DNA from: an uncultured Pseudacidovorax sp.
GTDB lineage: Bacteria > Pseudomonadota > Gammaproteobacteria > Burkholderiales > Burkholderiaceae_C
Reading direction: 5' to 3'
DNA length: 64,000 nucleotides
Assembly: GCF_913773995.1 (NCBI RefSeq)
Contig: NZ_CAJYES010000250.1
Span: 1 to 64,000 of the forward strand
Part shown: piece after piece, positions 1 to 64,000 of the stretch
Numbering within the stretch: the first letter of the stretch is position 1
Layout: every line of letters starts with the position of its first letter
Program-made: the position numbers and the translations under genes
Notes under the pieces: model-generated
The model's database searches: none
What the model saw: the letters and a program-made list of their open reading frames with translations, nothing else
What the model was told of the DNA's origin: nothing

Positions 1-527
1 ATGCCGCCGATGATGGTGGAGCCGCTGCGGCTCGTGCCCGGGATCATGGCGAAGCATTGCACCAGACCCACCTTGAGCGCGTCCCACGGCGTCATGTCGT
101 CCACATGCTCCACGCGCACCGCCCCCGGCGGCCGCTTCTCGGCCCAGAGAATGATGAAGCCGCCGATGATGAAGGTGCTGGCCACCACGGTCGGGATGAA
201 CAGATGGGCCTTGATGGCCTTGCCGAACAACAGGCCCAGCACCACGGCCGGCAGGAATCCGATCAGCACGTTGAGCGCTAGACGCTGCGCCTTGCGCTGA
301 CGTGGCAAGGCCACGACGGTGGACTTGATCTTCTGCCAGTACACAAGGATCACGGCGAAGATGGCGCCTGTCTGGATGGCAATGTCGAATACCTTGGCCT
401 TGCTGTCGTCGAAACCCAGCAGCGAGCCGGCCAGGATGAGGTGGCCGGTCGAGGAAATCGGCAGGAACTCGGTGAGCCCTTCCACGATTCCCATGATGGC
501 GGCCTTGATCAGCAGAACGACGTCCAA
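1..527 (-). CDS. uppP: Undecaprenyl-diphosphatase UppP (BacA), N-terminal part
   Basis: Integral membrane enzyme that dephosphorylates undecaprenyl diphosphate to recycle the lipid carrier of peptidoglycan synthesis. The gene runs off the left edge; about 175 codons of a usual 270 or so are present. The family's glutamate-rich motif EGLTE is at residues 16-20, followed by [10 protein letters not shown], and the second active-site motif PGTSRSG lies close to the window edge. No ATG precedes these motifs; I chose TTG because AAGGAG sits six bases upstream and the reading frame starts with the typical MDVVLLIKA-like N-terminus. It lies downstream of tRNA-Pro on the same strand, separated by a terminator, so it probably has its own promoter. 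Confidence 0.93.
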
Positions 528-590
528 GCGACACTCCTTGTTCGATAAATCGGGCCGTTCAGCCCAGGGGACAACGACAGCACAGACAAC

Positions 591-626
591 AAAAAGCCGC
601 TGCGGATTTGACCCCACAGCGGCTTT
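591..626 (-). terminator. Rho-independent terminator after tRNA-Pro
   Basis: On the minus strand AAAGCCGCTG and CAGCGGCTTT form a perfect ten-base stem around a 14-base loop, followed by further T residues. It lies just 3' of tRNA-Pro and upstream of uppP. Confidence 0.8.
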
Positions 627-642
627 CAGCTTCTTTAATAAG

Positions 643-719
643 TGGTCGGTGTGAAAGGATTCGAACCTTCGACCCCTTGCACCCCATGCAAGTGCGCTAC
701 CAGGCTGCGCCACACACCG
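643..719 (-). tRNA. tRNA-Pro (anticodon GGG)
   Basis: The minus strand folds into a complete cloverleaf. The acceptor stem is CGGTGTG/CACACCG, the anticodon stem CTTGC/GCAAG and the loop ATGGGGT, giving anticodon GGG. The T-loop GTTCGAATC is intact. Discriminator A and an encoded CCA end the gene (643-646 on the plus strand read TGGT). It lies 63 bases downstream of the MerR-type gene. Confidence 0.96.
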
Positions 720-728
720 AAGCCATAA

Positions 729-734
729 AGTATA
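729..734 (-). promoter_or_regulatory. Candidate -10 box for tRNA-Pro
   Basis: An AT-rich stretch reading TATACT on the minus strand lies ten bases before the mature tRNA 5' end. A recognisable -35 is weak (TTCGCA with a 19-base spacer). The tRNA may therefore be transcribed from its own promoter with a very short leader, besides readthrough from the MerR-type gene. This is inference. Confidence 0.35.
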
Positions 735-782
735 TACCGAAAACAAGCACTCCTGCGAACACCTCGCAGCGAAATTCTGCTT

Positions 783-1310
783 TCAGTAGAAGCTGAGCAG
801 TTCCCGGATCTCCAGGAGCTCGCGGCGCAGCAATGCGACCGGGTAAGCGTCCGAGACGACGGGCAGCGGCGAGCCAACGACCAGTTCCGCATCGACGGCG
901 ACGCGATGCGCAGAGTGCCGTGCCCCGTCGGCCATCAGCGCAGGGGCCTCCTCGAGCAAGGGATCGTCGTCGAAGGGCTGTTCGGCAAAGGTGCCGGCAG
1001 ATTCGGCCTCGTCGACAGACAAGTCCCCACGGCGGCGGCGTTCGCGCTCGGCCTGGGCCAACTCCTGCAGCCGGTTGCGTGCACCACTGATGGTGAAGCC
1101 CTGCTCGTAGAGCAGATCCCGGATGCGGCGGATCATCAGCACCTCGTGGTGCTGGTAGTAGCGACGATTGCCCCGCCGCTTCATGGGCCGCAGCTGCGTG
1201 AATTCCTGCTCCCAGTAGCGCAGCACATGCGGCTTGACCCCGCACAGCTCGGCCACCTCACCGATGGTGAAGTAGCGCTTGACGGGAATCGGAGGGAGGC
1301 TGTTCTCCAT
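783..1310 (-). CDS. MerR-family transcriptional regulator downstream of ihfA
   Basis: A 175-residue protein with an N-terminal MerR winged helix-turn-helix at about residues 13-80 (YFTIGEVAELCGV, then YWEQEF and NRRYY). The C-terminal half is acidic and low in complexity, and has none of the clustered cysteines of metal-sensing MerR proteins. This protein type follows ihfA in many Burkholderiales and its effector is not known. The ATG at 1310 begins MENSLPPIPVKRYF; the frame stays open 17 codons further upstream, but that extension is unlike the family. It is probably the last protein gene of the pheST-ihfA transcript. Confidence 0.88.
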   Translation of the reverse strand: MENSLPPIPVKRYFTIGEVAELCGVKPHVLRYWEQEFTQLRPMKRRGNRRYYQHHEVLMIRRIRDLLYEQGFTISGARNRLQELAQAERERRRRGDLSVDEAESAGTFAEQPFDDDPLLEEAPALMADGARHSAHRVAVDAELVVGSPLPVVSDAYPVALLRRELLEIRELLSFY

Positions 1311-1421
1311 CGAAATCAACACGGTGCGAGGCAAACCTGCGAGGTTACTCCAGCCCCGCAAGGCAGAACAGCCACCGAAGGTTCAAAGTGCACAAAGATG
1401 TGACGGCGACACGCGCCAGGG

Positions 1422-1802
1422 TCAATCGACTTCGGCGCTTCGTGCGTCGACGGGAGCCACCAGAGCCGGCGCTTCGCTATCGGCGGCCACAGCTTCATGC
1501 AGTTGCTCCTTGAGCTTGGCGCTCGCATGGAAGACGGCCACACGCCGCGGGCCGATCGGGATCGACTCGCCTGTGCGCGGATTGCGCCCCGGCCGCGCGG
1601 CCTTGGTGCGGATCTGGAAGTTGCCGAAGCCGGAGATCTTGACTTCGTCCCCCTCGATCAGGCGCTGGGCAATGACCTCGAAGAAGGCCTCGACCATGTC
1701 CTTGGCTTCACGCTTGTTGAGGCCGATCTGCTCGAACAGAAGCTCCGACAGCTGCGCCTTGGTGAGCGCGGGCGTCTCGATGGCGTCGATCTTGAATTCC
1801 AT
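1422..1802 (-). CDS. ihfA: Integration host factor subunit alpha
   Basis: DNA-bending protein that pairs with IhfB and acts in recombination, replication and sigma-54 promoter architecture. The 126 residues contain the full HU/IHF fold: [16 protein letters not shown] at the start, KISGFGNF in the middle and the beta-arm sequence [12 protein letters not shown] that inserts into the minor groove. About 20-25 C-terminal residues (acidic, Ala-rich) extend beyond the roughly 100-residue E. coli protein, as is common in Comamonadaceae. It starts 16 bases after the pheT stop, which places it in the pheST operon as in E. coli. Confidence 0.96.
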
Positions 1803-1818
1803 GTCGTCGTCCTCGGGG

Positions 1819-4248
1819 TCAGCCGCGCAGGCGGGCGCCCACCTGTTGCTGGGCCTTGGCGATGATGGCCCCGACGGCGGTATCGACCTGCTCGTCGGTC
1901 AGCGTGGACTCGGCCAGGAAAGCCAGGCGCACGGCCATGCTCTTCTCGCCCGCAGCGAGCGCGCCGGGGGTTGCGGCCGTGGCATCGGGCGCCGGCCGGT
2001 AGATGTCGAACAGCGCCGCATCGCGCAGCAGGCCGCCGGTGTCGGCGGCGCGCACGGCATCCAGCAGTGCATCGTGGCTCACCGATTCGGCCACCACCAC
2101 GGCAATGTCGCGCTCCACGGCCTGGTGACGCGGCACCGGCCGCAGGGCCGGCATGGCGCGCGCCGTCACGGCATCGAGCGACAGCTCGAACAGCATGGGC
2201 GCGAAGGGCAGTTCCCATTGCTGGCGCCAGCGCGGGTGCAGCTCGCCGACGAAACCCACCGGCTGGCCATCCACCAGCACAGCGGCGCAGCGGCCGGGGT
2301 GCAGCGCCGGATGCTCGGCCTTCTCGAAACGCACGGCGCGCGGTGCGAGCAGCGCCTCGACATCGCCCTTGGCGTCGTAGAAGTCCACGCGCTGCGGCTT
2401 GCCGTCCCAACGCGAGGCCTCGTCGTCGCCCCAGGCCAGGCCTGCCACATGCACCGGCTGGCGCACGCCCTTGACGCTGGTGTCGCTCGTCGCGACGGCA
2501 TCGTCGCGCGCGAATACGCGGCCCACCTCGAACACGCGCACGCGCGGCGCCTTGCGGTCCAGGTTGAACTTGAGCACGGCCAGCAGCGAGCCCATCAGCG
2601 AAGAGCGCATCACGCTCATCTGGCTGGCGATAGGGTTGAGCAGTTGCACCGGATTGGCGTTACCGGCCAGATCGCGCTCCCACGCGGCTTCGACGAAGCT
2701 GAAGTTGATCGTCTCCTGGTAGCCCAGATCGGCCAGCCGGTGGCGCACGGCGAAGCGGCTGCGCTGCGACTCAGACAGCACGCGGGCGCGAATGGGCGCG
2801 AGCGGCGGCGTCGACGGCAGGTTGTTGTAGCCGATGAGGCGCGCGACTTCCTCGATCAGGTCTTCCTCGATGGCGATGTCGAAGCGGTGCGGCGGCGGCG
2901 TGACGGTGAGCGTGTCCTCGCCTTCGGTGAAGTCGAGGTGCAGCTTGCGCAGCACGTCGGCGCACTGGGCCTGGGTGATCGGCATGCCGATCACGCGCTC
3001 GGCACGCGCCACGCGCAGCGTGACGGGCGTGGCCTCGGGCAGCTTGAGGACCTGGTCGTCGATGGGGCCAGCCTGGCCGCCGCAGATCTCCTGCACCAGG
3101 CGGGTGATGCGCTCGATCATGGCGACGGTGCGGCTTGGGTCCACGCCGCGCTCGAAGCGGTGACCGGCGTCGGTCGAGAAGTTGAAGCGGCGCGAACGGC
3201 CCTGGATGGCCGCGGGCCACCAGAAGGCCGCCTCTATGTAGATGCTGCGCGTGTCGTCGGACACGGCCGTGGCGTCGCCGCCCATGATGCCGGCCAGGGA
3301 CTCGACCTCACGCTCGTCGACGATCACCCCCACCTGCTCATCGACCGTGACGGTGTTGCCGTTGAGCAGCTTGAGCTGCTCGCCCGCGCGTCCCCAGCGC
3401 ACCGTCAGGCCGCCGTGGATCTTGTCCAGGTCGAAGATGTGCGAGGGCGAGCCGTACTCGAACATCACGTAATTGGAGATGTCCACCAGCGGCGAGACGC
3501 TGCGCTGGCCGCAGCGCGCCAGGCGGTCGACCATCCAGGCCGGCGTGGCGGCGCGCGTGTTCACCCCGCGCACGATGCGGCCAGAGAAGCGACCGCACAA
3601 GTCGGCGGCTTCGACGCGCACCGGCAGCTTATCGTCCAGCTGCGGCTGCACTGCCTCAATGGCCGGCGTCTGCAGCGGCGCACCGGTGAGCGCCGACAGC
3701 TCGCGTGCGATGCCGTAGACCGACAGGCCGTGCGCCAGGTTGGGCGTGAGCTTGATGGTGATCAGCACGTCGTCGAGCTGCAGCAGATCGCGCACGTCGA
3801 CACCCACGGGCGCGTCGCCGGCCAGCTCCAGCAGGCCGCCGTGGTCCTCGCTCAGGCCCAGCTCGCGGGCAGAGCACAGCATGCCCTGGCTTTCCACGCC
3901 GCGCAGCTTGCCCAGCTTGATCTTGAAGGGCTTGCCGTCCTCGCCCGGAGGCAGCTCGGCACCGACGAGCGCGCAAGGCACCTTGATGCCGACGCGGGCG
4001 TTCGGTGCACCGCAGACGATGTTAAGCAGCCCACCCTGGCCAGCGTCCACCTGGCACACGCGCAGGCGGTCGGCATTCGGATGCTGCACGGCCTCCTTGA
4101 TCTCGCCGACGACGATCTTGGTGAAGGGTGGCGCGGCGGGGCGGCGCTCCTCGACTTCGAAGCCGCCCATGGTCAGCGTGTCGGCCAGGGCTTCGGAGGA
4201 CAGGGGCGGATTGCAGAAGGCGCGCAGCCAGGATTCGGGGAATTGCAT
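1819..4248 (-). CDS. pheT: Phenylalanine--tRNA ligase beta subunit
   Basis: The 809-residue beta chain of the cytosolic alpha2-beta2 phenylalanyl-tRNA synthetase. It opens with [11 protein letters not shown] and continues into the EMAP-like tRNA-binding domain (about 40-150), the B3/B4 editing domain (about 210-390), the B5 domain (about 400-475), the inactive synthetase-like core, and a C-terminal ferredoxin-like anticodon-binding domain (about 710-809, with [13 protein letters not shown]). Length matches the bacterial family. It begins 15 bases after pheS, so the two subunits are co-translated from one message. Confidence 0.98.
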
Positions 4249-4263
4249 CGAGTCGCCCTCGTC

Positions 4264-5307
4264 TTATTGGAATTGGTTCAGGAAACGCAGGTCGCCGTCG
4301 AAGAAGAGGCGCAGGTCGCTCACGCCGTAGCGCAGCATGGCCAAGCGGTCGATGCCTGAACCGAAGGCGAAGCCGATGTACTTCTCCGGGTCCAGGCCCA
4401 TGTTGCGCACCACCTGCGGATGCACTTGGCCGGAGCCCGACACTTCCAGCCAGCGTCCGGCCAGCGGACCCTTCTCGAACATGATGTCGATTTCGGCGCT
4501 GGGCTCGGTGAAGGGGAAGTAGCTGGGCCGGAAGCGCAGCTTGAGCGCACTTGTCTCGAAGAAGGCCTGGATGAAGTCCAGGTACATCACCTTCAAGTCC
4601 TTGAAGCTGACGTTCTGGCCGATCCACAGGCCTTCGACCTGGTGGAACATGGGTGAGTGCGTGGCGTCGCTGTCCACGCGGTAGGTACGGCCCGGCGCGA
4701 TCACGCGGATGTCGGGCATGCTCTCCTCGCCCGCATACCTGCGCGCATGAGCCTGCGCATAGCGCACCTGCATCGGCGAGGTGTGGGGCCGCAGGTTGAA
4801 CAGCTGGCCGTCGTCGTCCTTCATGTCGACGTAGAAGGTGTCCTGCATCGAGCGCGCCGGATGGTTGGGCGGGTTGTTCAGCGAGGTGAAGCTGAACCAG
4901 TCGGTCTCGACCTCGGGGCCGTCGGCCACGTCGAAGCCCATGCTGGCGAAGATGGCCTCGATGCGTTCCTGCGCGCGGGCCACCGGGTGCAGGCCGCCCC
5001 CGACACGACGACGGCCGGGCAGCGTGACGTCCAGCGCCTCAGCCTGCAGCTGGGCGTTGAGTTCGGCATCGGCCAGCGCCTGGCGGCGGGCATTGAGCGC
5101 GGCCTCGATCGCCTGCTTGGCCATGTTGATGGCCGCCCCGCGGGTCTTCTTCTCGTCGACGGGGAGCTGGGCCATGCCCTTCATCAGTTCCGTGACGCGG
5201 CCGGACTTGCCGAGGAACTGCGCCTTCGCGTTCTCTAGCTCAGCGGGCGCCCGGGCGCCAGCGAAGGCGGCACGGGCTTGGTCGACCAGGGTGTCCAGTT
5301 CGTTCAT
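4264..5307 (-). CDS. pheS: Phenylalanine--tRNA ligase alpha subunit
   Basis: The 347-residue catalytic alpha chain. An N-terminal helical region (about 1-90) that contacts tRNA precedes the class II synthetase core. Motif 2 is seen as [10 protein letters not shown] and motif 3 as [17 protein letters not shown] near the C-terminus. The frame is open 60 codons upstream of the chosen ATG at 5307, but that extension runs through a terminator hairpin and does not resemble the family. The canonical start is [12 protein letters not shown] strong terminator-like hairpin lies between rplT and pheS, so pheST expression depends on readthrough or on its own promoter. Confidence 0.98.
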
Positions 5308-5398
5308 GGAATGCGTGCGATACGAAAGAATGGAGAGGGCCGTTGCCGCGGAACGTGAGGAACCGACCGGGAGTCGATGCGCGCGCGGTAGGCCCATG

Positions 5399-5431
5399 AA
5401 AAAGGGCCGGAGCTTTTTCAAGCGCCAGCCC
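5399..5431 (-). terminator. Strong terminator-like hairpin between rplT and pheS
   Basis: On the minus strand GGGCTGGCGCTT and AAGCTCCGGCCC pair over twelve positions (one wobble, one mismatch) around a GAAA tetraloop, followed directly by TTTTTC. It lies 53 bases after the rplT stop and about 90 bases before the pheS start. It could simply end the ribosomal-protein message or act as an attenuator. I found no Phe-rich leader ORF beside it. Confidence 0.85.
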
Positions 5432-5483
5432 TGGAATCGTGGGCGTGCGCGGGTCCGCCGGAGCGGTCGCGCACTGTGCAGAA

Positions 5484-5843
5484 TCAAGCAGCCAGCTTGG
5501 CCTTGACCCGCTCCACGATGCCGGCAAAAGCCGCCTTGTCGTGCACGGCGATGTCGGCAAGGACCTTGCGGTCGATCTCGATGCCAGCCTTGCGGATGCC
5601 GTTGGCGAACTGGCTGTAGGTCAGGCCCAGGTCACGGGAGGCGGCGTTGATACGCGCAATCCACAGCTGGCGGAAGACGCGCTTCTTGGTGCGGCGATCG
5701 CGGTAGGCGTACTGGCCTGCCTTCATCACCGCCTGCTTGGCGATGCGGAAGACATTGCCGCGACGGCCGCGGAAGCCCTTGGCAAGGGCGAGAACCTTCT
5801 TATGGCGGGCGCGAGCGGTTACACCACGTTTGACGCGAGGCAT
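5484..5843 (-). CDS. rplT: Large ribosomal subunit protein bL20
   Basis: 119-residue basic protein with the full bL20 signature ([16 protein letters not shown] start, [30 protein letters not shown]). It is needed early in 50S assembly and in E. coli represses translation of its own operon by binding the leader of rpmI. AAGGA lies before the ATG. It is the second gene of the rpmI-rplT pair, 28 bases after rpmI. Confidence 0.98.
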
Positions 5844-5871
5844 ATTGAATCCTTCCTAGTTCGTCGGTTGA

Positions 5872-6075
5872 TCAAATGCCTTGGCCGGGCAGCATGGCGG
5901 CCATCGAAACCATGTTGGTTTCGTGAACCGACACCGCACCGCGCAGGTGGCGCTTGTTCTTGGTGGTCTTCTTGGTCAGGATGTGACGCTTGAAGGCTTG
6001 ACCGCGCTTGACGGTGCCACCGGGACGAACGCGAAAACGCTTCTTCGCGCTGCTCTTGGTCTTCATCTTGGGCAT
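5872..6075 (-). CDS. rpmI: Large ribosomal subunit protein bL35
   Basis: 67-residue basic protein with the usual [14 protein letters not shown] start and ending in the conserved MLPGQGI-like tail. A strong AAAAGGAG ribosome-binding site precedes the ATG. The 142-base space to infC upstream contains two copies of one small hairpin (see 6112-6197), which is where an L20 autoregulatory site would be expected. Confidence 0.97.
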
Positions 6076-6111
6076 GTGAATGCTCCTTTTACTTGTGCTC
6101 GCAAGGCGCCG

Positions 6112-6197
6112 GAAATCCTTCCCGAACTTGTTGGCCTCCGAGGCACTTCTTCATCCCGCCACCCGCGCCTTGCAGTGCCAGTGGCGAAATCCTTCGC
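6112..6197 (-). repeat. Duplicated GAAGGATTTC hairpin in the infC-rpmI leader
   Basis: The decamer GAAGGATTTC occurs twice on the minus strand, at 6186-6195 and 6112-6121. In the first copy GCGAA and TTCGC close perfectly over a GGAT loop; in the second GGAA and TTCC close over the same loop. Both lie in the untranslated space before rpmI. A role as a ribosomal-protein binding site is inference only. Confidence 0.45.
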
Positions 6198-6217
6198 AGG
6201 CAGCCGAAGCTCGCGCT

Positions 6218-6814
6218 TCAGGCCTGGCCGGACGTTGCCGGCTCGGCAGCCTTGGGAGCCGCCCCCCCCTTCTTGCGGCCCGGCGCGATCATCATGATCA
6301 TCTGCCGGCCTTCCAGCTTGGGGAACTGCTCGACCACGATGGCGTCGCCCAGTTCGTCCCGGATACGCTGCAACAGGGCCAGGCCCAGCTCCTGGTGCGT
6401 GATCTCGCGACCGCGGAAGCGCAGCGTGATCTTGCACTTGTCGCCGTCGTCCAAAAAACGACGGATGTTGCGCATCTTGATGTTGTAGTCGCCATCGTCG
6501 GTACCGGGCCGGAACTTGACTTCCTTGACCTCGATGACCTTCTGCTTCGACTTCGCCTCGGCGGCCTTCTTCTGTTCGAGGAACTTGAACTTGCCGTACT
6601 CGATCAACCGGCAGACCGGCGGATTGGCGGCAGCAACCACCTCGACCAGGTCCACGTCGTGCTCGCCGGCCAGACGCAATGCCTCGGAAAGGCTCACAAC
6701 GCCCAGGGCCTCGTTTTCGGGTCCGAACAGGCGAACTTCCGGGGCCATGATTTCCCGGTTCAGGCGGTGTTGGCGTTCCTCGCGTTGGCGACGGTCGCGA
6801 AATGCAGTAGCGAT
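6218..6814 (-). CDS. infC: Translation initiation factor IF-3, ATC start codon
   Basis: IF-3 binds the 30S subunit and checks start codon fidelity. The conserved text begins [20 protein letters not shown], before the first in-frame ATG (6748), which would cut off 22 family-conserved residues. The codon there is ATC, with AAGGA eight bases upstream. Family members are known to use AUU-type starts for autoregulation, because IF-3 itself rejects them. The 198-residue product has the N-domain, a lysine-rich linker ([20 protein letters not shown]) and the C-domain with [12 protein letters not shown]. It follows thrS by 106 bases. Confidence 0.93.
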
Positions 6815-6835
6815 GGCTTCAGTCCTTCATCAGAT

Positions 6836-6852
6836 GCTACAGAGTTTGTAGC
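6836..6852 (-). other. Perfect hairpin just upstream of the infC ribosome-binding site
   Basis: GCTACA and TGTAGC form a perfect six-base stem around a five-base loop in the thrS-infC spacer, nine bases before the infC AAGGA. A second imperfect hairpin (CGCTTTGG with CCAAGCG) lies next to it at about 6860-6882. Neither is followed by a T run, so they are not terminators. Confidence 0.4.
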
Positions 6853-6920
6853 TAAAACCGCTTTGGCGCACGTCCAAGCGAAGCGCAGGACCGGACGGTG
6901 AAGCCCGATCCTGAGGGTTG

Positions 6921-8828
6921 TCAACGCTTGTTGGAGATGTCTTCGGCGATCTTTTGGGAGAACGCCTCTACCGACATGACCCCGAGATCGACATTGCCTC
7001 GGGCGCGCACCGCGACGGCACCAGCTTCCTTTTCCTTGTCGCCGACGACAAGGATGTAAGGAAGCTTTTGCAGCGAATGCTTTCGTATTTTATACGTGAT
7101 CTTCTCGTTCTGCAGATCCAGCTGCACTCTAAACCCTTGATGCCGCAGCGTTTTCGCAACTTCGGCGGCGTAGTCGGCCTGAGCGTCCGTGATATTGAGC
7201 ACCGAAATCTGCACCGGCGCGAGCCAAACGGGCATGGCGCCGGCGTGGTGCTCGATCAGCATCCCGATGAAACGCTCGAGGCTGCCCACGATGGCGCGGT
7301 GCAGCATGACTGGGTGCGCCCGCCCGCTCGACTCAGTCACGTACTCGGCGCCGAGGCGCTCGGCCATGTTGAAGTCGACCTGCATCGTGCCGCATTGCCA
7401 CTGCCGGCCGATGGCGTCCCGCAGCGTGTACTCGATCTTGGGCCCATAGAACGCGCCATCGCCTGGGGCAATGACGAAGTCGACGCCGGAGCGGCGAAGC
7501 GCCTCCATCAGCGCGCCCTCGGCCTTGTCCCAGAGTTCGTCCGAACCGATGCGGTGCTCGGGCCGCGTGGCGACCTTGTAGAGGATGTCCGTAAAGCCGA
7601 AGTCCGCATACACCTTGAGCAGCTGCGACGTGTAGGCCACGCATTCCTCGAGGATGTGGTCTTCCGTGCAGAAGATGTGCCCGTCGTCCTGCGTGAAGCC
7701 GCGCACGCGCATGATGCCGTGCAGGCCGCCGGAGGGTTCGTTGCGGTGGCACTGGCCGAACTCGCCGTAGCGCAGCGGCAGCTCGCGGTAGCTGCGCAGG
7801 TCGCTCTTGAAGATGAGCACGTGGCCCGGGCAGTTCATCGGCTTGAGCGCGTAGTCGCGCTTCTCCGATTCCGTGACGAACATGTTCTCGCGGTAGTTCT
7901 GCCAGTGGCCCGTCTTCTCCCACAGGCTCTTGTCGAGGATCTGCGGGCCCTTCACTTCCTGGTAGCCCGTGTCCTTGTAGACCTGGCGCATGTACTGCTC
8001 CACGGCCTGCCACAGCGCCCAGCCCTTGGGATGCCAGAAGACCACGCCGGGCGCGACGTCGTCGATGTGGAACAGGTCGAGTTCCTTGCCCAGCTTGCGG
8101 TGGTCGCGCTTCTCGGCTTCCTCGATGCGCTGGATGTACTGGTCCAGCTGCTTCTTGTCGGCCCAGGCCGTGCCGTAGATGCGCTGCAGCTGCTCGTTCT
8201 TGGCATCGCCGCGCCAGTAGGCGCCAGCCAGCTTCGTGAGCTTGAAGACCTTCAGGAAGCGCGTGTTGGGCACGTGTGGGCCACGGCACATGTCCACGTA
8301 TTCCTGGTGGTAGTACAGACCCATGGCCTGCTCGTCGGGCATATCCTCGACCAGGCGCAGCTTGTAGTCCTCGCCGCGAGACTTGAACACCTCGATGACC
8401 TCGGCGCGGGGCGTCATCTTCTTGATGACGTCGTAGTCCTGCGCGATCAGCTCCTTCATGCGCTGCTCGATGGCAGCCATGTCGTCGGGCGTGAAGGGGC
8501 GCTCGTAGGAGATGTCGTAGTAGAAGCCCTCGTCGATCACCGGGCCGATCACCATCTTTGCCGTCGCATAGAGCTGCTTGACCGCATGGCCGACCAAGTG
8601 AGCGCAGGAGTGGCGGATGATCTCCAGCCCCTCGTCGTCCTTCGGCGTGATGATCTGCAGTCGGGCATCGTGGTCGATGAGATCGCTGGCATCCACCAGC
8701 TTGCCGTCCACCTTGCCGGCCACCGTGTTCTTGGCGAGACCGGGGCCGATGGACTGAGCCACTTCGGCGACCGTCACGGGGCCAGGGTATTCGCGGCGGG
8801 AGTTGTCGGGGAGCGTGATCTGGATCAT
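6921..8828 (-). CDS. thrS: Threonine--tRNA ligase
   Basis: 635-residue class II synthetase. The N-terminal TGS domain (1-60) starts [20 protein letters not shown]. The second editing domain has HSCAHL. The catalytic core contains the zinc-ligand segment MNCPGH and motif 2 [15 protein letters not shown]. The C-terminal anticodon-binding domain spans about 530-635. The frame is open eight codons upstream, but the ATG at 8828 matches the family and has AAGG before it. The upstream leader contains a Thr-rich ORF and a terminator 20 bases before the start codon, suggesting transcription attenuation by threonyl-tRNA supply. Confidence 0.98.
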
Positions 8829-8848
8829 GGGAAACCTTGGAGCGGAAA

Positions 8849-8877
8849 ACAAAAAAGCGCGGGGGTGAGCCGCGCTT
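8849..8877 (-). terminator. Terminator hairpin of the thrS leader (attenuator candidate)
   Basis: On the minus strand AAGCGCGG pairs perfectly with CCGCGCTT, followed by TTTTTTGTTTT. It ends about 20 bases before the thrS ATG. The left arm GCGCGG is also complementary to CCGCGC at 8917-8912, just after the leader ORF stop. The terminator arm therefore has a competing partner, as in a ribosome-controlled attenuator. Confidence 0.8.
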
Positions 8878-8919
8878 CGTGCTGGATGAGCGAGCCGGAC
8901 CTGCCGGCGCTGCGCGGGC

Positions 8920-8982
8920 CTACCGGCCGCTTCCTTCAGAAAGCGGACCGAACGATTCGGTGCCTGTAGTTCGCGGTGTCAT
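8920..8982 (-). CDS. Threonine-rich thrS leader peptide (thrL-like)
   Basis: A 20-codon ORF reading [20 protein letters not shown]. Four of the seven residues after Met are Thr (codons ACA, ACT, ACA, ACC), and no other amino acid is enriched there. GAAAGG lies about ten bases before the ATG. The RNA following the Thr codons can form hairpin A:B (CCGCTTTC with GGAAGCGG, 8946-8927). Segment C just after the stop (CCGCGC) can pair with the left arm of the terminator. Ribosome stalling on Thr codons would allow A:B and C:antiterminator. Reaching the stop codon would mask C and let the terminator form. The peptide itself needs no function. Assignment is by inference from sequence and layout. Confidence 0.68.
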
Positions 8983-9032
8983 AACCAGATTGCCTTTCTC
9001 GCCCTTGTTGGTGGACAGACGGTGAGCCGGCG

Positions 9033-9038
9033 ATTGTA
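9033..9038 (-). promoter_or_regulatory. Candidate -10 box of the thrS leader transcript
   Basis: TACAAT on the minus strand, about 50 bases upstream of the Thr-rich leader ORF, in a context (GCTACAATCG) common in this group. No clear -35 hexamer could be fixed. If it is used, the leader RNA before thrS is about 200 bases. Confidence 0.35.
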
Positions 9039-9170
9039 GCGGGCGCCTCGCCTCGCGGCGTTGCTGCCGGTGTCGATGCACAACGCACTGCCAAAAAGGA
9101 TGAAGGCGCTTTCGCAGGCCACAAGAGGCCGCGCCAATCCAGCGCGCGCCCAAACCCGCAGGCCAGAAGC

Positions 9171-9198
9171 AAAAAGGGCCCGGCCAGTGGCCGAGCCC
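9171..9198 (-). terminator. Rho-independent terminator of aceA
   Basis: GGGCTCGGCC and GGCCGGGCCC pair on the minus strand with a short ACT loop, followed by TTTTTG. It starts 28 bases after the aceA stop codon. Confidence 0.85.
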
Positions 9199-9226
9199 CG
9201 CTCCCTGAGCGAACCCGCTGAACCGA

Positions 9227-10558
9227 TCAGTGGAACTGCTCTTCTTCCGTCGAACCCGTCAGCGCCTTCACGCTCGACGAACCGCCCTGGATGACGGTGG
9301 TTACATCGTCGAAGTAGCCGGCGCCGACTTCCTGCTGGTGCGACACGAAGGTGTAGCCCTTTTCGCGGGCAGCGAACTCGGGCTCCTGCACCATCTCGGT
9401 GTAGTGCTTCATGCCTTCGCCGCGGGCATAGGCATGGGCGAACTGGAAGGTCTGGAACCAGTTGATGTGGATGCCGGCCAGCGTGATGAACTGGAACTTG
9501 TAGCCGAGGGCAGACAGGTCTTCCTGGAACGAGGCAATTTGCTTTTCGTTCAGGTTCTTCTTCCAGTTGAACGACGGCGAGCAGTTGTAGCTCAGCAGCT
9601 TGCCCGGACAGGCGGCGTGGACGGCCTGCGCGAACTCGCGGGCGAAGCCGATGTCGGGCACGCCGGTCTCGCACCACACCAGGTCGGCATAGGGCGCGTA
9701 GGCGACACCACGGCTGATGGACTGCTCCAGACCGTTCTTGACGCGGAAGAAGCCTTCCTGCGTGCGCTCGCCCGTCAGGAAGGGCTTGTCATTCGCGTCG
9801 TGGTCGCTGGTGATCAGGTTGGCAGCCTCGGCGTCCGTGCGGGCCAGCACGATGGAGGGCACGCCCATCACGTCGGCGGCGAAGCGCGCGGCGATCAGCT
9901 TCTCGACGGCCTCCTGCGTGGGCACCAGAACCTTGCCCCCCATGTGACCGCACTTCTTGACGGCAGCCAGCTGGTCCTCGAAGTGCACGCCCGCGGCACC
10001 GGCCGCGATCATGTTCTTCATGAGTTCGAAGGCGTTCAGCACGCCGCCGAAGCCGGCTTCTGCATCAGCCACGATGGGCAGGAAGTAGTCGACGAACTCC
10101 GCATCGCCGGGGTTGATGCCACGTCCCCACTGGATCTCGTCGGCACGCTTGAAGGTGTTGTTGATGCGGCGAACCATCGTCGGCACCGAGTCGTAGGCAT
10201 ACAGCGACTGGTCGGGATACATGGTTTCGGAGGTGTTGCCGTCAGCGGCGACCTGCCAGCCCGACAGGTACACGGCCTCCAGGCCCGCCTTGGCCTGCTG
10301 CATGGCCTGGCCGGCGGTGATGGCGCCGAAGGCATTGACGTAACCCTTCTTCGCGCCGCCGTTGATCTTCTCCCACAGCTTTTCGGCACCGCGTTGGGCC
10401 AGCGTGTACTCGATCGGCACCGAGCCGCGCAGACGGACCACGTCGGCGGCGCTGTAGCCACGCTTGACGCCCTTCCAGCGCGGGTTGGTGGCCCAGTCCT
10501 TCTCGAGGGCGCTGATCTGCTGGTCGCGGCTGAGTTGTTCAGTGATGGCTTGAGGCAT
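9227..10558 (-). CDS. aceA: Isocitrate lyase
   Basis: First enzyme of the glyoxylate shunt, cleaving isocitrate to glyoxylate and succinate for growth on acetate or fatty acids. The 443 residues carry the catalytic loop KKCGHMGG at 201-208 with the active-site cysteine at 203. They also carry the substrate-binding [10 protein letters not shown] near 99 and the metal-binding EDQ region near 194. The ATG at 10558 has GGAG eight bases upstream. A TTG five codons earlier is also in frame but would overlap that site. Malate synthase is not nearby. A palindrome overlaps a candidate -10 box upstream, so repression is likely. A strong terminator ends the gene. Confidence 0.98.
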
Positions 10559-10901
10559 GGTGCTGGACTCCAAGGTTGCAAATGAGGTTAGGAAGGCTCG
10601 GCGGCGTCGTCGCTGCTTGGCCTCTACTGTACGAGCACCTCTTGTGTCTTATGTCTTATATAAGACTTTATTTACTCCAATAAATTCAAGGGCTTAGACT
10701 CCATATTTCGCATCAAGAAATCAATTCTTTTGTAATGAAAGCTTGGAGCGACCCTTCACCCTCCCGTATCTCATGATGAGAAATGGCTTTTCCGTGTGTG
10801 GAAGTCCTCGTATCCAGCCATCCGCCTGCGCCTGCCCGAACACGATGGGCACCCGGCGGGCGACAGAGCGCCCATCGCGCCGCGCCACCCATCGCCATTG
10901 C
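10559..10901 (-). promoter_or_regulatory. aceA upstream region without a gene
   Basis: No supported ORF lies in these 343 bases. The part near aceA (about 10640-10750) is markedly AT-rich compared with the rest of the window. A promoter can be proposed on the minus strand: TTGAAT at 10689-10684, an 18-base spacer, and TCTTAT at 10665-10660. The remainder, up to the neighbouring minus-strand gene end at 10902, shows nothing recognisable. Confidence 0.5.
10646..10666. promoter_or_regulatory. Palindromic operator candidate of aceA
   Basis: GTCTTATATAAGAC (10653-10666) is a perfect 14-base palindrome. It is preceded directly by another copy of the half site, GTCTTAT (10646-10652). It lies about 90 bases upstream of the aceA start and overlaps the proposed -10 box, as expected for a repressor. 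The binding protein is not encoded next to it. A GntR- or IclR-type regulator of acetate or fatty-acid metabolism would fit, but that is inference. Confidence 0.6.
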
Positions 10902-11351
10902 TCATCCCGGCAGCTGCCGCGCCCGCCAGTGCGCGATCCAATCGCCCGATGCGATCACCGGCCGCTCCCGAGCACGCCGCGGATGAATCTCATAGACCAG
11001 GCAGGCCACCTGCCGACCGTCGTCGAGAACGGCCAAGGCTTGGCGCCGGCGGTACTCGCCCTCGTCGTCGTCGCGCACCTCTTCCAGCGCATCGAGTGCG
11101 CGCTCGACCTCCGGCACGACCTCGTAGACCTCGCCCACGACCCTGCCTTCGCCCCCGAGCAACACGCCCGGATAGGGCCCCAGGTCGTAAAGCACACCCG
11201 CGATGTGGCCTGTACCGCGGAAGCGCGGGGCCGGCAGCCCGAAGCGATGGATGTCGTTGCTGCCGCCGCGCCGCAAGGTGCCATAGACGAACACCGTGCG
11301 TGGTTGCGCCGGGGAGTGATCCGGAGGAAAGGCGTTCAACGGCTCAGGCAT
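10902..11351 (-). CDS. Gamma-glutamylcyclotransferase-like (AIG2/GGCT) protein
   Basis: 149 residues with the GGCT fold signature VFVYGTLRRGGSND near residue 20, the glycine-rich YPGVLLGGEG and GEVYEV, whose glutamate corresponds to the usual catalytic position. Family members release 5-oxoproline from gamma-glutamyl compounds or act on related amine adducts; the substrate here cannot be told. The length is typical of single-domain bacterial members. It diverges from the EamA transporter gene, with 32 bases between the two starts. Confidence 0.85.
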   Translation of the reverse strand: MPEPLNAFPPDHSPAQPRTVFVYGTLRRGGSNDIHRFGLPAPRFRGTGHIAGVLYDLGPYPGVLLGGEGRVVGEVYEVVPEVERALDALEEVRDDDEGEYRRRQALAVLDDGRQVACLVYEIHPRRARERPVIASGDWIAHWRARQLPG

Positions 11352-11383
11352 GATCGACCGCCCTGCACGCGCAAGCGCAGGGC

Positions 11384-12361
11384 ATGAAGGAAAGAAAGAA
11401 CAGTCTAGTGACGCCCTCCGCCGCGCCGACCTCGCCCCATCGCCTGATCTCCTATGGTTGCCTTGCGCTCAGCATGACGCTCGTCGGCAGCTATGTGGCC
11501 CTCTCCAAGCCGCTGGCGACGACCTTTCCGGTGCTGCTGCTGGCCTGGCTGCGCTTCGGCATCGCCGCGATCGCCATGCCGCACTGGCTGCGCAAGCCGG
11601 TCGATGAGCCGCCGATGACCGGCCGCACGCGGATGCTGGTGTTCCTCGAATCCTTCCTCGGCAACTTTCTCTTCTCCATCTTCATGCTCTTCGGCGTGCG
11701 CATGACGAGCGCGGTCTCCGCGGGCGTGATCATGGCGGCCATTCCTGCGATGGTGGCCATCGGCAGTTGGCTGTTCTTGCGCGAGCGCATCGGCACGCGG
11801 GTGGTGGCGGCCATCGGCTGCGCCGCCGCGGGTATCGGCCTGCTGGCGCTGGCACCCCATCCGTCCCATGCGGATGCCACGGGTGGTGAGCCTGGCATGC
11901 CGTGGCTCGGCAACCTGCTGGTTTTCTGCGCGGTGCTGTGCGAGGCGGCCTATGCCGTCATCGGCAAGTCGCTCACGGGTCGACTGGGGCCTCGCCGCAT
12001 CTCCGCGCTGATCAACCTGTGGGGCTTTGCGCTAAGCACCCCATTTGGCGTCGCGCTGGCCTGGCACTTCGACTTCACCGCAGTTCCTGCGGGCATGTGG
12101 ATGCTGCTGGTGGCCTACGCACTCGCGGCCAGCATCTGGACCGTGTGGCTCTGGATGACGGGCCTGAAAGGAGGCGTTCCGGCCTCGCAGGCCGGCGTCT
12201 TCACCGTGATGCTGCCAGTGGCGGCGGCGCTCGTGGGTGTGTTCGTGCTGGGCGAGTCGCTGTCCGCATTGCAACTGCTGGCCTTCGCGGCCGCGCTCGC
12301 CGGCGTCGTGCTGGCCACATGGCCTTCGCGCAGCAATCGCGCAACGCAAACGCCGCTTTGA
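11384..12361 (+). CDS. EamA-family (DMT) inner-membrane transporter
   Basis: 325 residues with ten predicted hydrophobic segments and two EamA repeats (about 25-160 and 180-315). It is a member of the drug/metabolite transporter superfamily, whose proteins often export amino acids or metabolites. The substrate is unknown. Acidic and basic loop patterns such as FLRERIGTRV at the end of the first repeat and FVLGESLSALQ in the second are typical. The start is uncertain: ATG at 11384 or GTG at 11408, which is preceded by an AAGGAAAG stretch. It diverges from the GGCT-like gene. Confidence 0.88.
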   Translation: MKERKNSLVTPSAAPTSPHRLISYGCLALSMTLVGSYVALSKPLATTFPVLLLAWLRFGIAAIAMPHWLRKPVDEPPMTGRTRMLVFLESFLGNFLFSIFMLFGVRMTSAVSAGVIMAAIPAMVAIGSWLFLRERIGTRVVAAIGCAAAGIGLLALAPHPSHADATGGEPGMPWLGNLLVFCAVLCEAAYAVIGKSLTGRLGPRRISALINLWGFALSTPFGVALAWHFDFTAVPAGMWMLLVAYALAASIWTVWLWMTGLKGGVPASQAGVFTVMLPVAAALVGVFVLGESLSALQLLAFAAALAGVVLATWPSRSNRATQTPL

Positions 12362-12377
12362 GCGACGCGGGCCCATT

Positions 12378-12432
12378 TCCCTCGGAAAAAAAGCAACGCC
12401 CCCCTTGGAAAAGCCTTGTTCTCCCTTGGAAA
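12378..12432 (+). repeat. Three phased TCCCTYGGAAA-like repeats upstream of the SWIB gene
   Basis: Near-identical elevenmers begin at 12378 (tccctcggaaa), 12401 (ccccttggaaa) and 12422 (tcccttggaaa), spaced 23 and 21 bases, close to two turns of DNA. They fill the 160-base gap before the SWIB gene. Weaker matches occur near 12461 and 12481. They could be binding sites of one regulator; there is no independent support. Confidence 0.35.
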
Positions 12433-12522
12433 GGCGTTTCTTCTCCATTAGCATCAGGGACACCCAGGAAGACACTGTTTTCATTGGGAAGACTGCATCT
12501 CTCCAACGACAAGGACTCAACC

Positions 12523-12909
12523 ATGGCAACTGCAAAGAAAGCTCCGGCGAAGAAGGCCGCCGCGCCCGCCAAGAAGGCGGCTCCGGCGAAGAAGGCGGCT
12601 CCGGCCAAGACGGCCGCCGCACCGGCAAAGAAGGCACCCGCCAAGAAGGTCGCTGCCAAGCGCACGCCCAACGCCGCCTTCATGAAGGCCCTCACCCCCA
12701 GCCCCGCGCTGGCCGCCGTGGTCGGCAGCACCCCGCTGCCCCGCACCGCCATCGTCAGCAAGCTGTGGGACTACATCAAGAAGAACAACCTGCAGGACAA
12801 GGCCAACAAGCGGATGATCAACGCCGACGCCAAGCTGAAGGAGATCTTCGGCAAGGCTCAGGTCTCGATGTTCGAACTGGCCTCGCTGATCGGTTCGCAC
12901 GTCAAGTAA
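12523..12909 (+). CDS. SWIB/MDM2-domain protein with histone H1-like Lys/Ala tail
   Basis: 128 residues in two parts. Residues 1-50 are repeated Lys-Lys-Ala-Pro-type blocks (AKKAPAKKAAAPAKK and variants) like those of bacterial histone H1-like proteins. Residues about 52-127 form a SWIB domain (FMKALTPSPALAAVVG, WDYIKKNNLQD, MINADAKLKEIFG). SWIB proteins of this type are DNA-associated and common in Burkholderiales and Chlamydiae. A role in nucleoid structure or topology is assumed, not shown. AAGGA lies eight bases before the ATG. A strong terminator follows, so the gene is monocistronic. Confidence 0.93.
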   Translation: MATAKKAPAKKAAAPAKKAAPAKKAAPAKTAAAPAKKAPAKKVAAKRTPNAAFMKALTPSPALAAVVGSTPLPRTAIVSKLWDYIKKNNLQDKANKRMINADAKLKEIFGKAQVSMFELASLIGSHVK

Positions 12910-12931
12910 GACGCGCCTTCCGGCCAATGCG

Positions 12932-12961
12932 AAAGGGACGTGCAGTGCACGTCCCTTTTTT
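12932..12961 (+). terminator. Terminator of the SWIB gene
   Basis: AAAGGGACGTGCA and TGCACGTCCCTTT form a near-perfect inverted repeat ending in a run of T. It is symmetric enough to work for the convergent ThDP-enzyme gene as well. Confidence 0.88.
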
Positions 12962-13018
12962 CATGCGCGGCCGCATGGATGCAGCAGGCCGGCGCTCGGC
13001 CCTGCCACGGGCGTCGAG

Positions 13019-14725
13019 TCAGCCCTGCGCCGCGCCCTTGGCAATGGCCGCCTGGCGGATCGCCCCGAGCGTCATGCGGGTGGTGATCACTTCGGGGTCG
13101 AGCGGAATCTCGATCAGCGTGCCCGTCGGCGCCTCCAGCGCACGCAGCAACGCTGCTTCGAAGTCCTCGGTGCGCGTCACGCGCTCGGCCGCATAGCCGT
13201 AAGCGCGCGCGAGCGCGCAGAAATCCGGATTCCCCAGTGCCGTGCCGCTGATCCGGGTGGGGTATTCGCGCTCCTGGTGCATGCGGATGGTGCCGAACAT
13301 GCCGTTGTTCAGCAGCACGATGATGCTGCGCCCACCATGCTGCATGGCCGTGGCGAGTTCCTGGCCGTTCATCAGGAAGTCTCCGTCCCCCGCCACGGTG
13401 AAGGCCACACGGCCCGACACGATGCTGGCCGCGATGGCGGCCGGCACGCCGTAGCCCATGGCGCCGCTGGTCGGCGCGAGTTGCGTCTTGAAGCCCTTGG
13501 CCAGGCCATGGTGGCGGAAGAAGCGGTGCATCCAGCTGGCGAAGTTGCCCGCGCCGTTGGTCACGACCGCGTCAGCCGGCAAGTGCTTCTGCACGACGCC
13601 GACGATGGCCGCCATGTCGACGGACCCGGGCAGCGGCTGCGGCACCAGATTGGCTTCGTAGCTGGCATGGACCTGCTGCGCCCACCCGGCCCAGGGCACA
13701 TCCGGCGGGGCGGTCAACACTTCCAGCGCCCGGGCCGCGGCATTCATCGTCGTGTTGAAGGCGAGGTCCGCCTGGTAGACGCGGTGAAGCTCTTCCGCAC
13801 TCGCATGAAAGTGCACCAGCTTCTGCCGACTGCGCGGCGCCTCGAGCAGCGTATAGCCGCCGGTGGTCATCTCTCCCAACCGCGGGCCGATGGCAATGAC
13901 GAGGTCGCTCTCGCGCACATGTGCCGCGAGGCGCGGATTGATGGCGATGCCCACGTCGCCAGCGTAGAGCGGATGGTGGTTGTCGAAGGTGTCCTGGAAG
14001 CGGAAGGCATTGGCCACCGGCAGTTGCCAGTTCTCGGCGAAGCGCTGCAGCGCCTGCGCGGCCTGCGGCGTCCATCCACCGCCACCGACGATGACCAGCG
14101 GTCGCTGGGCAGCCAGCAGCATCGTGCGCAGGGTGCGAAGGCCACCCGGATCGGCCCAGGCCTGCGGCGGCTCGACGCGCGGCAGCGGCTGGCTCGCGGT
14201 CGGTGCGCGCAGCATGTCCTCGGGCAGCACCAGCACCACCGGCCCCGGCCGGCCGCTCATCGCCGTCGCGAAGGCACGGGCCACGTATTCGGGCAGGCGA
14301 TCGGCATCGTCGACCCGTTCGACCCGCTTGGCAAAGCCCTTGGTACTGGGGCCGAAGAAGCTCGCGAAGTCCACCTCCTGAAAGGCCTCGCGGTCGCGGA
14401 AATCGCTGCCTACGTCCCCCACCAGCAGCACCATCGGCGTCGAATCCTGGAAGGCCGTGTGCACGCCGATGGAGGCATTGGTGGCACCGGGACCGCGGGT
14501 GACGAAGCACACGCCCGGACGCCCGCTGAGCTTGCCATGGGCCTCGGCCATGAAAGCCGCGCCACCCTCCTGCCGACAGGCCACGAACCGGATCCGCGCC
14601 GCGTGGTCGTGGAAGCCGTCGAGCGCCGCCAGAAAGCTCTCGCCCGGCACACCGAACACATGAGAGACGCCTTGGGCGACGAGGCATTCGACCAGCAGAT
14701 GGCCGGCGGGACGGGAAGCGGTCAT
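13019..14725 (-). CDS. Thiamine-diphosphate-dependent enzyme, acetolactate synthase-like
   Basis: 568 residues with the three-domain layout of the ThDP decarboxylase/carboligase family: N-terminal PYR domain with VFGVPGESFLAALDGF, whose Glu activates the cofactor (about residue 27); central domain about 190-330; C-terminal PP domain with GDGDFLMNGQELATAM and the closing asparagines LLNNG. It is not the housekeeping IlvB by context, since no small subunit or ilvC is near. Candidate reactions are 2-oxo acid decarboxylation, C-C carboligation or IolD-like dione hydrolysis. It diverges from tetR and shares a palindromic operator with it, so it probably belongs to the regulated catabolic locus. 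The long frame upstream of ATG 14725 lies over tetR and is not coding. Confidence 0.88.
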   Translation of the reverse strand: MTASRPAGHLLVECLVAQGVSHVFGVPGESFLAALDGFHDHAARIRFVACRQEGGAAFMAEAHGKLSGRPGVCFVTRGPGATNASIGVHTAFQDSTPMVLLVGDVGSDFRDREAFQEVDFASFFGPSTKGFAKRVERVDDADRLPEYVARAFATAMSGRPGPVVLVLPEDMLRAPTASQPLPRVEPPQAWADPGGLRTLRTMLLAAQRPLVIVGGGGWTPQAAQALQRFAENWQLPVANAFRFQDTFDNHHPLYAGDVGIAINPRLAAHVRESDLVIAIGPRLGEMTTGGYTLLEAPRSRQKLVHFHASAEELHRVYQADLAFNTTMNAAARALEVLTAPPDVPWAGWAQQVHASYEANLVPQPLPGSVDMAAIVGVVQKHLPADAVVTNGAGNFASWMHRFFRHHGLAKGFKTQLAPTSGAMGYGVPAAIAASIVSGRVAFTVAGDGDFLMNGQELATAMQHGGRSIIVLLNNGMFGTIRMHQEREYPTRISGTALGNPDFCALARAYGYAAERVTRTEDFEAALLRALEAPTGTLIEIPLDPEVITTRMTLGAIRQAAIAKGAAQG

Positions 14726-14804
14726 GGGGTGAACTGCGGCGCGTGCGCCGGAAGCTGCAGAAAGTTGGGCGATTATCAGCAGCCCGCGTTGCCGACGGGC
14801 GCAG

Positions 14805-14820
14805 TTAACCATATAGTGAA
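14805..14820. promoter_or_regulatory. TetR operator candidate 1 (ThDP enzyme/tetR divergent promoter)
   Basis: TTAACCATATAGTGAA is an imperfect palindrome of the form TTNAC-N-ATAT-N-GTGAA, lying eight bases before the tetR ATG and 80 bases before the ThDP-enzyme start. Its right half and centre match the second palindrome at 15537-15552. This location suggests autorepression of tetR. Confidence 0.62.
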
Positions 14821-14827
14821 TTAGAAG

Positions 14828-15472
14828 ATGAGCGACGACCCCACCCTCACCGAGACGCGCCTGCGCGATGCCGACCGCTCCCAGGCTGCCATCCTGCTGG
14901 CGGCACGCGAGGAGTTCGCCGGCCACGGCCTGGCCGGCGCGCGCATGGACCGCATCGCCGAACGTGCCGACGTCAACAAGCGCCTCATCTACTACTACTT
15001 CGGCAGCAAGGACGACCTGTTCCTGGCCGTGCTCGAACGCGTGTACGCCGACATCCGCGCCGCCGAGCAGCAGCTGCACCTGGACGAGGTCGATCCGGTG
15101 GAAGCGGTGCGCCGCCTGGTCTCCTTCACCTGGCACTACTACCTGGAACACCCGGAGTTCATCACACTGCTCAACAGCGAGAACCTGCACCGCGCCGAGC
15201 ACTTGCGACGCTCCGACCGCATCCAGGAGATGAATTCGCCGCTGGTGCAACTGCTGGATGGCGTACTCGAGCGGGGACGGCGCGCGGGCGTCTTCCGCGC
15301 CGGCGTCGATCCGATCCAGCTCTACATCTCGATCGCCTCGCTGTGCTACTTCTACCTCTCGAACAACCACACGCTCTCGGCCATCTTCGGCCGTGACCTG
15401 CGCGCACCCAAGGCAATGGCGCAGCGGCTGTCGCACATGACCGAGCTGGTGCTGGGCTACCTGCTGCACTGA
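14828..15472 (+). CDS. TetR/AcrR-family transcriptional regulator
   Basis: 214 residues. The N-terminal TetR helix-turn-helix is at about 17-65 (ILLAAREEFAGHGLAGARMDRIAERADV, then LIYYYFGSKDDLFLAVLE). The C-terminal ligand-binding domain is of the YcdC/RutR-like group, with YYLEHPEFITLLNSEN. It is divergent from the ThDP-enzyme gene and lies directly upstream of the Bug/ABC/catabolic array. Two matching palindromes in these two intergenic regions suggest that it represses itself, the ThDP enzyme and the array until the substrate or an intermediate binds. The inducer is unknown. Confidence 0.93.
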   Translation: MSDDPTLTETRLRDADRSQAAILLAAREEFAGHGLAGARMDRIAERADVNKRLIYYYFGSKDDLFLAVLERVYADIRAAEQQLHLDEVDPVEAVRRLVSFTWHYYLEHPEFITLLNSENLHRAEHLRRSDRIQEMNSPLVQLLDGVLERGRRAGVFRAGVDPIQLYISIASLCYFYLSNNHTLSAIFGRDLRAPKAMAQRLSHMTELVLGYLLH

Positions 15473-15536
15473 CTCGGGTATTTACCGAGCGACGCGCGTT
15501 GACGGCGCGGGTGCGGCGGACACAGAATCTCCTGAA

Positions 15537-15552
15537 TTCACCAATTAGTGAA
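15537..15552. promoter_or_regulatory. TetR operator candidate 2 (catabolic array promoter)
   Basis: TTCACCAATTAGTGAA is a palindrome with one mismatch, TTCAC-N-AATT-N-GTGAA, between tetR and the first Bug gene, 20 bases before that gene's start codon. It shares the layout and most bases with 14805-14820 (common ACCANNTAGTGAAT). The two sites probably bind the adjacent TetR protein. Confidence 0.66.
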
Positions 15553-15572
15553 TAAAACAGGAGACAAGACCG

Positions 15573-16550
15573 ATGCGCTTTGTTGCCGGCGCCGCCATGG
15601 CGGCTGCTTTCACCCTGTCCATCACCTCGATGCCCGCGCAGGCCGAGGCCGCCTACCCCAGCAAGCCGATCCGCGTGATCGTGCCCTTCGCGGCCGGCAG
15701 CACCACCGACATCATTGCCCGCGCCATCACCGACAAGATGAGCCAGAGCATGGGCCAGCAGCTGGTGATCGACAACCGCGGCGGTGCCAGCGGCACCATC
15801 GGCCAGGCGGCCGTGGCCTCGGCCGCACCGGACGGCTACACGGTGATGATCCATTCGTCTTCACACACTGTCAGCCCGTCCACCTTCGCCAAGCTGCCCT
15901 TCGACACGGTCCGCGACTTTGCAGGCGTGACGCCGATTTCCTCGCTGTCGAATGCGCTGGTGGTCTCGCCGCAGAAAGGCTATCGCAGTCTGAACGACCT
16001 GCTGGCTGCCGCCCGCGCCCAGCCGGGCAAGCTCAACTTCGCCTCGGCGGGCCAAGGCAGTGCCACGCACCTGAATGCCGAGAAGTTCAAGCTGGCGGCG
16101 CGTATCGACGCGACCAACATTCCCTTCAAGGGCTCGGCCGAGGCGGTGACCGAAGTGCTGGCGGGCCGTGTGGACTACTACTTCTCGCCCATCGCGCCGG
16201 TGATCGGCCAGATCCGGGAGGGCCAGTTGCTGGCCCTGGCCGTGGGCTCGCCGCAGCGCGCCAGCGCCCTGCCCAACGTCCCGACGACGGCCGAAGCCGG
16301 CGTGCCCGGCTCCGAGTTCAACTTCTGGATTGGCATGATGGCCCCGGCCAAGACGCCGCGGCCCGTGATCGAGCGGCTGCATGCCGAAGTGCTCAAGGCC
16401 CTGGCCACGCCCGAGGTCAAGGAGCGCTTCGCCAAGCTGGGCGCCGACACCTGGACGCTCAAGCCCGAGCAGTTCGACGCCTACATCAAGGACGAGATCG
16501 CCAGCAACGCGGCGGTGGTCAAGGCCGCCGGCTTGGCGACCCAGCAGTGA
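15573..16550 (+). CDS. Bug/TctC-family periplasmic solute-binding protein
   Basis: 325 residues with a signal peptide (residues 1-25, cleaved near AQAEA). The tripartite-tricarboxylate receptor fold follows: YPSKPIRVIVPFAAGSTTDIIAR near the N-terminus and IDNRGGASGTIGQ thereafter. Bug proteins capture carboxylates and other small polar molecules in the periplasm. No TctA/TctB membrane partners are nearby, which is common for these expanded proteins in Burkholderiales. AGGAG lies nine bases before the ATG. It is first in the array of 15573-24113, so it may bind the same substrate as the ABC importer or feed a sensor. Confidence 0.92.
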   Translation: MRFVAGAAMAAAFTLSITSMPAQAEAAYPSKPIRVIVPFAAGSTTDIIARAITDKMSQSMGQQLVIDNRGGASGTIGQAAVASAAPDGYTVMIHSSSHTVSPSTFAKLPFDTVRDFAGVTPISSLSNALVVSPQKGYRSLNDLLAAARAQPGKLNFASAGQGSATHLNAEKFKLAARIDATNIPFKGSAEAVTEVLAGRVDYYFSPIAPVIGQIREGQLLALAVGSPQRASALPNVPTTAEAGVPGSEFNFWIGMMAPAKTPRPVIERLHAEVLKALATPEVKERFAKLGADTWTLKPEQFDAYIKDEIASNAAVVKAAGLATQQ

Positions 16551-16564
16551 GACCCAGGCACACC

Positions 16565-17401
16565 ATGAACACGACCGTCTCGGGCGAACAGACCCGCCCT
16601 GCCCGCTCGCGCATGGAACTGCAGCGCTGGATCACCCACCCCGCCGTCCGCCCCGTGTGGCTGCTCGTGCTGCTGCTCGTGCTGTGGGACCTGGCCGTGC
16701 GCGTCTTCTCCATCCCCCCCTACCTGATCCCGCCGCCTGCTGCGGTGGTCAAGCAGCTGGCGACCGACTGGCCCATGCTGCTGCAGCAGAGCCTGCCCAC
16801 GCTCTATGCCACGCTGGGTGGCTTCATCGCCTCGGCGGTGGTCGGCGTGCCGATCGCCATGTGGATCGCCTACTCGCGCACGGTCGAGAGCTTCGTCTAC
16901 CCGCTGCTGGTGTTCTCACAGTCCGTGCCCAAGGTGGCGGTGGCGCCGCTGTTCGTCGTGTGGTTCGGCTTCGGCATCGTGCCCAAGGTCATCGCCGCCT
17001 TCCTGCTCGGCTTCTTTCCGGTGGTCGTGTCCACCGTGCAGGGCTTCAAGTCGGTGGAGCCGGACGTGATCGACCTGGCCCGCTCGATGGGCGCGAATCC
17101 GCTCAAGATCTTCCTCAAGTTCCGCCTGCCGCATGCCTTGCCGGCCATCTTCAGCGGCCTGAAGGTGTCGGTCACGCTGGCGGTCGTCGGCGCGGTGGTG
17201 GGCGAATTCGTCGGCGCCAACTCCGGCATCGGCTTCGTGCTGCAGCGCGCCACGGGCACCTTCGACCTGCCCCTCATGTTCGCGGCCCTGGTGGTGCTTT
17301 CCATGATGGGCGTGCTGCTGTTCCTGGCGGTGGAGCTGGTCGAACGCTGGCTCATGCCCTGGCACGCCTCGCAACGCCACGAACTGCAGGCCACGGCCTG
17401 A
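16565..17401 (+). CDS. ABC transporter permease, NitT/TauT (SsuC-like) type
   Basis: 278 residues with about six transmembrane segments and the BPD_transp_1 domain at about 80-270. The ATPase-coupling EAA loop appears as DVIDLARSMGANPLKIFLKFRLPHALP, close to the SsuC/TauC pattern. With the binding protein at 17502 and the ATPase at 18532 it makes a complete importer of the nitrate/sulfonate/taurine family. Members of this family also carry pyrimidine precursors, aromatic acids and other organic anions. It starts 14 bases after the Bug gene. Confidence 0.93.
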   Translation: MNTTVSGEQTRPARSRMELQRWITHPAVRPVWLLVLLLVLWDLAVRVFSIPPYLIPPPAAVVKQLATDWPMLLQQSLPTLYATLGGFIASAVVGVPIAMWIAYSRTVESFVYPLLVFSQSVPKVAVAPLFVVWFGFGIVPKVIAAFLLGFFPVVVSTVQGFKSVEPDVIDLARSMGANPLKIFLKFRLPHALPAIFSGLKVSVTLAVVGAVVGEFVGANSGIGFVLQRATGTFDLPLMFAALVVLSMMGVLLFLAVELVERWLMPWHASQRHELQATA

Positions 17402-17501
17402 GAAGAGAAGGTGTGAACGAATCCGTCCTGCCCGCTCGTTCCGCCATCCGCACCTTACGCGAACGCGCACTCTTTGCGCATCACCCTAGGAGACCCAACA
17501 C

Positions 17502-18500
17502 ATGAAGCGTCGACATCTTCTGCGCGCGGCGGCGACCGCCGCCCTGGCCGCCAGCCTGGCTGCCCCCGCCCTCGCGCAGCAGCGCGACAAGGTCACGCTG
17601 CTCTTGAACTGGTACGTCTACAGCGAGCACGCGCCCTTCTTCATCGGCAAGGCGCGCGGCTTCTATGCCGACGAAGGCATCGACCTGGACATCCAGGAAG
17701 GCCGCGGCTCGGCCGTCTCCATCCAGGCCGTGGCGGCCAACTCCGCCACCTTCGGCTACGTGGACGTGCCGACCATGATCAAGGCCGCCACCAAGGGCGC
17801 GCCTGTGAAGGCGGTGGGCGTGGCGCTGCAGGTCAGTCCCATGTCGGTGATGGGTTTCGCCGACAAGAACATCAAGGTGCCCAAGGACATCGTCGGCAAG
17901 ACGGTCGCCATGACGCCCGGCGACTCGATGAGCCAGATCTGGCCGCTGTTCCTGAAGAAGACCGGCCTGCAGGAAGGCCAGTTCAAGGTCGTCTCGGGCG
18001 ATGCCCAGACCAAGCTCAATGCCGTGATCCACGGGCAGGCCGACGTGCTGCTGGGCTACCTGATGGACCAGAACATGAAGCTGCAGGACGCGACGAAGAA
18101 GCCGGTGCAGGTGATCCGCTTCGCCGACTACGGCGTCAACCTGATCAGCTCGGGCATCGTGGCCAACAAGGACACGCTGACCAACAAGGCGGACCTGGTG
18201 CGGCGCTTCATGCGCGCCAGCACCCGCGCATTCGAGGCCACGGAGAAGGAACCCGAAGCCGCCATCGACGCGATGCTGCAGGCCAACAGCAAGGCCGGCC
18301 AGCGCGACACGCTGATCACCGGCATCAAGCTGACGACCGCGCTCTACCACACGGCCGACACGCAGAAGCTGCGGCCGCTGCGCGCCTCGATGAAGGACAT
18401 CGACGAGTCGCTCGATCTGCTGGTGCAGTATGGCGGCCTCGACGCTGCGCAGCGTGGCAAGGCCCAGGACTGGGTCACCAACGACTTCCTGCCGCAATGA
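17502..18500 (+). CDS. ABC transporter substrate-binding protein, NMT1/THI5-like (NitT/TauT)
   Basis: 332 residues. An export signal starts MKRRHLLRAAATAALAASLAAPALAQ, cleaved near residue 26, followed by an NMT1/THI5-like periplasmic-binding fold. The family opening VTLLLNWYVYSEHAPFFIGKARGFYADEGIDL is intact. It delivers substrate to the permease encoded upstream. The related ThiY/HMP-binding group shares the LLNWxxxxxHAPFFIGK opening, so pyrimidine-like or aromatic ligands are possible, but the ligand cannot be read from the sequence. A GGAG motif precedes the ATG by ten bases. Confidence 0.93.
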   Translation: MKRRHLLRAAATAALAASLAAPALAQQRDKVTLLLNWYVYSEHAPFFIGKARGFYADEGIDLDIQEGRGSAVSIQAVAANSATFGYVDVPTMIKAATKGAPVKAVGVALQVSPMSVMGFADKNIKVPKDIVGKTVAMTPGDSMSQIWPLFLKKTGLQEGQFKVVSGDAQTKLNAVIHGQADVLLGYLMDQNMKLQDATKKPVQVIRFADYGVNLISSGIVANKDTLTNKADLVRRFMRASTRAFEATEKEPEAAIDAMLQANSKAGQRDTLITGIKLTTALYHTADTQKLRPLRASMKDIDESLDLLVQYGGLDAAQRGKAQDWVTNDFLPQ

Positions 18501-18531
18501 GAGCGGCATTGGCCACCCCGAAGGCGAATCC

Positions 18532-19359
18532 ATGAGTGCCGTGCCGTCCAACGTCGTTCCGCTGGCCGCCGGCGCCCGCACCGGCCAGGTGCTGATCGAA
18601 GGCCGAGGCGTTCGCAAGGTCTACCGCACCCGCGAAGGCGAGGTCGAGACGCTGCGCCCGCTGGACTTCCAGATCCGCGCCGGGGAGTTCGTCTCGGTGG
18701 TGGGGCCTTCGGGCTGTGGCAAGAGCACGCTGATGAAGATGGTGGCGGGCCTGCTGCCCATCTCCGGCGGCGAGCTGCGGCTTGCGGGCAAGCCGGTGAC
18801 CGGACCGCAGACCGACGTCGGCATCGTCTTCCAGAGCGCGTTGCTGCTGCCGTGGCGCCGGGTGATCGACAACATCCTGCTGCAGGCCGAGATCCGCGGC
18901 ATGCCCATGGCCGCGGCCCGCCAGCGCGCGGAGTCGCTGATCGCCATGGCCGGCCTGCAAGGCTTCGAGCACAAGTACCCGTGGCAGCTTTCGGGCGGCA
19001 TGCAGCAGCGCGTGGCCATCCTGCGCGCCCTGCTGCACGACCCGCCCGTGCTGCTGATGGACGAGCCCTTCGGCGCGCTGGACGCCATGACCCGCGAGCG
19101 CATGAACCTGGAGCTGCAGCGCATCTGGCAGGCCTCGGGCAAGACGGTGCTGCTGATCACCCACAGCATCCCGGAGGCGGTGTTCCTGTCCGACCGGGTG
19201 CTGGTGATGAGCGAGCGGCCCGGCCGCATCGCCGCCACCTACGACATCGACCTGCCCCGCCCGCGCCCGCTGGACGTGATGGGCGCCGAGGCCTTCGCCG
19301 CCTACGCGCGCCAGCTGCGCGCGCACTTCTACGCGCAGGGCCACCTGGATGCGCACTGA
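18532..19359 (+). CDS. ABC transporter ATP-binding protein, NitT/TauT (SsuB-like) type
   Basis: 275 residues. The Walker A motif is GPSGCGKST at about 62-70, the Q-loop is IVFQSALLLPW, the signature is LSGGMQQR and Walker B is VLLMDEPFGALD, followed by the H-loop THSIPEA. Energises the importer formed with the permease and binding protein upstream. The frame is open further upstream, but the ATG at 18532 begins the normal protein. Its last 11 bases overlap the start of the enolase-superfamily gene, indicating translational coupling of transport and catabolism. Confidence 0.95.
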   Translation: MSAVPSNVVPLAAGARTGQVLIEGRGVRKVYRTREGEVETLRPLDFQIRAGEFVSVVGPSGCGKSTLMKMVAGLLPISGGELRLAGKPVTGPQTDVGIVFQSALLLPWRRVIDNILLQAEIRGMPMAAARQRAESLIAMAGLQGFEHKYPWQLSGGMQQRVAILRALLHDPPVLLMDEPFGALDAMTRERMNLELQRIWQASGKTVLLITHSIPEAVFLSDRVLVMSERPGRIAATYDIDLPRPRPLDVMGAEAFAAYARQLRAHFYAQGHLDAH

Positions 19360-20806
19360 GGCGGGTTCTTCGTCGGCCGGCGTCGGGCTGCCGCTGCGCG
19401 TGCGGCGGGTGGAGGCCGGCGTGCGCGACATGCGACTGCGCCTTCCCTTCCGCTTCGGCCAGGTCACGCTCACCCGCTGCCCGCAGCTCTTCGTGCGGGC
19501 CGAGGTCGAGGTGGCCGGCCACGGCAGCGCCTTCGGCCATGCCGCCGAGATGATGGTGCCGCGGTGGTTCGACAAGCACCCGGAGCGCGATGCCAGCCGC
19601 AACATCGCCGACCTGGCCACGGCCTTCACCCGTGCCGCGCAAGCCTACGAGAACGACAAGGCGGCCAGCGCCTTCGGCCTCTTCGAGCGGCACTGCGGCG
19701 CGCTGGCCGCTGCAGGCCGATCGGCGGGCGAGACCGCCCTGAGCACCACCTTCGGCCAGGCCGTTCTGGACCGCGCCGTGCTGGACGGCCTGTGCCGCGC
19801 CGCCGGGTTGCCGGTGCACGAGGCCCTGGCGCGCAACCTGCCGGGCCTGGCCGACACGCCCCTGCTGCCCGATCTGGCCGGCTGGGACTGGAACGGCTGG
19901 CTGCGCACGCGGCGCCCGTCCGCCTCGCTGCAGGCACGCCACACCATCGGCATGCTCGATGCGCTCGGCGACGAGCCGGCCGAGCCGGACGCCGGGGCAC
20001 TGCCCATCACCCTGCCCGCGGTGATCCGCCGCTATGGCCACCGCTTCTTCAAGATCAAGCTGGGAGGCGACCCGCAGGCCGACATCGAGCGCCTGGACGC
20101 CGTGCTCGCCGTGCTGGACCGCCTCTGCCCGCAGCACCGCTACACGCTCGACGGCAACGAGCAATACGCCGACATCGACCGCCTGGCGCAACTGGCCGAC
20201 GGCCTGCGCACGCTGCCGCGCGTGGCGCAGCGGCCGCAGGCGCTGCTCTACCTGGAGCAGCCGCTGCCGCGCGACGGCAGCTTCGTCGACAGCTTGGCGG
20301 CGCTGCATCTCCCTGCGCCGCTGCTGCTGGACGAGGGCGATGCCGCGCTGGACAGCTTCGTGCAGGCGCGCGCGGCCGGCTGGGGCGGCATCTCCAGCAA
20401 GGGCTGCAAGGGCATCTGGAAGGCGCTGGCCAATCGCGCGCGCTGCGAGCTTCAGGCGAGCGACCAGGGCACGCCGCCGTTTCTGTCCGCCGAAGACCTG
20501 ACCTGTCAGGCGGGCCTGTCCGTGCAGCAGGACCTGGCCTGGGCCGCCCTGCTCGGCCTCACGCATGCGGAGCGCAACGGCCACCACTATGTGGATGGTT
20601 TCGGCACCGCACCGGCTGCCGAAGCCCAGGCCTTTGCCACGGCCCATCCCGATTTGTACGAATGCAGCGCCGGCCGCCCCCGGCTGGCGATCCGCAAGGG
20701 CGCCATCGCGCTGGACTCGCTGTTCGCCCAGCCTGGCTTTGCCACCGGCGCGCTGCCCCACTTCGATCACCTGGCACCGCTCGATCACGCCCCGTCGATG
20801 GTCTGA
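19349..20806 (+). CDS. Enolase-superfamily enzyme (mandelate racemase/dehydratase-like)
   Basis: 485 residues. The barrel residues of the enolase superfamily can be placed: KIK at 235-237, metal ligands Asp268 (LDGN), Glu303 (LEQP) and Asp328/Glu329 (LLLDEGD), and a second-side lysine in SSKGCKG at 351-354. This pair of lysines on opposite sides fits a racemase, epimerase or syn/anti-dehydratase acting alpha to a carboxylate. It is longer than the usual 350-400 residues because of a long N-terminal capping region. Substrate unknown. It overlaps the ABC ATPase gene by 11 bases and lies 40 bases before the oxidoreductase, so it is part of the operon. Confidence 0.82.
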   Translation: MRTEAGSSSAGVGLPLRVRRVEAGVRDMRLRLPFRFGQVTLTRCPQLFVRAEVEVAGHGSAFGHAAEMMVPRWFDKHPERDASRNIADLATAFTRAAQAYENDKAASAFGLFERHCGALAAAGRSAGETALSTTFGQAVLDRAVLDGLCRAAGLPVHEALARNLPGLADTPLLPDLAGWDWNGWLRTRRPSASLQARHTIGMLDALGDEPAEPDAGALPITLPAVIRRYGHRFFKIKLGGDPQADIERLDAVLAVLDRLCPQHRYTLDGNEQYADIDRLAQLADGLRTLPRVAQRPQALLYLEQPLPRDGSFVDSLAALHLPAPLLLDEGDAALDSFVQARAAGWGGISSKGCKGIWKALANRARCELQASDQGTPPFLSAEDLTCQAGLSVQQDLAWAALLGLTHAERNGHHYVDGFGTAPAAEAQAFATAHPDLYECSAGRPRLAIRKGAIALDSLFAQPGFATGALPHFDHLAPLDHAPSMV

Positions 20807-20846
20807 GCCGCACCTTCCCACTGCCATTTCTAGAGAGGAGCCTTCC

Positions 20847-22022
20847 ATGGCCACACAACGACTCGGACTGATCATGCACGGCGTCACCGGACGCATGGGC
20901 ATGAACCAGCACCTGATCCGCTCCATCTGCGCCATCCGCGCGCAGGGCGGCGTCCAACTCGCCAACGGCGACCGCGTGATGCCCGACCCCATCCTCATCG
21001 GCCGCAACGCCGACAAGATCGCGGCGCTGGCCCGCGCCCATGGGATCGAGCGCTGGGGCACCGACCTGGATGCGGCGCTCGCCAACGCGGACGACACCGT
21101 CTTCTTCGACGCAGGCACCACGCAGATGCGCCCCCAGCTGCTGGCCAAGGCCATCCGCGGCGGCAAGCACGTGTACTGCGAGAAGCCCATCGCCACCAAC
21201 CTCAACGAGGCGGTGGAGATCGCGCGCCTGGCCGACGAGGCCGGTCGCACCAAAGGCATCAAGCACGGCGCCGTGCAGGACAAGCTCTTCCTGCCCGGCC
21301 TGCGCAAGCTGGACATGCTGCGCCGCGCCGGCTTCTTCGGCCGCATGCTGTCGGTGCGGCTGGAGTTCGGCTACTGGGTGTTCGAAGGCGACCTGCAGCC
21401 GATCCAGCGCCCCAGCTGGAACTACCGCAAGGAAGACGGCGGCGGAATGATCCTGGACATGATGTGCCACTGGCGCTATGTGCTCGACAACCTCTTCGGC
21501 GAGGTGAAGTCGGTCAGCTGCCTGGGCACCACGCACATCCCGAAGCGCTGGGACGAGGCCGGCAAACCCTACGAGGCCACCGCCGACGACGCCGCCTACG
21601 CCACCTGCCAGCTCACCGGCCACAACGGCGAGCCGGTGATCGCGCAGATCAACATGAGCTGGGTCACGCGCGTGCGCCGCGACGACCTGGTGACCTTCCA
21701 TGTCGATGGCACCGAGGGCTCGGCCGTCGCCGGTCTGCAGAGCTGCCGCGCCCAGTCGCGCGTGGCCACGCCGCGGCCGGTGTGGAACCCCGACATCAAG
21801 CAGACGATGAACTTCTTCGACCAGTGGCAAGAGATCCCGGACGTCGAGACCTATGACAACGGCTTCAAGATCCAGTGGGAACACTTCATCCGCCACGTGG
21901 TCGAGGACGCGCCCTACAAGTGGACGCTGCCCGAAGGCGCCAAGGGCGTGCAGCTGGTGGAGGCCGCGCTCGACTCCTGGAAGGAGCGGCGCTGGATCGA
22001 CGTGCCGCCGCTCAAGGTCTGA
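20847..22022 (+). CDS. Gfo/Idh/MocA-family NAD(P)-dependent oxidoreductase
   Basis: 391 residues. The N-terminal Rossmann fold (about 1-150) opens with LGLIMHGVTGRMGMN and contains the family motif EKPIA (YCEKPIAT, about 113). The C-terminal alpha/beta substrate domain has GGGMILDMMCHWRYVLD, with the catalytic-type Asp/His pair. Members oxidise a hydroxyl of sugars, cyclitols or glycosides to a ketone. GAGGAG lies seven bases before the ATG at 20847. Co-occurrence with the DUF993 and TIM-barrel genes suggests that it makes the keto intermediate they act on. Confidence 0.92.
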   Translation: MATQRLGLIMHGVTGRMGMNQHLIRSICAIRAQGGVQLANGDRVMPDPILIGRNADKIAALARAHGIERWGTDLDAALANADDTVFFDAGTTQMRPQLLAKAIRGGKHVYCEKPIATNLNEAVEIARLADEAGRTKGIKHGAVQDKLFLPGLRKLDMLRRAGFFGRMLSVRLEFGYWVFEGDLQPIQRPSWNYRKEDGGGMILDMMCHWRYVLDNLFGEVKSVSCLGTTHIPKRWDEAGKPYEATADDAAYATCQLTGHNGEPVIAQINMSWVTRVRRDDLVTFHVDGTEGSAVAGLQSCRAQSRVATPRPVWNPDIKQTMNFFDQWQEIPDVETYDNGFKIQWEHFIRHVVEDAPYKWTLPEGAKGVQLVEAALDSWKERRWIDVPPLKV

Positions 22023-22047
22023 TGGCCGCTGAACCGAGGAACACGCC

Positions 22048-23235
22048 ATGGCCCTGACCCTTCGCCTGCCCGACGCCGCCGGCCACCTGGCCCCCTACAC
22101 GCTCAGCGGCGCCACGCCGGTGCAGCCGCAGCCCGGCGCGCCCTTCGACCGCATCGCCTACTCGGCCGCCCACGTGGTGGCCGACCCGCTGGCGGCCATC
22201 GACCCCTGGCTGCAATGCGCCGTGGACTGGGACGCCACGCTGGCCTACCGCCGCCACCTGTGGTCGCTGGGGCTGGGCGTGGCGGAAGCCATGGACACGG
22301 CCCAGCGCGGCATGGGCCTGGACTGGCCCACTTCGCTGGAACTCATCCGCCGCTCCATCGACGCCGCGCGCGACGTGCCGGGCGCCTTCCTCGCCTCGGG
22401 CTGCGGCACCGATCACCTGGACCTCGCCGAGGTGCGCAGCGTGGACGACGTGATCCGCGGCTACGAGACGCAGATGGCCGCCATCGAGGCCCTGGGCGGC
22501 AAGCTGATCGTGATGGCCAGCCGCGCCCTGGCCCGCGTGGCGCAGAGCCCGGCCGACTACGAGCGCGTGTACGACCGAGTGCTCAGTCAGGCAAGGCAGC
22601 CCGTGGTGCTGCACTGGCTGGGCGACATGTTCGACCCGGCGCTGGCCGGCTACTGGGGCACCACCGACGTGGACGCCGCCATGGACACGGCCCTGGGCAT
22701 CATCGCCGCGCATCCGCACAAGGTGGACGGCATCAAGATCTCGCTGCTCGACAAGGACAAGGAGATCGCCATGCGCCGCCAGCTGCCGCCGGGCGTGCGC
22801 ATGTACACCGGCGACGACTTCAACTATGCCGAGCTGATCGCCGGTGACGGCGCCGGCACGGAACCGACGCACGGCAAGAGCGATGCGCTGCTGGGCATCT
22901 TCGACGCCATCGCTCCGGCAGCGAGCGCGGCGCTGGCGGCGCTGGCGCAGGGCGACACGGCGCGCTTCCACGAGATCCTGACGCCGACGGTGCCGCTGTC
23001 GCGCCACATCTTCCGGGCGCCCACGCGCTTCTACAAGACGGGCGTGGTCTTCATGGCCTGGCTCAATGGACATCAGTCGCACTTCACCATGGTGGGCGGG
23101 CAGCAGAGCACGCGCTCGCTGCCGCACCTGGCCGAGCTGTTCCGCCTGGCCGACGCCGCGCACCTGCTGGCCGACCCGGACCTGGCGGTGCGGCGCATGA
23201 AGGCGCTGCTGGCCACGCACGGGGTGGAGGGCTGA
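22048..23235 (+). CDS. DUF993 protein, dihydrodipicolinate synthase-like (class I aldolase fold)
   Basis: 395 residues matching the DUF993 family, a set of TIM-barrel proteins related to dihydrodipicolinate synthase and N-acetylneuraminate lyase. Recognisable parts are the N-terminal FDRIAYSAAHVVADP, the barrel strand QPVVLHWLGDMFDP and VDGIKISLLDKDKE, whose lysine (GIKIS) is placed like a Schiff-base lysine. An aldol cleavage role is likely but unproven for the family. Its stop codon overlaps the start of the next gene (TGATG), so the two are translationally coupled. Confidence 0.85.
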   Translation: MALTLRLPDAAGHLAPYTLSGATPVQPQPGAPFDRIAYSAAHVVADPLAAIDPWLQCAVDWDATLAYRRHLWSLGLGVAEAMDTAQRGMGLDWPTSLELIRRSIDAARDVPGAFLASGCGTDHLDLAEVRSVDDVIRGYETQMAAIEALGGKLIVMASRALARVAQSPADYERVYDRVLSQARQPVVLHWLGDMFDPALAGYWGTTDVDAAMDTALGIIAAHPHKVDGIKISLLDKDKEIAMRRQLPPGVRMYTGDDFNYAELIAGDGAGTEPTHGKSDALLGIFDAIAPAASAALAALAQGDTARFHEILTPTVPLSRHIFRAPTRFYKTGVVFMAWLNGHQSHFTMVGGQQSTRSLPHLAELFRLADAAHLLADPDLAVRRMKALLATHGVEG

Positions 23236-24113
23236 TGCGCGACCTGTCGCAGGACAGCCGCTGGCTGTCGATCAACACCGCCACGATCCGCCGCCAGCGC
23301 GGCGCCGAAGTGCCGCTGGCGCGCATCATCGACCAGTGCGCCGAGCACGGCATCCGCGCCATCAGCCCCTGGCGCGACCAGGTGGCCGCTGCCGGTCTGG
23401 ACGCGGTGGCGCGCCAATTGCGCGCGCTGGACATGCAGCTGTCCGGCTACTGCCGCGGCGGCTTCTATCCTGCCGCCGACGCGGCCGGCCTGCGCGCCGC
23501 ACTGGACGACAACCGCCGCGCCATCGACGAGGCCAAGGCGCTGGATGCGCCCTGCCTGGTGCTGGTGGTCGGCGCGTTGCCCGGTGCCCTGGAAGGCAAG
23601 CCGATCCACAAGAACATTGCCCGCGCCCGCAGCGAGGTGCGCGATGGCATCGCGGCCTCGCTGGAGTACGCCCGCAGCGTCGGCATGCCGCTGGCCATCG
23701 AGCCGCTGCATCCCATGCAGGCCGCGGAACGGGCCTGCGTCAACACGCTGGAGCAGGCGCTGGACCTGTGCGACGCGCTCGACCCGGACCGCACGGGCAT
23801 GCTGGGTGTCGCCCTCGATGCCTACCACTGCTGGTGGGACCCGAAGCTCGAAGCCCAGACCGCCCGCGCCGGCCGCGAGCGCCTGCTGGCCTACCACGTG
23901 TGCGACTGGCTCACGCCCACGCGCGACCTGCTCAACGACCGCGGGATGATGGGCGACGGGGTCATCGAGCTGCGCCAACTGCGCGGCTGGGTCGAGGCGG
24001 CAGGCTATGCGGGGCACTGCGAGGTGGAGATCTTCTCCACGCAGGACTGGTGGCAGCGCGACGGGGAAGAGACGCTGCGCACCTGCATCGAGCGGCATCG
24101 CAGCGTGGTGTGA
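23235..24113 (+). CDS. Sugar phosphate isomerase/epimerase-like TIM-barrel protein (IolE/xylose isomerase-like)
   Basis: 292 residues of the AP-endonuclease-2/xylose-isomerase-like fold. Metal-binding acids lie at strand ends: AIEPLHPM, VALDAYHCWWDP and the C-terminal EVEIFS, the usual final glutamate. Such proteins isomerise or dehydrate keto-sugars and keto-inositols (IolE, IolI). Some act on 3-keto glycosides made by a Gfo/Idh partner. The ATG overlaps the DUF993 stop by one base. It is the last gene of the array, followed by an untranslated stretch with a dispersed repeat. Confidence 0.9.
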   Translation: MRDLSQDSRWLSINTATIRRQRGAEVPLARIIDQCAEHGIRAISPWRDQVAAAGLDAVARQLRALDMQLSGYCRGGFYPAADAAGLRAALDDNRRAIDEAKALDAPCLVLVVGALPGALEGKPIHKNIARARSEVRDGIAASLEYARSVGMPLAIEPLHPMQAAERACVNTLEQALDLCDALDPDRTGMLGVALDAYHCWWDPKLEAQTARAGRERLLAYHVCDWLTPTRDLLNDRGMMGDGVIELRQLRGWVEAAGYAGHCEVEIFSTQDWWQRDGEETLRTCIERHRSVV

Positions 24114-24130
24114 GGTTGCGCGCCGTCTGC

Positions 24131-24156
24131 CCTTCGACGGGGCTCAGGGCGAACGG
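24131..24156 (+). repeat. Dispersed extragenic repeat, copy 1
   Basis: CCTTCGACGGGGCTCAGGGC followed by GAACGG is one arm of the palindromic element seen in full at 31000-31055 and in divergent form at 62105-62185. It lies between the isomerase gene and the next transporter. Confidence 0.6.
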
Positions 24157-24254
24157 ATTCGAGGCCCCGGCAGAACGGGGGTCGCAGCTTACGCGCGGGC
24201 AAGGCTGGACGAGCTCGGCGCGCCAGCGCACTGCGGCTCTCGTGGTCCGGTGCG

Positions 24255-25193
24255 GTGACCGCGTTACCCTCGACCTCCGTGCCTCCCCTCCTCTCCTCCG
24301 ATCCGGCCCGCCGCGGCCGACGCGCCATCGGCTGCATGCTTGGCGCCATGGCCTGTTTCGTCGTCAACGACGCTCTCAGCAAGTTCGTGAGCCAAGGGCT
24401 GCCGGCCGGGCAGCTCATCTTCCTGCGCGGGCTGATGGCCAGCTTGCTGGTGCTGGCCGTGGCGGTGGTGCTGGGCGAGCACCGACGCCTGGGCGCGCTG
24501 CGCCATCCGCGCGTGCTGCTGCGCGCCAGCGTGGATGCCTGCGCGACCGTGATGTACCTGCTGTCGCTGTTTCGATTGCCACTGGGCAATGCCACCGCCA
24601 TCAACCTCGCGGCACCGCTCTTCATGACGGTGTTCGCCGCCCTCTTCCTTCGCGAGCGGCCCGGCGCGGCGCGCTGGTGGGCCGTGGGGATCGGCTTCCT
24701 CGGCGTGCTGCTGGTGGTGCAGCCGCGCGGCGACGGCTTCAATGCCTGGGCGCTGCTGTGCCTGGCCGCCACGCTGTTCCATGCCACGCGCGACCTGCTC
24801 ACGCGGGGGTTGGATCCGGCCATTCCCTCCATCGTGGTCACGCTTTCCACCGCATTGGCCGTTACGCTGCTGGCGGGCGCGATGTCGGTGGCCGAGGGCT
24901 GGCAGCCGGCCACGGCCGGGCAACTCGGGCTGCTGGCGCTGTCCTCCGCCTTCCTGGCCACCGCCTACTTCCTGCTGATCCAGTGCATGCGCCAGGGCGA
25001 GGTGTCGCTCACCGCGCCCTTTCGCTATTCGGCCCTGCTCTTCGCCGTGGGACTGGGCTATGCCGTCTGGGGCGACGTGCCCAATGCCTGGGGCTGGGCC
25101 GGCATCGCGCTGCTGGTGGGCTCGGGCCTGCAGGTGATCCGCAGCGAGCGCAATCGCCAGCCGGTGCGCACGCTGGAGGCGCAGGCGGAATGA
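24255..25193 (+). CDS. EamA-family (DMT) inner-membrane transporter
   Basis: 312 residues, ten hydrophobic segments, two EamA repeats (about 22-155 and 170-300). The sequence ACFVVNDALSKFVSQGLPAGQ in the first helices is typical of the RhaT/EamA-like permeases of proteobacteria. Substrate unknown. The frame begins with GTG at 24255; there is no strong ribosome-binding site there, and the start could lie a few codons downstream. It follows the catabolic array after a 141-base gap containing a repeat, so membership in that operon is doubtful. Confidence 0.87.
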   Translation: MTALPSTSVPPLLSSDPARRGRRAIGCMLGAMACFVVNDALSKFVSQGLPAGQLIFLRGLMASLLVLAVAVVLGEHRRLGALRHPRVLLRASVDACATVMYLLSLFRLPLGNATAINLAAPLFMTVFAALFLRERPGAARWWAVGIGFLGVLLVVQPRGDGFNAWALLCLAATLFHATRDLLTRGLDPAIPSIVVTLSTALAVTLLAGAMSVAEGWQPATAGQLGLLALSSAFLATAYFLLIQCMRQGEVSLTAPFRYSALLFAVGLGYAVWGDVPNAWGWAGIALLVGSGLQVIRSERNRQPVRTLEAQAE

Positions 25194-25261
25194 AGGCGAC
25201 AGCAAGGGCTTTGACCCGCTCCTAGAATCCGCCCGCGGCCGCCTCCGGGTGGCCGCCAAGC

Positions 25262-25428
25262 GTTCTCAGGGCAGGGTGAAATTCCCTACCGGCGGTCATG
25301 GTGGAAGGCGACTTCCGCACGAGCCCGCGAGCGCCCGCCGCTGCAGCCTTGACGGGCCGTGGTGGCGGGGTCAGCAGATTTCGGTGCGATTCCGAAGCCG
25401 ACGGTCACAGTCCGGATGAAAGAGAGCG
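25262..25428 (+). promoter_or_regulatory. FMN riboswitch (RFN element)
   Basis: The conserved RFN segments are present in order: GTTCTCAGGGCAGGGTGAAA with ATTCCCTACCGGCGGT at the 5' side, a variable stem, GATTTCGGTGCGATTCC-like central bases, GCCGACGGTCACAGTC, and GGATGAAAGAGAGCG at the 3' end. It binds FMN and lowers expression of the downstream riboflavin gene. It lies 127 bases before the lumazine synthase start. Confidence 0.95.
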
Positions 25429-25466
25429 CGAGATGCGGCCAGGCTCCTGGTCGCGTGCGGCGTCAT

Positions 25467-25500
25467 GCCGCGCGCGGCTTGCGGGTCGGGCGCGGCTTTT
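25467..25500 (+). terminator. Possible expression-platform terminator of the FMN riboswitch
   Basis: GCCGCGC (25467-25473) can pair with GCGCGGC (25490-25496), followed by TTTTC. The loop is long (16 bases), so strength is uncertain. Its position between aptamer and gene fits a transcription-terminating switch. Confidence 0.45.
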
Positions 25501-25555
25501 CGTGCGTGTTCTCGATGCCCTGATTCAGGCCCACCCTTTGTTCAAAGGCAACACC

Positions 25556-26059
25556 ATGAGTCAGCTCAACGACCTTCCCCTCCAGATCCTGCCCGCCCTG
25601 GGCGACCGGCGCATCGCGCTGGTCGAGGCCCAGTGGCATGCGGACATCGTCCACCAGGCGCGCGACGCCTTCCTCGCCGAGATGGAACGCCTGGGCGTGC
25701 CCGCCTCGCAGATCGACATCTTCGACGTGCCCGGCGCCTTCGAGATCCCGTTGCATGCCAAGCGGCTCGCCCGCAGCGGCCGCTATGCGGCCGTGGTGTG
25801 CTGCGCGTTGGTGGTCGACGGCGGCATCTACCGCCACGAGTTCGTCGCCAGCACGGTGGTCGAGTCGCTGATGCAGGTGCAGCTGGAGACCGAGGTGCCG
25901 ATGATCTCGGCCGTGCTCACGCCGCACCACTTCCATGAGCACATCGAGCACCGCAAGTACTTCCATCGCCATTTCGCGGTCAAGGGCACCGAGGCCGCCG
26001 AGGCCTGTGTGAAGACCATCGCCGGCCTGTCCCGGCTGGACGCCTTGCTCGCCGCGTGA
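25556..26059 (+). CDS. ribH: 6,7-Dimethyl-8-ribityllumazine synthase (type II-like)
   Basis: Joins 5-amino-6-ribitylamino-uracil with dihydroxybutanone phosphate in riboflavin synthesis. The 167 residues include the substrate-binding VPGAFEIP, ALVVDGGIYRHEFVAS and HHFHEHIEHRKYF. The histidine-rich segment and divergence from the ordinary icosahedral enzyme point to the decameric type II (RibH2) group. It stands alone, without other rib genes, and is controlled by the FMN riboswitch, as is typical for a second, regulated lumazine synthase. The ATG at 25556 is the family start; AAAGG precedes it. Confidence 0.9.
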   Translation: MSQLNDLPLQILPALGDRRIALVEAQWHADIVHQARDAFLAEMERLGVPASQIDIFDVPGAFEIPLHAKRLARSGRYAAVVCCALVVDGGIYRHEFVASTVVESLMQVQLETEVPMISAVLTPHHFHEHIEHRKYFHRHFAVKGTEAAEACVKTIAGLSRLDALLAA

Positions 26060-26110
26060 GGACGCCGCATCGAGGACCGGCCTCGACGAAGGGCCGGACC
26101 TGCCGTCGAT

Positions 26111-26578
<468 letters not shown>

Positions 26579-26667
26579 GGGCCGCATTGTCCGGGCTGGT
26601 GCTGCGCGCAGGCTCCCGACATGCTTCTCATGTGTTTCCGAGCCGGGTCAAGCCGGCCTGGACCGGG

Positions 26668-27516
26668 TCAGGACGGGCAACCGGCGGCGGGCCGGCGAAC
26701 GAGGCGGATGCCGTCCGGCAGCTCCGGGATGCCGCGCCGCACCTGCAGCTCGCCCTCGATCCAGATCAGCCAGGGCCGAAGCGCACCACCGACCGGTGGC
26801 GGCAGGCTGGCACCTTCGATGCGGCCGCGCCACTGCAACTGAGTGCCGGCACTGCGGGACAACGTGGCCTGGTAGTCCAGCATCGACTGACGAAAGCTCA
26901 GCTGGATGCCGCCCGGCGCGCACCATTCGCCATCGACCGGTGCCGGTACGCGCCAGAGATAGATGCGCTGCGTCCGCAGCCGGCCAGGACTGCGGTCGGG
27001 CAGCTCCACGGTCTGCGCCTGCTCGGCCGGCCAGCCGGGCAGCCCGTCGGTGTCGGAGATGACCCGCGTGCCCGGCGTCAGGCGCAGCAGGGCGGGACGC
27101 AACTGCTGCTGCGACTCGGGCGGAAGGTGCATCACGATGACGCTGGCGCCGCTGAGGGGCGTGCGCAGGAGGTCGTCCTCCCGGAACGCGACCCGGTCCG
27201 CCACGCCCGCCTGGGCGGCGCGCTGGCGGGCGCGGTTCAGCAGCTCGGGCTCGGTCTCGACGCCGGTGGCACGCGCCCCGGCCTGTGCCGCCGCCACGAC
27301 CACGCGGCCCTCCGCCGTGCCGAGGTCGAGCAGATGGTCGTCGGTGCGCAGGGCAGCCAGCCGCACCATGGCCTGCGCGAGCCGTTCGGCAGCGACCATC
27401 GAGCCCGCCGCGGCAGCCGCATCGCCGCGCGCCTGTGCCCACGCGGACGGCACCGCAAGCATCGCGGCCATCGCCACAGGCCCAAGCAGCAGAAGCAGGA
27501 CAGATCGGCCGCGCAT
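26668..27516 (-). CDS. Exported SAM-methyltransferase-like protein of unknown function
   Basis: 282 residues. The N-terminus is a signal peptide (MRGRSVLLLLLGPVAMAAML, with a likely cut after SAWA). Residues about 30-170 resemble a Rossmann methyltransferase: LDLGTAEGRVVVAAA as motif I and TGVETEPELL as motif II. The C-terminal 110 residues look like a separate beta-rich domain (GEWCAPGGIQLSFRQ, RPWLIWIEGELQ). A methyltransferase fold in the periplasm is unexpected because SAM is cytoplasmic, so it may have lost catalysis. The frame is open 12 codons further upstream. Confidence 0.72.
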   Translation of the reverse strand: MRGRSVLLLLLGPVAMAAMLAVPSAWAQARGDAAAAAGSMVAAERLAQAMVRLAALRTDDHLLDLGTAEGRVVVAAAQAGARATGVETEPELLNRARQRAAQAGVADRVAFREDDLLRTPLSGASVIVMHLPPESQQQLRPALLRLTPGTRVISDTDGLPGWPAEQAQTVELPDRSPGRLRTQRIYLWRVPAPVDGEWCAPGGIQLSFRQSMLDYQATLSRSAGTQLQWRGRIEGASLPPPVGGALRPWLIWIEGELQVRRGIPELPDGIRLVRRPAAGCPS

Positions 27517-27545
27517 CCGGCCAGTATGGTGGGAATAGTTCCCGC

Positions 27546-27626
27546 ATGCCAAGCCAAGACACCACGATCTGTTCCAACCCCACCTGCGGCACCTTGCGCA
27601 ACACGCGGGCGATGCTGCGTGGATGA
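27546..27626 (+). pseudogene. Remnant of an ArsC-family (arsenate reductase/Spx-like) gene, N-terminus only
   Basis: A 26-codon ORF ending in TGA reads as the beginning of an ArsC-family protein: TICSNPTCGTLRNTRAML corresponds to the family pattern IYxNPxCGTSRNTLAL, including the catalytic cysteine. The other roughly 90 residues are missing and nothing like them follows in any frame up to 27703. I take it as a truncated relic between the exported protein and the MFS transporter. Confidence 0.6.
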
Positions 27627-27703
27627 GGCAGCCGCTGATCGCCGGGCCGGACTCGCTGCGCGCCCCTTGGAAGGCACCGCTGCGGCTGGCCGGCGCGCTT
27701 CGC

Positions 27704-28951
27704 TCAGGCCGAAGCCGGCGTCAGCAGCTCGCGCCGCGCCCGGCGCACATTGAAGGCACTGGCGATCAGCACCGCCTGAACCAGCGCCAGACCCAGGATC
27801 ACGCTCGTGTACTGGCCGGCGTCCATCAGGCGCCCGAAGATCAGCGGCGCCACGGCCTGGCCGATGTCCAGGCCGGCATACACCACGCCATAGACACGCC
27901 CGCTGGCATTGGCCGGCGTGGAGCGCTTGACGATCAGGTCGCGCGAGGGGCCGGCAATGCCCGAGGCGAAGCCCATGGCGCCGAACAGCACCGGCACCAC
28001 CGCGGGCGGAAAGCTCGCCAGGCCCAGCACCAGAGCCAGCACCGCGGCGATGCCGAAGCCTGCCCCCACGATGCGCTCGCAGCGCGTCGGGTCCGAGGCC
28101 AGGAAGCCGCCCAGCACCATGCCCACCGAACTGGCCACCATGTAGACCGTCACGCAGATGGCCACCAGCGCCACCGGCACCTCGTGCAGCCGGCCGGCGG
28201 CCTGCGGCGCGAAGGTCTGCACCACGCTGATGACCATGGCGTAGAAAAAGAAGAAGCCGAAGCACATCCAGACCGCCGGGATGCGCAGGAAGGCGAACGC
28301 GCCCTCGGTACCCGGGCCCTGGCCCGTGGCCTTCTGCACCGTCTTGACGTCCAGCGCCAGCGCGGCGCGGCCGAACCACAGCACCACCAGCACCGTCAGG
28401 GCCAGGGCACCGGCGCTGGCCAGCGCCACGCGCCAGGAGAAGGCGATGGCCAGCGGCACCACGAAGGCCGGCGCCAGCGCCCAGCCCAGGCTGCCGGTGA
28501 TGCCGTGCACGCTGTAGGCATGGCCCAGGCGGGTGGGCGCCACCTTGCGGTTGAACAGGGTGTAGTCGACGGGGTGGAAGACGCCATTGCCCACGCCCGC
28601 CACAACGGCGCTCCCGACCAGGCCCCAGTAATTGGGCGCCATGGCGTACCCGAAGGCCGCCAGCCCCAAGCAGCCGAGCCCCACGAAGAGCACCGGCCGC
28701 GGCCCCAGCTTGTCGACGATGAAGCCAGAGCCCGCCTGTACCGCGCAGGAAGTGACGAAGAACACGGTCAGCACCGCACCCAGCTCGGTGTAGCTGACGC
28801 CGAAGGCGTCCTTCAGCCAGGGGAAGAGCGGCGGCAGGATCAACTGGCTGAAATGGCTGATGGCATGCGCCAGGCCCACCAGGCCAATGAGGGTGGCGTC
28901 GGAGCGCAGGGACGTTGAGCCGCCGGAGGGCGACGAGGAAGCAGTGGTCAT
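27704..28951 (-). CDS. Major facilitator superfamily transporter
   Basis: 415 residues, twelve predicted transmembrane segments. The first half has the MFS signature FIVDKLGPRPVLFVGLG in the loop between helices 2 and 3. The second half contains GMVLGGFLASDPTRCERIVGAG. It resembles the fosmidomycin-resistance/nitrate-like MFS proteins of proteobacteria, but substrate and direction are unknown. The start is the ATG at 28951; the frame upstream overlaps the divergent araC-type gene. It may be regulated by that neighbour. Confidence 0.9.
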   Translation of the reverse strand: MTTASSSPSGGSTSLRSDATLIGLVGLAHAISHFSQLILPPLFPWLKDAFGVSYTELGAVLTVFFVTSCAVQAGSGFIVDKLGPRPVLFVGLGCLGLAAFGYAMAPNYWGLVGSAVVAGVGNGVFHPVDYTLFNRKVAPTRLGHAYSVHGITGSLGWALAPAFVVPLAIAFSWRVALASAGALALTVLVVLWFGRAALALDVKTVQKATGQGPGTEGAFAFLRIPAVWMCFGFFFFYAMVISVVQTFAPQAAGRLHEVPVALVAICVTVYMVASSVGMVLGGFLASDPTRCERIVGAGFGIAAVLALVLGLASFPPAVVPVLFGAMGFASGIAGPSRDLIVKRSTPANASGRVYGVVYAGLDIGQAVAPLIFGRLMDAGQYTSVILGLALVQAVLIASAFNVRRARRELLTPASA

Positions 28952-29106
28952 GGCAGCGGGCCGTGCGTCCCGGGGGACGCAACAGACGGATTTCTTGTCG
29001 TTGGAGGAAGCGGCTGCGTTGCCCGACCCGGACCCCGCAGCGCCCCGCCATGGTAGGCGGCGGAAAACGGCAGAATGCCGATACCCTGCCAACCTCTGTC
29101 GAGAAC

Positions 29107-30015
29107 ATGCCAGACCTTGCACCGCCTGCCGAAGCGCCCGCCGCGCGGGCCCCTTTGCTGCCGCGGCCGGCACCCGCAGCACCGCACGCGGCCCCGGCGC
29201 CATCGGCAGCCGCCCCCGCGCACAGCGTGGGCCCGCTCACGCCGCACCTCTACGCGCCCGATGCGGTGCGGCCGCTGCGGGCCAAGGAACATTTCCTTTC
29301 GGCAGACACCCAGGTCGAGCCCCACACCCATCCCTGGCCACAGCTCACCTTCTCCACCCGCGGCGTGATCCGCCTCTCGACGCGGGATGGCAGCTACATC
29401 ATCCCGCCCTCGCGTGCGCTCTGGGTGCCGGCGGACGTGCCGCACAGCATCACGCTGGTTGAAGATGCCGAGCTGCGTACCGTCTACCTGCACCGCTGGC
29501 TGGGCCCGGACTGGGCGCGCTGCGAGGTGCTGGAGATCAGCCCGCTGCTGCGCGCCCTGATGCTGGCGCTGGACACCACGCCCGACGGCCTGCCGCCCGC
29601 CGACCCCGCGTCGCCGCAACGCGAGCGCTGGATCGCCCCGTTGCTGGTGGACGAGCTGGAGCGCGCCCAGCAGATCCGCATCGACGTGCCGCTTCCGCAG
29701 GACAAGCGCCTGCGCCAGCTGTGCGAGGCGGTGCTGCGCGCGCCCGACGACCGCGCCACGCTGGCCGAGCGCGCCCGCGGCATCGGCGCCAGCGAGCGCA
29801 CCGTCGCGCGCCTGTTCCGCGACCAGCTGGGCATGAGCTGGCAGGCCTGGCGCCAGCAGGCGGTGCTGGCCCATGCACTGCCGCTGCTGGCCCGCGGCAT
29901 GGCCGTGAGCCAGGTGGCCGACGCCTGCGGCTATGCCACAGACAGCGCCTTCTGCGCCATGTTCAAGCAGGCGACCGGGAAGTCGCCGACGGCCTTCCAG
30001 CATCGGCGGCGCTGA
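29107..30015 (+). CDS. AraC-family transcriptional regulator
   Basis: 302 residues. A Pro/Ala-rich stretch (1-45) leads to a cupin sensing domain (about 60-140: HFLSADTQVEPHTHPWPQLTF, WVPADVPHSI) and an AraC helix-turn-helix pair (about 210-302: TLAERARGIGASERTVARLF and VADACGYATDSAFCAMFKQ). Proteins of this arrangement often control an adjacent exporter. It diverges from the MFS gene with 155 bases between. Its 3' end overlaps the end of the convergent LysR-type gene by 53 bases. Confidence 0.92.
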   Translation: MPDLAPPAEAPAARAPLLPRPAPAAPHAAPAPSAAAPAHSVGPLTPHLYAPDAVRPLRAKEHFLSADTQVEPHTHPWPQLTFSTRGVIRLSTRDGSYIIPPSRALWVPADVPHSITLVEDAELRTVYLHRWLGPDWARCEVLEISPLLRALMLALDTTPDGLPPADPASPQRERWIAPLLVDELERAQQIRIDVPLPQDKRLRQLCEAVLRAPDDRATLAERARGIGASERTVARLFRDQLGMSWQAWRQQAVLAHALPLLARGMAVSQVADACGYATDSAFCAMFKQATGKSPTAFQHRRR

Positions 30016-30907
30016 CCTCAGCGAAAGCCTCGATCAGGTACTCGACGCAGACCCGCACCTTGGCCGAGCTGGCCAGGCGCTCGGGGTAGACGGCCCAGAT
30101 GTTGGCCTCCTGCCGCCATTCGGGCAGCAGCTGCACCAGTTGACCGTCGGCCAGCAGCGGTGCCACATCCCACAGCGAGCGCAGCACCACGCCGTGGCCG
30201 TCCACCGCCCACTGCACCGCGACCTCGCCGTGGTTGGACGACAGCGGGCCGGTGACCTTCACCGCCTCCTCCTGGGCACCGGCACGCAGCCGCCAGACGC
30301 CGAAAGGATGGTCGCGCTCCTTGATCACCAGGCAGTCGTGGCTGGCCAGGTCCTGCAAGGTGCGCGGCGCTTCACGCCGGGCCAGGTAGGCGGGCGCGGC
30401 GCACAGCACGCGGTGGTTGGACGCCAGCCGCCGGGCGATGAGGTGCGGCGCGATCTCGTCGCCCACGCGCACGTCCACGTCATAGCCATCGGCGGCGACG
30501 TCCACCAGCCGGTCCAGCACTTCCAGCCGCACCTGCAGGCCCGGATGGCGGCACGCCATCGCCGACAGCATCGGCGCCACCACCCGTCGTCCGAAGCCGA
30601 AGCTGCTGCTGATGCGCAGCAGGCCCCGCGGCTCGCCGCGGGTGACGGCCACCTCCTGCATCAGCTGCTCCACGTCGTCGAGCACGCGCTGCGCCCAGTG
30701 GAAGACGCGCTCGCCCTGGTCGGTCACGCTCACCCGCCGCGTCGTGCGATGCAGCAAGCGCACGCCCAGCGTCTCTTCCAGCACGCGGATGCGTTTGCTG
30801 ACGTAGGCCGTCGAGACGCCCAGTTGCTCGGCCGCCGCCGCAAAGCTGGACTGACGGGCCACGATGAGAAAGACGCGCAGGTCGTCGTTGGCGGGAATAT
30901 TGCTCAC
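29963..30907 (-). CDS. LysR-family transcriptional regulator (DmlR-like)
   Basis: 314 residues. The winged helix-turn-helix is N-terminal (RVFLIVARQSSFAAAAEQLGVS...YVSKRIRVLE, about 10-60). The LysR substrate-binding domain spans about 90-295 (GLLRISSSFGFGRRVVAPML). It starts with GTG at 30907 (GTG AGC AAT ATT). It diverges from the tartrate/D-malate dehydrogenase gene, the same arrangement as dmlR-dmlA in E. coli, so that gene is the likely target and a dicarboxylate the likely ligand. The 3' end overlaps the convergent araC-type gene. Confidence 0.92.
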   Translation of the reverse strand: MSNIPANDDLRVFLIVARQSSFAAAAEQLGVSTAYVSKRIRVLEETLGVRLLHRTTRRVSVTDQGERVFHWAQRVLDDVEQLMQEVAVTRGEPRGLLRISSSFGFGRRVVAPMLSAMACRHPGLQVRLEVLDRLVDVAADGYDVDVRVGDEIAPHLIARRLASNHRVLCAAPAYLARREAPRTLQDLASHDCLVIKERDHPFGVWRLRAGAQEEAVKVTGPLSSNHGEVAVQWAVDGHGVVLRSLWDVAPLLADGQLVQLLPEWRQEANIWAVYPERLASSAKVRVCVEYLIEAFAEVSAADAGRPSATSRSPA

Positions 30908-30999
30908 GATTCGTGGCCAATGTCTTCACGGAAGCGGGATTGTATGGATAGCGTGTTCAACGAGAATGCGCACTCTTCCTTCGATGCCCGTCAATTGAC

Positions 31000-31055
31000 C
31001 CGTTCGCCCTGAGCTTGTCGAAGGGCTCGTGCCCAGGCTTCGACAGCCCGAACGG
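31000..31055. repeat. Dispersed extragenic palindrome, copy 2 (complete)
   Basis: CCGTTCGCCCTGAGCTTGTC, then GAAGGG, a short spacer, and CTTCGACAGCCCGAACGG form an inverted repeat in the lysR-dmlA intergenic region. Arms match elements at 24131 and 62105-62185. Such CTTGTCGAAG palindromes are scattered in many proteobacterial genomes. Confidence 0.7.
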
Positions 31056-31102
31056 TATTTCGCATTGCGCCGTTTCTTTGCTTTTCGTCCCCGGAGACCC
31101 AC

Positions 31103-32203
31103 ATGTCCGCAGCCACCCCAACCCGCCCCTTCCGCATCGCCATCCTGCCCGGCGATGGCATCGGCAAGGAAGTCATGCCCGAAGGCCTGCGCGCCCTGGA
31201 CGCCGCCGCCAAGCGCTTCGGCATCGCCATCGAGTACAGCCACTTCGAATGGGCCAGCTGCGACTACTACGCGGCCCACGGAAAGATGATGCCGGACGAC
31301 TGGAAGGCTCAGCTCCAGGGCATGGACGCCCTGTTCTTCGGCGCCGTGGGCTGGCCGGCCACCGTGCCGGACCATGTGTCGCTGTGGGGCTCGCTGCTGA
31401 AGTTCCGCCGCGAGTTCGACCAGTACGTCAACCTGCGCCCGGTGCGCCTGTTCGAGGGCGTGCCCTGTCCGCTGGCCGGCCGCAAGCCGGGCGACATCGA
31501 CTACTTCGTGGTGCGCGAGAACACAGAGGGCGAGTACACCTCGCTGGGCGGCGTGATGTACGAGGGCACGGAGCGCGAGATGGTGATCCAGGAGTCGGTG
31601 TACTCGCGCGTCGGCGCGCAGCGGCTGCTGAAGTTCGCCTTCGAGCTGGCGCAGTCGCGGCCGCGCAAGCACGTCACGCTGGCCACAAAGAGCAACGGCA
31701 TCGCCATCAGCATGCCCTGGTGGGACAAGCAGGCCGACGAGGTCAAGACGGCCTACCCGGACGTGGCGCTGGACAAGCAGCACATCGACATCCTGTCCGC
31801 GCGCTTCGTGCTGCAGCCGGGCCGCTTCGACGTAGTGGCGGCCACCAACCTGTTCGGCGACATCCTGTCCGACCTGGGCCCGGCGACCACCGGCACCATC
31901 GGCCTGGCGCCCTCGGGCAACCTGAACCCGGACCGCACCTTCCCCTCGCTGTTCGAGCCGGTGCACGGCTCGGCGCCGGACATCTACGGCAAGAACATCG
32001 CCAACCCGATCGCCATGATCTGGTCGGGCGCGATGATGCTGGACTTCCTGGGTCGGGGCGAAGGCTCCTGCCGGCAGGCCCACGACGCCATCCTGGCGGC
32101 CATCGAGGCGGTGCTGCGCGAAGGACCGCGCACGCCGGATCTGGGCGGGCAGGCCAGCACGACGGAGCTGGGCGAGGCCGTGGCGCGGCACATCGCGGGC
32201 TGA
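31103..32203 (+). CDS. dmlA: Tartrate dehydrogenase/D-malate dehydrogenase (decarboxylating)
   Basis: 366 residues of the isocitrate/isopropylmalate dehydrogenase family. ILPGDGIGKEVM opens the NAD fold. VVRENTEGEYTSLGG is the substrate and nucleotide loop. TKSNGI and the metal-binding FDVVAATNLFGDILSDLG follow, then EPVHGSAPDIYGKNIANP. The pattern is that of TtuC/YeaU proteins, which oxidise D-malate or tartrate, rather than LeuB. It lies divergent to a DmlR-like LysR gene. The palindromic repeat lies between the two. Confidence 0.92.
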   Translation: MSAATPTRPFRIAILPGDGIGKEVMPEGLRALDAAAKRFGIAIEYSHFEWASCDYYAAHGKMMPDDWKAQLQGMDALFFGAVGWPATVPDHVSLWGSLLKFRREFDQYVNLRPVRLFEGVPCPLAGRKPGDIDYFVVRENTEGEYTSLGGVMYEGTEREMVIQESVYSRVGAQRLLKFAFELAQSRPRKHVTLATKSNGIAISMPWWDKQADEVKTAYPDVALDKQHIDILSARFVLQPGRFDVVAATNLFGDILSDLGPATTGTIGLAPSGNLNPDRTFPSLFEPVHGSAPDIYGKNIANPIAMIWSGAMMLDFLGRGEGSCRQAHDAILAAIEAVLREGPRTPDLGGQASTTELGEAVARHIAG

Positions 32204-32315
32204 CGGTGAGTCCCTCCCCCGCTATTCGGTAGGGCACAGGAAGGAATGCCCAGCGATCCGGCCACGCGCGCGCGGGCCGGGCACTTTTCGCCGCTGTCAC
32301 ACTCCGTCCCTTCCG

Positions 32316-33407
32316 ATGACAGCAGGACTTCCCCCTTCCCTTCCCCGCCGCGCCGGCATCCGCGCGTGGTGGCCCATCGCCGCCCTCGGCCTCGCGGTAC
32401 TCGCCGGCTGCGACAGCGCGCCCCGCACACCCGCAGCCGCGGCAAGCGCCGCGCCCAGCGCCACAGCCTCTCCCGCACCCGCCGGCAGCGGCGCTCCCGT
32501 CCCGATCCGCATCGGCATCGCCCTCGGCGGCGGCGCGGCCAAGGGCTTCGCGCACATCGGCGTGATCAAGATGCTGGAGGCCAACGGCCTCGCACCCGCC
32601 GTGGTGGCCGGCACCAGCGCAGGCAGCGTGGTCGGCGCCCTGTATGCCAGCGGCATGAACGCCTTCGAGCTGCAGCAGAAGGCCGTCGCGCTCGACGAGG
32701 CCAGCATCCGCGACCTGCAGTTCTCGTCCGGCGGCCTGGTGCTGGGCCAGAAGCTGGAGGACTACGTCAACGCCCAGGTTCACAACAAGCCCCTGGAGCA
32801 GTTGGCCAAGCCCTTCGTGGCCGTGGCCACGCGGCTGGAGGACGGCGAGCGCACCGTGTTCGCGCGCGGCAACACCGGGCAGGCGGTGCGCGCGTCCAGC
32901 AGCGTGCCGGGCGTGTTCCAGCCGTTGGCCATCGGCAAGTACCACTATGTCGACGGCGGCGTGGTCAGCCCGGTGCCCGTGGACGCGGCGCGACAGTTGG
33001 GCGCGGATGTCGTGATCGCGGTCGACATCTCCAGCAAGGCCCGCGGCCGTGCGCCGGGCGACCTGCTGGGCACCGTGGGCCAGTCCATCGCCATCATGGG
33101 CCAGAAGCTGGGCCACGCCGAGCTGGCCCGGGCGGACGTGACCATCCGGCCGGCGGTGCTGGACATTGGCGCCGCCGACTTCACCCAGCGGGCCAATGCC
33201 ATCCTCGAAGGCGAGAAGGCGGCCCTGGCCGCCATGCCCCGCATCAAGGAGCGCGTGGCGCAGTTGCAGGCGCAGCGCGCACAGGCCGCCCAGCAGGCAC
33301 AGGCCCAAGCGGCGCAGGCCCGGCAGAAGAGCTGCCTGGAACAGCGCTCCAGCTGGCGCAAGCTGGCCGGCGTGGCCGGACTCGACGACAGCTGCACGGC
33401 GCCCTGA
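32316..33407 (+). CDS. Patatin-like phospholipase, RssA-type lipoprotein
   Basis: 363 residues. The signal ends in the lipobox LAVLAGC (cysteine near 32), so it is a predicted lipoprotein. After a Ala/Pro/Ser linker comes a patatin domain (about 63-270): oxyanion hole GGGAAKGFAHIG, nucleophile motif GTSAGS and catalytic aspartate in DGG (YVDGGVVSPVPV). The C-terminal 60 residues are Ala/Gln-rich and helical. Predicted to hydrolyse acyl lipids at the membrane surface; substrate unknown. The ATG gives an uninterrupted signal peptide. Confidence 0.93.
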   Translation: MTAGLPPSLPRRAGIRAWWPIAALGLAVLAGCDSAPRTPAAAASAAPSATASPAPAGSGAPVPIRIGIALGGGAAKGFAHIGVIKMLEANGLAPAVVAGTSAGSVVGALYASGMNAFELQQKAVALDEASIRDLQFSSGGLVLGQKLEDYVNAQVHNKPLEQLAKPFVAVATRLEDGERTVFARGNTGQAVRASSSVPGVFQPLAIGKYHYVDGGVVSPVPVDAARQLGADVVIAVDISSKARGRAPGDLLGTVGQSIAIMGQKLGHAELARADVTIRPAVLDIGAADFTQRANAILEGEKAALAAMPRIKERVAQLQAQRAQAAQQAQAQAAQARQKSCLEQRSSWRKLAGVAGLDDSCTAP

Positions 33408-33514
33408 GCAGCCGCGCGGCGCAGGTGGCGCGGCCGGCACCCGAATGACGCCGATCTGCAGGCCAGTGGGCGGACAATCGCGCGCCACCGTCGCCTGAGC
33501 ACGGCGCCCGCTTC

Positions 33515-35242
33515 ATGACTGCACCTGCCGATCCCGACCTCCCCGACTCCCTCTCGTCAGCTTCCCAACCCACGGTCCGGGCCCGCGTCCTGAGGCAGTG
33601 GCTGCCCTTCCTGAACTGGCCCCGCCCCACGCGCGGTCTGCTGGTCAGCGAGGCGCTGGCGGGCATCACGGTGGCCCTGATGGTGATCCCCCAGGGCGTG
33701 GCCTATGCGGCGCTGGCCGGCATGCCGCTGGTCACGGGCATCTATGCGGCCCTGCTGCCGGCGCTGATCGCGGTGCTGTTCAGCTCGTCGGCACGGCTGT
33801 CGGTGGGGCCCACCGCGCTGACCAGCCTGCTCGTGGGCGCGACCCTGGCGCCCATGGCCGTGCCGGGCAGCGCCGAATGGGTGTCGCTGGCGGTGTGGCT
33901 CACCCTGCTGTCGGGCGCGATGCAGATCCTGCTGGGCGCAGCGCGCTTCGGCTGGCTGCTGCGGCTCGTCAATTCCCCGGTGCTGATGGGCTTCACCCAG
34001 GGTGCGGCGGTGCTGATCACGCTGTCGCAACTGCCGGCTCTGCTGGGCTACACCGGCCGCACGCCGCTGCAGGTGGTGCAGGGGCCGCCACCGGACTTCA
34101 TCGCCATCGGCTTCGGGCTGGGCAGCATGGCGCTGCTGTTCTTCGGCAAGCGCCTGTCGCCGCGCATGCCGACCACCATGCTGCTGGTGGCCGGCACCGC
34201 CCTGATCAGTGCGCTGCTGGGCTATGCGCTGGGCGGTGGCGCCGTGGTCGGCCAACTGCCGGGCGGCCTGCCCGACTTCTACCTGCCACAGGCGCTGGGC
34301 TGGCACGAACTGGGCACGCTGCTGCTGCCGGCCTTTCTGATCACGCTGGTGAGCTTTCTGGAGACGGCCTCCAGCGCCAAGGTGGACAACGCCCGCGCGG
34401 GCAAGCTCTGGAACGAGAACCAGGATCTGATCGGCCAGGGCCTGGCCAAGGTGGCCTCCGGTTTCACCGGCAGCTTTCCGACCAGCTCGTCCTTCTCGCG
34501 CTCGGCCATCACGCTGTACGCCGGCGCGCAGACGCAATGGGCCACGCTGTTCAACGTGGCGGTGGTGGCGGTGGCGCTGCTGTGGGCCATGCCGCTGCTC
34601 TATCACGTGCCGCAGGCCGTGCTGGCGGCCATCGTGGCGACGGCCACCATCGGGCTGCTCAAGCCGCGTTCCTTCGTGCAGCTGTGGCGCATCTCGCGCA
34701 TCGAGGCCGGCATCGCCTTCGGCACTTTCGTTCTGACCATCGCGACGGCGCCGTCCATCTACTGGGGCGTGCTGGGCGGACTGCTGGCGGCGCTGTCGCA
34801 CTACATGTACCGCCACCTGCATCCGCGCATCATCGAGGTGGGACTGCATCCCGACGGCAGCCTGCGCGACCGCCACCTCTGGCAGTTGCCGCCGCTGGCG
34901 CCGGACCTCTATGCCTTGCGCATGGATGCGGAGCTGGACTTCGCCTCGGCCAGCACGCTGGAACGCCACATCACCGAGGCGCTCGCCCGGCAGCCAGGTC
35001 TGCGCCGCGTGTGCCTGTTCGCGCAGCCGATCAACCGCGTGGACCTGACCGGCGCCGAGGTCTTCGGCAACATCCGTCGGCTGCTGGAAGGCCAGGGCGT
35101 GATGCTGCACCTGTCGGGACTGAAGCTGCCCGCGCAGCAGGTGCTGGACCGTGCAGGGCTGCTGACACCAGGGCCGATGTTCGTGCAGTACCGGACGGAC
35201 GGCGAGGCACTGGCGGCGCTGGCCACGCTCCCACGCCACTGA
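33515..35242 (+). CDS. SulP-family anion transporter with STAS domain
   Basis: 575 residues. The membrane domain (about 30-420) begins RGLLVSEALAGITVALMVIPQGVAYA, the classic SulP signature, and includes the conserved FPTSSSFSRSAI-type segment. The cytoplasmic STAS domain spans about 440-560 (DLYALRMDAELDFASASTLE, RVDLTGAEV). Typical substrates are sulfate, bicarbonate or dicarboxylates; no carbonic anhydrase or sulfur gene is next to it. It begins with a hydrophilic Pro/Ser-rich stretch. Confidence 0.95.
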   Translation: MTAPADPDLPDSLSSASQPTVRARVLRQWLPFLNWPRPTRGLLVSEALAGITVALMVIPQGVAYAALAGMPLVTGIYAALLPALIAVLFSSSARLSVGPTALTSLLVGATLAPMAVPGSAEWVSLAVWLTLLSGAMQILLGAARFGWLLRLVNSPVLMGFTQGAAVLITLSQLPALLGYTGRTPLQVVQGPPPDFIAIGFGLGSMALLFFGKRLSPRMPTTMLLVAGTALISALLGYALGGGAVVGQLPGGLPDFYLPQALGWHELGTLLLPAFLITLVSFLETASSAKVDNARAGKLWNENQDLIGQGLAKVASGFTGSFPTSSSFSRSAITLYAGAQTQWATLFNVAVVAVALLWAMPLLYHVPQAVLAAIVATATIGLLKPRSFVQLWRISRIEAGIAFGTFVLTIATAPSIYWGVLGGLLAALSHYMYRHLHPRIIEVGLHPDGSLRDRHLWQLPPLAPDLYALRMDAELDFASASTLERHITEALARQPGLRRVCLFAQPINRVDLTGAEVFGNIRRLLEGQGVMLHLSGLKLPAQQVLDRAGLLTPGPMFVQYRTDGEALAALATLPRH

Positions 35243-35366
35243 GCGCCTTGCCCGCGGCTCACGTCCGGCTCGGGCTGAAGACGCCTCGGCCGGCGCACGT
35301 CACCGGCATGTCACCGACGCTGCCTAAGGTCGGCTTCCCATCCCGGACGCCACAAGGCACGACAAC

Positions 35367-37571
35367 ATGCGTCTCCATCCTCTGGCCGCGGGCGCGGCCT
35401 CGACCCTCGCCCTGCTGCTCGCCGCCTGCGGTGGCGGCCACAACGGCGCCGCCCTGCCGGGCAGCGGCAATGGGGCCGCGTCCGCTGCGGCCTCTTCTCC
35501 CGGAACCGGAACCGCTGCGGGCACCGGCAACACGGGCAATGCGGCCGCCGGCAGCGTCAGCGGCATGGTTGTCGGCAGCTACTTCCGCAATGCGCGGGTA
35601 TGCATCGACAGCAACGCCAACCTGCGTTGCGACGCCGGAGAGCCTTCGGCCCGCACAGGTGACGACGGCCGCTTCACGCTGCAAGGCACGGCCGGTGCCC
35701 TGGTGGCCGAGATCGGCACCGAAGCCATCGAATTCGATCCGGCAGCGGGGACGGCGCGTCCCGTCACGCAGCGGCTGGTGCTGCGCGCACCCAAAGAAGC
35801 ACCGGGCGTGGTGTCGGCCTTTTCCACGGCCGTTTCCGCCGAGATGGAAGGTGGCCTGACCTTCCAGGCCGCCGTGACGAAGGTCGCGCTGGCCGCAGGC
35901 GTGCCCGCCGCCAAACTGCTGACCGACTTCAATCGCGAGGCCGACGCCACCGACCAGGCGGCGTTGAAGGCCGGTTCCGACGAGACCCTGGCCCGCATCC
36001 GCCGCGCACTGATCGACGCGGACAGCAACGCCGACCTGCGCACCACCTTGGCCGCCGCGGCCCTCACCGATCGCTACTACCAGACCAAGGCGCCATACCG
36101 TCCCCAGCAGGACGTCAGCACCTACGAGGCGCCCCCGGCCGGCTTCAGCCCAGTCGCGGTGCAACTGGTGGCCCGCCACGGCTCCCGCGGGCTGTCCAGC
36201 CTCAAGTACGACCTGGCCGTCTACAACATGTGGGCGAAGGCGCAGGCCGACGGCGCGCTGACGCCATTGGGTCAGCAGTTGGGTGCGGATGTGCTGGCGA
36301 TCATGAAGGCCAACTTCCTGCTGGGTTATGGCGTGGCCGGCATTTCCACGCCCGGCTATGGCAACGAAACACAGGTAGGCATCCAGGAACACACGCTGCT
36401 CGCCAGGCGGATGCTGCAGCGGCAGAGCGCACTCTGGAAGCAGGTGGGCGAGGCGGCCGGCAGCGCGCCGCGCCAGATCGTCACCGTGACCTCGGGCGTG
36501 GACCGCGCCGTGGACAGCGGCAATTTCTTCGTGCAGTCGCTCAAGGCCGCGCAGCCCGCGCTGGCCGGCCTGGTCAGCTATCCGCCGGCACCGGCGCCCT
36601 ACCCCGACACGGGCAGCGCGGTCGCCCAGCCGGCCGGCACCGACCGCTTCCTGCTGTACTTCCACAAGTTGGTGAAGGCCACCGACCTGGTCACCAATAC
36701 GGCCGACGCGCGCTACGCCACCTACCAGGACAGCCAGGCCTACCAGAAGTACAAGTCCGCCGATGCCGACCTGCTGGCCAAACAGGCGGGCCTGTTCACC
36801 AGCAGCGCCGCTCGCGCGGCCGGCCGCACCCTGCTGCTGCGCCTGTTCACACCCGCTTTCGTCGACAAGATCGACAACGGCAGCTACAGCTTCGCCAACA
36901 CCGGCAGCTACACCTACACCAGCAGCGACGGCAAGTTCAGCAGCACGCTGTCGGGCGATGGCAAGACCACCATCACCACGCCGGGCGACGCCGGCGCGCT
37001 GCTGTACGAGCTGTACGTCATCGCCCCTGCCATGAAGGCCGAGGCGGGCGTGGACTTCACCCCCTACATGCCGGTGGAGCAGGCGAAGTTCTTTGCCGAG
37101 GCCAACGACACCTCCGACTTCTACGACAAGGGCCCCGGCATCACCGAGAAGGGCGCGGCGACCTACAAGATGGCGCAGATCCTGGTGGACGACCTGTTCA
37201 ACGAGGTGGATGCCCTCGCACGCGGCGACCTGTCGCATGCGGCCAAGCTGCGCTTCGCGCATGCCGAGATCATGATCCCCTTCGCCTCGCGCATGGGCAT
37301 GAAGAACGTGCTGCAGCAAGTGCCGGTAGCGCAGACCTACAGCTGGGCGGGCAACCCCTGGCGCGGCGACTACGTCTCGCCCATGGCCGCCAACATGCAG
37401 TGGGACGTCTACCGCAACAGCGCCGGTGCGCTGCTGGTGAAGATGCTCTACAACGAGCGCGAGACCGACTTCAAGGCGGACTGCGACGGCGCGCGTGCAG
37501 CAGGCACGCAGCACTTCTACGACTGGGAGAAGCTCAAGGCCTGTTACGGGCATGTGGCTGCGCGCGGCTGA
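35367..37571 (+). CDS. Histidine acid phosphatase family lipoprotein (phytase/MINPP-like)
   Basis: 734 residues. The lipobox LLLAACG near residue 20 predicts a lipoprotein. A low-complexity Gly/Ala/Ser linker is followed by a small beta domain (about 70-115: GSVSGMVVGSYFRNARVCID, ending GRFTLQG) like carboxypeptidase-regulatory or Ig-like repeats. The C-terminal half holds a branch-2 histidine phosphatase: VQLVARHGSRG at about 268 with the phospho-accepting histidine, and the distal HAEIMIPF (about 631) as proton donor. Length is well above ordinary phytases (about 400-450). It stands alone; outer-surface phosphate scavenging is likely. Confidence 0.87.
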   Translation: MRLHPLAAGAASTLALLLAACGGGHNGAALPGSGNGAASAAASSPGTGTAAGTGNTGNAAAGSVSGMVVGSYFRNARVCIDSNANLRCDAGEPSARTGDDGRFTLQGTAGALVAEIGTEAIEFDPAAGTARPVTQRLVLRAPKEAPGVVSAFSTAVSAEMEGGLTFQAAVTKVALAAGVPAAKLLTDFNREADATDQAALKAGSDETLARIRRALIDADSNADLRTTLAAAALTDRYYQTKAPYRPQQDVSTYEAPPAGFSPVAVQLVARHGSRGLSSLKYDLAVYNMWAKAQADGALTPLGQQLGADVLAIMKANFLLGYGVAGISTPGYGNETQVGIQEHTLLARRMLQRQSALWKQVGEAAGSAPRQIVTVTSGVDRAVDSGNFFVQSLKAAQPALAGLVSYPPAPAPYPDTGSAVAQPAGTDRFLLYFHKLVKATDLVTNTADARYATYQDSQAYQKYKSADADLLAKQAGLFTSSAARAAGRTLLLRLFTPAFVDKIDNGSYSFANTGSYTYTSSDGKFSSTLSGDGKTTITTPGDAGALLYELYVIAPAMKAEAGVDFTPYMPVEQAKFFAEANDTSDFYDKGPGITEKGAATYKMAQILVDDLFNEVDALARGDLSHAAKLRFAHAEIMIPFASRMGMKNVLQQVPVAQTYSWAGNPWRGDYVSPMAANMQWDVYRNSAGALLVKMLYNERETDFKADCDGARAAGTQHFYDWEKLKACYGHVAARG

Positions 37572-37628
37572 GGCACCAGCACCCCGCGCCTCGGCCACCC
37601 GCCCGCCGTTCGAGCGCGGACGTGGCGC

Positions 37629-38561
37629 TCAGCTGGCGAGGCCGGTGTGAACCGTCGGCCACGCCAGCCGCATGCGCAACTCCTTCTTGAGCCGGCGGTT
37701 GTGCAGTCGCCGCGATTCGGCCATGAAGCTCATCTGCATGGGCGACAGCCGCGCGGCCGCTTCGGCGCGCGACAGCCGGGGTGGCCGCGGCAGGCCATAG
37801 AGGTCGGCCGCCAGGTCGAAATACTCGCCCATGCGCAACTGGGTGTCGTCGCTCGCGTGGTAGACGCGCTGCGGCCGGCCCCGGAAGAGCGCGGCGATGC
37901 AGGCACGCGCCAGATCCTCGGCATGGATGTGGTTGGTGTACACGTCGTCCTCCTCTCGCAGTGCCGGCGTGCCGCGCAAAAGGCGCTCGCGCGGTGTTCC
38001 GGAGGGCCGGTCGGGCGCGTAGATGCCCGGGATGCGCAGGATGCTGGCCCGCAGGCCGCGGCGTCCGGCCTCACGGACGGCGCGCTCCGCATCGACGCGC
38101 CGGCGACCGCGCGCAGTGGCAGGAGCCACCGCGCGGGTCTCGGTGATCCATTCGCCGCCGCAGTCGCCATAGACGCCGGTGGTGGAGCCGTAGACCAGCA
38201 TCTCGGGGGCCGCCACGGCCCCGCGGCTTGCCAGTGCCTGCAGCAAGGCGCGGGTGCGGGTGTCGCGGTCGTCACCTGCACCCGACTCGCGCGGCGGCGG
38301 CGCCAGATGAAGCACGCGCGGGGCCAGGCCCGCCAGACGACGCAGCGTGGCGGGCCGGTCCAGGTCGCCCACCAGCGGCACGGCACCGGCCGCGCGCAGC
38401 GCTGGCACGCGAGCTGGCGAGGATGTGAGCACCATCACCCGCAGCCGCCCGCCGAGCTGGCGCAGCACCCGCTGGCCGACGTCGCCGCAGCCCACGACGA
38501 GCAGGCGCGCACGGCGGAAGCGCGCGGGCAGCGCACCGAGAGGAAGATGGTTTGAAGGCAA
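37629..38561 (-). CDS. SDR-type NAD(P)-dependent epimerase/dehydratase-like protein (YeeZ-like)
   Basis: About 310 residues with an N-terminal Rossmann motif (RRARLLVVGCGDVGQRVL) and the SDR-like YGSTTGVYGDCGGEW and ILRIPGIYAPDR segments. The usual YxxxK catalytic pair is not evident, as in the YeeZ/Ycf39-like group. The start is unclear: the frame is open to 38642, touching the divergent gene; TTG at 38561, just before the Rossmann segment, is my choice. It diverges from the ferredoxin reductase gene. Confidence 0.82.
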   Translation of the reverse strand: MPSNHLPLGALPARFRRARLLVVGCGDVGQRVLRQLGGRLRVMVLTSSPARVPALRAAGAVPLVGDLDRPATLRRLAGLAPRVLHLAPPPRESGAGDDRDTRTRALLQALASRGAVAAPEMLVYGSTTGVYGDCGGEWITETRAVAPATARGRRRVDAERAVREAGRRGLRASILRIPGIYAPDRPSGTPRERLLRGTPALREEDDVYTNHIHAEDLARACIAALFRGRPQRVYHASDDTQLRMGEYFDLAADLYGLPRPPRLSRAEAAARLSPMQMSFMAESRRLHNRRLKKELRMRLAWPTVHTGLAS

Positions 38562-38644
38562 AATCGAAGGCTTTCCGCAGTCCTGACCCCCGGCGCCCGC
38601 CCTCTGCGGAGCCCGCGCCGACAACCCCCGAAGAATACCCACCC

Positions 38645-39694
38645 ATGTCCGACACCGTGTTCTCCGTGAGCGTGGAGCCCAGTGGCCGCCGCTTCGCCGC
38701 CGAGGCCGGCGAATCCATCCTCTCCGCCGGCATCCGCCAGGGCATCGGCCTGCCCTACGGCTGCAAGGACGGCGCCTGCGGCTCCTGCAAGTGCAAAAAG
38801 CTCTCCGGCGAAGTGACGATGGAGGCCTACCAGTCCAAGGCCCTCAGCGCCGAGGAGGCCGCCGCCGGCTACATCCTCACCTGCCGCGCCCATGCCACCA
38901 GCGATGTGGTGCTCGAATCGCGCCAAGTGGTCGATGCCGACGCCTTCCCCATCCGCAAGATGCCCGTGCGCGTGCAGACGCTGGTGCGCCTGTCGCACGA
39001 CGTGATGCAACTGCGCCTGCAGTTGCCCGCCGGCGAGCCGATGAAGTTCCATGCCGGCCAGTACGTCGAGTTCCTGCTGCGCGACGGCGCGCGCCGCAGC
39101 TACTCCATGGCCAATGCGCCGCACACGCTGGCCGAGCCGGGCACCGGCATCGAGCTGCACATCCGCCACATGCCCGGCGGCAAGTTCACCGACCACGTGT
39201 TCGGCGCGATGAAGGAGAAGGAGATCCTGCGCGTCGAAGGCCCCTACGGCAGCTTCTTCCTGCGCGAGGACAGCACCAAGCCCATCGTCCTACTGGCTTC
39301 CGGCACCGGCTTCGCGCCCATCAAGGCGCTGATCGAGCACATGAAGTTCAAGCGCATCGATCGGCCCGCCACGCTGTACTGGGGCGGTCGCCGTCCGCAG
39401 GACCTGTACATGGATGGCTGGATCCGCGAGCAGCTGGCCGAGATGCCGCAGCTGCACTATGTGCCGGTGGTGAGCAATGCCGTGCCCGAGGACAACTGGA
39501 CCGGCCGCACCGGCTTCGTCCACCAGGCGGTGCTGGAAGACACGCCCGATCTGTCGGGCCATCAGGTCTATGCCTGCGGCGCGCCGGTGGTGGTGCAGTC
39601 GGCGCAGCGCGACTACGTGGCCCAGGGCGGGCTGCCCGAAGAGGAATTCTTCGCCGACGCCTTCACCTCCGAGGCCGACAAGGCGGCGCCCTGA
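38645..39694 (+). CDS. 2Fe-2S ferredoxin/FAD/NAD reductase (CDP-6-deoxy-delta-3,4-glucoseen reductase-like)
   Basis: 349 residues in three domains. An N-terminal plant-type ferredoxin holds the cluster ligands in CKDGACGSCKC and a later cysteine (LTCRAH). The FAD-binding domain at about 105-200 has RRSYSMANAP. The NAD-binding domain at about 210-340 has LLASGTGFAPIKALIEH. This layout is that of electron-transfer reductases annotated as AscD or as phenol/naphthalene oxygenase reductases. No oxygenase partner is adjacent, so its acceptor is unknown. The ATG at 38645 begins the ferredoxin domain directly. Confidence 0.93.
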   Translation: MSDTVFSVSVEPSGRRFAAEAGESILSAGIRQGIGLPYGCKDGACGSCKCKKLSGEVTMEAYQSKALSAEEAAAGYILTCRAHATSDVVLESRQVVDADAFPIRKMPVRVQTLVRLSHDVMQLRLQLPAGEPMKFHAGQYVEFLLRDGARRSYSMANAPHTLAEPGTGIELHIRHMPGGKFTDHVFGAMKEKEILRVEGPYGSFFLREDSTKPIVLLASGTGFAPIKALIEHMKFKRIDRPATLYWGGRRPQDLYMDGWIREQLAEMPQLHYVPVVSNAVPEDNWTGRTGFVHQAVLEDTPDLSGHQVYACGAPVVVQSAQRDYVAQGGLPEEEFFADAFTSEADKAAP

Positions 39695-39820
39695 GCGGCC
39701 CCTGGGCAGGGCGCGGCACCGCGCGCCACGGCGCCCTGAACTGAACCCAGCCTCCGCGCACGAGGCACACCGCGCCGCGCGCCCGCCTCAAACATCCACA
39801 ACGAGCCAAGAGACAAGACC

Positions 39821-40801
39821 ATGAGCCATCCCATCACCCGCCGTCCCGTGCTTTCCCTGCTGGCCGCCAGTGCCGCCCTGCCCTTCGTGGCACGCGCCGA
39901 CAACCGGCCGATCCGGCTAATGGTGCCGTACGCTGCCGGCGGCCCCATCGACGTCACGGCCCGCGCCCTGGCCGAACGCGCCAAGGATGCCTTGGGCGGC
40001 CCGATCATCATCGACAACAAGCCGGGTGCCGGCGGCAACATCGGCGCCGACATGGTGGCCAAGGCGCAGCCGGATGGCCTGACCATCGGCATCGCCGCCA
40101 CGGCGACCAACGCAGTCAACCCCTGGCTCTACAGCCGCATGCCGTACAACGCGGCCACCGACTTCGCGCCCATCACGCAGATGGTGCGCGTGCCCAACGT
40201 CCTGGTGATGAACGCCGACACCGCGCAGCGCCTGAAGATCAACAGCCTGAAGGACCTGATCGCCTATGCCAAGGCCAACCCCGCCAAGCTGAACTACGGC
40301 AGCGGCGGCAACGGCAGCGCCGGTCATCTGGCGGGCGAGATGTTCAAGAAGGCGGCCGGCATCTTCGCGGTGCACATCCCCTACAACGGCGGCAACCCCG
40401 CGCAGCTGGCGCTGCTGAGCGGCCAGGTCGACTTCAACTTCGACAACCTGGCCACCGCCGCGCCCAACATCCGTGGCGGCAAGCTCAAGGCCCTGGCCGT
40501 GACCACGCTGCAGCGCAGCCCCTTTCTGCCCGACGTTCCGCCGGTGGCGGACACGCTCAAGGGCTTTTCCATCGACACCTGGTGGGGACTGGTGGCACCG
40601 ACCGGCACGCCGCGCGATGTGCTGGAGCGGCTGAACCGTGTCTTCGTCGATGCGCTGAACGCGCCGGAGACCAAGAGCCGCTTCGCCGCCCTCTTCGCCG
40701 AGCCGGTGCCCACCACGCCCGAACAATTCGGCGCCTTCATGAAGAGCGAACTGGCGAAGTACGAGCAGGTGGTGAAGGCCACCGGCGCGAAGGTGGACTG
40801 A
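39821..40801 (+). CDS. Bug/TctC-family periplasmic solute-binding protein
   Basis: 326 residues with an Arg-containing signal peptide (TRRPVLSLLAASAALPFVARA) and the Bug fold. Its opening IRLMVPYAAGGPIDVTARALAE and IDNKPGAGGN match the canonical Bug ligand-binding loops. Membrane partners are absent. It is a single gene, closed by a hairpin terminator shared with livF. The ligand is unknown; it differs clearly from the Bug protein at 15573. Confidence 0.92.
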   Translation: MSHPITRRPVLSLLAASAALPFVARADNRPIRLMVPYAAGGPIDVTARALAERAKDALGGPIIIDNKPGAGGNIGADMVAKAQPDGLTIGIAATATNAVNPWLYSRMPYNAATDFAPITQMVRVPNVLVMNADTAQRLKINSLKDLIAYAKANPAKLNYGSGGNGSAGHLAGEMFKKAAGIFAVHIPYNGGNPAQLALLSGQVDFNFDNLATAAPNIRGGKLKALAVTTLQRSPFLPDVPPVADTLKGFSIDTWWGLVAPTGTPRDVLERLNRVFVDALNAPETKSRFAALFAEPVPTTPEQFGAFMKSELAKYEQVVKATGAKVD

Positions 40802-40874
40802 CAAGGTGTGAGCGCCCGCCGGCGCCGCGCGCTGCTGCGGTGCGGGCTTCGACAGCGACAACGCAGCCAACAGA

Positions 40875-40903
40875 AACGGGCCGGCGAAAGCACGGCCCGT
40901 TCT
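40875..40903. terminator. Bidirectional terminator between Bug gene and livF
   Basis: AACGGGCCG and CGGCCCGTT form a perfect nine-base stem with a nine-base loop. Short T-rich flanks on either strand (TCTGTTT on plus, TCTGTTG on minus) make it a moderate terminator for both convergent genes. Confidence 0.65.
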
Positions 40904-40947
40904 GTTTCAGGCTCGGCCGCATGCCCACAGGGCTGTGGCCGCCCGGC

Positions 40948-41664
40948 TCACTCGCCCAGGTAGGCGGCGCGCACCTTCGGATCGTTCAGCATGACCTTGG
41001 CATCGCCGTTCATGGTGATCAGGCCCGACTCCATCACGTAGCCGCGGTCGGCGATCTGCAGCGCGCGGCTGGCGTTCTGCTCCACCAGCAACACCGTCAC
41101 GCCCTGGTCGTACACCTGCTTGACCACCTCGAAGATCTTGTCGCACATGATGGGCGACAGGCCCATGGTGGGCTCGTCCAGCAGCAGCACCTTGGGCCGC
41201 GCCATCAGCGCACGGCCCATCGCCAGCATCTGCTGCTCGCCGCCGGACATGGTGCCCGCCAGCTGCGTGGCGCGCTCCTTCAGCCGTGGGAATGTGGTGA
41301 AGACGCGGTCGATGTCCTGCGCGATGCCGGCCTTGTCGTTGCGCGTGTAGGCGCCGATCTGCAGGTTCTCGGTGATCGTCATGCGCGTGAACACGCCGCG
41401 GCCTTCCGGCACCATCACCAGGCCTTCCTTGACCAGGTCCCAGGCGCCACGGCCCTTGATGGACTTGCCCATGAACTCGATCTCGCCGGCCAGCGCCGGC
41501 AGCGTGCCGGTGATGGCCTTCATGGTGGTGGTCTTGCCGGCGCCGTTGGAGCCGATCAGCGACACCAGCTCGCCCTCGCGCACCTCGAAGTCCACACCCT
41601 TGACGGCCTGGATGCCGCCGTATGCGACCTTCAGGCCGCTCACTTTCAACAGAGTCTGTGCCAT
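40948..41664 (-). CDS. livF: Branched-chain amino-acid type ABC transporter ATPase LivF
   Basis: 238 residues. Walker A SNGAGKTT, signature MSGGEQQM, Walker B KVLLLDEPTMGLSP, H-loop VEQNA. It belongs to the LivF branch, with the short domain ending RAAYLGE. GAAAGG lies before the ATG at 41664, and the livG stop is ten bases upstream. It pairs with LivG under the LivHM channel. It is the last gene of the operon. Confidence 0.95.
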   Translation of the reverse strand: MAQTLLKVSGLKVAYGGIQAVKGVDFEVREGELVSLIGSNGAGKTTTMKAITGTLPALAGEIEFMGKSIKGRGAWDLVKEGLVMVPEGRGVFTRMTITENLQIGAYTRNDKAGIAQDIDRVFTTFPRLKERATQLAGTMSGGEQQMLAMGRALMARPKVLLLDEPTMGLSPIMCDKIFEVVKQVYDQGVTVLLVEQNASRALQIADRGYVMESGLITMNGDAKVMLNDPKVRAAYLGE

Positions 41665-41674
41665 GCGCGGCCTT

Positions 41675-42445
41675 TCAGTGTCCACCGGTGCCGAGGTAGG
41701 CCTCGATCACCTTCTCGTTCTTCTGCACCTCGGCCGGCGTGCCTTCGGCGATCTGCTTGCCGTAGTCGAGCACCGTGACGCGGTCGCACAGGCCCATGAT
41801 CAGCTTCACGTCGTGCTCGATGATGAGCACGGTGCGGTTGTCCTTGCGGATGCGGTCGATGAGCTCTCGCAGTTGCACCTTCTCGGTGGCGTTCATGCCG
41901 GCGGCGGGTTCGTCCAGCGCGATGAGTTGCGGATCGGTCGCCAGGGCGCGGGCGATCTCGAGCCGGCGCTGGTCGCCGTAGCTCAGCGTGCGGGCCTTGA
42001 AGTCGGCGTACTTGCCCACGCCCACATAGTCGAGCAGTTCGCGCGCGCGATCGGCGATGGCACGCTCCTCGGCCTTGAAGCCCGAGGTGCGGAAGATGGC
42101 GCCGAACACGCCCGAATGCGTGCGCACATGGCGGCCGACCATCACGTTCTCCAGCGCCGTCATCTCGGCAAAGAGGCGGATGTTCTGGAAGGTGCGTGCG
42201 ATACCGGCCTTGGCCACCTCGTGCACGGCCGTCGGCTGGTAGGGCTTGCCGGCCAGCTCGAAGCTGCCGCTGTCCGGCGTGTACAGCCCGGTGATGACGT
42301 TGAAGAAGGTGGTCTTGCCCGCGCCGTTGGGGCCGATCAGTCCGTAGACCTGGCCGCGCTCGATGCGGATGCCCACGTCCGACAGGGCCTGAAGCCCGCC
42401 GAAGCGCTTGGAGATGCCCTTCACGTGAAGGATGGTGTCTGCCAT
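41675..42445 (-). CDS. livG: Branched-chain amino-acid type ABC transporter ATPase LivG
   Basis: 256 residues. Walker A GPNGAGKTTFFN, signature LSYGDQRRLEIA, Walker B LIALDEPAAGMN and the C-terminal BCA_ABC extension ending AYLGTGGH. AAGGAAGGA precedes the ATG. It lies between livM and livF with small gaps, so the four genes are one transcript. Confidence 0.96.
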   Translation of the reverse strand: MADTILHVKGISKRFGGLQALSDVGIRIERGQVYGLIGPNGAGKTTFFNVITGLYTPDSGSFELAGKPYQPTAVHEVAKAGIARTFQNIRLFAEMTALENVMVGRHVRTHSGVFGAIFRTSGFKAEERAIADRARELLDYVGVGKYADFKARTLSYGDQRRLEIARALATDPQLIALDEPAAGMNATEKVQLRELIDRIRKDNRTVLIIEHDVKLIMGLCDRVTVLDYGKQIAEGTPAEVQKNEKVIEAYLGTGGH

Positions 42446-42466
42446 GAGAGTGGTCCTTCCTTCGAC

Positions 42467-43657
<1,191 letters not shown>

Positions 43658-43673
43658 GGAGCCTCCTTGGCCG

Positions 43674-44603
43674 TCAGGCCCGGTCCGCCACGCGCTCGCC
43701 GAGCAGGCCGGACGGCCGCACGGTCAGCGTGATGATGAGGATGATGAAGGCGAAGATGTCGCTGTGCTGGCTGCCCAGCACCCCGCCGGTGACGTCGGAC
43801 AGGTAGCCCGCGCCCACGGCCTCGATCACGCCCAGCAGCAGGCCGCCCACCACGGCGCCCGCCAGGTTGCCGATGCCGCCGAACACGGCCGCGGTGAAGG
43901 CCTTCAGGCCGGGGATGAAGCCCATGGCGTGTTGCGCGATGCCGTAGTTGGAGGCGTACATAACGCCTGCGATGGCCGCCAGCACGGCGCCGATGATGAA
44001 GGTGGCCGAGATGACGGTGTCGGGCCGGATGCCCATGAGCGCGGCCACCCGCGGGTTCTCGGCCGTGGCGCGCATGGCGCGGCCGAGGCGCGTGTAGTTG
44101 ACCAGCCAGGTCAGCACCGCCAGCGAGATGGCGGTGACCACCAGGATCATGATCTGCGTCGGCGAGATGGCCGCACCCGCGATGTGCACCGACTCGCTGG
44201 GCAGCAGCGTCGGGTAGGCCTTGTTGGTGGGGCGCCAGATGATCATGGCCAGCGTCTGCAGCAGGATCGACATGCCGATGGCCGTGATCAGCGGGGCCAG
44301 CTTGGGACTGTTGCGCAGGGGCCGGTAGGCGACCTTCTCGATCGTGAAGTTGAGCGTGGCGGCCACGACGCAGGCAATCAGCGTGGCCAGGATCAGGATG
44401 ATCCAGCCGGGGGTGCCCGGCATCGCCGACTGCATCCAGCCGATGATGGTCCAGCTGGTCAGAGCGCCGACCATGAGGACCTCGCCGTGGGCGAAATTGA
44501 TGAGGTTGATGATGCCGTACACCATGGTGTAGCCGAGGGCTATCAGGGCGTACATGCTGCCGAGAACCAGACCGTTGATGATCTGTTGCAGCAATATTTC
44601 CAT
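43674..44603 (-). CDS. livH: Branched-chain amino-acid type ABC transporter permease LivH
   Basis: 309 residues, about eight membrane segments. It opens MEILLQQIINGLVLGSMYALIALGYTMVYG, and contains INFAHGEVLMVGA and the later RAMRATAENPRVAALMG coupling loop. First gene of livHMGF. No LivK-type binding protein gene is present on either side, so one encoded elsewhere must supply the ligand. The operon may carry amino acids, amides or aromatic acids. Confidence 0.96.
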   Translation of the reverse strand: MEILLQQIINGLVLGSMYALIALGYTMVYGIINLINFAHGEVLMVGALTSWTIIGWMQSAMPGTPGWIILILATLIACVVAATLNFTIEKVAYRPLRNSPKLAPLITAIGMSILLQTLAMIIWRPTNKAYPTLLPSESVHIAGAAISPTQIMILVVTAISLAVLTWLVNYTRLGRAMRATAENPRVAALMGIRPDTVISATFIIGAVLAAIAGVMYASNYGIAQHAMGFIPGLKAFTAAVFGGIGNLAGAVVGGLLLGVIEAVGAGYLSDVTGGVLGSQHSDIFAFIILIITLTVRPSGLLGERVADRA

Positions 44604-44689
44604 AAAGAGAGGTCCCTTTTGTTATGCGTCCCGGTGAGGACGCCTTCTGCCAAGCCGGAGCACCGGTTTGGCGCCGTGGTTCAGGTAGC

Positions 44690-44721
44690 AAAAAACCCGC
44701 CAGCATGGGTGGGAGGCGGGT
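44690..44721 (-). terminator. Rho-independent terminator of the ftsK-lolA-rarA unit
   Basis: On the minus strand ACCCGCC and GGCGGGT pair around a 13-base loop, followed by a run of T. It lies about 110 bases after rarA and separates it from livH. Confidence 0.8.
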
Positions 44722-44829
44722 CGAAGTGGGCGGGATTGTAGACACGGCTCCGCGCCAATCTGGTGCGGGCGGCGTGGGGGTTTCCCGCAAGCCTGGAGCG
44801 GCTGAAAGGGTCGCGCGGTCAGTCCGGTG

Positions 44830-46137
44830 TCAGTCCTCGCGGGCCTGTTCGTCCAGCTCCCGCAGGCGGGCGAGCTTGTCGGCGATCTTGGATTCGAGAC
44901 CGCGCGGCACGGGCTGGTACCAGCGCGGCTCGGCCATGCCTTCGGGCAAGTAGGTTTCGCCGGCCGCATAGGCCTCCGGCTCGTCGTGCGCGTAGCGATA
45001 GGCCTTGCCGTGGCCGAGCGACTTCATCAGCTTGGTGGGCGCGTTGCGCAGATGGATCGGCACCTCGCGCGACTTGTCCTGCCGCACGAATGCCCGCGCC
45101 TGGTTGTAGGCGTTGTAGCCCGCATTGCTCTTGGGCGCGATCGCCAGGTAGATCACGGCCTGCGCCAAGGCCAGATCGCCTTCCGGCGAGCCGAGTCGCT
45201 CGAAGGTGGTGGCGGCGTCGTTGGCCACCTGCATGGCACGCGGGTCGGCCAGGCCGATGTCCTCCCAGGCCATGCGGACGATCCGGCGCGAGAGATAGCG
45301 GGCGTCCGCACCGCCATCGAGCATGCGCGTGAGCCAGTAGAGGGCGGCATCGGGATGCGAGCCGCGCACGGATTTGTGCAGGGCCGAGATCTGGTCGTAG
45401 AAGTTGTCGCCGCCCTTGTCGAAGCGGCGCGCGTTGAGCGTGAGCGCACTCTGCAGGAAGTCGGGCGTCACTTCCTGCACAGTCGCTGCGCGGGCCGCCG
45501 TGTCGGTCTGCTCCAGCAGGTTGAGCATGCGTCGCGCATCACCGTCCGCATTGCCGACGAGGGTGTCGACCGCCGCGTCGCTCAGCGCCAGATGGGTCAG
45601 CACCTTCTCCTGCGCACGGCGGACCAGTTGGCGCAGCTCATCCTCGCTCAGCGATTGCAGCGTGTAGACCTGCGCCCGCGATAGCAGCGCGGAGTTGACC
45701 TCGAAAGACGGGTTCTCCGTGGTTGCGCCAACAAAGGTGACCAGGCCTGATTCGACGAAGGGCAGCAGGCCGTCCTGCTGGCTCTTGTTGAAGCGGTGGA
45801 TCTCGTCGACGAACAGGATGGTCTTGCGACCCAACGCCAGGTGCTGCTCGGCCCGCTCCATGGCGGCGCGAATGTCCTTGACGCCTGAGAACACAGCCGA
45901 CAGCGCAATGAACTCGTAGCCGAAGGCCTTGGCTGTGAGCCGCGCCAACGTGGTCTTGCCGACGCCCGGCGGACCCCACAGGATCATGGAATGCGGCTTG
46001 CCCGATTCGAAGGCCAGCCGCAGCGGGCGGCCTGGGCCGATCAGGTGGCTCTGGCCGATGACCTCATCGAGGCTGGCGGGGCGCAATGCCTCGGCAAGGG
46101 GCGCGGCAGGCGAAGGGGAATCAAACAGATCGGCCAT
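44830..46137 (-). CDS. rarA: Replication-associated recombination protein A (MgsA/RarA)
   Basis: 435-residue AAA+ ATPase related to clamp loaders, acting at stalled replication forks. Walker [14 protein letters not shown] at about 54-66, Walker [17 protein letters not shown], sensor [14 protein letters not shown], then the C-terminal tetramerisation domain ending with [20 protein letters not shown]. Full length. It follows lolA by 29 bases in an operon order (ftsK-lolA-rarA) also usual in Burkholderiales and near that of E. coli. Confidence 0.97.
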
Positions 46138-46166
46138 GCGCCGATTGTCCCGCCGTCACTGCGGCG

Positions 46167-46799
46167 TCACTGCCGGACGACGTCGGCACCCGCGGGCGGC
46201 TTGAACTGGAAGCTGCCCGCAGACAGCGCAGGATTGACCTGCACGTTGGAGAAGCGAAGCACCGAGCGCTGGCCGAAGGCATCAAGGATGTCGAGGGCCG
46301 CCAGCGCATCGCCCTGAAAGCCGATCTCCACGCTCTGCAGTTGCGCGTCGCGGGACTTGGGCGTGGCCTTGACCCATTGCAGGCCGTCACGGGCCGGCGC
46401 ATCGGCCAGGGTGAAGTCCGACTCCAGTGCGCGCAGGTCGGCGGCCGATGCGATCAGCGCCGCCGGCGTGGAGCCCAGCGCCTGGGCCTGCAGGCGCTGT
46501 GTCACCTGGTTGAGGTCGGCGTCGTAGAGCCAAAGCGTCTTGCCGTCGGCCACGATGGTCTGCGCAAAAGGCTTGCGGTACTCGAAGCGGAACTGGCCGG
46601 GGCGCTGGAATTCGAAGGTGCCGGTGGACGTCTTCGCGCGCATGGGCTGACCGTCCTTGGGAGGCGCGCTGACCGTCTGTGTAAAGTCGGCCTTGCCGGA
46701 ACGCGCGGTCTTCAGAAAGGCGCCCAGGCTGTCGAGCCCACCCGCCCAGGCGCTGCACACCGCCGCCGCCAGCACGCATCCCACCATCAACTTCCGCAT
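46167..46799 (-). CDS. lolA: Outer-membrane lipoprotein carrier protein LolA
   Basis: 210-residue periplasmic chaperone that takes lipoproteins from LolCDE to LolB. The signal peptide MRKLMVGCVLAAAVCSAWA is cleaved near residue 19. The mature part has the LolA pattern GKADFTQTV, GTFEFQRPGQFRFEYRKPFAQTIVADG, LWLYDADLNQV and LRFSNVQVNP. AAAGGA lies before the ATG; the ftsK stop is ten bases upstream. Confidence 0.95.
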   Translation of the reverse strand: MRKLMVGCVLAAAVCSAWAGGLDSLGAFLKTARSGKADFTQTVSAPPKDGQPMRAKTSTGTFEFQRPGQFRFEYRKPFAQTIVADGKTLWLYDADLNQVTQRLQAQALGSTPAALIASAADLRALESDFTLADAPARDGLQWVKATPKSRDAQLQSVEIGFQGDALAALDILDAFGQRSVLRFSNVQVNPALSAGSFQFKPPAGADVVRQ

Positions 46800-46809
46800 T
46801 CCGGTCCTT

Positions 46810-49200
46810 TCATTCGCTGCGCGCCGGCACGAGGATCTCGCGTTGCCCGGCGCCGCTCATCGCGCTCACCAAGCCGGCGTTTTCCATGTCCTCGACCAGC
46901 CGCGCCGCGCGGTTGTAGCCAATCTTGAGGTGGCGCTGCACCAGCGAAATGCTGGCCTTGCGGTGCTTGAGGACGACTTCGACCGCCTGGTCGTACATCG
47001 GATCCTTTTCGCCACCGGCGTCGCCGCCCTCACCCATCGGACCGTCCTCGCCATCCACAGTTCCGCCTTCGAGCACGCCTTCGATGTAGTCGGGCTCGCC
47101 CTGGCTCTTGAGGTAGGCCACCACGCGGTGCACCTCGTCGTCGCTGACGAAGGCCCCGTGCACACGGATGGGCAGACCCGTGCCGCTCGGCATGTAGAGC
47201 ATGTCGCCCATGCCCAGCAGCGCCTCGGCGCCCATCTGGTCAAGGATGGTTCGACTGTCGATCTTGCTGCTGACCTGGAAGGCGATGCGTGTAGGAATGT
47301 TGGCCTTGATGAGGCCGGTGATCACGTCGACGCTGGGCCGCTGCGTCGCCAGGATCAGGTGGATGCCGGCGGCGCGCGCCTTCTGCGCAAGGCGAGCGAT
47401 CAGCTCTTCGATCTTCTTGCCGACCACCATCATCAGGTCGGCCAGTTCGTCGATCACGACCACGATGTGCGGCTCGCGGCGCAGCGGCTCGGGATCGTCC
47501 GGCGTCAGGCTGAACGGGTTGTAGATGAACTCCTCGCGCGACTTGGCCTCGTCGATCTTGGCGTTGTAGCCCGCCAGGTTGCGCACGCCCAGCTTGGACA
47601 TGAGCTTGTAGCGTCGCTCCATCTCGGCCACGCACCAGTTGAGGCCGTGAGCCGCCTGCTTCATGTCGGTGACCACCGGCGCCAGCAGGTGCGGGATGCC
47701 TTCGTAGACCGACATCTCCAGCATCTTGGGGTCGATCATGAGCACGCGCACGTCGCTCGCTTCGGCCTTGTAGAGCAGCGACAGGATCATCGCGTTGATG
47801 CCCACCGACTTGCCCGAGCCCGTGGTACCGGCCACCAGCACATGCGGCATCTTGGCCAGGTCGGCCACCACCGGATTGCCGATGATGTCCTTGCCCAGGC
47901 CGATGGTCAGCATGGACTTGGCCTCGTGATAGACCTGCGAGCCCAGGATTTCCGAGAGCCGGATCGACTGCCGCTTGGCGTTGGGCAGTTCCAGCGCCAT
48001 GTAGTTCTTGCCCGGAATCGTCTCGATCACGCGGATGGACACCAGCGACAGCGAACGCGCCAGGTCCTTGGCCAGGTTGACGATCTGCGAGCCCTTCACG
48101 CCGGTAGCCGGCTCGATCTCGTAGCGCGTGATGACCGGGCCCGGCGAGGCCAGCACCACGCGCACCTCGACGCCGAAGTCCTTGAGCTTCTTCTCGATCA
48201 GCCGCGAGGTCATCTCCAGGGTTTCGGGCGACACCGTCTCCTGGCGCCCGGCGGCCGCATCGAGCAGGTCCACCTGGGGCAGCTTGCTGTCGGGCAGTTC
48301 CTTGAAGAGAGGCTTCTGGCGCTCCTTGACCACGCGCTCGCTCTTGGGCACATCGGCCACGGCCGGCTCGATCTGAACGGCTGCGGCCTTTTCCCGGCGG
48401 CGGGGCGCGGGCGGCGGCACGTCGTCGAACGCGGGCTCGAGCTCGTCGGTGGGAATGGGCGCGTCCCGGTCATGGGTCGCCACCTCTTCCCGCTCGCGGC
48501 GTGCCTTCCGCCCCATCGCCAAGTCCTGCGCCAATTCGCGCTTTTCGCGGCCACGCTCGAACAGGGAATAGATGCGCGCACCGATGACTTCGGCAACCTG
48601 CGCCCAGGAGAAGCGGAACACCAGGGCCGAACCGACCACGCCCGCAGCAATGGCGATCAACGCGGAGCCTGTGAAACCCAACCAGCGCACACCGGCCGGC
48701 CCGACCAGATACCCCAGCACGCCACCGCCGTGGCCCGGCAGCCGGAACTCCAGTCGATAGAGCCGCGACCATTCCAGCATGGCGCTGGCTGCCAGCAGCA
48801 GCACAAGCCCCAGCCAGAACAACAGCCGGCTGCGGTTCAGGCGGGGCGGTTCGGCCTCGCCCTGCGGCCGTCCGCCGCGCAGCCACTGGGCCAATGACGA
48901 CAGCCAGACGCGCACGGAGGCCGCGAATGCCCACCAGATCGAATATCCCGCCAGGTAGTAGCTGGCGTCCGCCAGCCAGGCGCCCAGCGCACCGCCCCAG
49001 TTCTTGACGGCGCCGCCCGTGCCGGACGTGGACCAGGCAGCGTCGGAGGGCGTGTAGCTGAGCATGGCCAGCAGCCAGAACAGCATGAGGGCAAAGCCCA
49101 CGACGAGCGAGATTTCGTGCGCAAAACGCAAGGCGCGCTGGCGCACGGGCGGCACCTCCGGTGCCCCCGTGTTATGAAGTGTGTGCAAGGAATAGGTCAT
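46810..49200 (-). CDS. ftsK: DNA translocase FtsK
   Basis: 796 residues. N-terminal membrane domain with four segments (about 30-200), a charged linker (about 200-300), then the RecA-like motor: Walker [15 protein letters not shown] at about 455 and Walker [15 protein letters not shown]. The C-terminal winged-helix gamma domain (about 730-796, [22 protein letters not shown]) reads KOPS sites and activates XerCD. Shorter than E. coli FtsK because the linker is short. The frame is open 11 codons upstream, but ATG 49200 fits homologues. It heads the ftsK-lolA-rarA unit. Confidence 0.96.
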
Positions 49201-49328
49201 GGACGCAGACGCGCACGGCGATGCCGCGCGCAATGCGCAAGCCTAAACCATCTTGAGGCCGACCCGTCGCAGTCAGGCTGCTGTTCAGGCTCGGTGGAGC
49301 CGGGCCTGCCGGCCCGCAAGCAGTGCGC

Positions 49329-50003
49329 TCAGCCCAGCGTGGACAGCCGGTCCTTGACCAGCATCGAGCCATCGGGTTGCGTCTGCACGAAGCCGCGCTC
49401 CTCCAGGTCCTTCATGACACGGCTGACCATCTCGCGGGACGCGCCCACCATCTTGGCCAAGTCCTGGCGCGATATGCGCTCCCGGACCACGAAGTTGCCG
49501 GCACCGTCCTCGATGACGAAATCCATCAGCGCGCGCGCCACGCGACCGTAGACATCCATCAGGGCAAGCGACTCGATCTTGCGATCCGCATGGCGCAGGC
49601 GGCGGACCAGGCCGCGCATGATGTTGTAAGACATCGAGGAACTGTCCGGCAGGCAGCGGGCGAATGCGTCGCGGCCCAGGACGAGCACATCCGTCTGCAC
49701 GTCTGTACGCACCGTGGCCGAATGGGGTTCGTCGTCGATCAGACTCATCTCGCCGATGTAGTCGCCCGATTGCAGCGTCGCCAGAATCACCTCCCGGCCG
49801 CGGCTGTCCGCACTGAGTACCCGGGCCCGGCCGGCCAGGATGATGTACAGGGCATTGGTTTTCTTGCCCTGCTCCACGATGAGTTCGCCACGCTTGAAGC
49901 GCCGCTTCACGATCGCATCGGCGATGTTCGCCGCCTGCGCAGGCGTGAGCGCGGCAAACAGCGGCACCCGCCGGAGCAATTCCAGGTTCGACAGCATCGA
50001 CAT
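49329..50003 (-). CDS. Crp/Fnr-family transcriptional regulator
   Basis: 224 residues. A cyclic-nucleotide-binding-like domain (about 10-130, with GDYIGEMSLIDDEPHSATVRT) is followed by a dimer helix and a Crp-type helix-turn-helix at about 170-205 (ISRQDLAKMVGASREMVSRVMKDLEERGFV). The Fnr cysteines are missing, so it does not sense oxygen through an iron-sulfur cluster. GGAGG lies seven bases before the ATG. It diverges from trxB, which it might regulate. Confidence 0.93.
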   Translation of the reverse strand: MSMLSNLELLRRVPLFAALTPAQAANIADAIVKRRFKRGELIVEQGKKTNALYIILAGRARVLSADSRGREVILATLQSGDYIGEMSLIDDEPHSATVRTDVQTDVLVLGRDAFARCLPDSSSMSYNIMRGLVRRLRHADRKIESLALMDVYGRVARALMDFVIEDGAGNFVVRERISRQDLAKMVGASREMVSRVMKDLEERGFVQTQPDGSMLVKDRLSTLG

Positions 50004-50109
50004 TTATTTCCTCCCTGCGCTGCACCATTCGAGGGGCACAGCATCAATAAATACAATCACGCACATAAGAAGAGCGCTCCGCATGCATTGAACCTGAACA
50101 GGATACTGA

Positions 50110-51132
<1,023 letters not shown>

Positions 51133-51246
51133 CCGGCCGCCCGCGCTGGCGGGGCCACTGAGGCCGCCGGAGGGTCAGAAGGCCTTCTTCTTCGGCCACT
51201 CCGGCGCGCCTCGGAATTCACCTGCGAACGGGCGCCAACCCAGGCA

Positions 51247-51276
51247 TGGACAAAACGCCGCCGCTCTTCGTATAAT
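51247..51276 (+). promoter_or_regulatory. Sigma-70-type promoter of rpmB-rpmG
   Basis: TGGACA (51247-51252), an 18-base spacer and a perfect TATAAT (51271-51276) lie about 160 bases upstream of rpmB. The 301-base space between trxB and rpmB contains no supported gene; its remaining part shows nothing further. Confidence 0.72.
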
Positions 51277-51433
51277 GGCGGGCTTTGCCGCTTGGGCGCT
51301 TATGGCGTGCGGGCGACATCCGGGCAACCGCCACCCGTTTTTTCTGGCGAGGTCAAGCCGATCCACCCCACGGACTGCGCCCTACGTGCAGTCCGCCGCG
51401 TCTGGTGACGGCTGTTCATGAAAGAGTGTCCTC

Positions 51434-51667
51434 ATGGCACGCGTATGTGAAGTCACGGGCAAGGGCCCGATGGTCGGGAACAACGTTTCCCACGCCAACA
51501 ACAAAACCAAGCGCCGGTTCATGCCGAACCTGCAATACCGTCGTTTCTGGGTCGAGAGCGAAAACCGTTGGGTGCGTCTGCGCGTCTCCAGCGCCGCCCT
51601 GCGCCTGATCGACAAGAACGGCATCGACGCCGTGCTCGCAGACATGCGCGCACGCGGCCAAGCCTGA
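51434..51667 (+). CDS. rpmB: Large ribosomal subunit protein bL28
   Basis: 77 residues with the complete family pattern: [27 protein letters not shown], then [25 protein letters not shown] and the C-terminal [18 protein letters not shown] strong promoter lies upstream and rpmG follows 17 bases later, the usual arrangement. Confidence 0.98.
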
Positions 51668-51684
51668 GCTGAAAGGAGCACACC

Positions 51685-51858
51685 ATGGCAACGAGCAAAG
51701 GCGGACGCGAAAAGATCAAGCTGGAGTCCACCGCGGGCACCGGCCACTTCTACACCACCAGCAAGAACAAGAAGACGACGCCTGAAAAGATGTTGATCAT
51801 GAAGTTCGACCCCAAGGCGCGCAAGCACGTCGAATACAAGGAAGTGAAGCTGAAGTAA
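51685..51858 (+). CDS. rpmG: Large ribosomal subunit protein bL33
   Basis: A short gene of 57 codons ([20 protein letters not shown] start, [18 protein letters not shown] end). It has no cysteines, so it is the zinc-free (C-minus) form. AAAGGAG lies seven bases before the ATG. Co-transcribed with rpmB and ended by a strong terminator. Confidence 0.97.
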
Positions 51859-51881
51859 TTCGGCCCACGCCTTCTTCAAGA

Positions 51882-51908
51882 AACCCGCTGTGATCCAGCG
51901 GGTTTTTT
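51882..51908 (+). terminator. Terminator of rpmB-rpmG
   Basis: AACCCGCTG and CAGCGGGTT form a perfect nine-base stem around TGATC, followed by TTTTTTG, 23 bases after the rpmG stop. Confidence 0.92.
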
Positions 51909-52002
51909 GTTGCCTGCATCGCGGCGGCGCGCGGTGGGCAGCAGCAGAATGTGGCCCCGGCCTTGCGCCTCAGCCCAGTGGCCAAGCCTCCGTCAAGACA
52001 AC

Positions 52003-52029
52003 AAAAAACCGGCACAAAGCCGGTTTTTT
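52003..52029. terminator. Bidirectional terminator, mainly for the desaturase gene
   Basis: AAAAAACCGGC and GCCGGTTTTTT are perfect inverted repeats around ACAAA, giving a T run on both strands. It lies 45 bases beyond the desaturase stop on the minus strand. Confidence 0.88.
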
Positions 52030-52073
52030 GGAATGCCCGACGCAAGTGCGTCAAGCAAAGCGCGGGGTTCAGG

Positions 52074-53285
52074 TCACACGTGCGCCGCGCGCAGACGGAT
52101 CGAGAAATCCTGCAGCGCCTTGATGCCGCTCGCCTCGGCGCGATGGCACCAGGCGGCCAGGTCAGCAGCCAGCTGTTCGCGCGACTGGGAAGTGTTCATC
52201 CACATCTGGCGCAACTCCTCGCGCATGGTGACCATCTTGTCCAACACCGGGTGGGCGGCGCGGGCTTCGGCAAGCTTGGGCCGGGCAGCGGCCGGCACCT
52301 TGTCGTCGTCGCGGTGCAGCCAGCGGCGGGCAGCCTTGAGCACCGACAGGTCAGCACCACGGGACTGAAGTTGCGACAGCTCCTGCTTGCAGGTGCGGCG
52401 CATCTCGCGGGCGTAGCCGGCCATCACTTCGTAGCGGTTGGCGATGACGGCCTCGAGCGTCTTCTCGTCGGCCACCGGGCGAACCTCGCCCATGCGCAGC
52501 TTCGGCGGCACCTTCTTGACCTTTGCCCAGCCCAGCTTCTGCATCAGCATGATGTAGCCCCAGGCGATGTCGAACTCGTACTTCTTGACCGAGAACTTGG
52601 CGGCGGTGGGATAGGTGTGGTGGTTGTTGTGCAGCTCTTCGCCGCCGATCACGATGCCCCAGGGCACCAGGTTGGTGCTGGCGTCCTGCGCCTCGAAGTT
52701 GCGATAGCCCCAATAGTGGCCCAGGCCATTGACGACGCCAGCGGCCCAGAAAGGAATCCACAGCATCTGGATGGCCCAGATGGTGGCGCCGATGCCGCCG
52801 AACAGCGCCAGATTGAGGATCAGCATCAGGCCCACGCCCTGCCAACCGAAGCGGCTGTACAGATTGCGCTCGATCCAGTCGTCAGGGGTGCCGTGGCCGA
52901 ACTTGGTGATGGTCTCGCTGTTCTTCGCCTCGGCGCGATACAGCTCGGCACCGCGCCACATGACGGTGTCGATGCCACGGGTCTGCGGGCTGTGCGGATC
53001 TTCCTCGGTCTCGCACTTGGCGTGGTGCTTGCGGTGGATGGCGACCCATTCCTTGGTCACCATGCCCGTGCCGATCCACAGCCAGAAGCGGAAGAAGTGG
53101 GAAGGAATGGCCCCCAGGTCCATCGAGCGGTGAGCCTGCGTGCGGTGCAGGAAGATGGTCACCGCGAGGATGGTGATGTGCGTCGTGGCGAGCGTATACA
53201 GCACGATCTGCCACCAGGACAGATCCCACAGGCCATGGGCAAGCCAGTCGAGGGCCGAGCTCAGAACGGCGGAATCAGGAATCAT
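52074..53285 (-). CDS. Membrane acyl-CoA/acyl-lipid desaturase (delta-9-like)
   Basis: 403 residues with four hydrophobic segments and the three histidine boxes of di-iron desaturases: HRTQAH (about 48-53), HRKHH (about 84-88) and HNNHH (about 221-225). It introduces a double bond into fatty acyl chains using oxygen and an electron donor. About 140 C-terminal residues beyond the third box are hydrophilic and helical, as in the DesA-like proteins of Burkholderiales. The ATG at 53285 follows an in-frame TTG; either may be used. Confidence 0.93.
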   Translation of the reverse strand: MIPDSAVLSSALDWLAHGLWDLSWWQIVLYTLATTHITILAVTIFLHRTQAHRSMDLGAIPSHFFRFWLWIGTGMVTKEWVAIHRKHHAKCETEEDPHSPQTRGIDTVMWRGAELYRAEAKNSETITKFGHGTPDDWIERNLYSRFGWQGVGLMLILNLALFGGIGATIWAIQMLWIPFWAAGVVNGLGHYWGYRNFEAQDASTNLVPWGIVIGGEELHNNHHTYPTAAKFSVKKYEFDIAWGYIMLMQKLGWAKVKKVPPKLRMGEVRPVADEKTLEAVIANRYEVMAGYAREMRRTCKQELSQLQSRGADLSVLKAARRWLHRDDDKVPAAARPKLAEARAAHPVLDKMVTMREELRQMWMNTSQSREQLAADLAAWCHRAEASGIKALQDFSIRLRAAHV

Positions 53286-53418
53286 CAAGTTGGGTACTCC
53301 ACACGGGCAGGACAGGTCGCCCTGTCAGAACAGTCCGACAATTTTAGTGTGCCGGGCTTGAAATCCACCCCGTTTTTCGTGTAACGGCGGTGAATCCCTG
53401 GGTTTTGGACGCCGCGCC

Positions 53419-54693
53419 CTAGCGTCGGTTCCACGCGGCGGCGAAAAAGCCGTCGGTGGCGTGGCGATGAGGCCACAGCCGAAGGTAGCGGGTGCCGCCT
53501 TCTCCGCCAGCGCACAGCGCGGCAGCACCCTCCACCTTTTGGGCAGCCAGCAGGTCGGCGGCCTCCAAAGGCAGGAAATCGGGGTTGGCGGCGCCGAAGG
53601 CCTCGGCGATCGCCTCGTTCTCCTCCGGCAGGATGCTGCAAGTGGCGTAGACGAGGCGCCCGCCCGGCTTCACCAGCCGCGCGGCGCTGGCGAGGATGGC
53701 GGTCTGCTTGGCCACCAACTCCTGCACCGCCTCGGGCGACTGACGCCACTTGAGGTCGGGATTGCGGCGCAGCGTGCCCAGGCCCGAGCAGGGCGCATCG
53801 ACCAAGACGCGGTCGATCTTGCCGGCCAGGCGCTTGATGCGGTCGTCCCGCTCATGGGCGATGGCGGCCGGATGCACGTTCGACAGGCCGCTGCGTGCCA
53901 GCCGCGGCTTGAGCGCGTCCAGTCGGTGGGCGGAAGTGTCGAAGGCATAGAGCCGGCCCGTGCTCCGCATGGCCGCACCCAGCGCCAGGGTCTTGCCACC
54001 GGCGCCGGCGCAGAAATCGACCACCATCTCGCCTCGCCGCGCCTCGACCAAGAGCGTCAGCAGTTGGGAACCCTCGTCCTGCACCTCGATGGCGCCGCGC
54101 TCGAAGGCGGGCAGGCGATTGACGGCCGGCTTGCCATCGATGCGCAGGCCCCACGGTGAAAACGGTGTCGCCTTGGCCGCGATGCCGGCGGCCTTGAGTT
54201 CGCGCTGCACCTCCTCGCGCTTGGCGCTCAGGGTGTTGACCCGAAGATCCAGCGGCGCCGGTTGCTGCAACGCATCGGCCAGGACCATGAAATCGGTGTC
54301 GCCCAGTTGGGCGCGTAGCGGCTGGACCAGCCAGTCAGGCAGGTTGTGGCGGTGCTGCGCCATCAGCTCGGAAGGCGTGACAGCATCGCAGGTGTCCAGC
54401 CAGCGCTTTTCGGCATCGCTGAGTACGGTCTTGAGGAAGTCGCGCGAGCCATGGAAGCCGAGGATGGCCAGGCGCCGCTCGCGCGCGCCGCTGCCGGAAC
54501 GCGCCAGATGCTCGAACAGCAGCTTCTTGCGCAGGATGGTGTAGACGGTCTCGGCGAGCGTCGCACGCTCTCGGGGGCCGAGCGAGCGGTGCTCACGGAA
54601 GTAGCGCGAGACGATGGCGTCGGCCGGATGGTCGAATCGGAGCACGCGGCCGGTGAGTTCGGCGCAGGCGTCCAACAAGGCTTGGGGATGCAT
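53419..54693 (-). CDS. rsmB: RsmB/NOP-family rRNA (cytosine-C5) methyltransferase
   Basis: 424 residues. N-terminal NusB-like region (about 1-140), then the SAM fold: VDFCAGAGGKTLALGA (motif I), VLVDAPCSGLGTLRRNPD (motif IV) and LVYATCSILPEENEAI (motif VI). The cysteines in PCS and TCS are the release and catalytic residues. RsmB itself methylates C967 of 16S rRNA; the fit is good but other NOP members are similar. ATG 54693 matches the family. It follows purN by 36 bases. Confidence 0.92.
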   Translation of the reverse strand: MHPQALLDACAELTGRVLRFDHPADAIVSRYFREHRSLGPRERATLAETVYTILRKKLLFEHLARSGSGARERRLAILGFHGSRDFLKTVLSDAEKRWLDTCDAVTPSELMAQHRHNLPDWLVQPLRAQLGDTDFMVLADALQQPAPLDLRVNTLSAKREEVQRELKAAGIAAKATPFSPWGLRIDGKPAVNRLPAFERGAIEVQDEGSQLLTLLVEARRGEMVVDFCAGAGGKTLALGAAMRSTGRLYAFDTSAHRLDALKPRLARSGLSNVHPAAIAHERDDRIKRLAGKIDRVLVDAPCSGLGTLRRNPDLKWRQSPEAVQELVAKQTAILASAARLVKPGGRLVYATCSILPEENEAIAEAFGAANPDFLPLEAADLLAAQKVEGAAALCAGGEGGTRYLRLWPHRHATDGFFAAAWNRR

Positions 54694-54729
54694 AGGGCGG
54701 CGATTGTCGCTGCCCACCACGACGGCGAG

Positions 54730-55314
54730 TCAGCGCGCTGCGAGCCAGCCCTCGATGGCCTGGGGATAGAGCCGGTGCTCCTGACTCAGCACACGGGCCG
54801 CCAGCAGTTCGGGGGTGTCGCCGGCCAGCACCGGCACGACGGCCTGGGCCAGAACGGGGCCATGGTCGAGCTCGGCCGTGACCAGATGCACCGTGGCACC
54901 GGCGACCCGGCAGCCGGCCTCGATGGCGCGGCGATGGGTGTGCAGCCCCGGAAAGGCCGGCAGCAGCGAAGGATGGATGTTGACCAGCCTTCCCTCGTAG
55001 CGCGCCACGAACCCGGGCGTGAGGATGCGCATGAAGCCGGCCAATACCACCAGCACCGGCTGCCAACGGTCGACGGTGTCGGCGAGCGCGGCGTCGAAGG
55101 CCTCACGGCTGTCGAAACCGCGGTGGTCGACGACGGCGGTCTCCAGGCCCAGTTCGCGCCCGAGCGCCAGCCCCCCCGCCTCGGGCTTGTTGCTGACGAC
55201 GGCTGCCACGCGCACGCCGAAGCGCTCGGCCCAGCGCCGCGCCTGCGCGGCGCGAGCGATGGCCGCCATGTTGGAGCCGCCGCCGGAGACGAGGATGACG
55301 ATGTTGCCGATCAC
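54730..55314 (-). CDS. purN: Phosphoribosylglycinamide formyltransferase
   Basis: 194 residues; formylates GAR in purine synthesis using 10-formyl-THF. The N-terminal IVILVSGGGSNMAAI binds the phosphate. LAGFMRILTPGF, VNIHPSLLPAFPGLHTH and HLVTAELDHGPVLAQ carry the catalytic Asn, His and Asp. The chosen start is GTG (55314) with AAAGG six bases upstream. The long frame upstream of it overlaps the divergent acyl-CoA dehydrogenase gene and is not coding. Confidence 0.95.
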   Translation of the reverse strand: MIGNIVILVSGGGSNMAAIARAAQARRWAERFGVRVAAVVSNKPEAGGLALGRELGLETAVVDHRGFDSREAFDAALADTVDRWQPVLVVLAGFMRILTPGFVARYEGRLVNIHPSLLPAFPGLHTHRRAIEAGCRVAGATVHLVTAELDHGPVLAQAVVPVLAGDTPELLAARVLSQEHRLYPQAIEGWLAAR

Positions 55315-55515
55315 CGGCGGCCTTTCGCGCCGGCACCGGCGGCTGGCCGGCGTCGATGGCGGGACGCTGCGGCGGAGACTGGCACCCGGTTGAAAACCCC
55401 GGCGCCGTGGAGAAGGGAACTCTGCATACTGGCGCGGGATTATCCGTGTGTCGCACGGCGGACTCGGCCTTGCGAACGAGCGTGCTAAAAATCCCGCTTC
55501 TCTGGAGACAACCCC

Positions 55516-56697
55516 ATGGATCTGGCATTCACCCCTGAAGAACAGGCGTTCCGCGAAGAGGTCCGCGCCTGGGTGGCGGACAACCTGCCCCAAGACATCG
55601 CCCACAAGGTCAACGAAGGCCTGGAGCTTTCCAAGGAAGACCACCAGCGCTGGGCAAGGATCCTTGGCAAGAAGGGCTGGCTGGGATACGGCTGGCCCAA
55701 GCAGTTCGGCGGCCCCGGCTGGACGGCCGTGCAGAAGCACCTGTTCGAGGAAGAGACCGCACGCGCCGGTGCGCCGCGCGTGATCCCCTTCGGCCCGGTG
55801 ATGGTGGCCCCGGTCATCATGGCCTTCGGCTCGCGCGAGCAGCAGGAACGCTTCCTGCCCGGCATCGCCAGCGGCGAAGTCTGGTGGAGCCAGGGCTACA
55901 GCGAACCCGGCTCAGGCTCCGATTTGGCCTCGCTGCGCACCCGCGCCGAGCGCCGCGGCGACAAGTACATCATCAACGGCCAGAAGACCTGGACCACCCT
56001 GGGCCAGCATGGCGACTGGATGTTCAACCTTGTGCGCACCAGCACCGAGGGCAAGCCGCAGACCGGCATCAGCTTCATCGTGCTCGACATGAAGTCGCCC
56101 GGCGTGAGCGTGCGGCCGATCCGCTTGCTGGACGGCAGCTACGAGGTCAACGACGTGTTCTTCGACAACGTCGAAGTGCCGGCCGACCAGCTCATCGGCG
56201 AGGAGAACAAGGGTTGGACCTATGCCAAGCACCTGCTGAGCCACGAGCGCACCAACATCGCCGACGTCAACCGCGCCAAGCGCGAACTTGAGCGCGTCAA
56301 GCGCATCGCCAAGGCTGAAGGCGTGTACGACGACCTGCGCTTCCGCGACGAGATCGCCAAGCTGGAAGTGGACATCGTGGCGCTGGAGATGCTGGTGCTG
56401 CGCGTGCTCTCGGCCGAGAAGTCTGGCAAGAACTCGCTGGACATCGCCGGCTTGCTCAAGATCAAGGGCAGCGAGATCCAGCAGCGCTATTCCGAGCTGA
56501 TGATGCTGGCGGGCGGCCCCTTCTCGCTGCCGCTGATCCGCGAAGCCATGGCGGCCGGCTGGCAGGGCGACTTCCCCGGCGGCCATGCCTCGCTGGCGCC
56601 GCTGGCCTCCACCTACTTCAACTACCGCAAGACCACGATCTACGGCGGCTCGAACGAAGTGCAACGCAACATCGTGGCCCAGACGGTGCTGGGCTGA
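55516..56697 (+). CDS. Acyl-CoA dehydrogenase, PimC-like
   Basis: 393 residues of the flavin-dependent acyl-CoA dehydrogenase fold: helical N-domain (MDLAFTPEEQAFREEVRAWV), FAD-stacking YSEPGSGSDLASL at about 133 and the C-terminal TIYGGSNEVQRNIVAQTVLG. The residue replacing the usual catalytic glutamate cannot be fixed without alignment. Together with the next gene it matches the two-subunit pimeloyl-CoA dehydrogenase pair (PimC/PimD), so a dicarboxylyl-CoA or branched acyl-CoA is a possible substrate. GGAGA lies before the ATG. Confidence 0.9.
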   Translation: MDLAFTPEEQAFREEVRAWVADNLPQDIAHKVNEGLELSKEDHQRWARILGKKGWLGYGWPKQFGGPGWTAVQKHLFEEETARAGAPRVIPFGPVMVAPVIMAFGSREQQERFLPGIASGEVWWSQGYSEPGSGSDLASLRTRAERRGDKYIINGQKTWTTLGQHGDWMFNLVRTSTEGKPQTGISFIVLDMKSPGVSVRPIRLLDGSYEVNDVFFDNVEVPADQLIGEENKGWTYAKHLLSHERTNIADVNRAKRELERVKRIAKAEGVYDDLRFRDEIAKLEVDIVALEMLVLRVLSAEKSGKNSLDIAGLLKIKGSEIQQRYSELMMLAGGPFSLPLIREAMAAGWQGDFPGGHASLAPLASTYFNYRKTTIYGGSNEVQRNIVAQTVLG

Positions 56698-56709
56698 CAG
56701 GAGGCAGAC

Positions 56710-57825
56710 ATGGATTTCGATTTCACTGAAGACCAGCAGCAACTGCGCGACGCCGTCGGCCGCTGGGTCGAGAAGGCCTACGACTTCGACCGCCGCCGCG
56801 GCATCGAGAAGGACGGCGGCTTCTCCCGCGACGCCTGGAACGAGCTGTCCGAGCTCGGCCTGGGCGGCCTGTACATCCCCGAAGACGACGGCGGCCTGGG
56901 CATGGGCCCGGTCGAGGCCATGGTGGTGATGGAAGAGCTGGGCCGCGGCATCGTGCTGGAGCCGCTGGCACAGTCCTTCATCGCCGGTGCCGTGCTGGCC
57001 CGCCATGCCGATGAAGGCGTGCGCGGTGAATGGCTGCCGGGCATCGCCAGCGGCGAAAAGCTGGTCGTGCTGGCCTACCAGGAGCGGGGCGCGCGCTATC
57101 GCCTGGACCGCTGCGAAGCCAAGGCCACCAAGGCCGGCAATGGCTACGCCGTGAGCGGCACCAAGAGCCTGGTGCCGGCCGGCGACGAAGCGGCGGCCTA
57201 CCTGGTGCCGGCGCAACTAGACGGGCGCATCGCCCTCTTCCTGGTGCCGCGCGCCGATGGCAGCGTCAAGGCCTCGGGCTATCCGACGCAGGACGGCAGC
57301 CGGGCCGCGGAAGTGGCGTTCACCCAGGCTGCCGCGCAGCTCTTGGCGGCCGATGGCCTGCCGGTGCTGGAAGAGGCGGTGGACATCGGCATCGCTGCCA
57401 CCTGCGCCGAGGGCGTGGGCGTGATGGACAAGACGCTGGCGCTGACGGTGGAATACCTCAATACCCGCAAGCAGTTCGGCGTGACCATCGGCAGCTTCCA
57501 GGCCCTGCGCCACCGCGTGGCCGACATGAAGATGCAGTTGGAACTGGCCCGCTCGATGAGCTACTACGCCACGCTCAAGCTGGGCGCACCCGCGGCCGAG
57601 CGCCGCCAGGCCTTGGCCCGCGCCAAGTACCAACTGGGCGTGTCCATGCGCTTCGTGAGCCAGGCGTCGGTGCAACTGCACGGCGGCATCGGCGTGACCG
57701 ACGAGTACATGGGCAGCCACTACTTCCGCAAGCTGACGCAGATGGAGATGGTGTTCGGCGACACGCTGCATCACCTGGGCGAGGTGGCGGCGCGCATGGA
57801 GGACAGCGCGGGGGTGTTCGCCTGA
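56710..57825 (+). CDS. Acyl-CoA dehydrogenase, PimD-like
   Basis: 371 residues, opening MDFDFTEDQQQLRDAVGRWV, with LGGLYIPEDDGGLGMGPVEAMVVMEELGR in the N-domain. The C-terminal helical domain has RKQFGVTIGSFQALRHRVADMK and QLHGGIGVTDEY. It lies 12 bases after the first dehydrogenase, with AGGAGG at the junction, so the two are co-expressed and probably form a heteromer. A terminator follows. Confidence 0.9.
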   Translation: MDFDFTEDQQQLRDAVGRWVEKAYDFDRRRGIEKDGGFSRDAWNELSELGLGGLYIPEDDGGLGMGPVEAMVVMEELGRGIVLEPLAQSFIAGAVLARHADEGVRGEWLPGIASGEKLVVLAYQERGARYRLDRCEAKATKAGNGYAVSGTKSLVPAGDEAAAYLVPAQLDGRIALFLVPRADGSVKASGYPTQDGSRAAEVAFTQAAAQLLAADGLPVLEEAVDIGIAATCAEGVGVMDKTLALTVEYLNTRKQFGVTIGSFQALRHRVADMKMQLELARSMSYYATLKLGAPAAERRQALARAKYQLGVSMRFVSQASVQLHGGIGVTDEYMGSHYFRKLTQMEMVFGDTLHHLGEVAARMEDSAGVFA

Positions 57826-57854
57826 GCGCAGGTGCTTGCACCTCATGAAACCGC

Positions 57855-57892
57855 AGGCCTGCCGGCTTACGCTGGCGGGCCTTTCTTCTTTT
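57855..57892 (+). terminator. Terminator after the acyl-CoA dehydrogenase pair
   Basis: AGGCCTGCCGGC and GCTGGCGGGCCT pair over twelve positions (two wobbles) around TTAC, followed by TTCTTCTTTT. It lies 30 bases after the second dehydrogenase. Confidence 0.82.
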
Positions 57893-57947
57893 CGGCGGCC
57901 TGACCACGCGCGTGTCGCCAGTCGGCCCTTTTGCCAGGAGCTTCGGG

Positions 57948-59330
57948 ATGATCCGTCGCCGTACCTTGTTGATCACCGCCCCCGCCAGCCTCGCGCTGGG
58001 CGCCTGCGCCACGCCGGGCACCGGGCCTCGCCACGACACGCCCGTCGTCTTCATGCACGGCAACGGCGATTCGGCCGCGCTGTGGCAGACCACGCAGTGG
58101 CGCTTCGAATCCAATGGGTGGGCGCGCGAGCGGCTGTTCGCGCTCGACCAACCGATGCCCCTGGCGCGCGATGACGATGCGGTGGCGCAGCCCGGCCGCA
58201 GCTCCACGGCTGAGTCGATGGCCTTCCTCAGCAAGGAGGTCGAGCGCGTGCTTCGCCAGACGGGCGCTCAGAAGGTCGTGCTGGTCGGCAATTCGCGCGG
58301 CGGCAACACCATCCGCAACTACGTGCAGAACGGCGGCGGTGCGGCCCGGGTCAGCCATGTCGCGCTGGGCGGCAACCCGGCCCATGGCATCTGGGCCATT
58401 CCCGGCTGGCGCGAGGGCAGCGAGTTCTCGGGCCTGTCGCCCTTCCTGCGCCAGTTGAACGTGCCAAAGGGGCCCAACGGCGACGAGGTGACGCCCGGCC
58501 CGCGCTGGCTGACACTGCGCTCCGACGGCAACGACAAGTACGCCCAGCCGGACGGCCTGTGGATCGGCGCGCCGGGCAAGCCCACGAACATCACGGCAGA
58601 CGGGCCGGCGCTGCGCGGCGCCACCAACATCGTGCTGCCGGGCGCGGACCACCGCGAGGTGTCGTTCTCGCCCGCGGCCTTCGACGCCACTTGGCGCTTC
58701 CTGACAGGCGATGCGCCGGGCGCCATAGCTGTCGCCCCCGAGCCGCGGATCGTGCTCGACGGCCGCGTCACCGGCCTGGGCCTGAATCCAGCCGACCCCA
58801 CCAGCGGCGATTTCGTCAATAACCTGCCGCTGGCCGGCGCACGGCTCAGCGTCTACGAGACCGATCCGGGCACCGGCGAGCGACGTGGCGCGCCGGCCTG
58901 GCGCAAGACGGTGGGCGCCGATGGCCGCTGGGGCCCGTTCACGGCGCGCGCAGGCGCCAGCTACGAATTCGAGATCGTGGCCCCCGGCTACGCCACCACG
59001 CACATCTACCGCAGCCCCTTCCCGCGCTCCAGCGACGTGGTCCACCTGCGGCCCGAGCGGCTTGCCGCGGCCGACCGGCAGGCGGGCGCGGTGGTCGTGT
59101 TCACCCGGCCGCGCGGCTACTTCGACGCCCAGCGCGACCGCATGAGCTTCGATGGCCAGACGCAACTGGCCGGCGTGCCGCCGCGCGGTGCGGGCGTGGC
59201 GAGTGCGCGGCTGCGCCTCTCAGCCGCGCCGACGCGCGCGGTGGAAGGCGAATTCAATGGCGAGCGAATCGTCGGGCGAAGCTGGCCGGCGGCCGAGGCT
59301 CACCTGAGCCTGCTGGAGCTGACCTACTGA
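57948..59330 (+). CDS. Lipase/esterase-like alpha/beta-hydrolase lipoprotein
   Basis: 460 residues. The signal MIRRRTLLITAPASLALGAC ends in a lipobox. The alpha/beta-hydrolase part (about 30-265) has PVVFMHGNGDSAALW (oxyanion hole) and the nucleophile elbow VLVGNSRGGNTIRN. A later PGADHREVSF supplies a likely catalytic histidine. About 190 C-terminal residues form an additional beta-rich region (LPLAGARLSVYETDPGTGER, WGPFTARAGASYEFEI) like a polysaccharide-binding or fibronectin-like domain. The start at 57948 has AGGAG eight bases upstream; the frame extends 12 codons further. Substrate may be a polyester or lipid. Confidence 0.87.
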   Translation: MIRRRTLLITAPASLALGACATPGTGPRHDTPVVFMHGNGDSAALWQTTQWRFESNGWARERLFALDQPMPLARDDDAVAQPGRSSTAESMAFLSKEVERVLRQTGAQKVVLVGNSRGGNTIRNYVQNGGGAARVSHVALGGNPAHGIWAIPGWREGSEFSGLSPFLRQLNVPKGPNGDEVTPGPRWLTLRSDGNDKYAQPDGLWIGAPGKPTNITADGPALRGATNIVLPGADHREVSFSPAAFDATWRFLTGDAPGAIAVAPEPRIVLDGRVTGLGLNPADPTSGDFVNNLPLAGARLSVYETDPGTGERRGAPAWRKTVGADGRWGPFTARAGASYEFEIVAPGYATTHIYRSPFPRSSDVVHLRPERLAAADRQAGAVVVFTRPRGYFDAQRDRMSFDGQTQLAGVPPRGAGVASARLRLSAAPTRAVEGEFNGERIVGRSWPAAEAHLSLLELTY

Positions 59331-59412
59331 CCACCCGCCGACGGCCTGGCAGAACCCTCATCCGAAGACCAGGCACGGTCCCGGTCGCCCCACACCGACG
59401 GAGGAAGGAAAC

Positions 59413-60201
59413 GTGACGAACACCGACGAGCCCATCCTGCTGGAATCGCGTGACGCCCACGGCGTGGTCACGCTCACCCTCAACCGGCCGGCCGCCTTCA
59501 ACGCGCTGTCCGTCGCGCTCATCGATGCGCTGCATGCGGCCTGCGAGCGGCTGGCGCTGGACGCCGACCTGCGCGCCGTCGTTATCGCCGCCAACGGCCG
59601 GGCGTTCTGCGCTGGCCACGACCTGCGGGAGATGCAGGCATCGCCCTCGCAGCCGGCTTACCAGGCGCTGTTCGATCGTTGCGGCGCCATGATGCTCGCG
59701 CTGCATCGCCTGCCGGTGCCGGTCATCGCGCGGGTCCATGGCCTGGCGACGGCCGCCGGCTGCCAGCTTGTCGCGCTGTGCGATCTGGCCGTGGCCGCCG
59801 ACAGCGCCAGCTTTGCCACCAGCGGCATCAATGTCGGCCTGTTCTGCGCCACGCCCAGCGTGACGCTCTCGCGCAACCTGCCGCGCAAGAAGGCCTTCGA
59901 GCTGCTGGTGACGGGTGACTTCATCGACGCGCGGACTGCCATGGCCCAGGGCCTGGTCAACCGCGTGGTGCCGGACTCGGCGCTGGACAACGAGGTGGAG
60001 GCGTTCGTGGCCAGCATCGTCGCCAAGCCCCGCATTGCGCTGGAAATGGGCAAGGCCCTCTTCTACCGCCAGTTGGAAACGGGGCTGGAAGCCGCGCTGC
60101 ACGACGCCGCGCGCACCATGGCCTGCAACATGGCCGATGCGACGGCGCAGGAGGGCGTGCAGGCCTTCATCGAAAAACGGGCGCCGTCCTGGCGCCCGTG
60201 A
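59413..60201 (+). CDS. Enoyl-CoA hydratase/isomerase family protein
   Basis: 262 residues of the crotonase fold. VVIAANGRAFCAGHDLREMQ forms the first half of the oxyanion hole, and VIARVHGLATAAGCQLVALCDLAVAADSASFATSGINVGLFC supplies the second half. The catalytic glutamate found in true hydratases near SKIGxxxE is not obvious here, so an isomerase or other crotonase reaction is possible. GTG start at 59413 with GGAAGGAA upstream. Its last codons double as the terminator of the convergent HNH gene. Confidence 0.9.
   Translation: MTNTDEPILLESRDAHGVVTLTLNRPAAFNALSVALIDALHAACERLALDADLRAVVIAANGRAFCAGHDLREMQASPSQPAYQALFDRCGAMMLALHRLPVPVIARVHGLATAAGCQLVALCDLAVAADSASFATSGINVGLFCATPSVTLSRNLPRKKAFELLVTGDFIDARTAMAQGLVNRVVPDSALDNEVEAFVASIVAKPRIALEMGKALFYRQLETGLEAALHDAARTMACNMADATAQEGVQAFIEKRAPSWRP
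60173..60199 (-). terminator. HNH-gene terminator embedded in the 3' end of the enoyl-CoA hydratase gene
   Basis: On the minus strand ACGGGCGCC and GGCGCCCGT pair around AGGAC, followed by TTTTTCG. It lies 24 bases after the HNH stop and inside the last nine codons of the convergent hydratase gene. Confidence 0.82.
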
Positions 60202-60222
60202 GCCTGTTGCGCGTTGCTGCGG

Positions 60223-60783
60223 CTAGCCGTGCAACCGCGAGCTCGACGGCAGGTGCGCTGACAGGAACTCCATCTGGTCCGCGAGGATGCGGCGGTTGCG
60301 CAGGATGAAGTCTTCCCAGAGGCTGGGCACGTACGGCGTATAGAGCAGCGGCATGTGCGCCTGCTCCGGCGTGCGGTTGCCCTTGCGGTGGTTGCAGGCC
60401 CGGCAGGCCGTCACCACGTTCATCCAGTGATCCACCCCGTTCTGCGCGAAGGGCACGATGTGCTCGCGCGTCAGGTCGTCCTCGTGGAAATGGTCGCCGC
60501 AGTAGGCGCAGACATTGCGATCGCGCGCGAAGAGCTTGCTGTTGGTCAGGCCCGGGCGCAGGCTGAAGGGGCTGATGCGGGGCACACCGCGCGTGCCGAT
60601 GATGCTGCTGACGGCGATCTGGGACTGCTCGCCCGTCATCGCGTTGTGGCCGCCGCGGAACAGGGCCACCTGCTCGCCGGCCTCCCAGCGCACCTCGCCG
60701 GCCGCGTAATGGATCACCGCCTGCTCGAGCGAGATCCACGACTGGGGCAGCCCTTGGGCCGACAGCTTCAATACCTTCACCAC
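60223..60783 (-). CDS. HNH endonuclease
   Basis: 186 residues. The C-terminal half is an HNH nuclease domain: zinc pair CAYCGDHF, the HNH core REHIVPFAQNGVDHWMNVVTACRACNHRKGN with a second CxxC, about residues 90-135. This group is chromosomally conserved in Burkholderiales and not tied to a phage or intron here. The start is one of two adjacent GTG codons (60783, 60780), preceded by GAGGAGG; the frame runs on upstream over ribF promoter DNA. Confidence 0.9.
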   Translation of the reverse strand: MVKVLKLSAQGLPQSWISLEQAVIHYAAGEVRWEAGEQVALFRGGHNAMTGEQSQIAVSSIIGTRGVPRISPFSLRPGLTNSKLFARDRNVCAYCGDHFHEDDLTREHIVPFAQNGVDHWMNVVTACRACNHRKGNRTPEQAHMPLLYTPYVPSLWEDFILRNRRILADQMEFLSAHLPSSSRLHG

Positions 60784-60977
60784 AAACGCCTCCTCGTCGA
60801 ACGAAGAAAACACAGGGAACGTACGCCACGCAGAACCGTCCGCACCGCCAGCCAAGGCCGCCGGGCGGCCCGGCAGTGCCGGAAAGCGACACAATATAAC
60901 CGGCATTCATGACAGCCCGTTCACGCCCGGAGGATTCCCGAGCGCACGCGGCCAGCTATCAAAAAGATAACAGGACC

Positions 60978-62075
60978 ATGCAGATCTTCCGCGGCTTCCG
61001 TCACCCGGGCGTTGCGCCTGCCAGCGCCGTGACCATCGGCAACTTCGATGGCGTGCACCGCGGTCACCAGGCCATGCTGGGTCTGCTGCAGACCGAGGCC
61101 CGTCACCGCGGCCTGCCCAGCTGCGTGCTGACCTTCGAGCCCCACCCGCGCGACTACTTCGCCGGCGTCGCCAGGCGTCCGGAACTGGCACCCGCACGCA
61201 TCGCCACGCTGCGCGACAAGCTCAGCGAGCTGCAGGCCTGCGGCGTGGCCCAGACCGTGGTCCTGCCTTTTGACGCCCAGCTCGCCAGCCAGTCGCCCGA
61301 GCAGTTCATCGACGAGGTGCTGGTGCGCGGCCTGGGCGCCCGCTACGTGCTGGTGGGCGACGACTTCCGCTTCGGCGCCAAGCGCGCGGGCGACTTCGCC
61401 ATGCTGCACGCGGCGGGCGCGGCCCGCGGCTTCGACGTGGCGCGCATGAACAGCTACGAGGTCTCCTACCCCGCCGCGCCCGGCAGCGACGAGGGGCCGC
61501 GGGCGCTGCGGGTGTCCAGCTCGGCCGTGCGCGAGGCGCTGACCGCCGGCCGCATGGACGATGCGGCCGCCCTGCTCGGCCGGCCCTACGCCATCTCGGG
61601 CCACGTGGTGCACGGCCGCAAGCTTGGCCGGGCGCTGGGCGCCAGCGCACCGGGCGGCACGGACGGCTTCCGGACCCTCAACCTGCGCTTCAAGCACTGG
61701 AAGCCCGCCGCCAGCGGCATCTTCGTGGTTCGGGTGCATGGCCTGGGCGACCGGCCCCTGCCGGGCGTGGCCAACCTGGGCGTGCGGCCCTCGCTGGACC
61801 CGAACGACGTCAACGGCGGGCGCGTGCTGCTGGAGACGCATTGCCTCGAATGGCCGGCTAGCCTGGGCCCGGAGGGGGCCTACGGTAAAATCGTGCGCGT
61901 GGAACTGTTGCACAAACTGCACGACGAGCTGCGCTACACCAGCCTGGAAGCCCTGACCGCGGGCATCGCCCAGGACCTGGCCGACGCACGCGCGTATTTC
62001 GCCGCCGGCAGCGCTGGCGCGGCGGGCAGCAGCCACGCGGAAACGCGGCGCCAGACCACGCGCGACCGAATTTAA
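60978..62075 (+). CDS. ribF: Bifunctional riboflavin kinase/FAD synthetase
   Basis: 365 residues. N-terminal FMN adenylyltransferase (about 1-185): AVTIGNFDGVHRGHQ, DDFRFGAKRAGDF and RVSSSAVREAL. C-terminal riboflavin kinase (about 190-335): ISGHVVHGRKLGRALG, the metal and phosphate motif, and VRPSLDPNDVNGGRVLLETH. The last 40 residues are Ala-rich. It makes FMN and FAD from riboflavin. It lies upstream of ileS, the widespread ribF-ileS order. The ATG at 60978 starts MQIFRGF; the frame is open 23 codons upstream. Confidence 0.96.
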   Translation: MQIFRGFRHPGVAPASAVTIGNFDGVHRGHQAMLGLLQTEARHRGLPSCVLTFEPHPRDYFAGVARRPELAPARIATLRDKLSELQACGVAQTVVLPFDAQLASQSPEQFIDEVLVRGLGARYVLVGDDFRFGAKRAGDFAMLHAAGAARGFDVARMNSYEVSYPAAPGSDEGPRALRVSSSAVREALTAGRMDDAAALLGRPYAISGHVVHGRKLGRALGASAPGGTDGFRTLNLRFKHWKPAASGIFVVRVHGLGDRPLPGVANLGVRPSLDPNDVNGGRVLLETHCLEWPASLGPEGAYGKIVRVELLHKLHDELRYTSLEALTAGIAQDLADARAYFAAGSAGAAGSSHAETRRQTTRDRI

Positions 62076-62104
62076 CCGGCACGCCCGCCGTGCCGGCGCC
62101 CCAC

Positions 62105-62185
62105 CGACAAGCTCGGGGCGAGCGGCCTGACCTCCTCCCCTCCCGCGCGGGCCTTCGCCGCGAGCGGGCCGAGCCTGTCGAAGCC
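62105..62185. repeat. Dispersed extragenic palindrome, copy 3 (divergent arms)
   Basis: CGACAAGCTCGGGGCGAGCG at 62105 and GAGCGGGCCGAGCCTGTCGA at 62162 are inverted arms of the same element as at 31000-31055, separated by about 37 bases. They fill the ribF-ileS gap. Confidence 0.5.
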
Positions 62186-62202
62186 TTCCCCCTCCGCCCT
62201 CC

Positions 62203-64000
62203 ATGTCCGACGCTGCCGATTCCTCCGCGACCCCCGACTACCGCGCGACCCTGAACCTGCCCGACACGCCCTTCCCCATGCGCGGCGACCTGCCCAAGCG
62301 CGAGCCGGGTTGGGTCAAGGCCTGGAACGACGAGGGCCTGTACAAGCGCCTGCGCATGGCCCGCGCCGGCCGGCCCAAGTTCATCCTGCACGACGGCCCG
62401 CCGTACGCCAACGGCCAGATCCACATGGGCCATGCGGTGAACAAGATCCTCAAGGACATGATCACCAAGGCGCGCCAGCTCGAAGGCTACGACGCGCTCT
62501 ACGTGCCCGGCTGGGACTGCCACGGCCTGCCGATCGAGAACGCCATCGAGAAGAAGCACGGCCGCAACCTGAGCCGCGACGAGATGCAGGCCAAAAGCCG
62601 CGCCTACGCCACCGAGCAGATCGCGCAGCAGATGAGCGACTTCCAGCGCCTCGGCGTGCTGGGCGAATGGGACCATCCCTACAAGACGATGGACTTCGCC
62701 AACGAAGCCGGCGAGATCCGTGCCTTCAAGAAGGTCATCGAGCGCGGCTTCGTGTACCGCGGCCTCAAGCCGGTGTACTGGTGCTTCGACTGCGGCTCGT
62801 CGTTGGCCGAGTTCGAGATCGAATATGCCGACAAGAAGAGCCAGACGCTGGACGTCGCCTTCAAGGCACATGACCGCGCAAAACTGGCGGCCGCCTTCGG
62901 CCTGCCGGCCATCGACAAGGACGCCTTCGCGGTCATCTGGACCACCACCGCGTGGACCATCCCGGCCAACCAGGCGCTCAACCTCAACCCCGAGCTGACC
63001 TACGCCCTGGTCGACACCGACCGCGGCCTGCTGATCGTGGCCGACACGCTGGTCGAGAGCTGCCTGAACCGCTACGCGCTGGACGGCAAGGTCATCGCCA
63101 TCGCGCAGGGCGATGCACTGGGCGGACTCGAGTTCGAGCATCCGCTGTACGACGTGCACGAGGGCTACCGACGCCTGTCGCCGGTGTACCTGGCCGACTA
63201 CGCCACCGCCACCGATGGCACCGGCCTGGTCCATTCCTCGCCGGCCTATGGCCTGGACGACTTCCAGTCCTGCGTCGCGCACGGCATGGCCTACGACGAC
63301 ATCCTCAACCCCGTGCAGGGCAACGGCGTGTACGAGCCGGATTTCCCGCTCTTCGGCGGCCAGCACATCTGGAAGGCGGTGCCGCACATCATCGAGGCGC
63401 TGCGCGAAGCCGGCCGGCTGATGGCCACCGAGACCATCACCCACAGCTACCCGCACTGCTGGCGCCACAAGACGCCGGTGATCTATCGCGCCGCGGCCCA
63501 GTGGTTCATCCGCATGGACGAGGGCGAAGGCGTGTTCACCCTGCCCGGCGCCAAGCCCGCCAAGACGCTGCGACAGATCGCGCTGGAGGCCATCGAGAAC
63601 ACCAGCTTCTACCCCGAGAACGGCAAGGCCCGGCTGCACGACATGATCGCGCACCGGCCCGACTGGTGCATCTCGCGCCAGCGCAGCTGGGGCGTGCCGA
63701 TTCCCTTCTTCCTGCACAAGATCACCGACGAGCTGCATCCGCGCACGATGGAGATCCTGGACCAGGCGGCGGCCATCGTCGAGCAGGGCGGCATCGAGGC
63801 CTGGAGCCGCGTCACGACCGAAGAGATCCTGGGCGCCGAGGACGCGCCGCACTACACCAAGAGCAGCGACATCCTGGAGGTGTGGTTCGATTCCGGCTCC
63901 ACCTTCTTCCATGTGCTGCGCGGCACGCACCCCACGGTGCACCACGACCAGGGCCCCGAGGCCGACCTGTACCTCGAAGGCCATGACCAGCACCGCGGCT
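62203..64000 (+). CDS. ileS: Isoleucine--tRNA ligase, N-terminal part
   Basis: About 599 codons of a usual 930-960; the gene leaves the window at the right edge. Class I synthetase: HIGH motif as HMGH in [13 protein letters not shown] at about 65-77, [10 protein letters not shown], then the CP1 editing domain ([14 protein letters not shown], about 246; [13 protein letters not shown]), and the start of the later core with [13 protein letters not shown] and [10 protein letters not shown]. The KMSKS loop lies beyond the edge. ATG 62203 has no strong ribosome-binding site. It is downstream of ribF, and lspA usually follows. Confidence 0.98.

Follow-up and report, generated by a model that had tools for sequence, protein, structure and literature searches.

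The window analysed here, a stretch of 64,000 nucleotides from an uncultured Pseudacidovorax sp., carries on its minus strand the threonyl-tRNA synthetase gene thrS (8828-6921; TIGR00418, 720 bits). The next gene after thrS is infC (6814-6218, minus strand), which, read by eye, seems to begin with ATC; this infC start, ATCGCTACT, was seen again in relatives in the form of antisense strings. IF3 is known for its rare start codon in E. coli. The region in front of thrS, which we regard as a leader of the controlled gene, contains a series of short elements, all of them on the minus strand. Sequence reading and conservation define a leader ORF of 20 codons plus a TAG stop codon (8982-8920), which runs from an ATG at 8982-8980 to the TAG at 8922-8920 and ends 91 bases before the thrS ATG. 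Thr codons occupy its positions 2, 5, 6 and 8 (ACA 8979-8977, ACT 8970-8968, ACA 8967-8965 and ACC 8961-8959). The ORF is preceded by a Shine-Dalgarno sequence, GAGAAAGG (9000-8993), inside a longer conserved block, and a -10-like box, TACAAT (9038-9033), was read further upstream as part of a putative leader promoter. A strict sigma-70 promoter scan of the window returned no leader promoter, and no -35 consensus was found. The block above the leader ATG, CAAGRGCGAGAAAGGCA (9010-8991, about 17 bases around the Shine-Dalgarno sequence), is conserved well beyond what a Shine-Dalgarno sequence needs, relatives included.

Several segments of the leader are able to pair with each other. Segment 1 at the start of the ORF (CGCG plus CTACaGGC, 8975-8962) is, with one mismatch in the window, a protector partner of the stop-codon region. 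The A:B hairpin (8946-8939 with 8934-8927) lies inside the ORF and was recognized by complementarity as well as by covariation in relatives. Segment 2, or C (CCGCGC, 8917-8912), follows two bases past the leader stop codon and represents the putative antiterminator strand; a spacer hairpin (8908-8894) lies between this segment and an intrinsic terminator (8878-8854). The latter is formed by the arms D (AAGCGCGG, 8877-8870) and E (CCGCGCTT, 8862-8855), followed by a T run (8856-8851). A terminator scan revealed this element and a separate one at 9199-9175 after the upstream isocitrate lyase gene. Since that gene has its own terminator, the thrS-leader terminator is not the one of the isocitrate lyase gene. 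The first-pass annotation had described a Thr-rich ORF of 20 codons, a perfect terminator with T run before thrS and the complementarity of A to B and of C to D, and the sequence bears out each of these elements. Folding of the whole leader was no better than that of shuffled sequences (z -0.62 and -1.19) and is uninformative in this respect. The leader gave no match in Rfam, neither at the gathering score nor up to an E-value of 5 over positions 8700-9230 (the Thr leader RF00506 and the T-box RF00230 included). Elsewhere in the window, an FMN riboswitch was detected (25258-25431; RF00050, 102 bits).

The conservation of the leader was assessed in a sample of 150 genomes of the family (taken to be Burkholderiaceae of GTDB) with 145 thrS matches; five matches without N-terminus were left out, and 140 upstream regions were read. 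A short ORF with at least three Thr residues within the first ten codons was present in 111 of these 140 regions compared to 3.3 of 140 after dinucleotide shuffling, and with a threshold of at least four Thr residues the numbers were 83 and 0.4, respectively. The next residues by the same count were Ala (40 regions vs 26 shuffled) and Arg (39 vs 32). An MTPRT-type start block together with a stop codon and a terminator was found in 118/140 regions; the start block is absent in 22 regions, which were kept in the denominators. Across the 118 leaders, codons 2 to 5 are almost invariant at the nucleotide level. Codon 6 encodes Thr in 89 of them, with ACA used 19 times, ACC 23 times, ACG 43 times and ACT four times, and this use of all four Thr codons argues for selection on the amino acid. 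Further Thr residues are found at codon 7 in 59 leaders and at codons 8 and 9 in 28 leaders each. A TANAAT box located 30-115 nt above the leader ATG was shared by 96/118 leaders, while 2.5 were obtained in mononucleotide shuffles, and a Shine-Dalgarno-like site (AAGG or GGAG) precedes the ORF in 114/118. By the rule of our script, a terminator is present in 135/140 regions. The distance from leader start to thrS ranges between 113 and 204 bases in the family regions read (median 144). Fourteen of the 22 regions without leader start retain a CGCGG-arm terminator at most 80 nt from thrS (L033, L043, L053, L057, L167, L169, L187, L196, L197, L216, L239, L250, L253 and L255).

The paired segments were compared in an alignment (A1) of 18 close relatives, consisting of 14 of the 15 same-genus loci (L011 was left out) and four named relatives. 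All five pairs of the A:B plus C:D structure that changed on both sides lie in A:B, a count that is, like the other covariation counts given here, inflated by the relatedness of the sequences, and the covariation score of this structure was reached by 0/500 shuffles. Sliding the structure by -2 resulted in 16 both-side-changed cells compared to 14 in the true register, with 59% instead of 91% of cells paired and a lower score. C:D is paired in 96% of cells and almost invariant, and the terminator D:E never varies across the 18 relatives. Two pairs of the spacer hairpin changed on both sides, with 73% of its cells paired. An additional protector pairing, which was not listed in the first-pass annotation, joins the ORF start (CGCG plus CTACCGGC) to the stop codon region (GCCGGTAG plus CGCG); its two helices are 97% and 87.5% paired in the 18 relatives, and no pair changed on both sides. 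The structure composed of the 1:2 pairing, the spacer hairpin and the terminator showed no clear overall covariation excess, as 30 to 449 of 500 shuffles reached the observed values.

At the level of the family, the D arm of a leader pairs better with its own leader than foreign D arms do in 73/117 cases (p = 3e-4), and a control window showed no such preference (47/117). Since CGCG is self-complementary, a part of the pairing between segments is unavoidable. The pairs flanking this core were analyzed with an anchor that was not picked for complementarity, which covered 101 of the 118 leaders after 17 without the CGCG anchor were dropped. For segments 2:3, flanking pair -2 is a standard pair in 61/101 leaders compared to 41.5 in shuffles, a value reached by 0/2000 shuffles; the other seven of the eight flanking pairs showed no clear excess, with 95 to 1924 of 2000 shuffles reaching the observed value. 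At pair +1, segment 2 carries T in 3/4 leaders whose terminator arm has A instead of G ahead of CGCG, compared to 6/97, a post hoc comparison whose contrast was first seen by eye. The best antiterminator match begins at a median of four bases past the leader stop codon in the family, so that a terminating ribosome would cover the antiterminator strand. In 29 leaders accepted by eye, 27 of them not from the family set and two being odd ones within it, the 2:3 and 1:2 pairings did not exceed permutation (p = 0.65 and 0.36, respectively).

The consequences of ribosome position were modelled by masking the ribosome footprint and computing the probability of pairing between D and segment 2 before E is made. 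The modelled family mean amounts to 0.42 with the ribosome at Thr5, 0.39 at Thr6, 0.12 at the stop codon and 0.15 without ribosome, and the value is higher at Thr5 than at the stop in 98/118 leaders. Shuffling of segment 2 still left a family mean of 0.30 at Thr5, and the real segment gave a higher value in 63/118 leaders (p = 0.005). Total pairing of D, used as another stall test, changed in the expected direction in 78/118 leaders. For the leader of the window itself, the modelled probability of D:segment 2 pairing at Thr5 is only 0.14; without ribosome, D is predicted to pair mainly with the ORF start (0.68), and total D pairing is 0.85 at Thr5 and at the stop alike, which does not separate the two states.

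We consider it very probable, at roughly 0.88, that the thrS leader is a ribosome-mediated transcription attenuator sensing threonine supply. Direct support comes from the ORF, the conservation of its Thr codons, the promoter-like box, the terminator, the complementary segments and the covariation among relatives; we infer the translation of the leader, the stalling, the read-through and the direction of the response. RNA polymerase would start near 9026 and make about 175 bases of leader, from which a ribosome would translate the leader peptide of 20 codons. If charged tRNA-Thr is ample, the ribosome should reach the stop codon and cover segment 2 (C), allowing D:E to form and thrS to be turned down. 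Under a shortage of charged tRNA-Thr, the ribosome is expected to stall on the early Thr codons and to cover segment 1, leaving C free to pair with D; thrS would then be transcribed, probably together with infC and the genes after it. Without any ribosome, segment 1 may pair with the stop-codon region and C, and termination would again be favoured. Leader-peptide attenuation had already been put forward in the first-pass annotation, and the comparison with relatives supports it, with a response direction deduced from the arrangement of the segments and a modelled C:D pairing that is weak in the window. The annotation's expectation of conserved Thr codons holds, as the 118 leaders retain them while varying freely among synonymous codons. 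As to its covarying segments, A:B covaries in five pairs and C:D contributes one flanking pair in the family, whereas C:D hardly varies and D:E never varies in the 18 relatives. Transcription of thrS from a start below the hairpin, which would have spoken against attenuation, is made less likely by the -10-like box above the leader (96/118).

Alternatively, the leader could act on translation, through coupling or re-initiation at thrS, instead of on transcription termination. Re-initiation at leader genes has indeed been proposed to raise the translation of the next gene, as stated in the accessible part of PMC4833913. We nevertheless regard this as improbable, because leaders start 113-204 bases before thrS and a terminator with T run lies between the leader stop codon and the gene; the 91 bases between leader stop and thrS ATG in the window are presumably too far for coupling.

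The attenuator reading is further supported by the specificity of the leader start. The 16-mer TTATGACACCGCGAAC occurs in one copy each in 109/150 genomes of the family (reversed-pattern control: 0), and 106 of the 109 copies fall in the thrS upstream regions read. The remaining three belong to genomes with a missing or partial thrS match (broken assemblies), where they again lie just before a thrS start. A search across the phylum detected the 16-mer in 15/398 genomes, every one of them from the order, which was represented by 33 genomes (10/12 of the family and 5/21 others), while the reversed 16-mer gave one match across the 398 genomes. In the Pseudacidovorax genome of the window, it is unique at no mismatch, with one further site at two mismatches. 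That the hairpin is a mere terminator or roadblock and the ORF a chance reading frame is very unlikely: 14 of the 22 family regions without leader start keep a CGCGG-arm terminator near thrS, so that the hairpin alone can persist, but the upstream isocitrate lyase gene already has its own terminator, Thr codons are retained in 118 leaders despite free synonymous choice, and the 16-mer is found only at thrS across 150 family genomes.

Leaders of this kind are not confined to the family. Among 69 upstream regions taken from the remaining families of the order, 18 contained a Thr-rich ORF by the same criterion of three or more Thr residues in the first ten codons, compared to 1.8 in shuffled sequences, and the leader sequences differ from that of the family; acceptance by eye gave 26/69 leaders, which come from 18 families and include two with a single Thr. 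Examples of their peptides are MTPRTTTTICERR, MNTNTTRTTTTRHT, MSFRTTTTGTLNLG and MQLNRTTTTS; the script's rule places a terminator behind each of these leaders. Some other members of the order have no leader at thrS (e.g. L145, L147 and L150). The same 69 regions showed a Val-rich ORF signal (27 vs 4.9 shuffled), which we ascribe to the misreading of an upstream tRNA-Val gene as an ORF; inspection by eye showed that thrS is often immediately preceded by a tRNA-Val gene, both in the order's other families and in further orders of the class (L026-L030, L264-L303 and L312-L330). Among named thrS rows, 23/80 have the start block, with genera including Variovorax, Comamonas, Acidovorax, Hydrogenophaga, Roseateles, Rhizobacter, Rubrivivax and Paucibacter; for Polaromonas, it is present in one of two named rows. 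A different Thr mini-ORF (MSTTIAHR-like, also MRTT and MDTT) was seen by eye in 8/12 named rows assigned to Xanthomonadales, one of the 12 being titled only Pseudomonadota (mini-ORF rows L068, L070-L072, L074, L076, L078 and L086; likewise L306-L308). A terminator-like hairpin follows this mini-ORF in 7/8 named rows by the script's rule.

In E. coli, the loop of the thrS operator mimics an anticodon. We searched for comparable hairpins with six pairs and a 9-base loop carrying NGT (the Thr anticodon) at loop positions 4-6, at most 60 bases before thrS; spans of 90, 40 and 60 bases were counted. Such an NGT-loop hairpin, which we take to be an E. coli-type thrS operator, occurs in 26/44 regions belonging to other orders of the class, where the next triplet class reached 6, or in 26/47 once three Xanthomonas-like rows without hairpin (L306-L308) are added. 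In the family (140 regions) and the rest of the order (69 regions), its frequency within 60 bases was at background. With the 40-base span, the counts were 16/44 in other orders, 3/140 in the family and 0/69 in the order's remaining families. The hairpin is present in each of the 34 Pseudomonas-type named rows, with an unclean control in which another triplet class reached 33. The rows concerned are L309-L352 (other gammaproteobacterial orders) and L077-L134.

A tree of 57 ThrRS proteins placed the window, Xenophilus, Variovorax, Comamonas and Aquincola together with Xanthomonadaceae and Pseudomonas (support 100/100); Acidovorax and Roseateles fall apart from this clade, as do almost all remaining rows of the order. 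L145, a long-branched row from another family of the order, is found on the side of the window lineage. This grouping touches thrS at 8828-6921 and rows L060-L067 and L068-L086. Leaders of the window clade (Xenophilus, Variovorax, Comamonas and Aquincola) share the MTPRT type with Acidovorax and Roseateles. It seems that the thrS enzyme was replaced in the window lineage and the leader was kept; as the tree is unrooted, we infer the direction of this replacement.

These data also bear on autorepression, in which ThrRS would bind a tRNA-like operator in the leader in the fashion of E. coli. There, ThrRS binds two hairpins of its own mRNA and prevents 30S binding, according to the available part of PMC3858243, and the hairpin with a Thr-anticodon-like loop precedes thrS in the 26/44 regions of other orders. 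For the leader studied here, this is nonetheless scarcely to be expected: hairpins in the family are at background (11/140 vs 13 for the commonest triplet class), NGT lies outside the six commonest classes in the 69 regions from the remaining families of the order, and the window lineage has the same type of leader despite a ThrRS from a different clade. Returning to the attenuator, we lean towards the view that thrS control in Pseudomonadota has been exchanged between two unrelated mechanisms, a tRNA-mimic operator recognized by ThrRS and a ribosome-read leader-peptide attenuator, and that the attenuator, being independent of the enzyme, outlasted the replacement of thrS in the window lineage by one related to Xanthomonas/Pseudomonas. 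The MSTT leader of Xanthomonadales would possibly have arisen a second time, separately from the leaders of Burkholderiales and, at a greater distance, of Streptomyces. The thrS locus is a case in which regulatory element and enzyme seem to differ in their history.

The best-known modes of thrS control in bacteria are the translational operator of E. coli and the T-box of Bacillota. Leader-peptide attenuation as such is classical, and the E. coli synthetase operon pheST is subject to transcription attenuation through a leader peptide rich in the cognate amino acid; pheST differs from the thrS leader in its amino acid (Phe), operon and lineage. In a T-box, uncharged tRNA binds the RNA directly. 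The presence of T-boxes at thrS of Bacillota is documented in the accessible portion of PMC12452182; there, too, an RNA element couples thrS to the charging of tRNA, but no leader peptide is involved. The E. coli thrS operator also provides feedback on thrS, whereas there, as far as the available text of PMC3858243 goes, the ThrRS protein on the hairpins blocks the 30S subunit, and neither leader peptide nor terminator takes part. The Thr leader of Rfam, RF00506 (named in PMC3766115), senses threonine through Thr codons of a leader peptide as well, but sits at a biosynthesis operon, and the window leader has no Rfam match. In the main text of this 2013 survey of Rfam motifs, which covers Burkholderia and Ralstonia, the word thrS is absent (PMC3766115). 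A further parallel is the predicted cysS leader uORFC-8-2 of Rhodobacterales (PMC8632094), in which a short ORF with codons for the amino acid of the downstream synthetase precedes an intrinsic terminator; as presented in the accessible sections, it has two Cys codons near positions 14-15 and belongs to cysS of alphaproteobacteria, in contrast to the Thr codons and thrS of the window.

The literature searched, with most subscription papers and supplements outside its reach, yielded no leader-peptide case for thrS of Pseudomonadota. The first-pass annotation had gone further in knowing of no described case for this gene at all, which does not stand: in Streptomyces lividans, a leader peptide with two Thr codons, thrL, was reported before thrS and proposed from RNA-seq as a threonine-dependent attenuator, next to leaders listed at alaS, trpS and leuS (PMC8079986, available part). 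With thrL in print, the leader-peptide idea is not new for thrS. Both systems place a leader peptide with Thr codons ahead of thrS, but thrL, as described in the accessible part of that report, encodes the peptide MKRVRPFLETTPGFVPAR with two Thr at positions 10-11 on a leaderless transcript of an actinobacterium, without a clear U-rich terminator. Compared by eye only, MKRVRPFLETTPGFVPAR and the leader peptide of the window share no sequence. For the leader described here, the analysis pinpoints the ORF, the terminator and those base pairs that would be targets for mutation. While thrL, the Thr leader so far proposed at thrS, has two Thr codons and no clear terminator in the portion of PMC8079986 available, the Thr-rich thrS leader of the window comes with a clear terminator and is kept across a large part of the family and in further families of its order.
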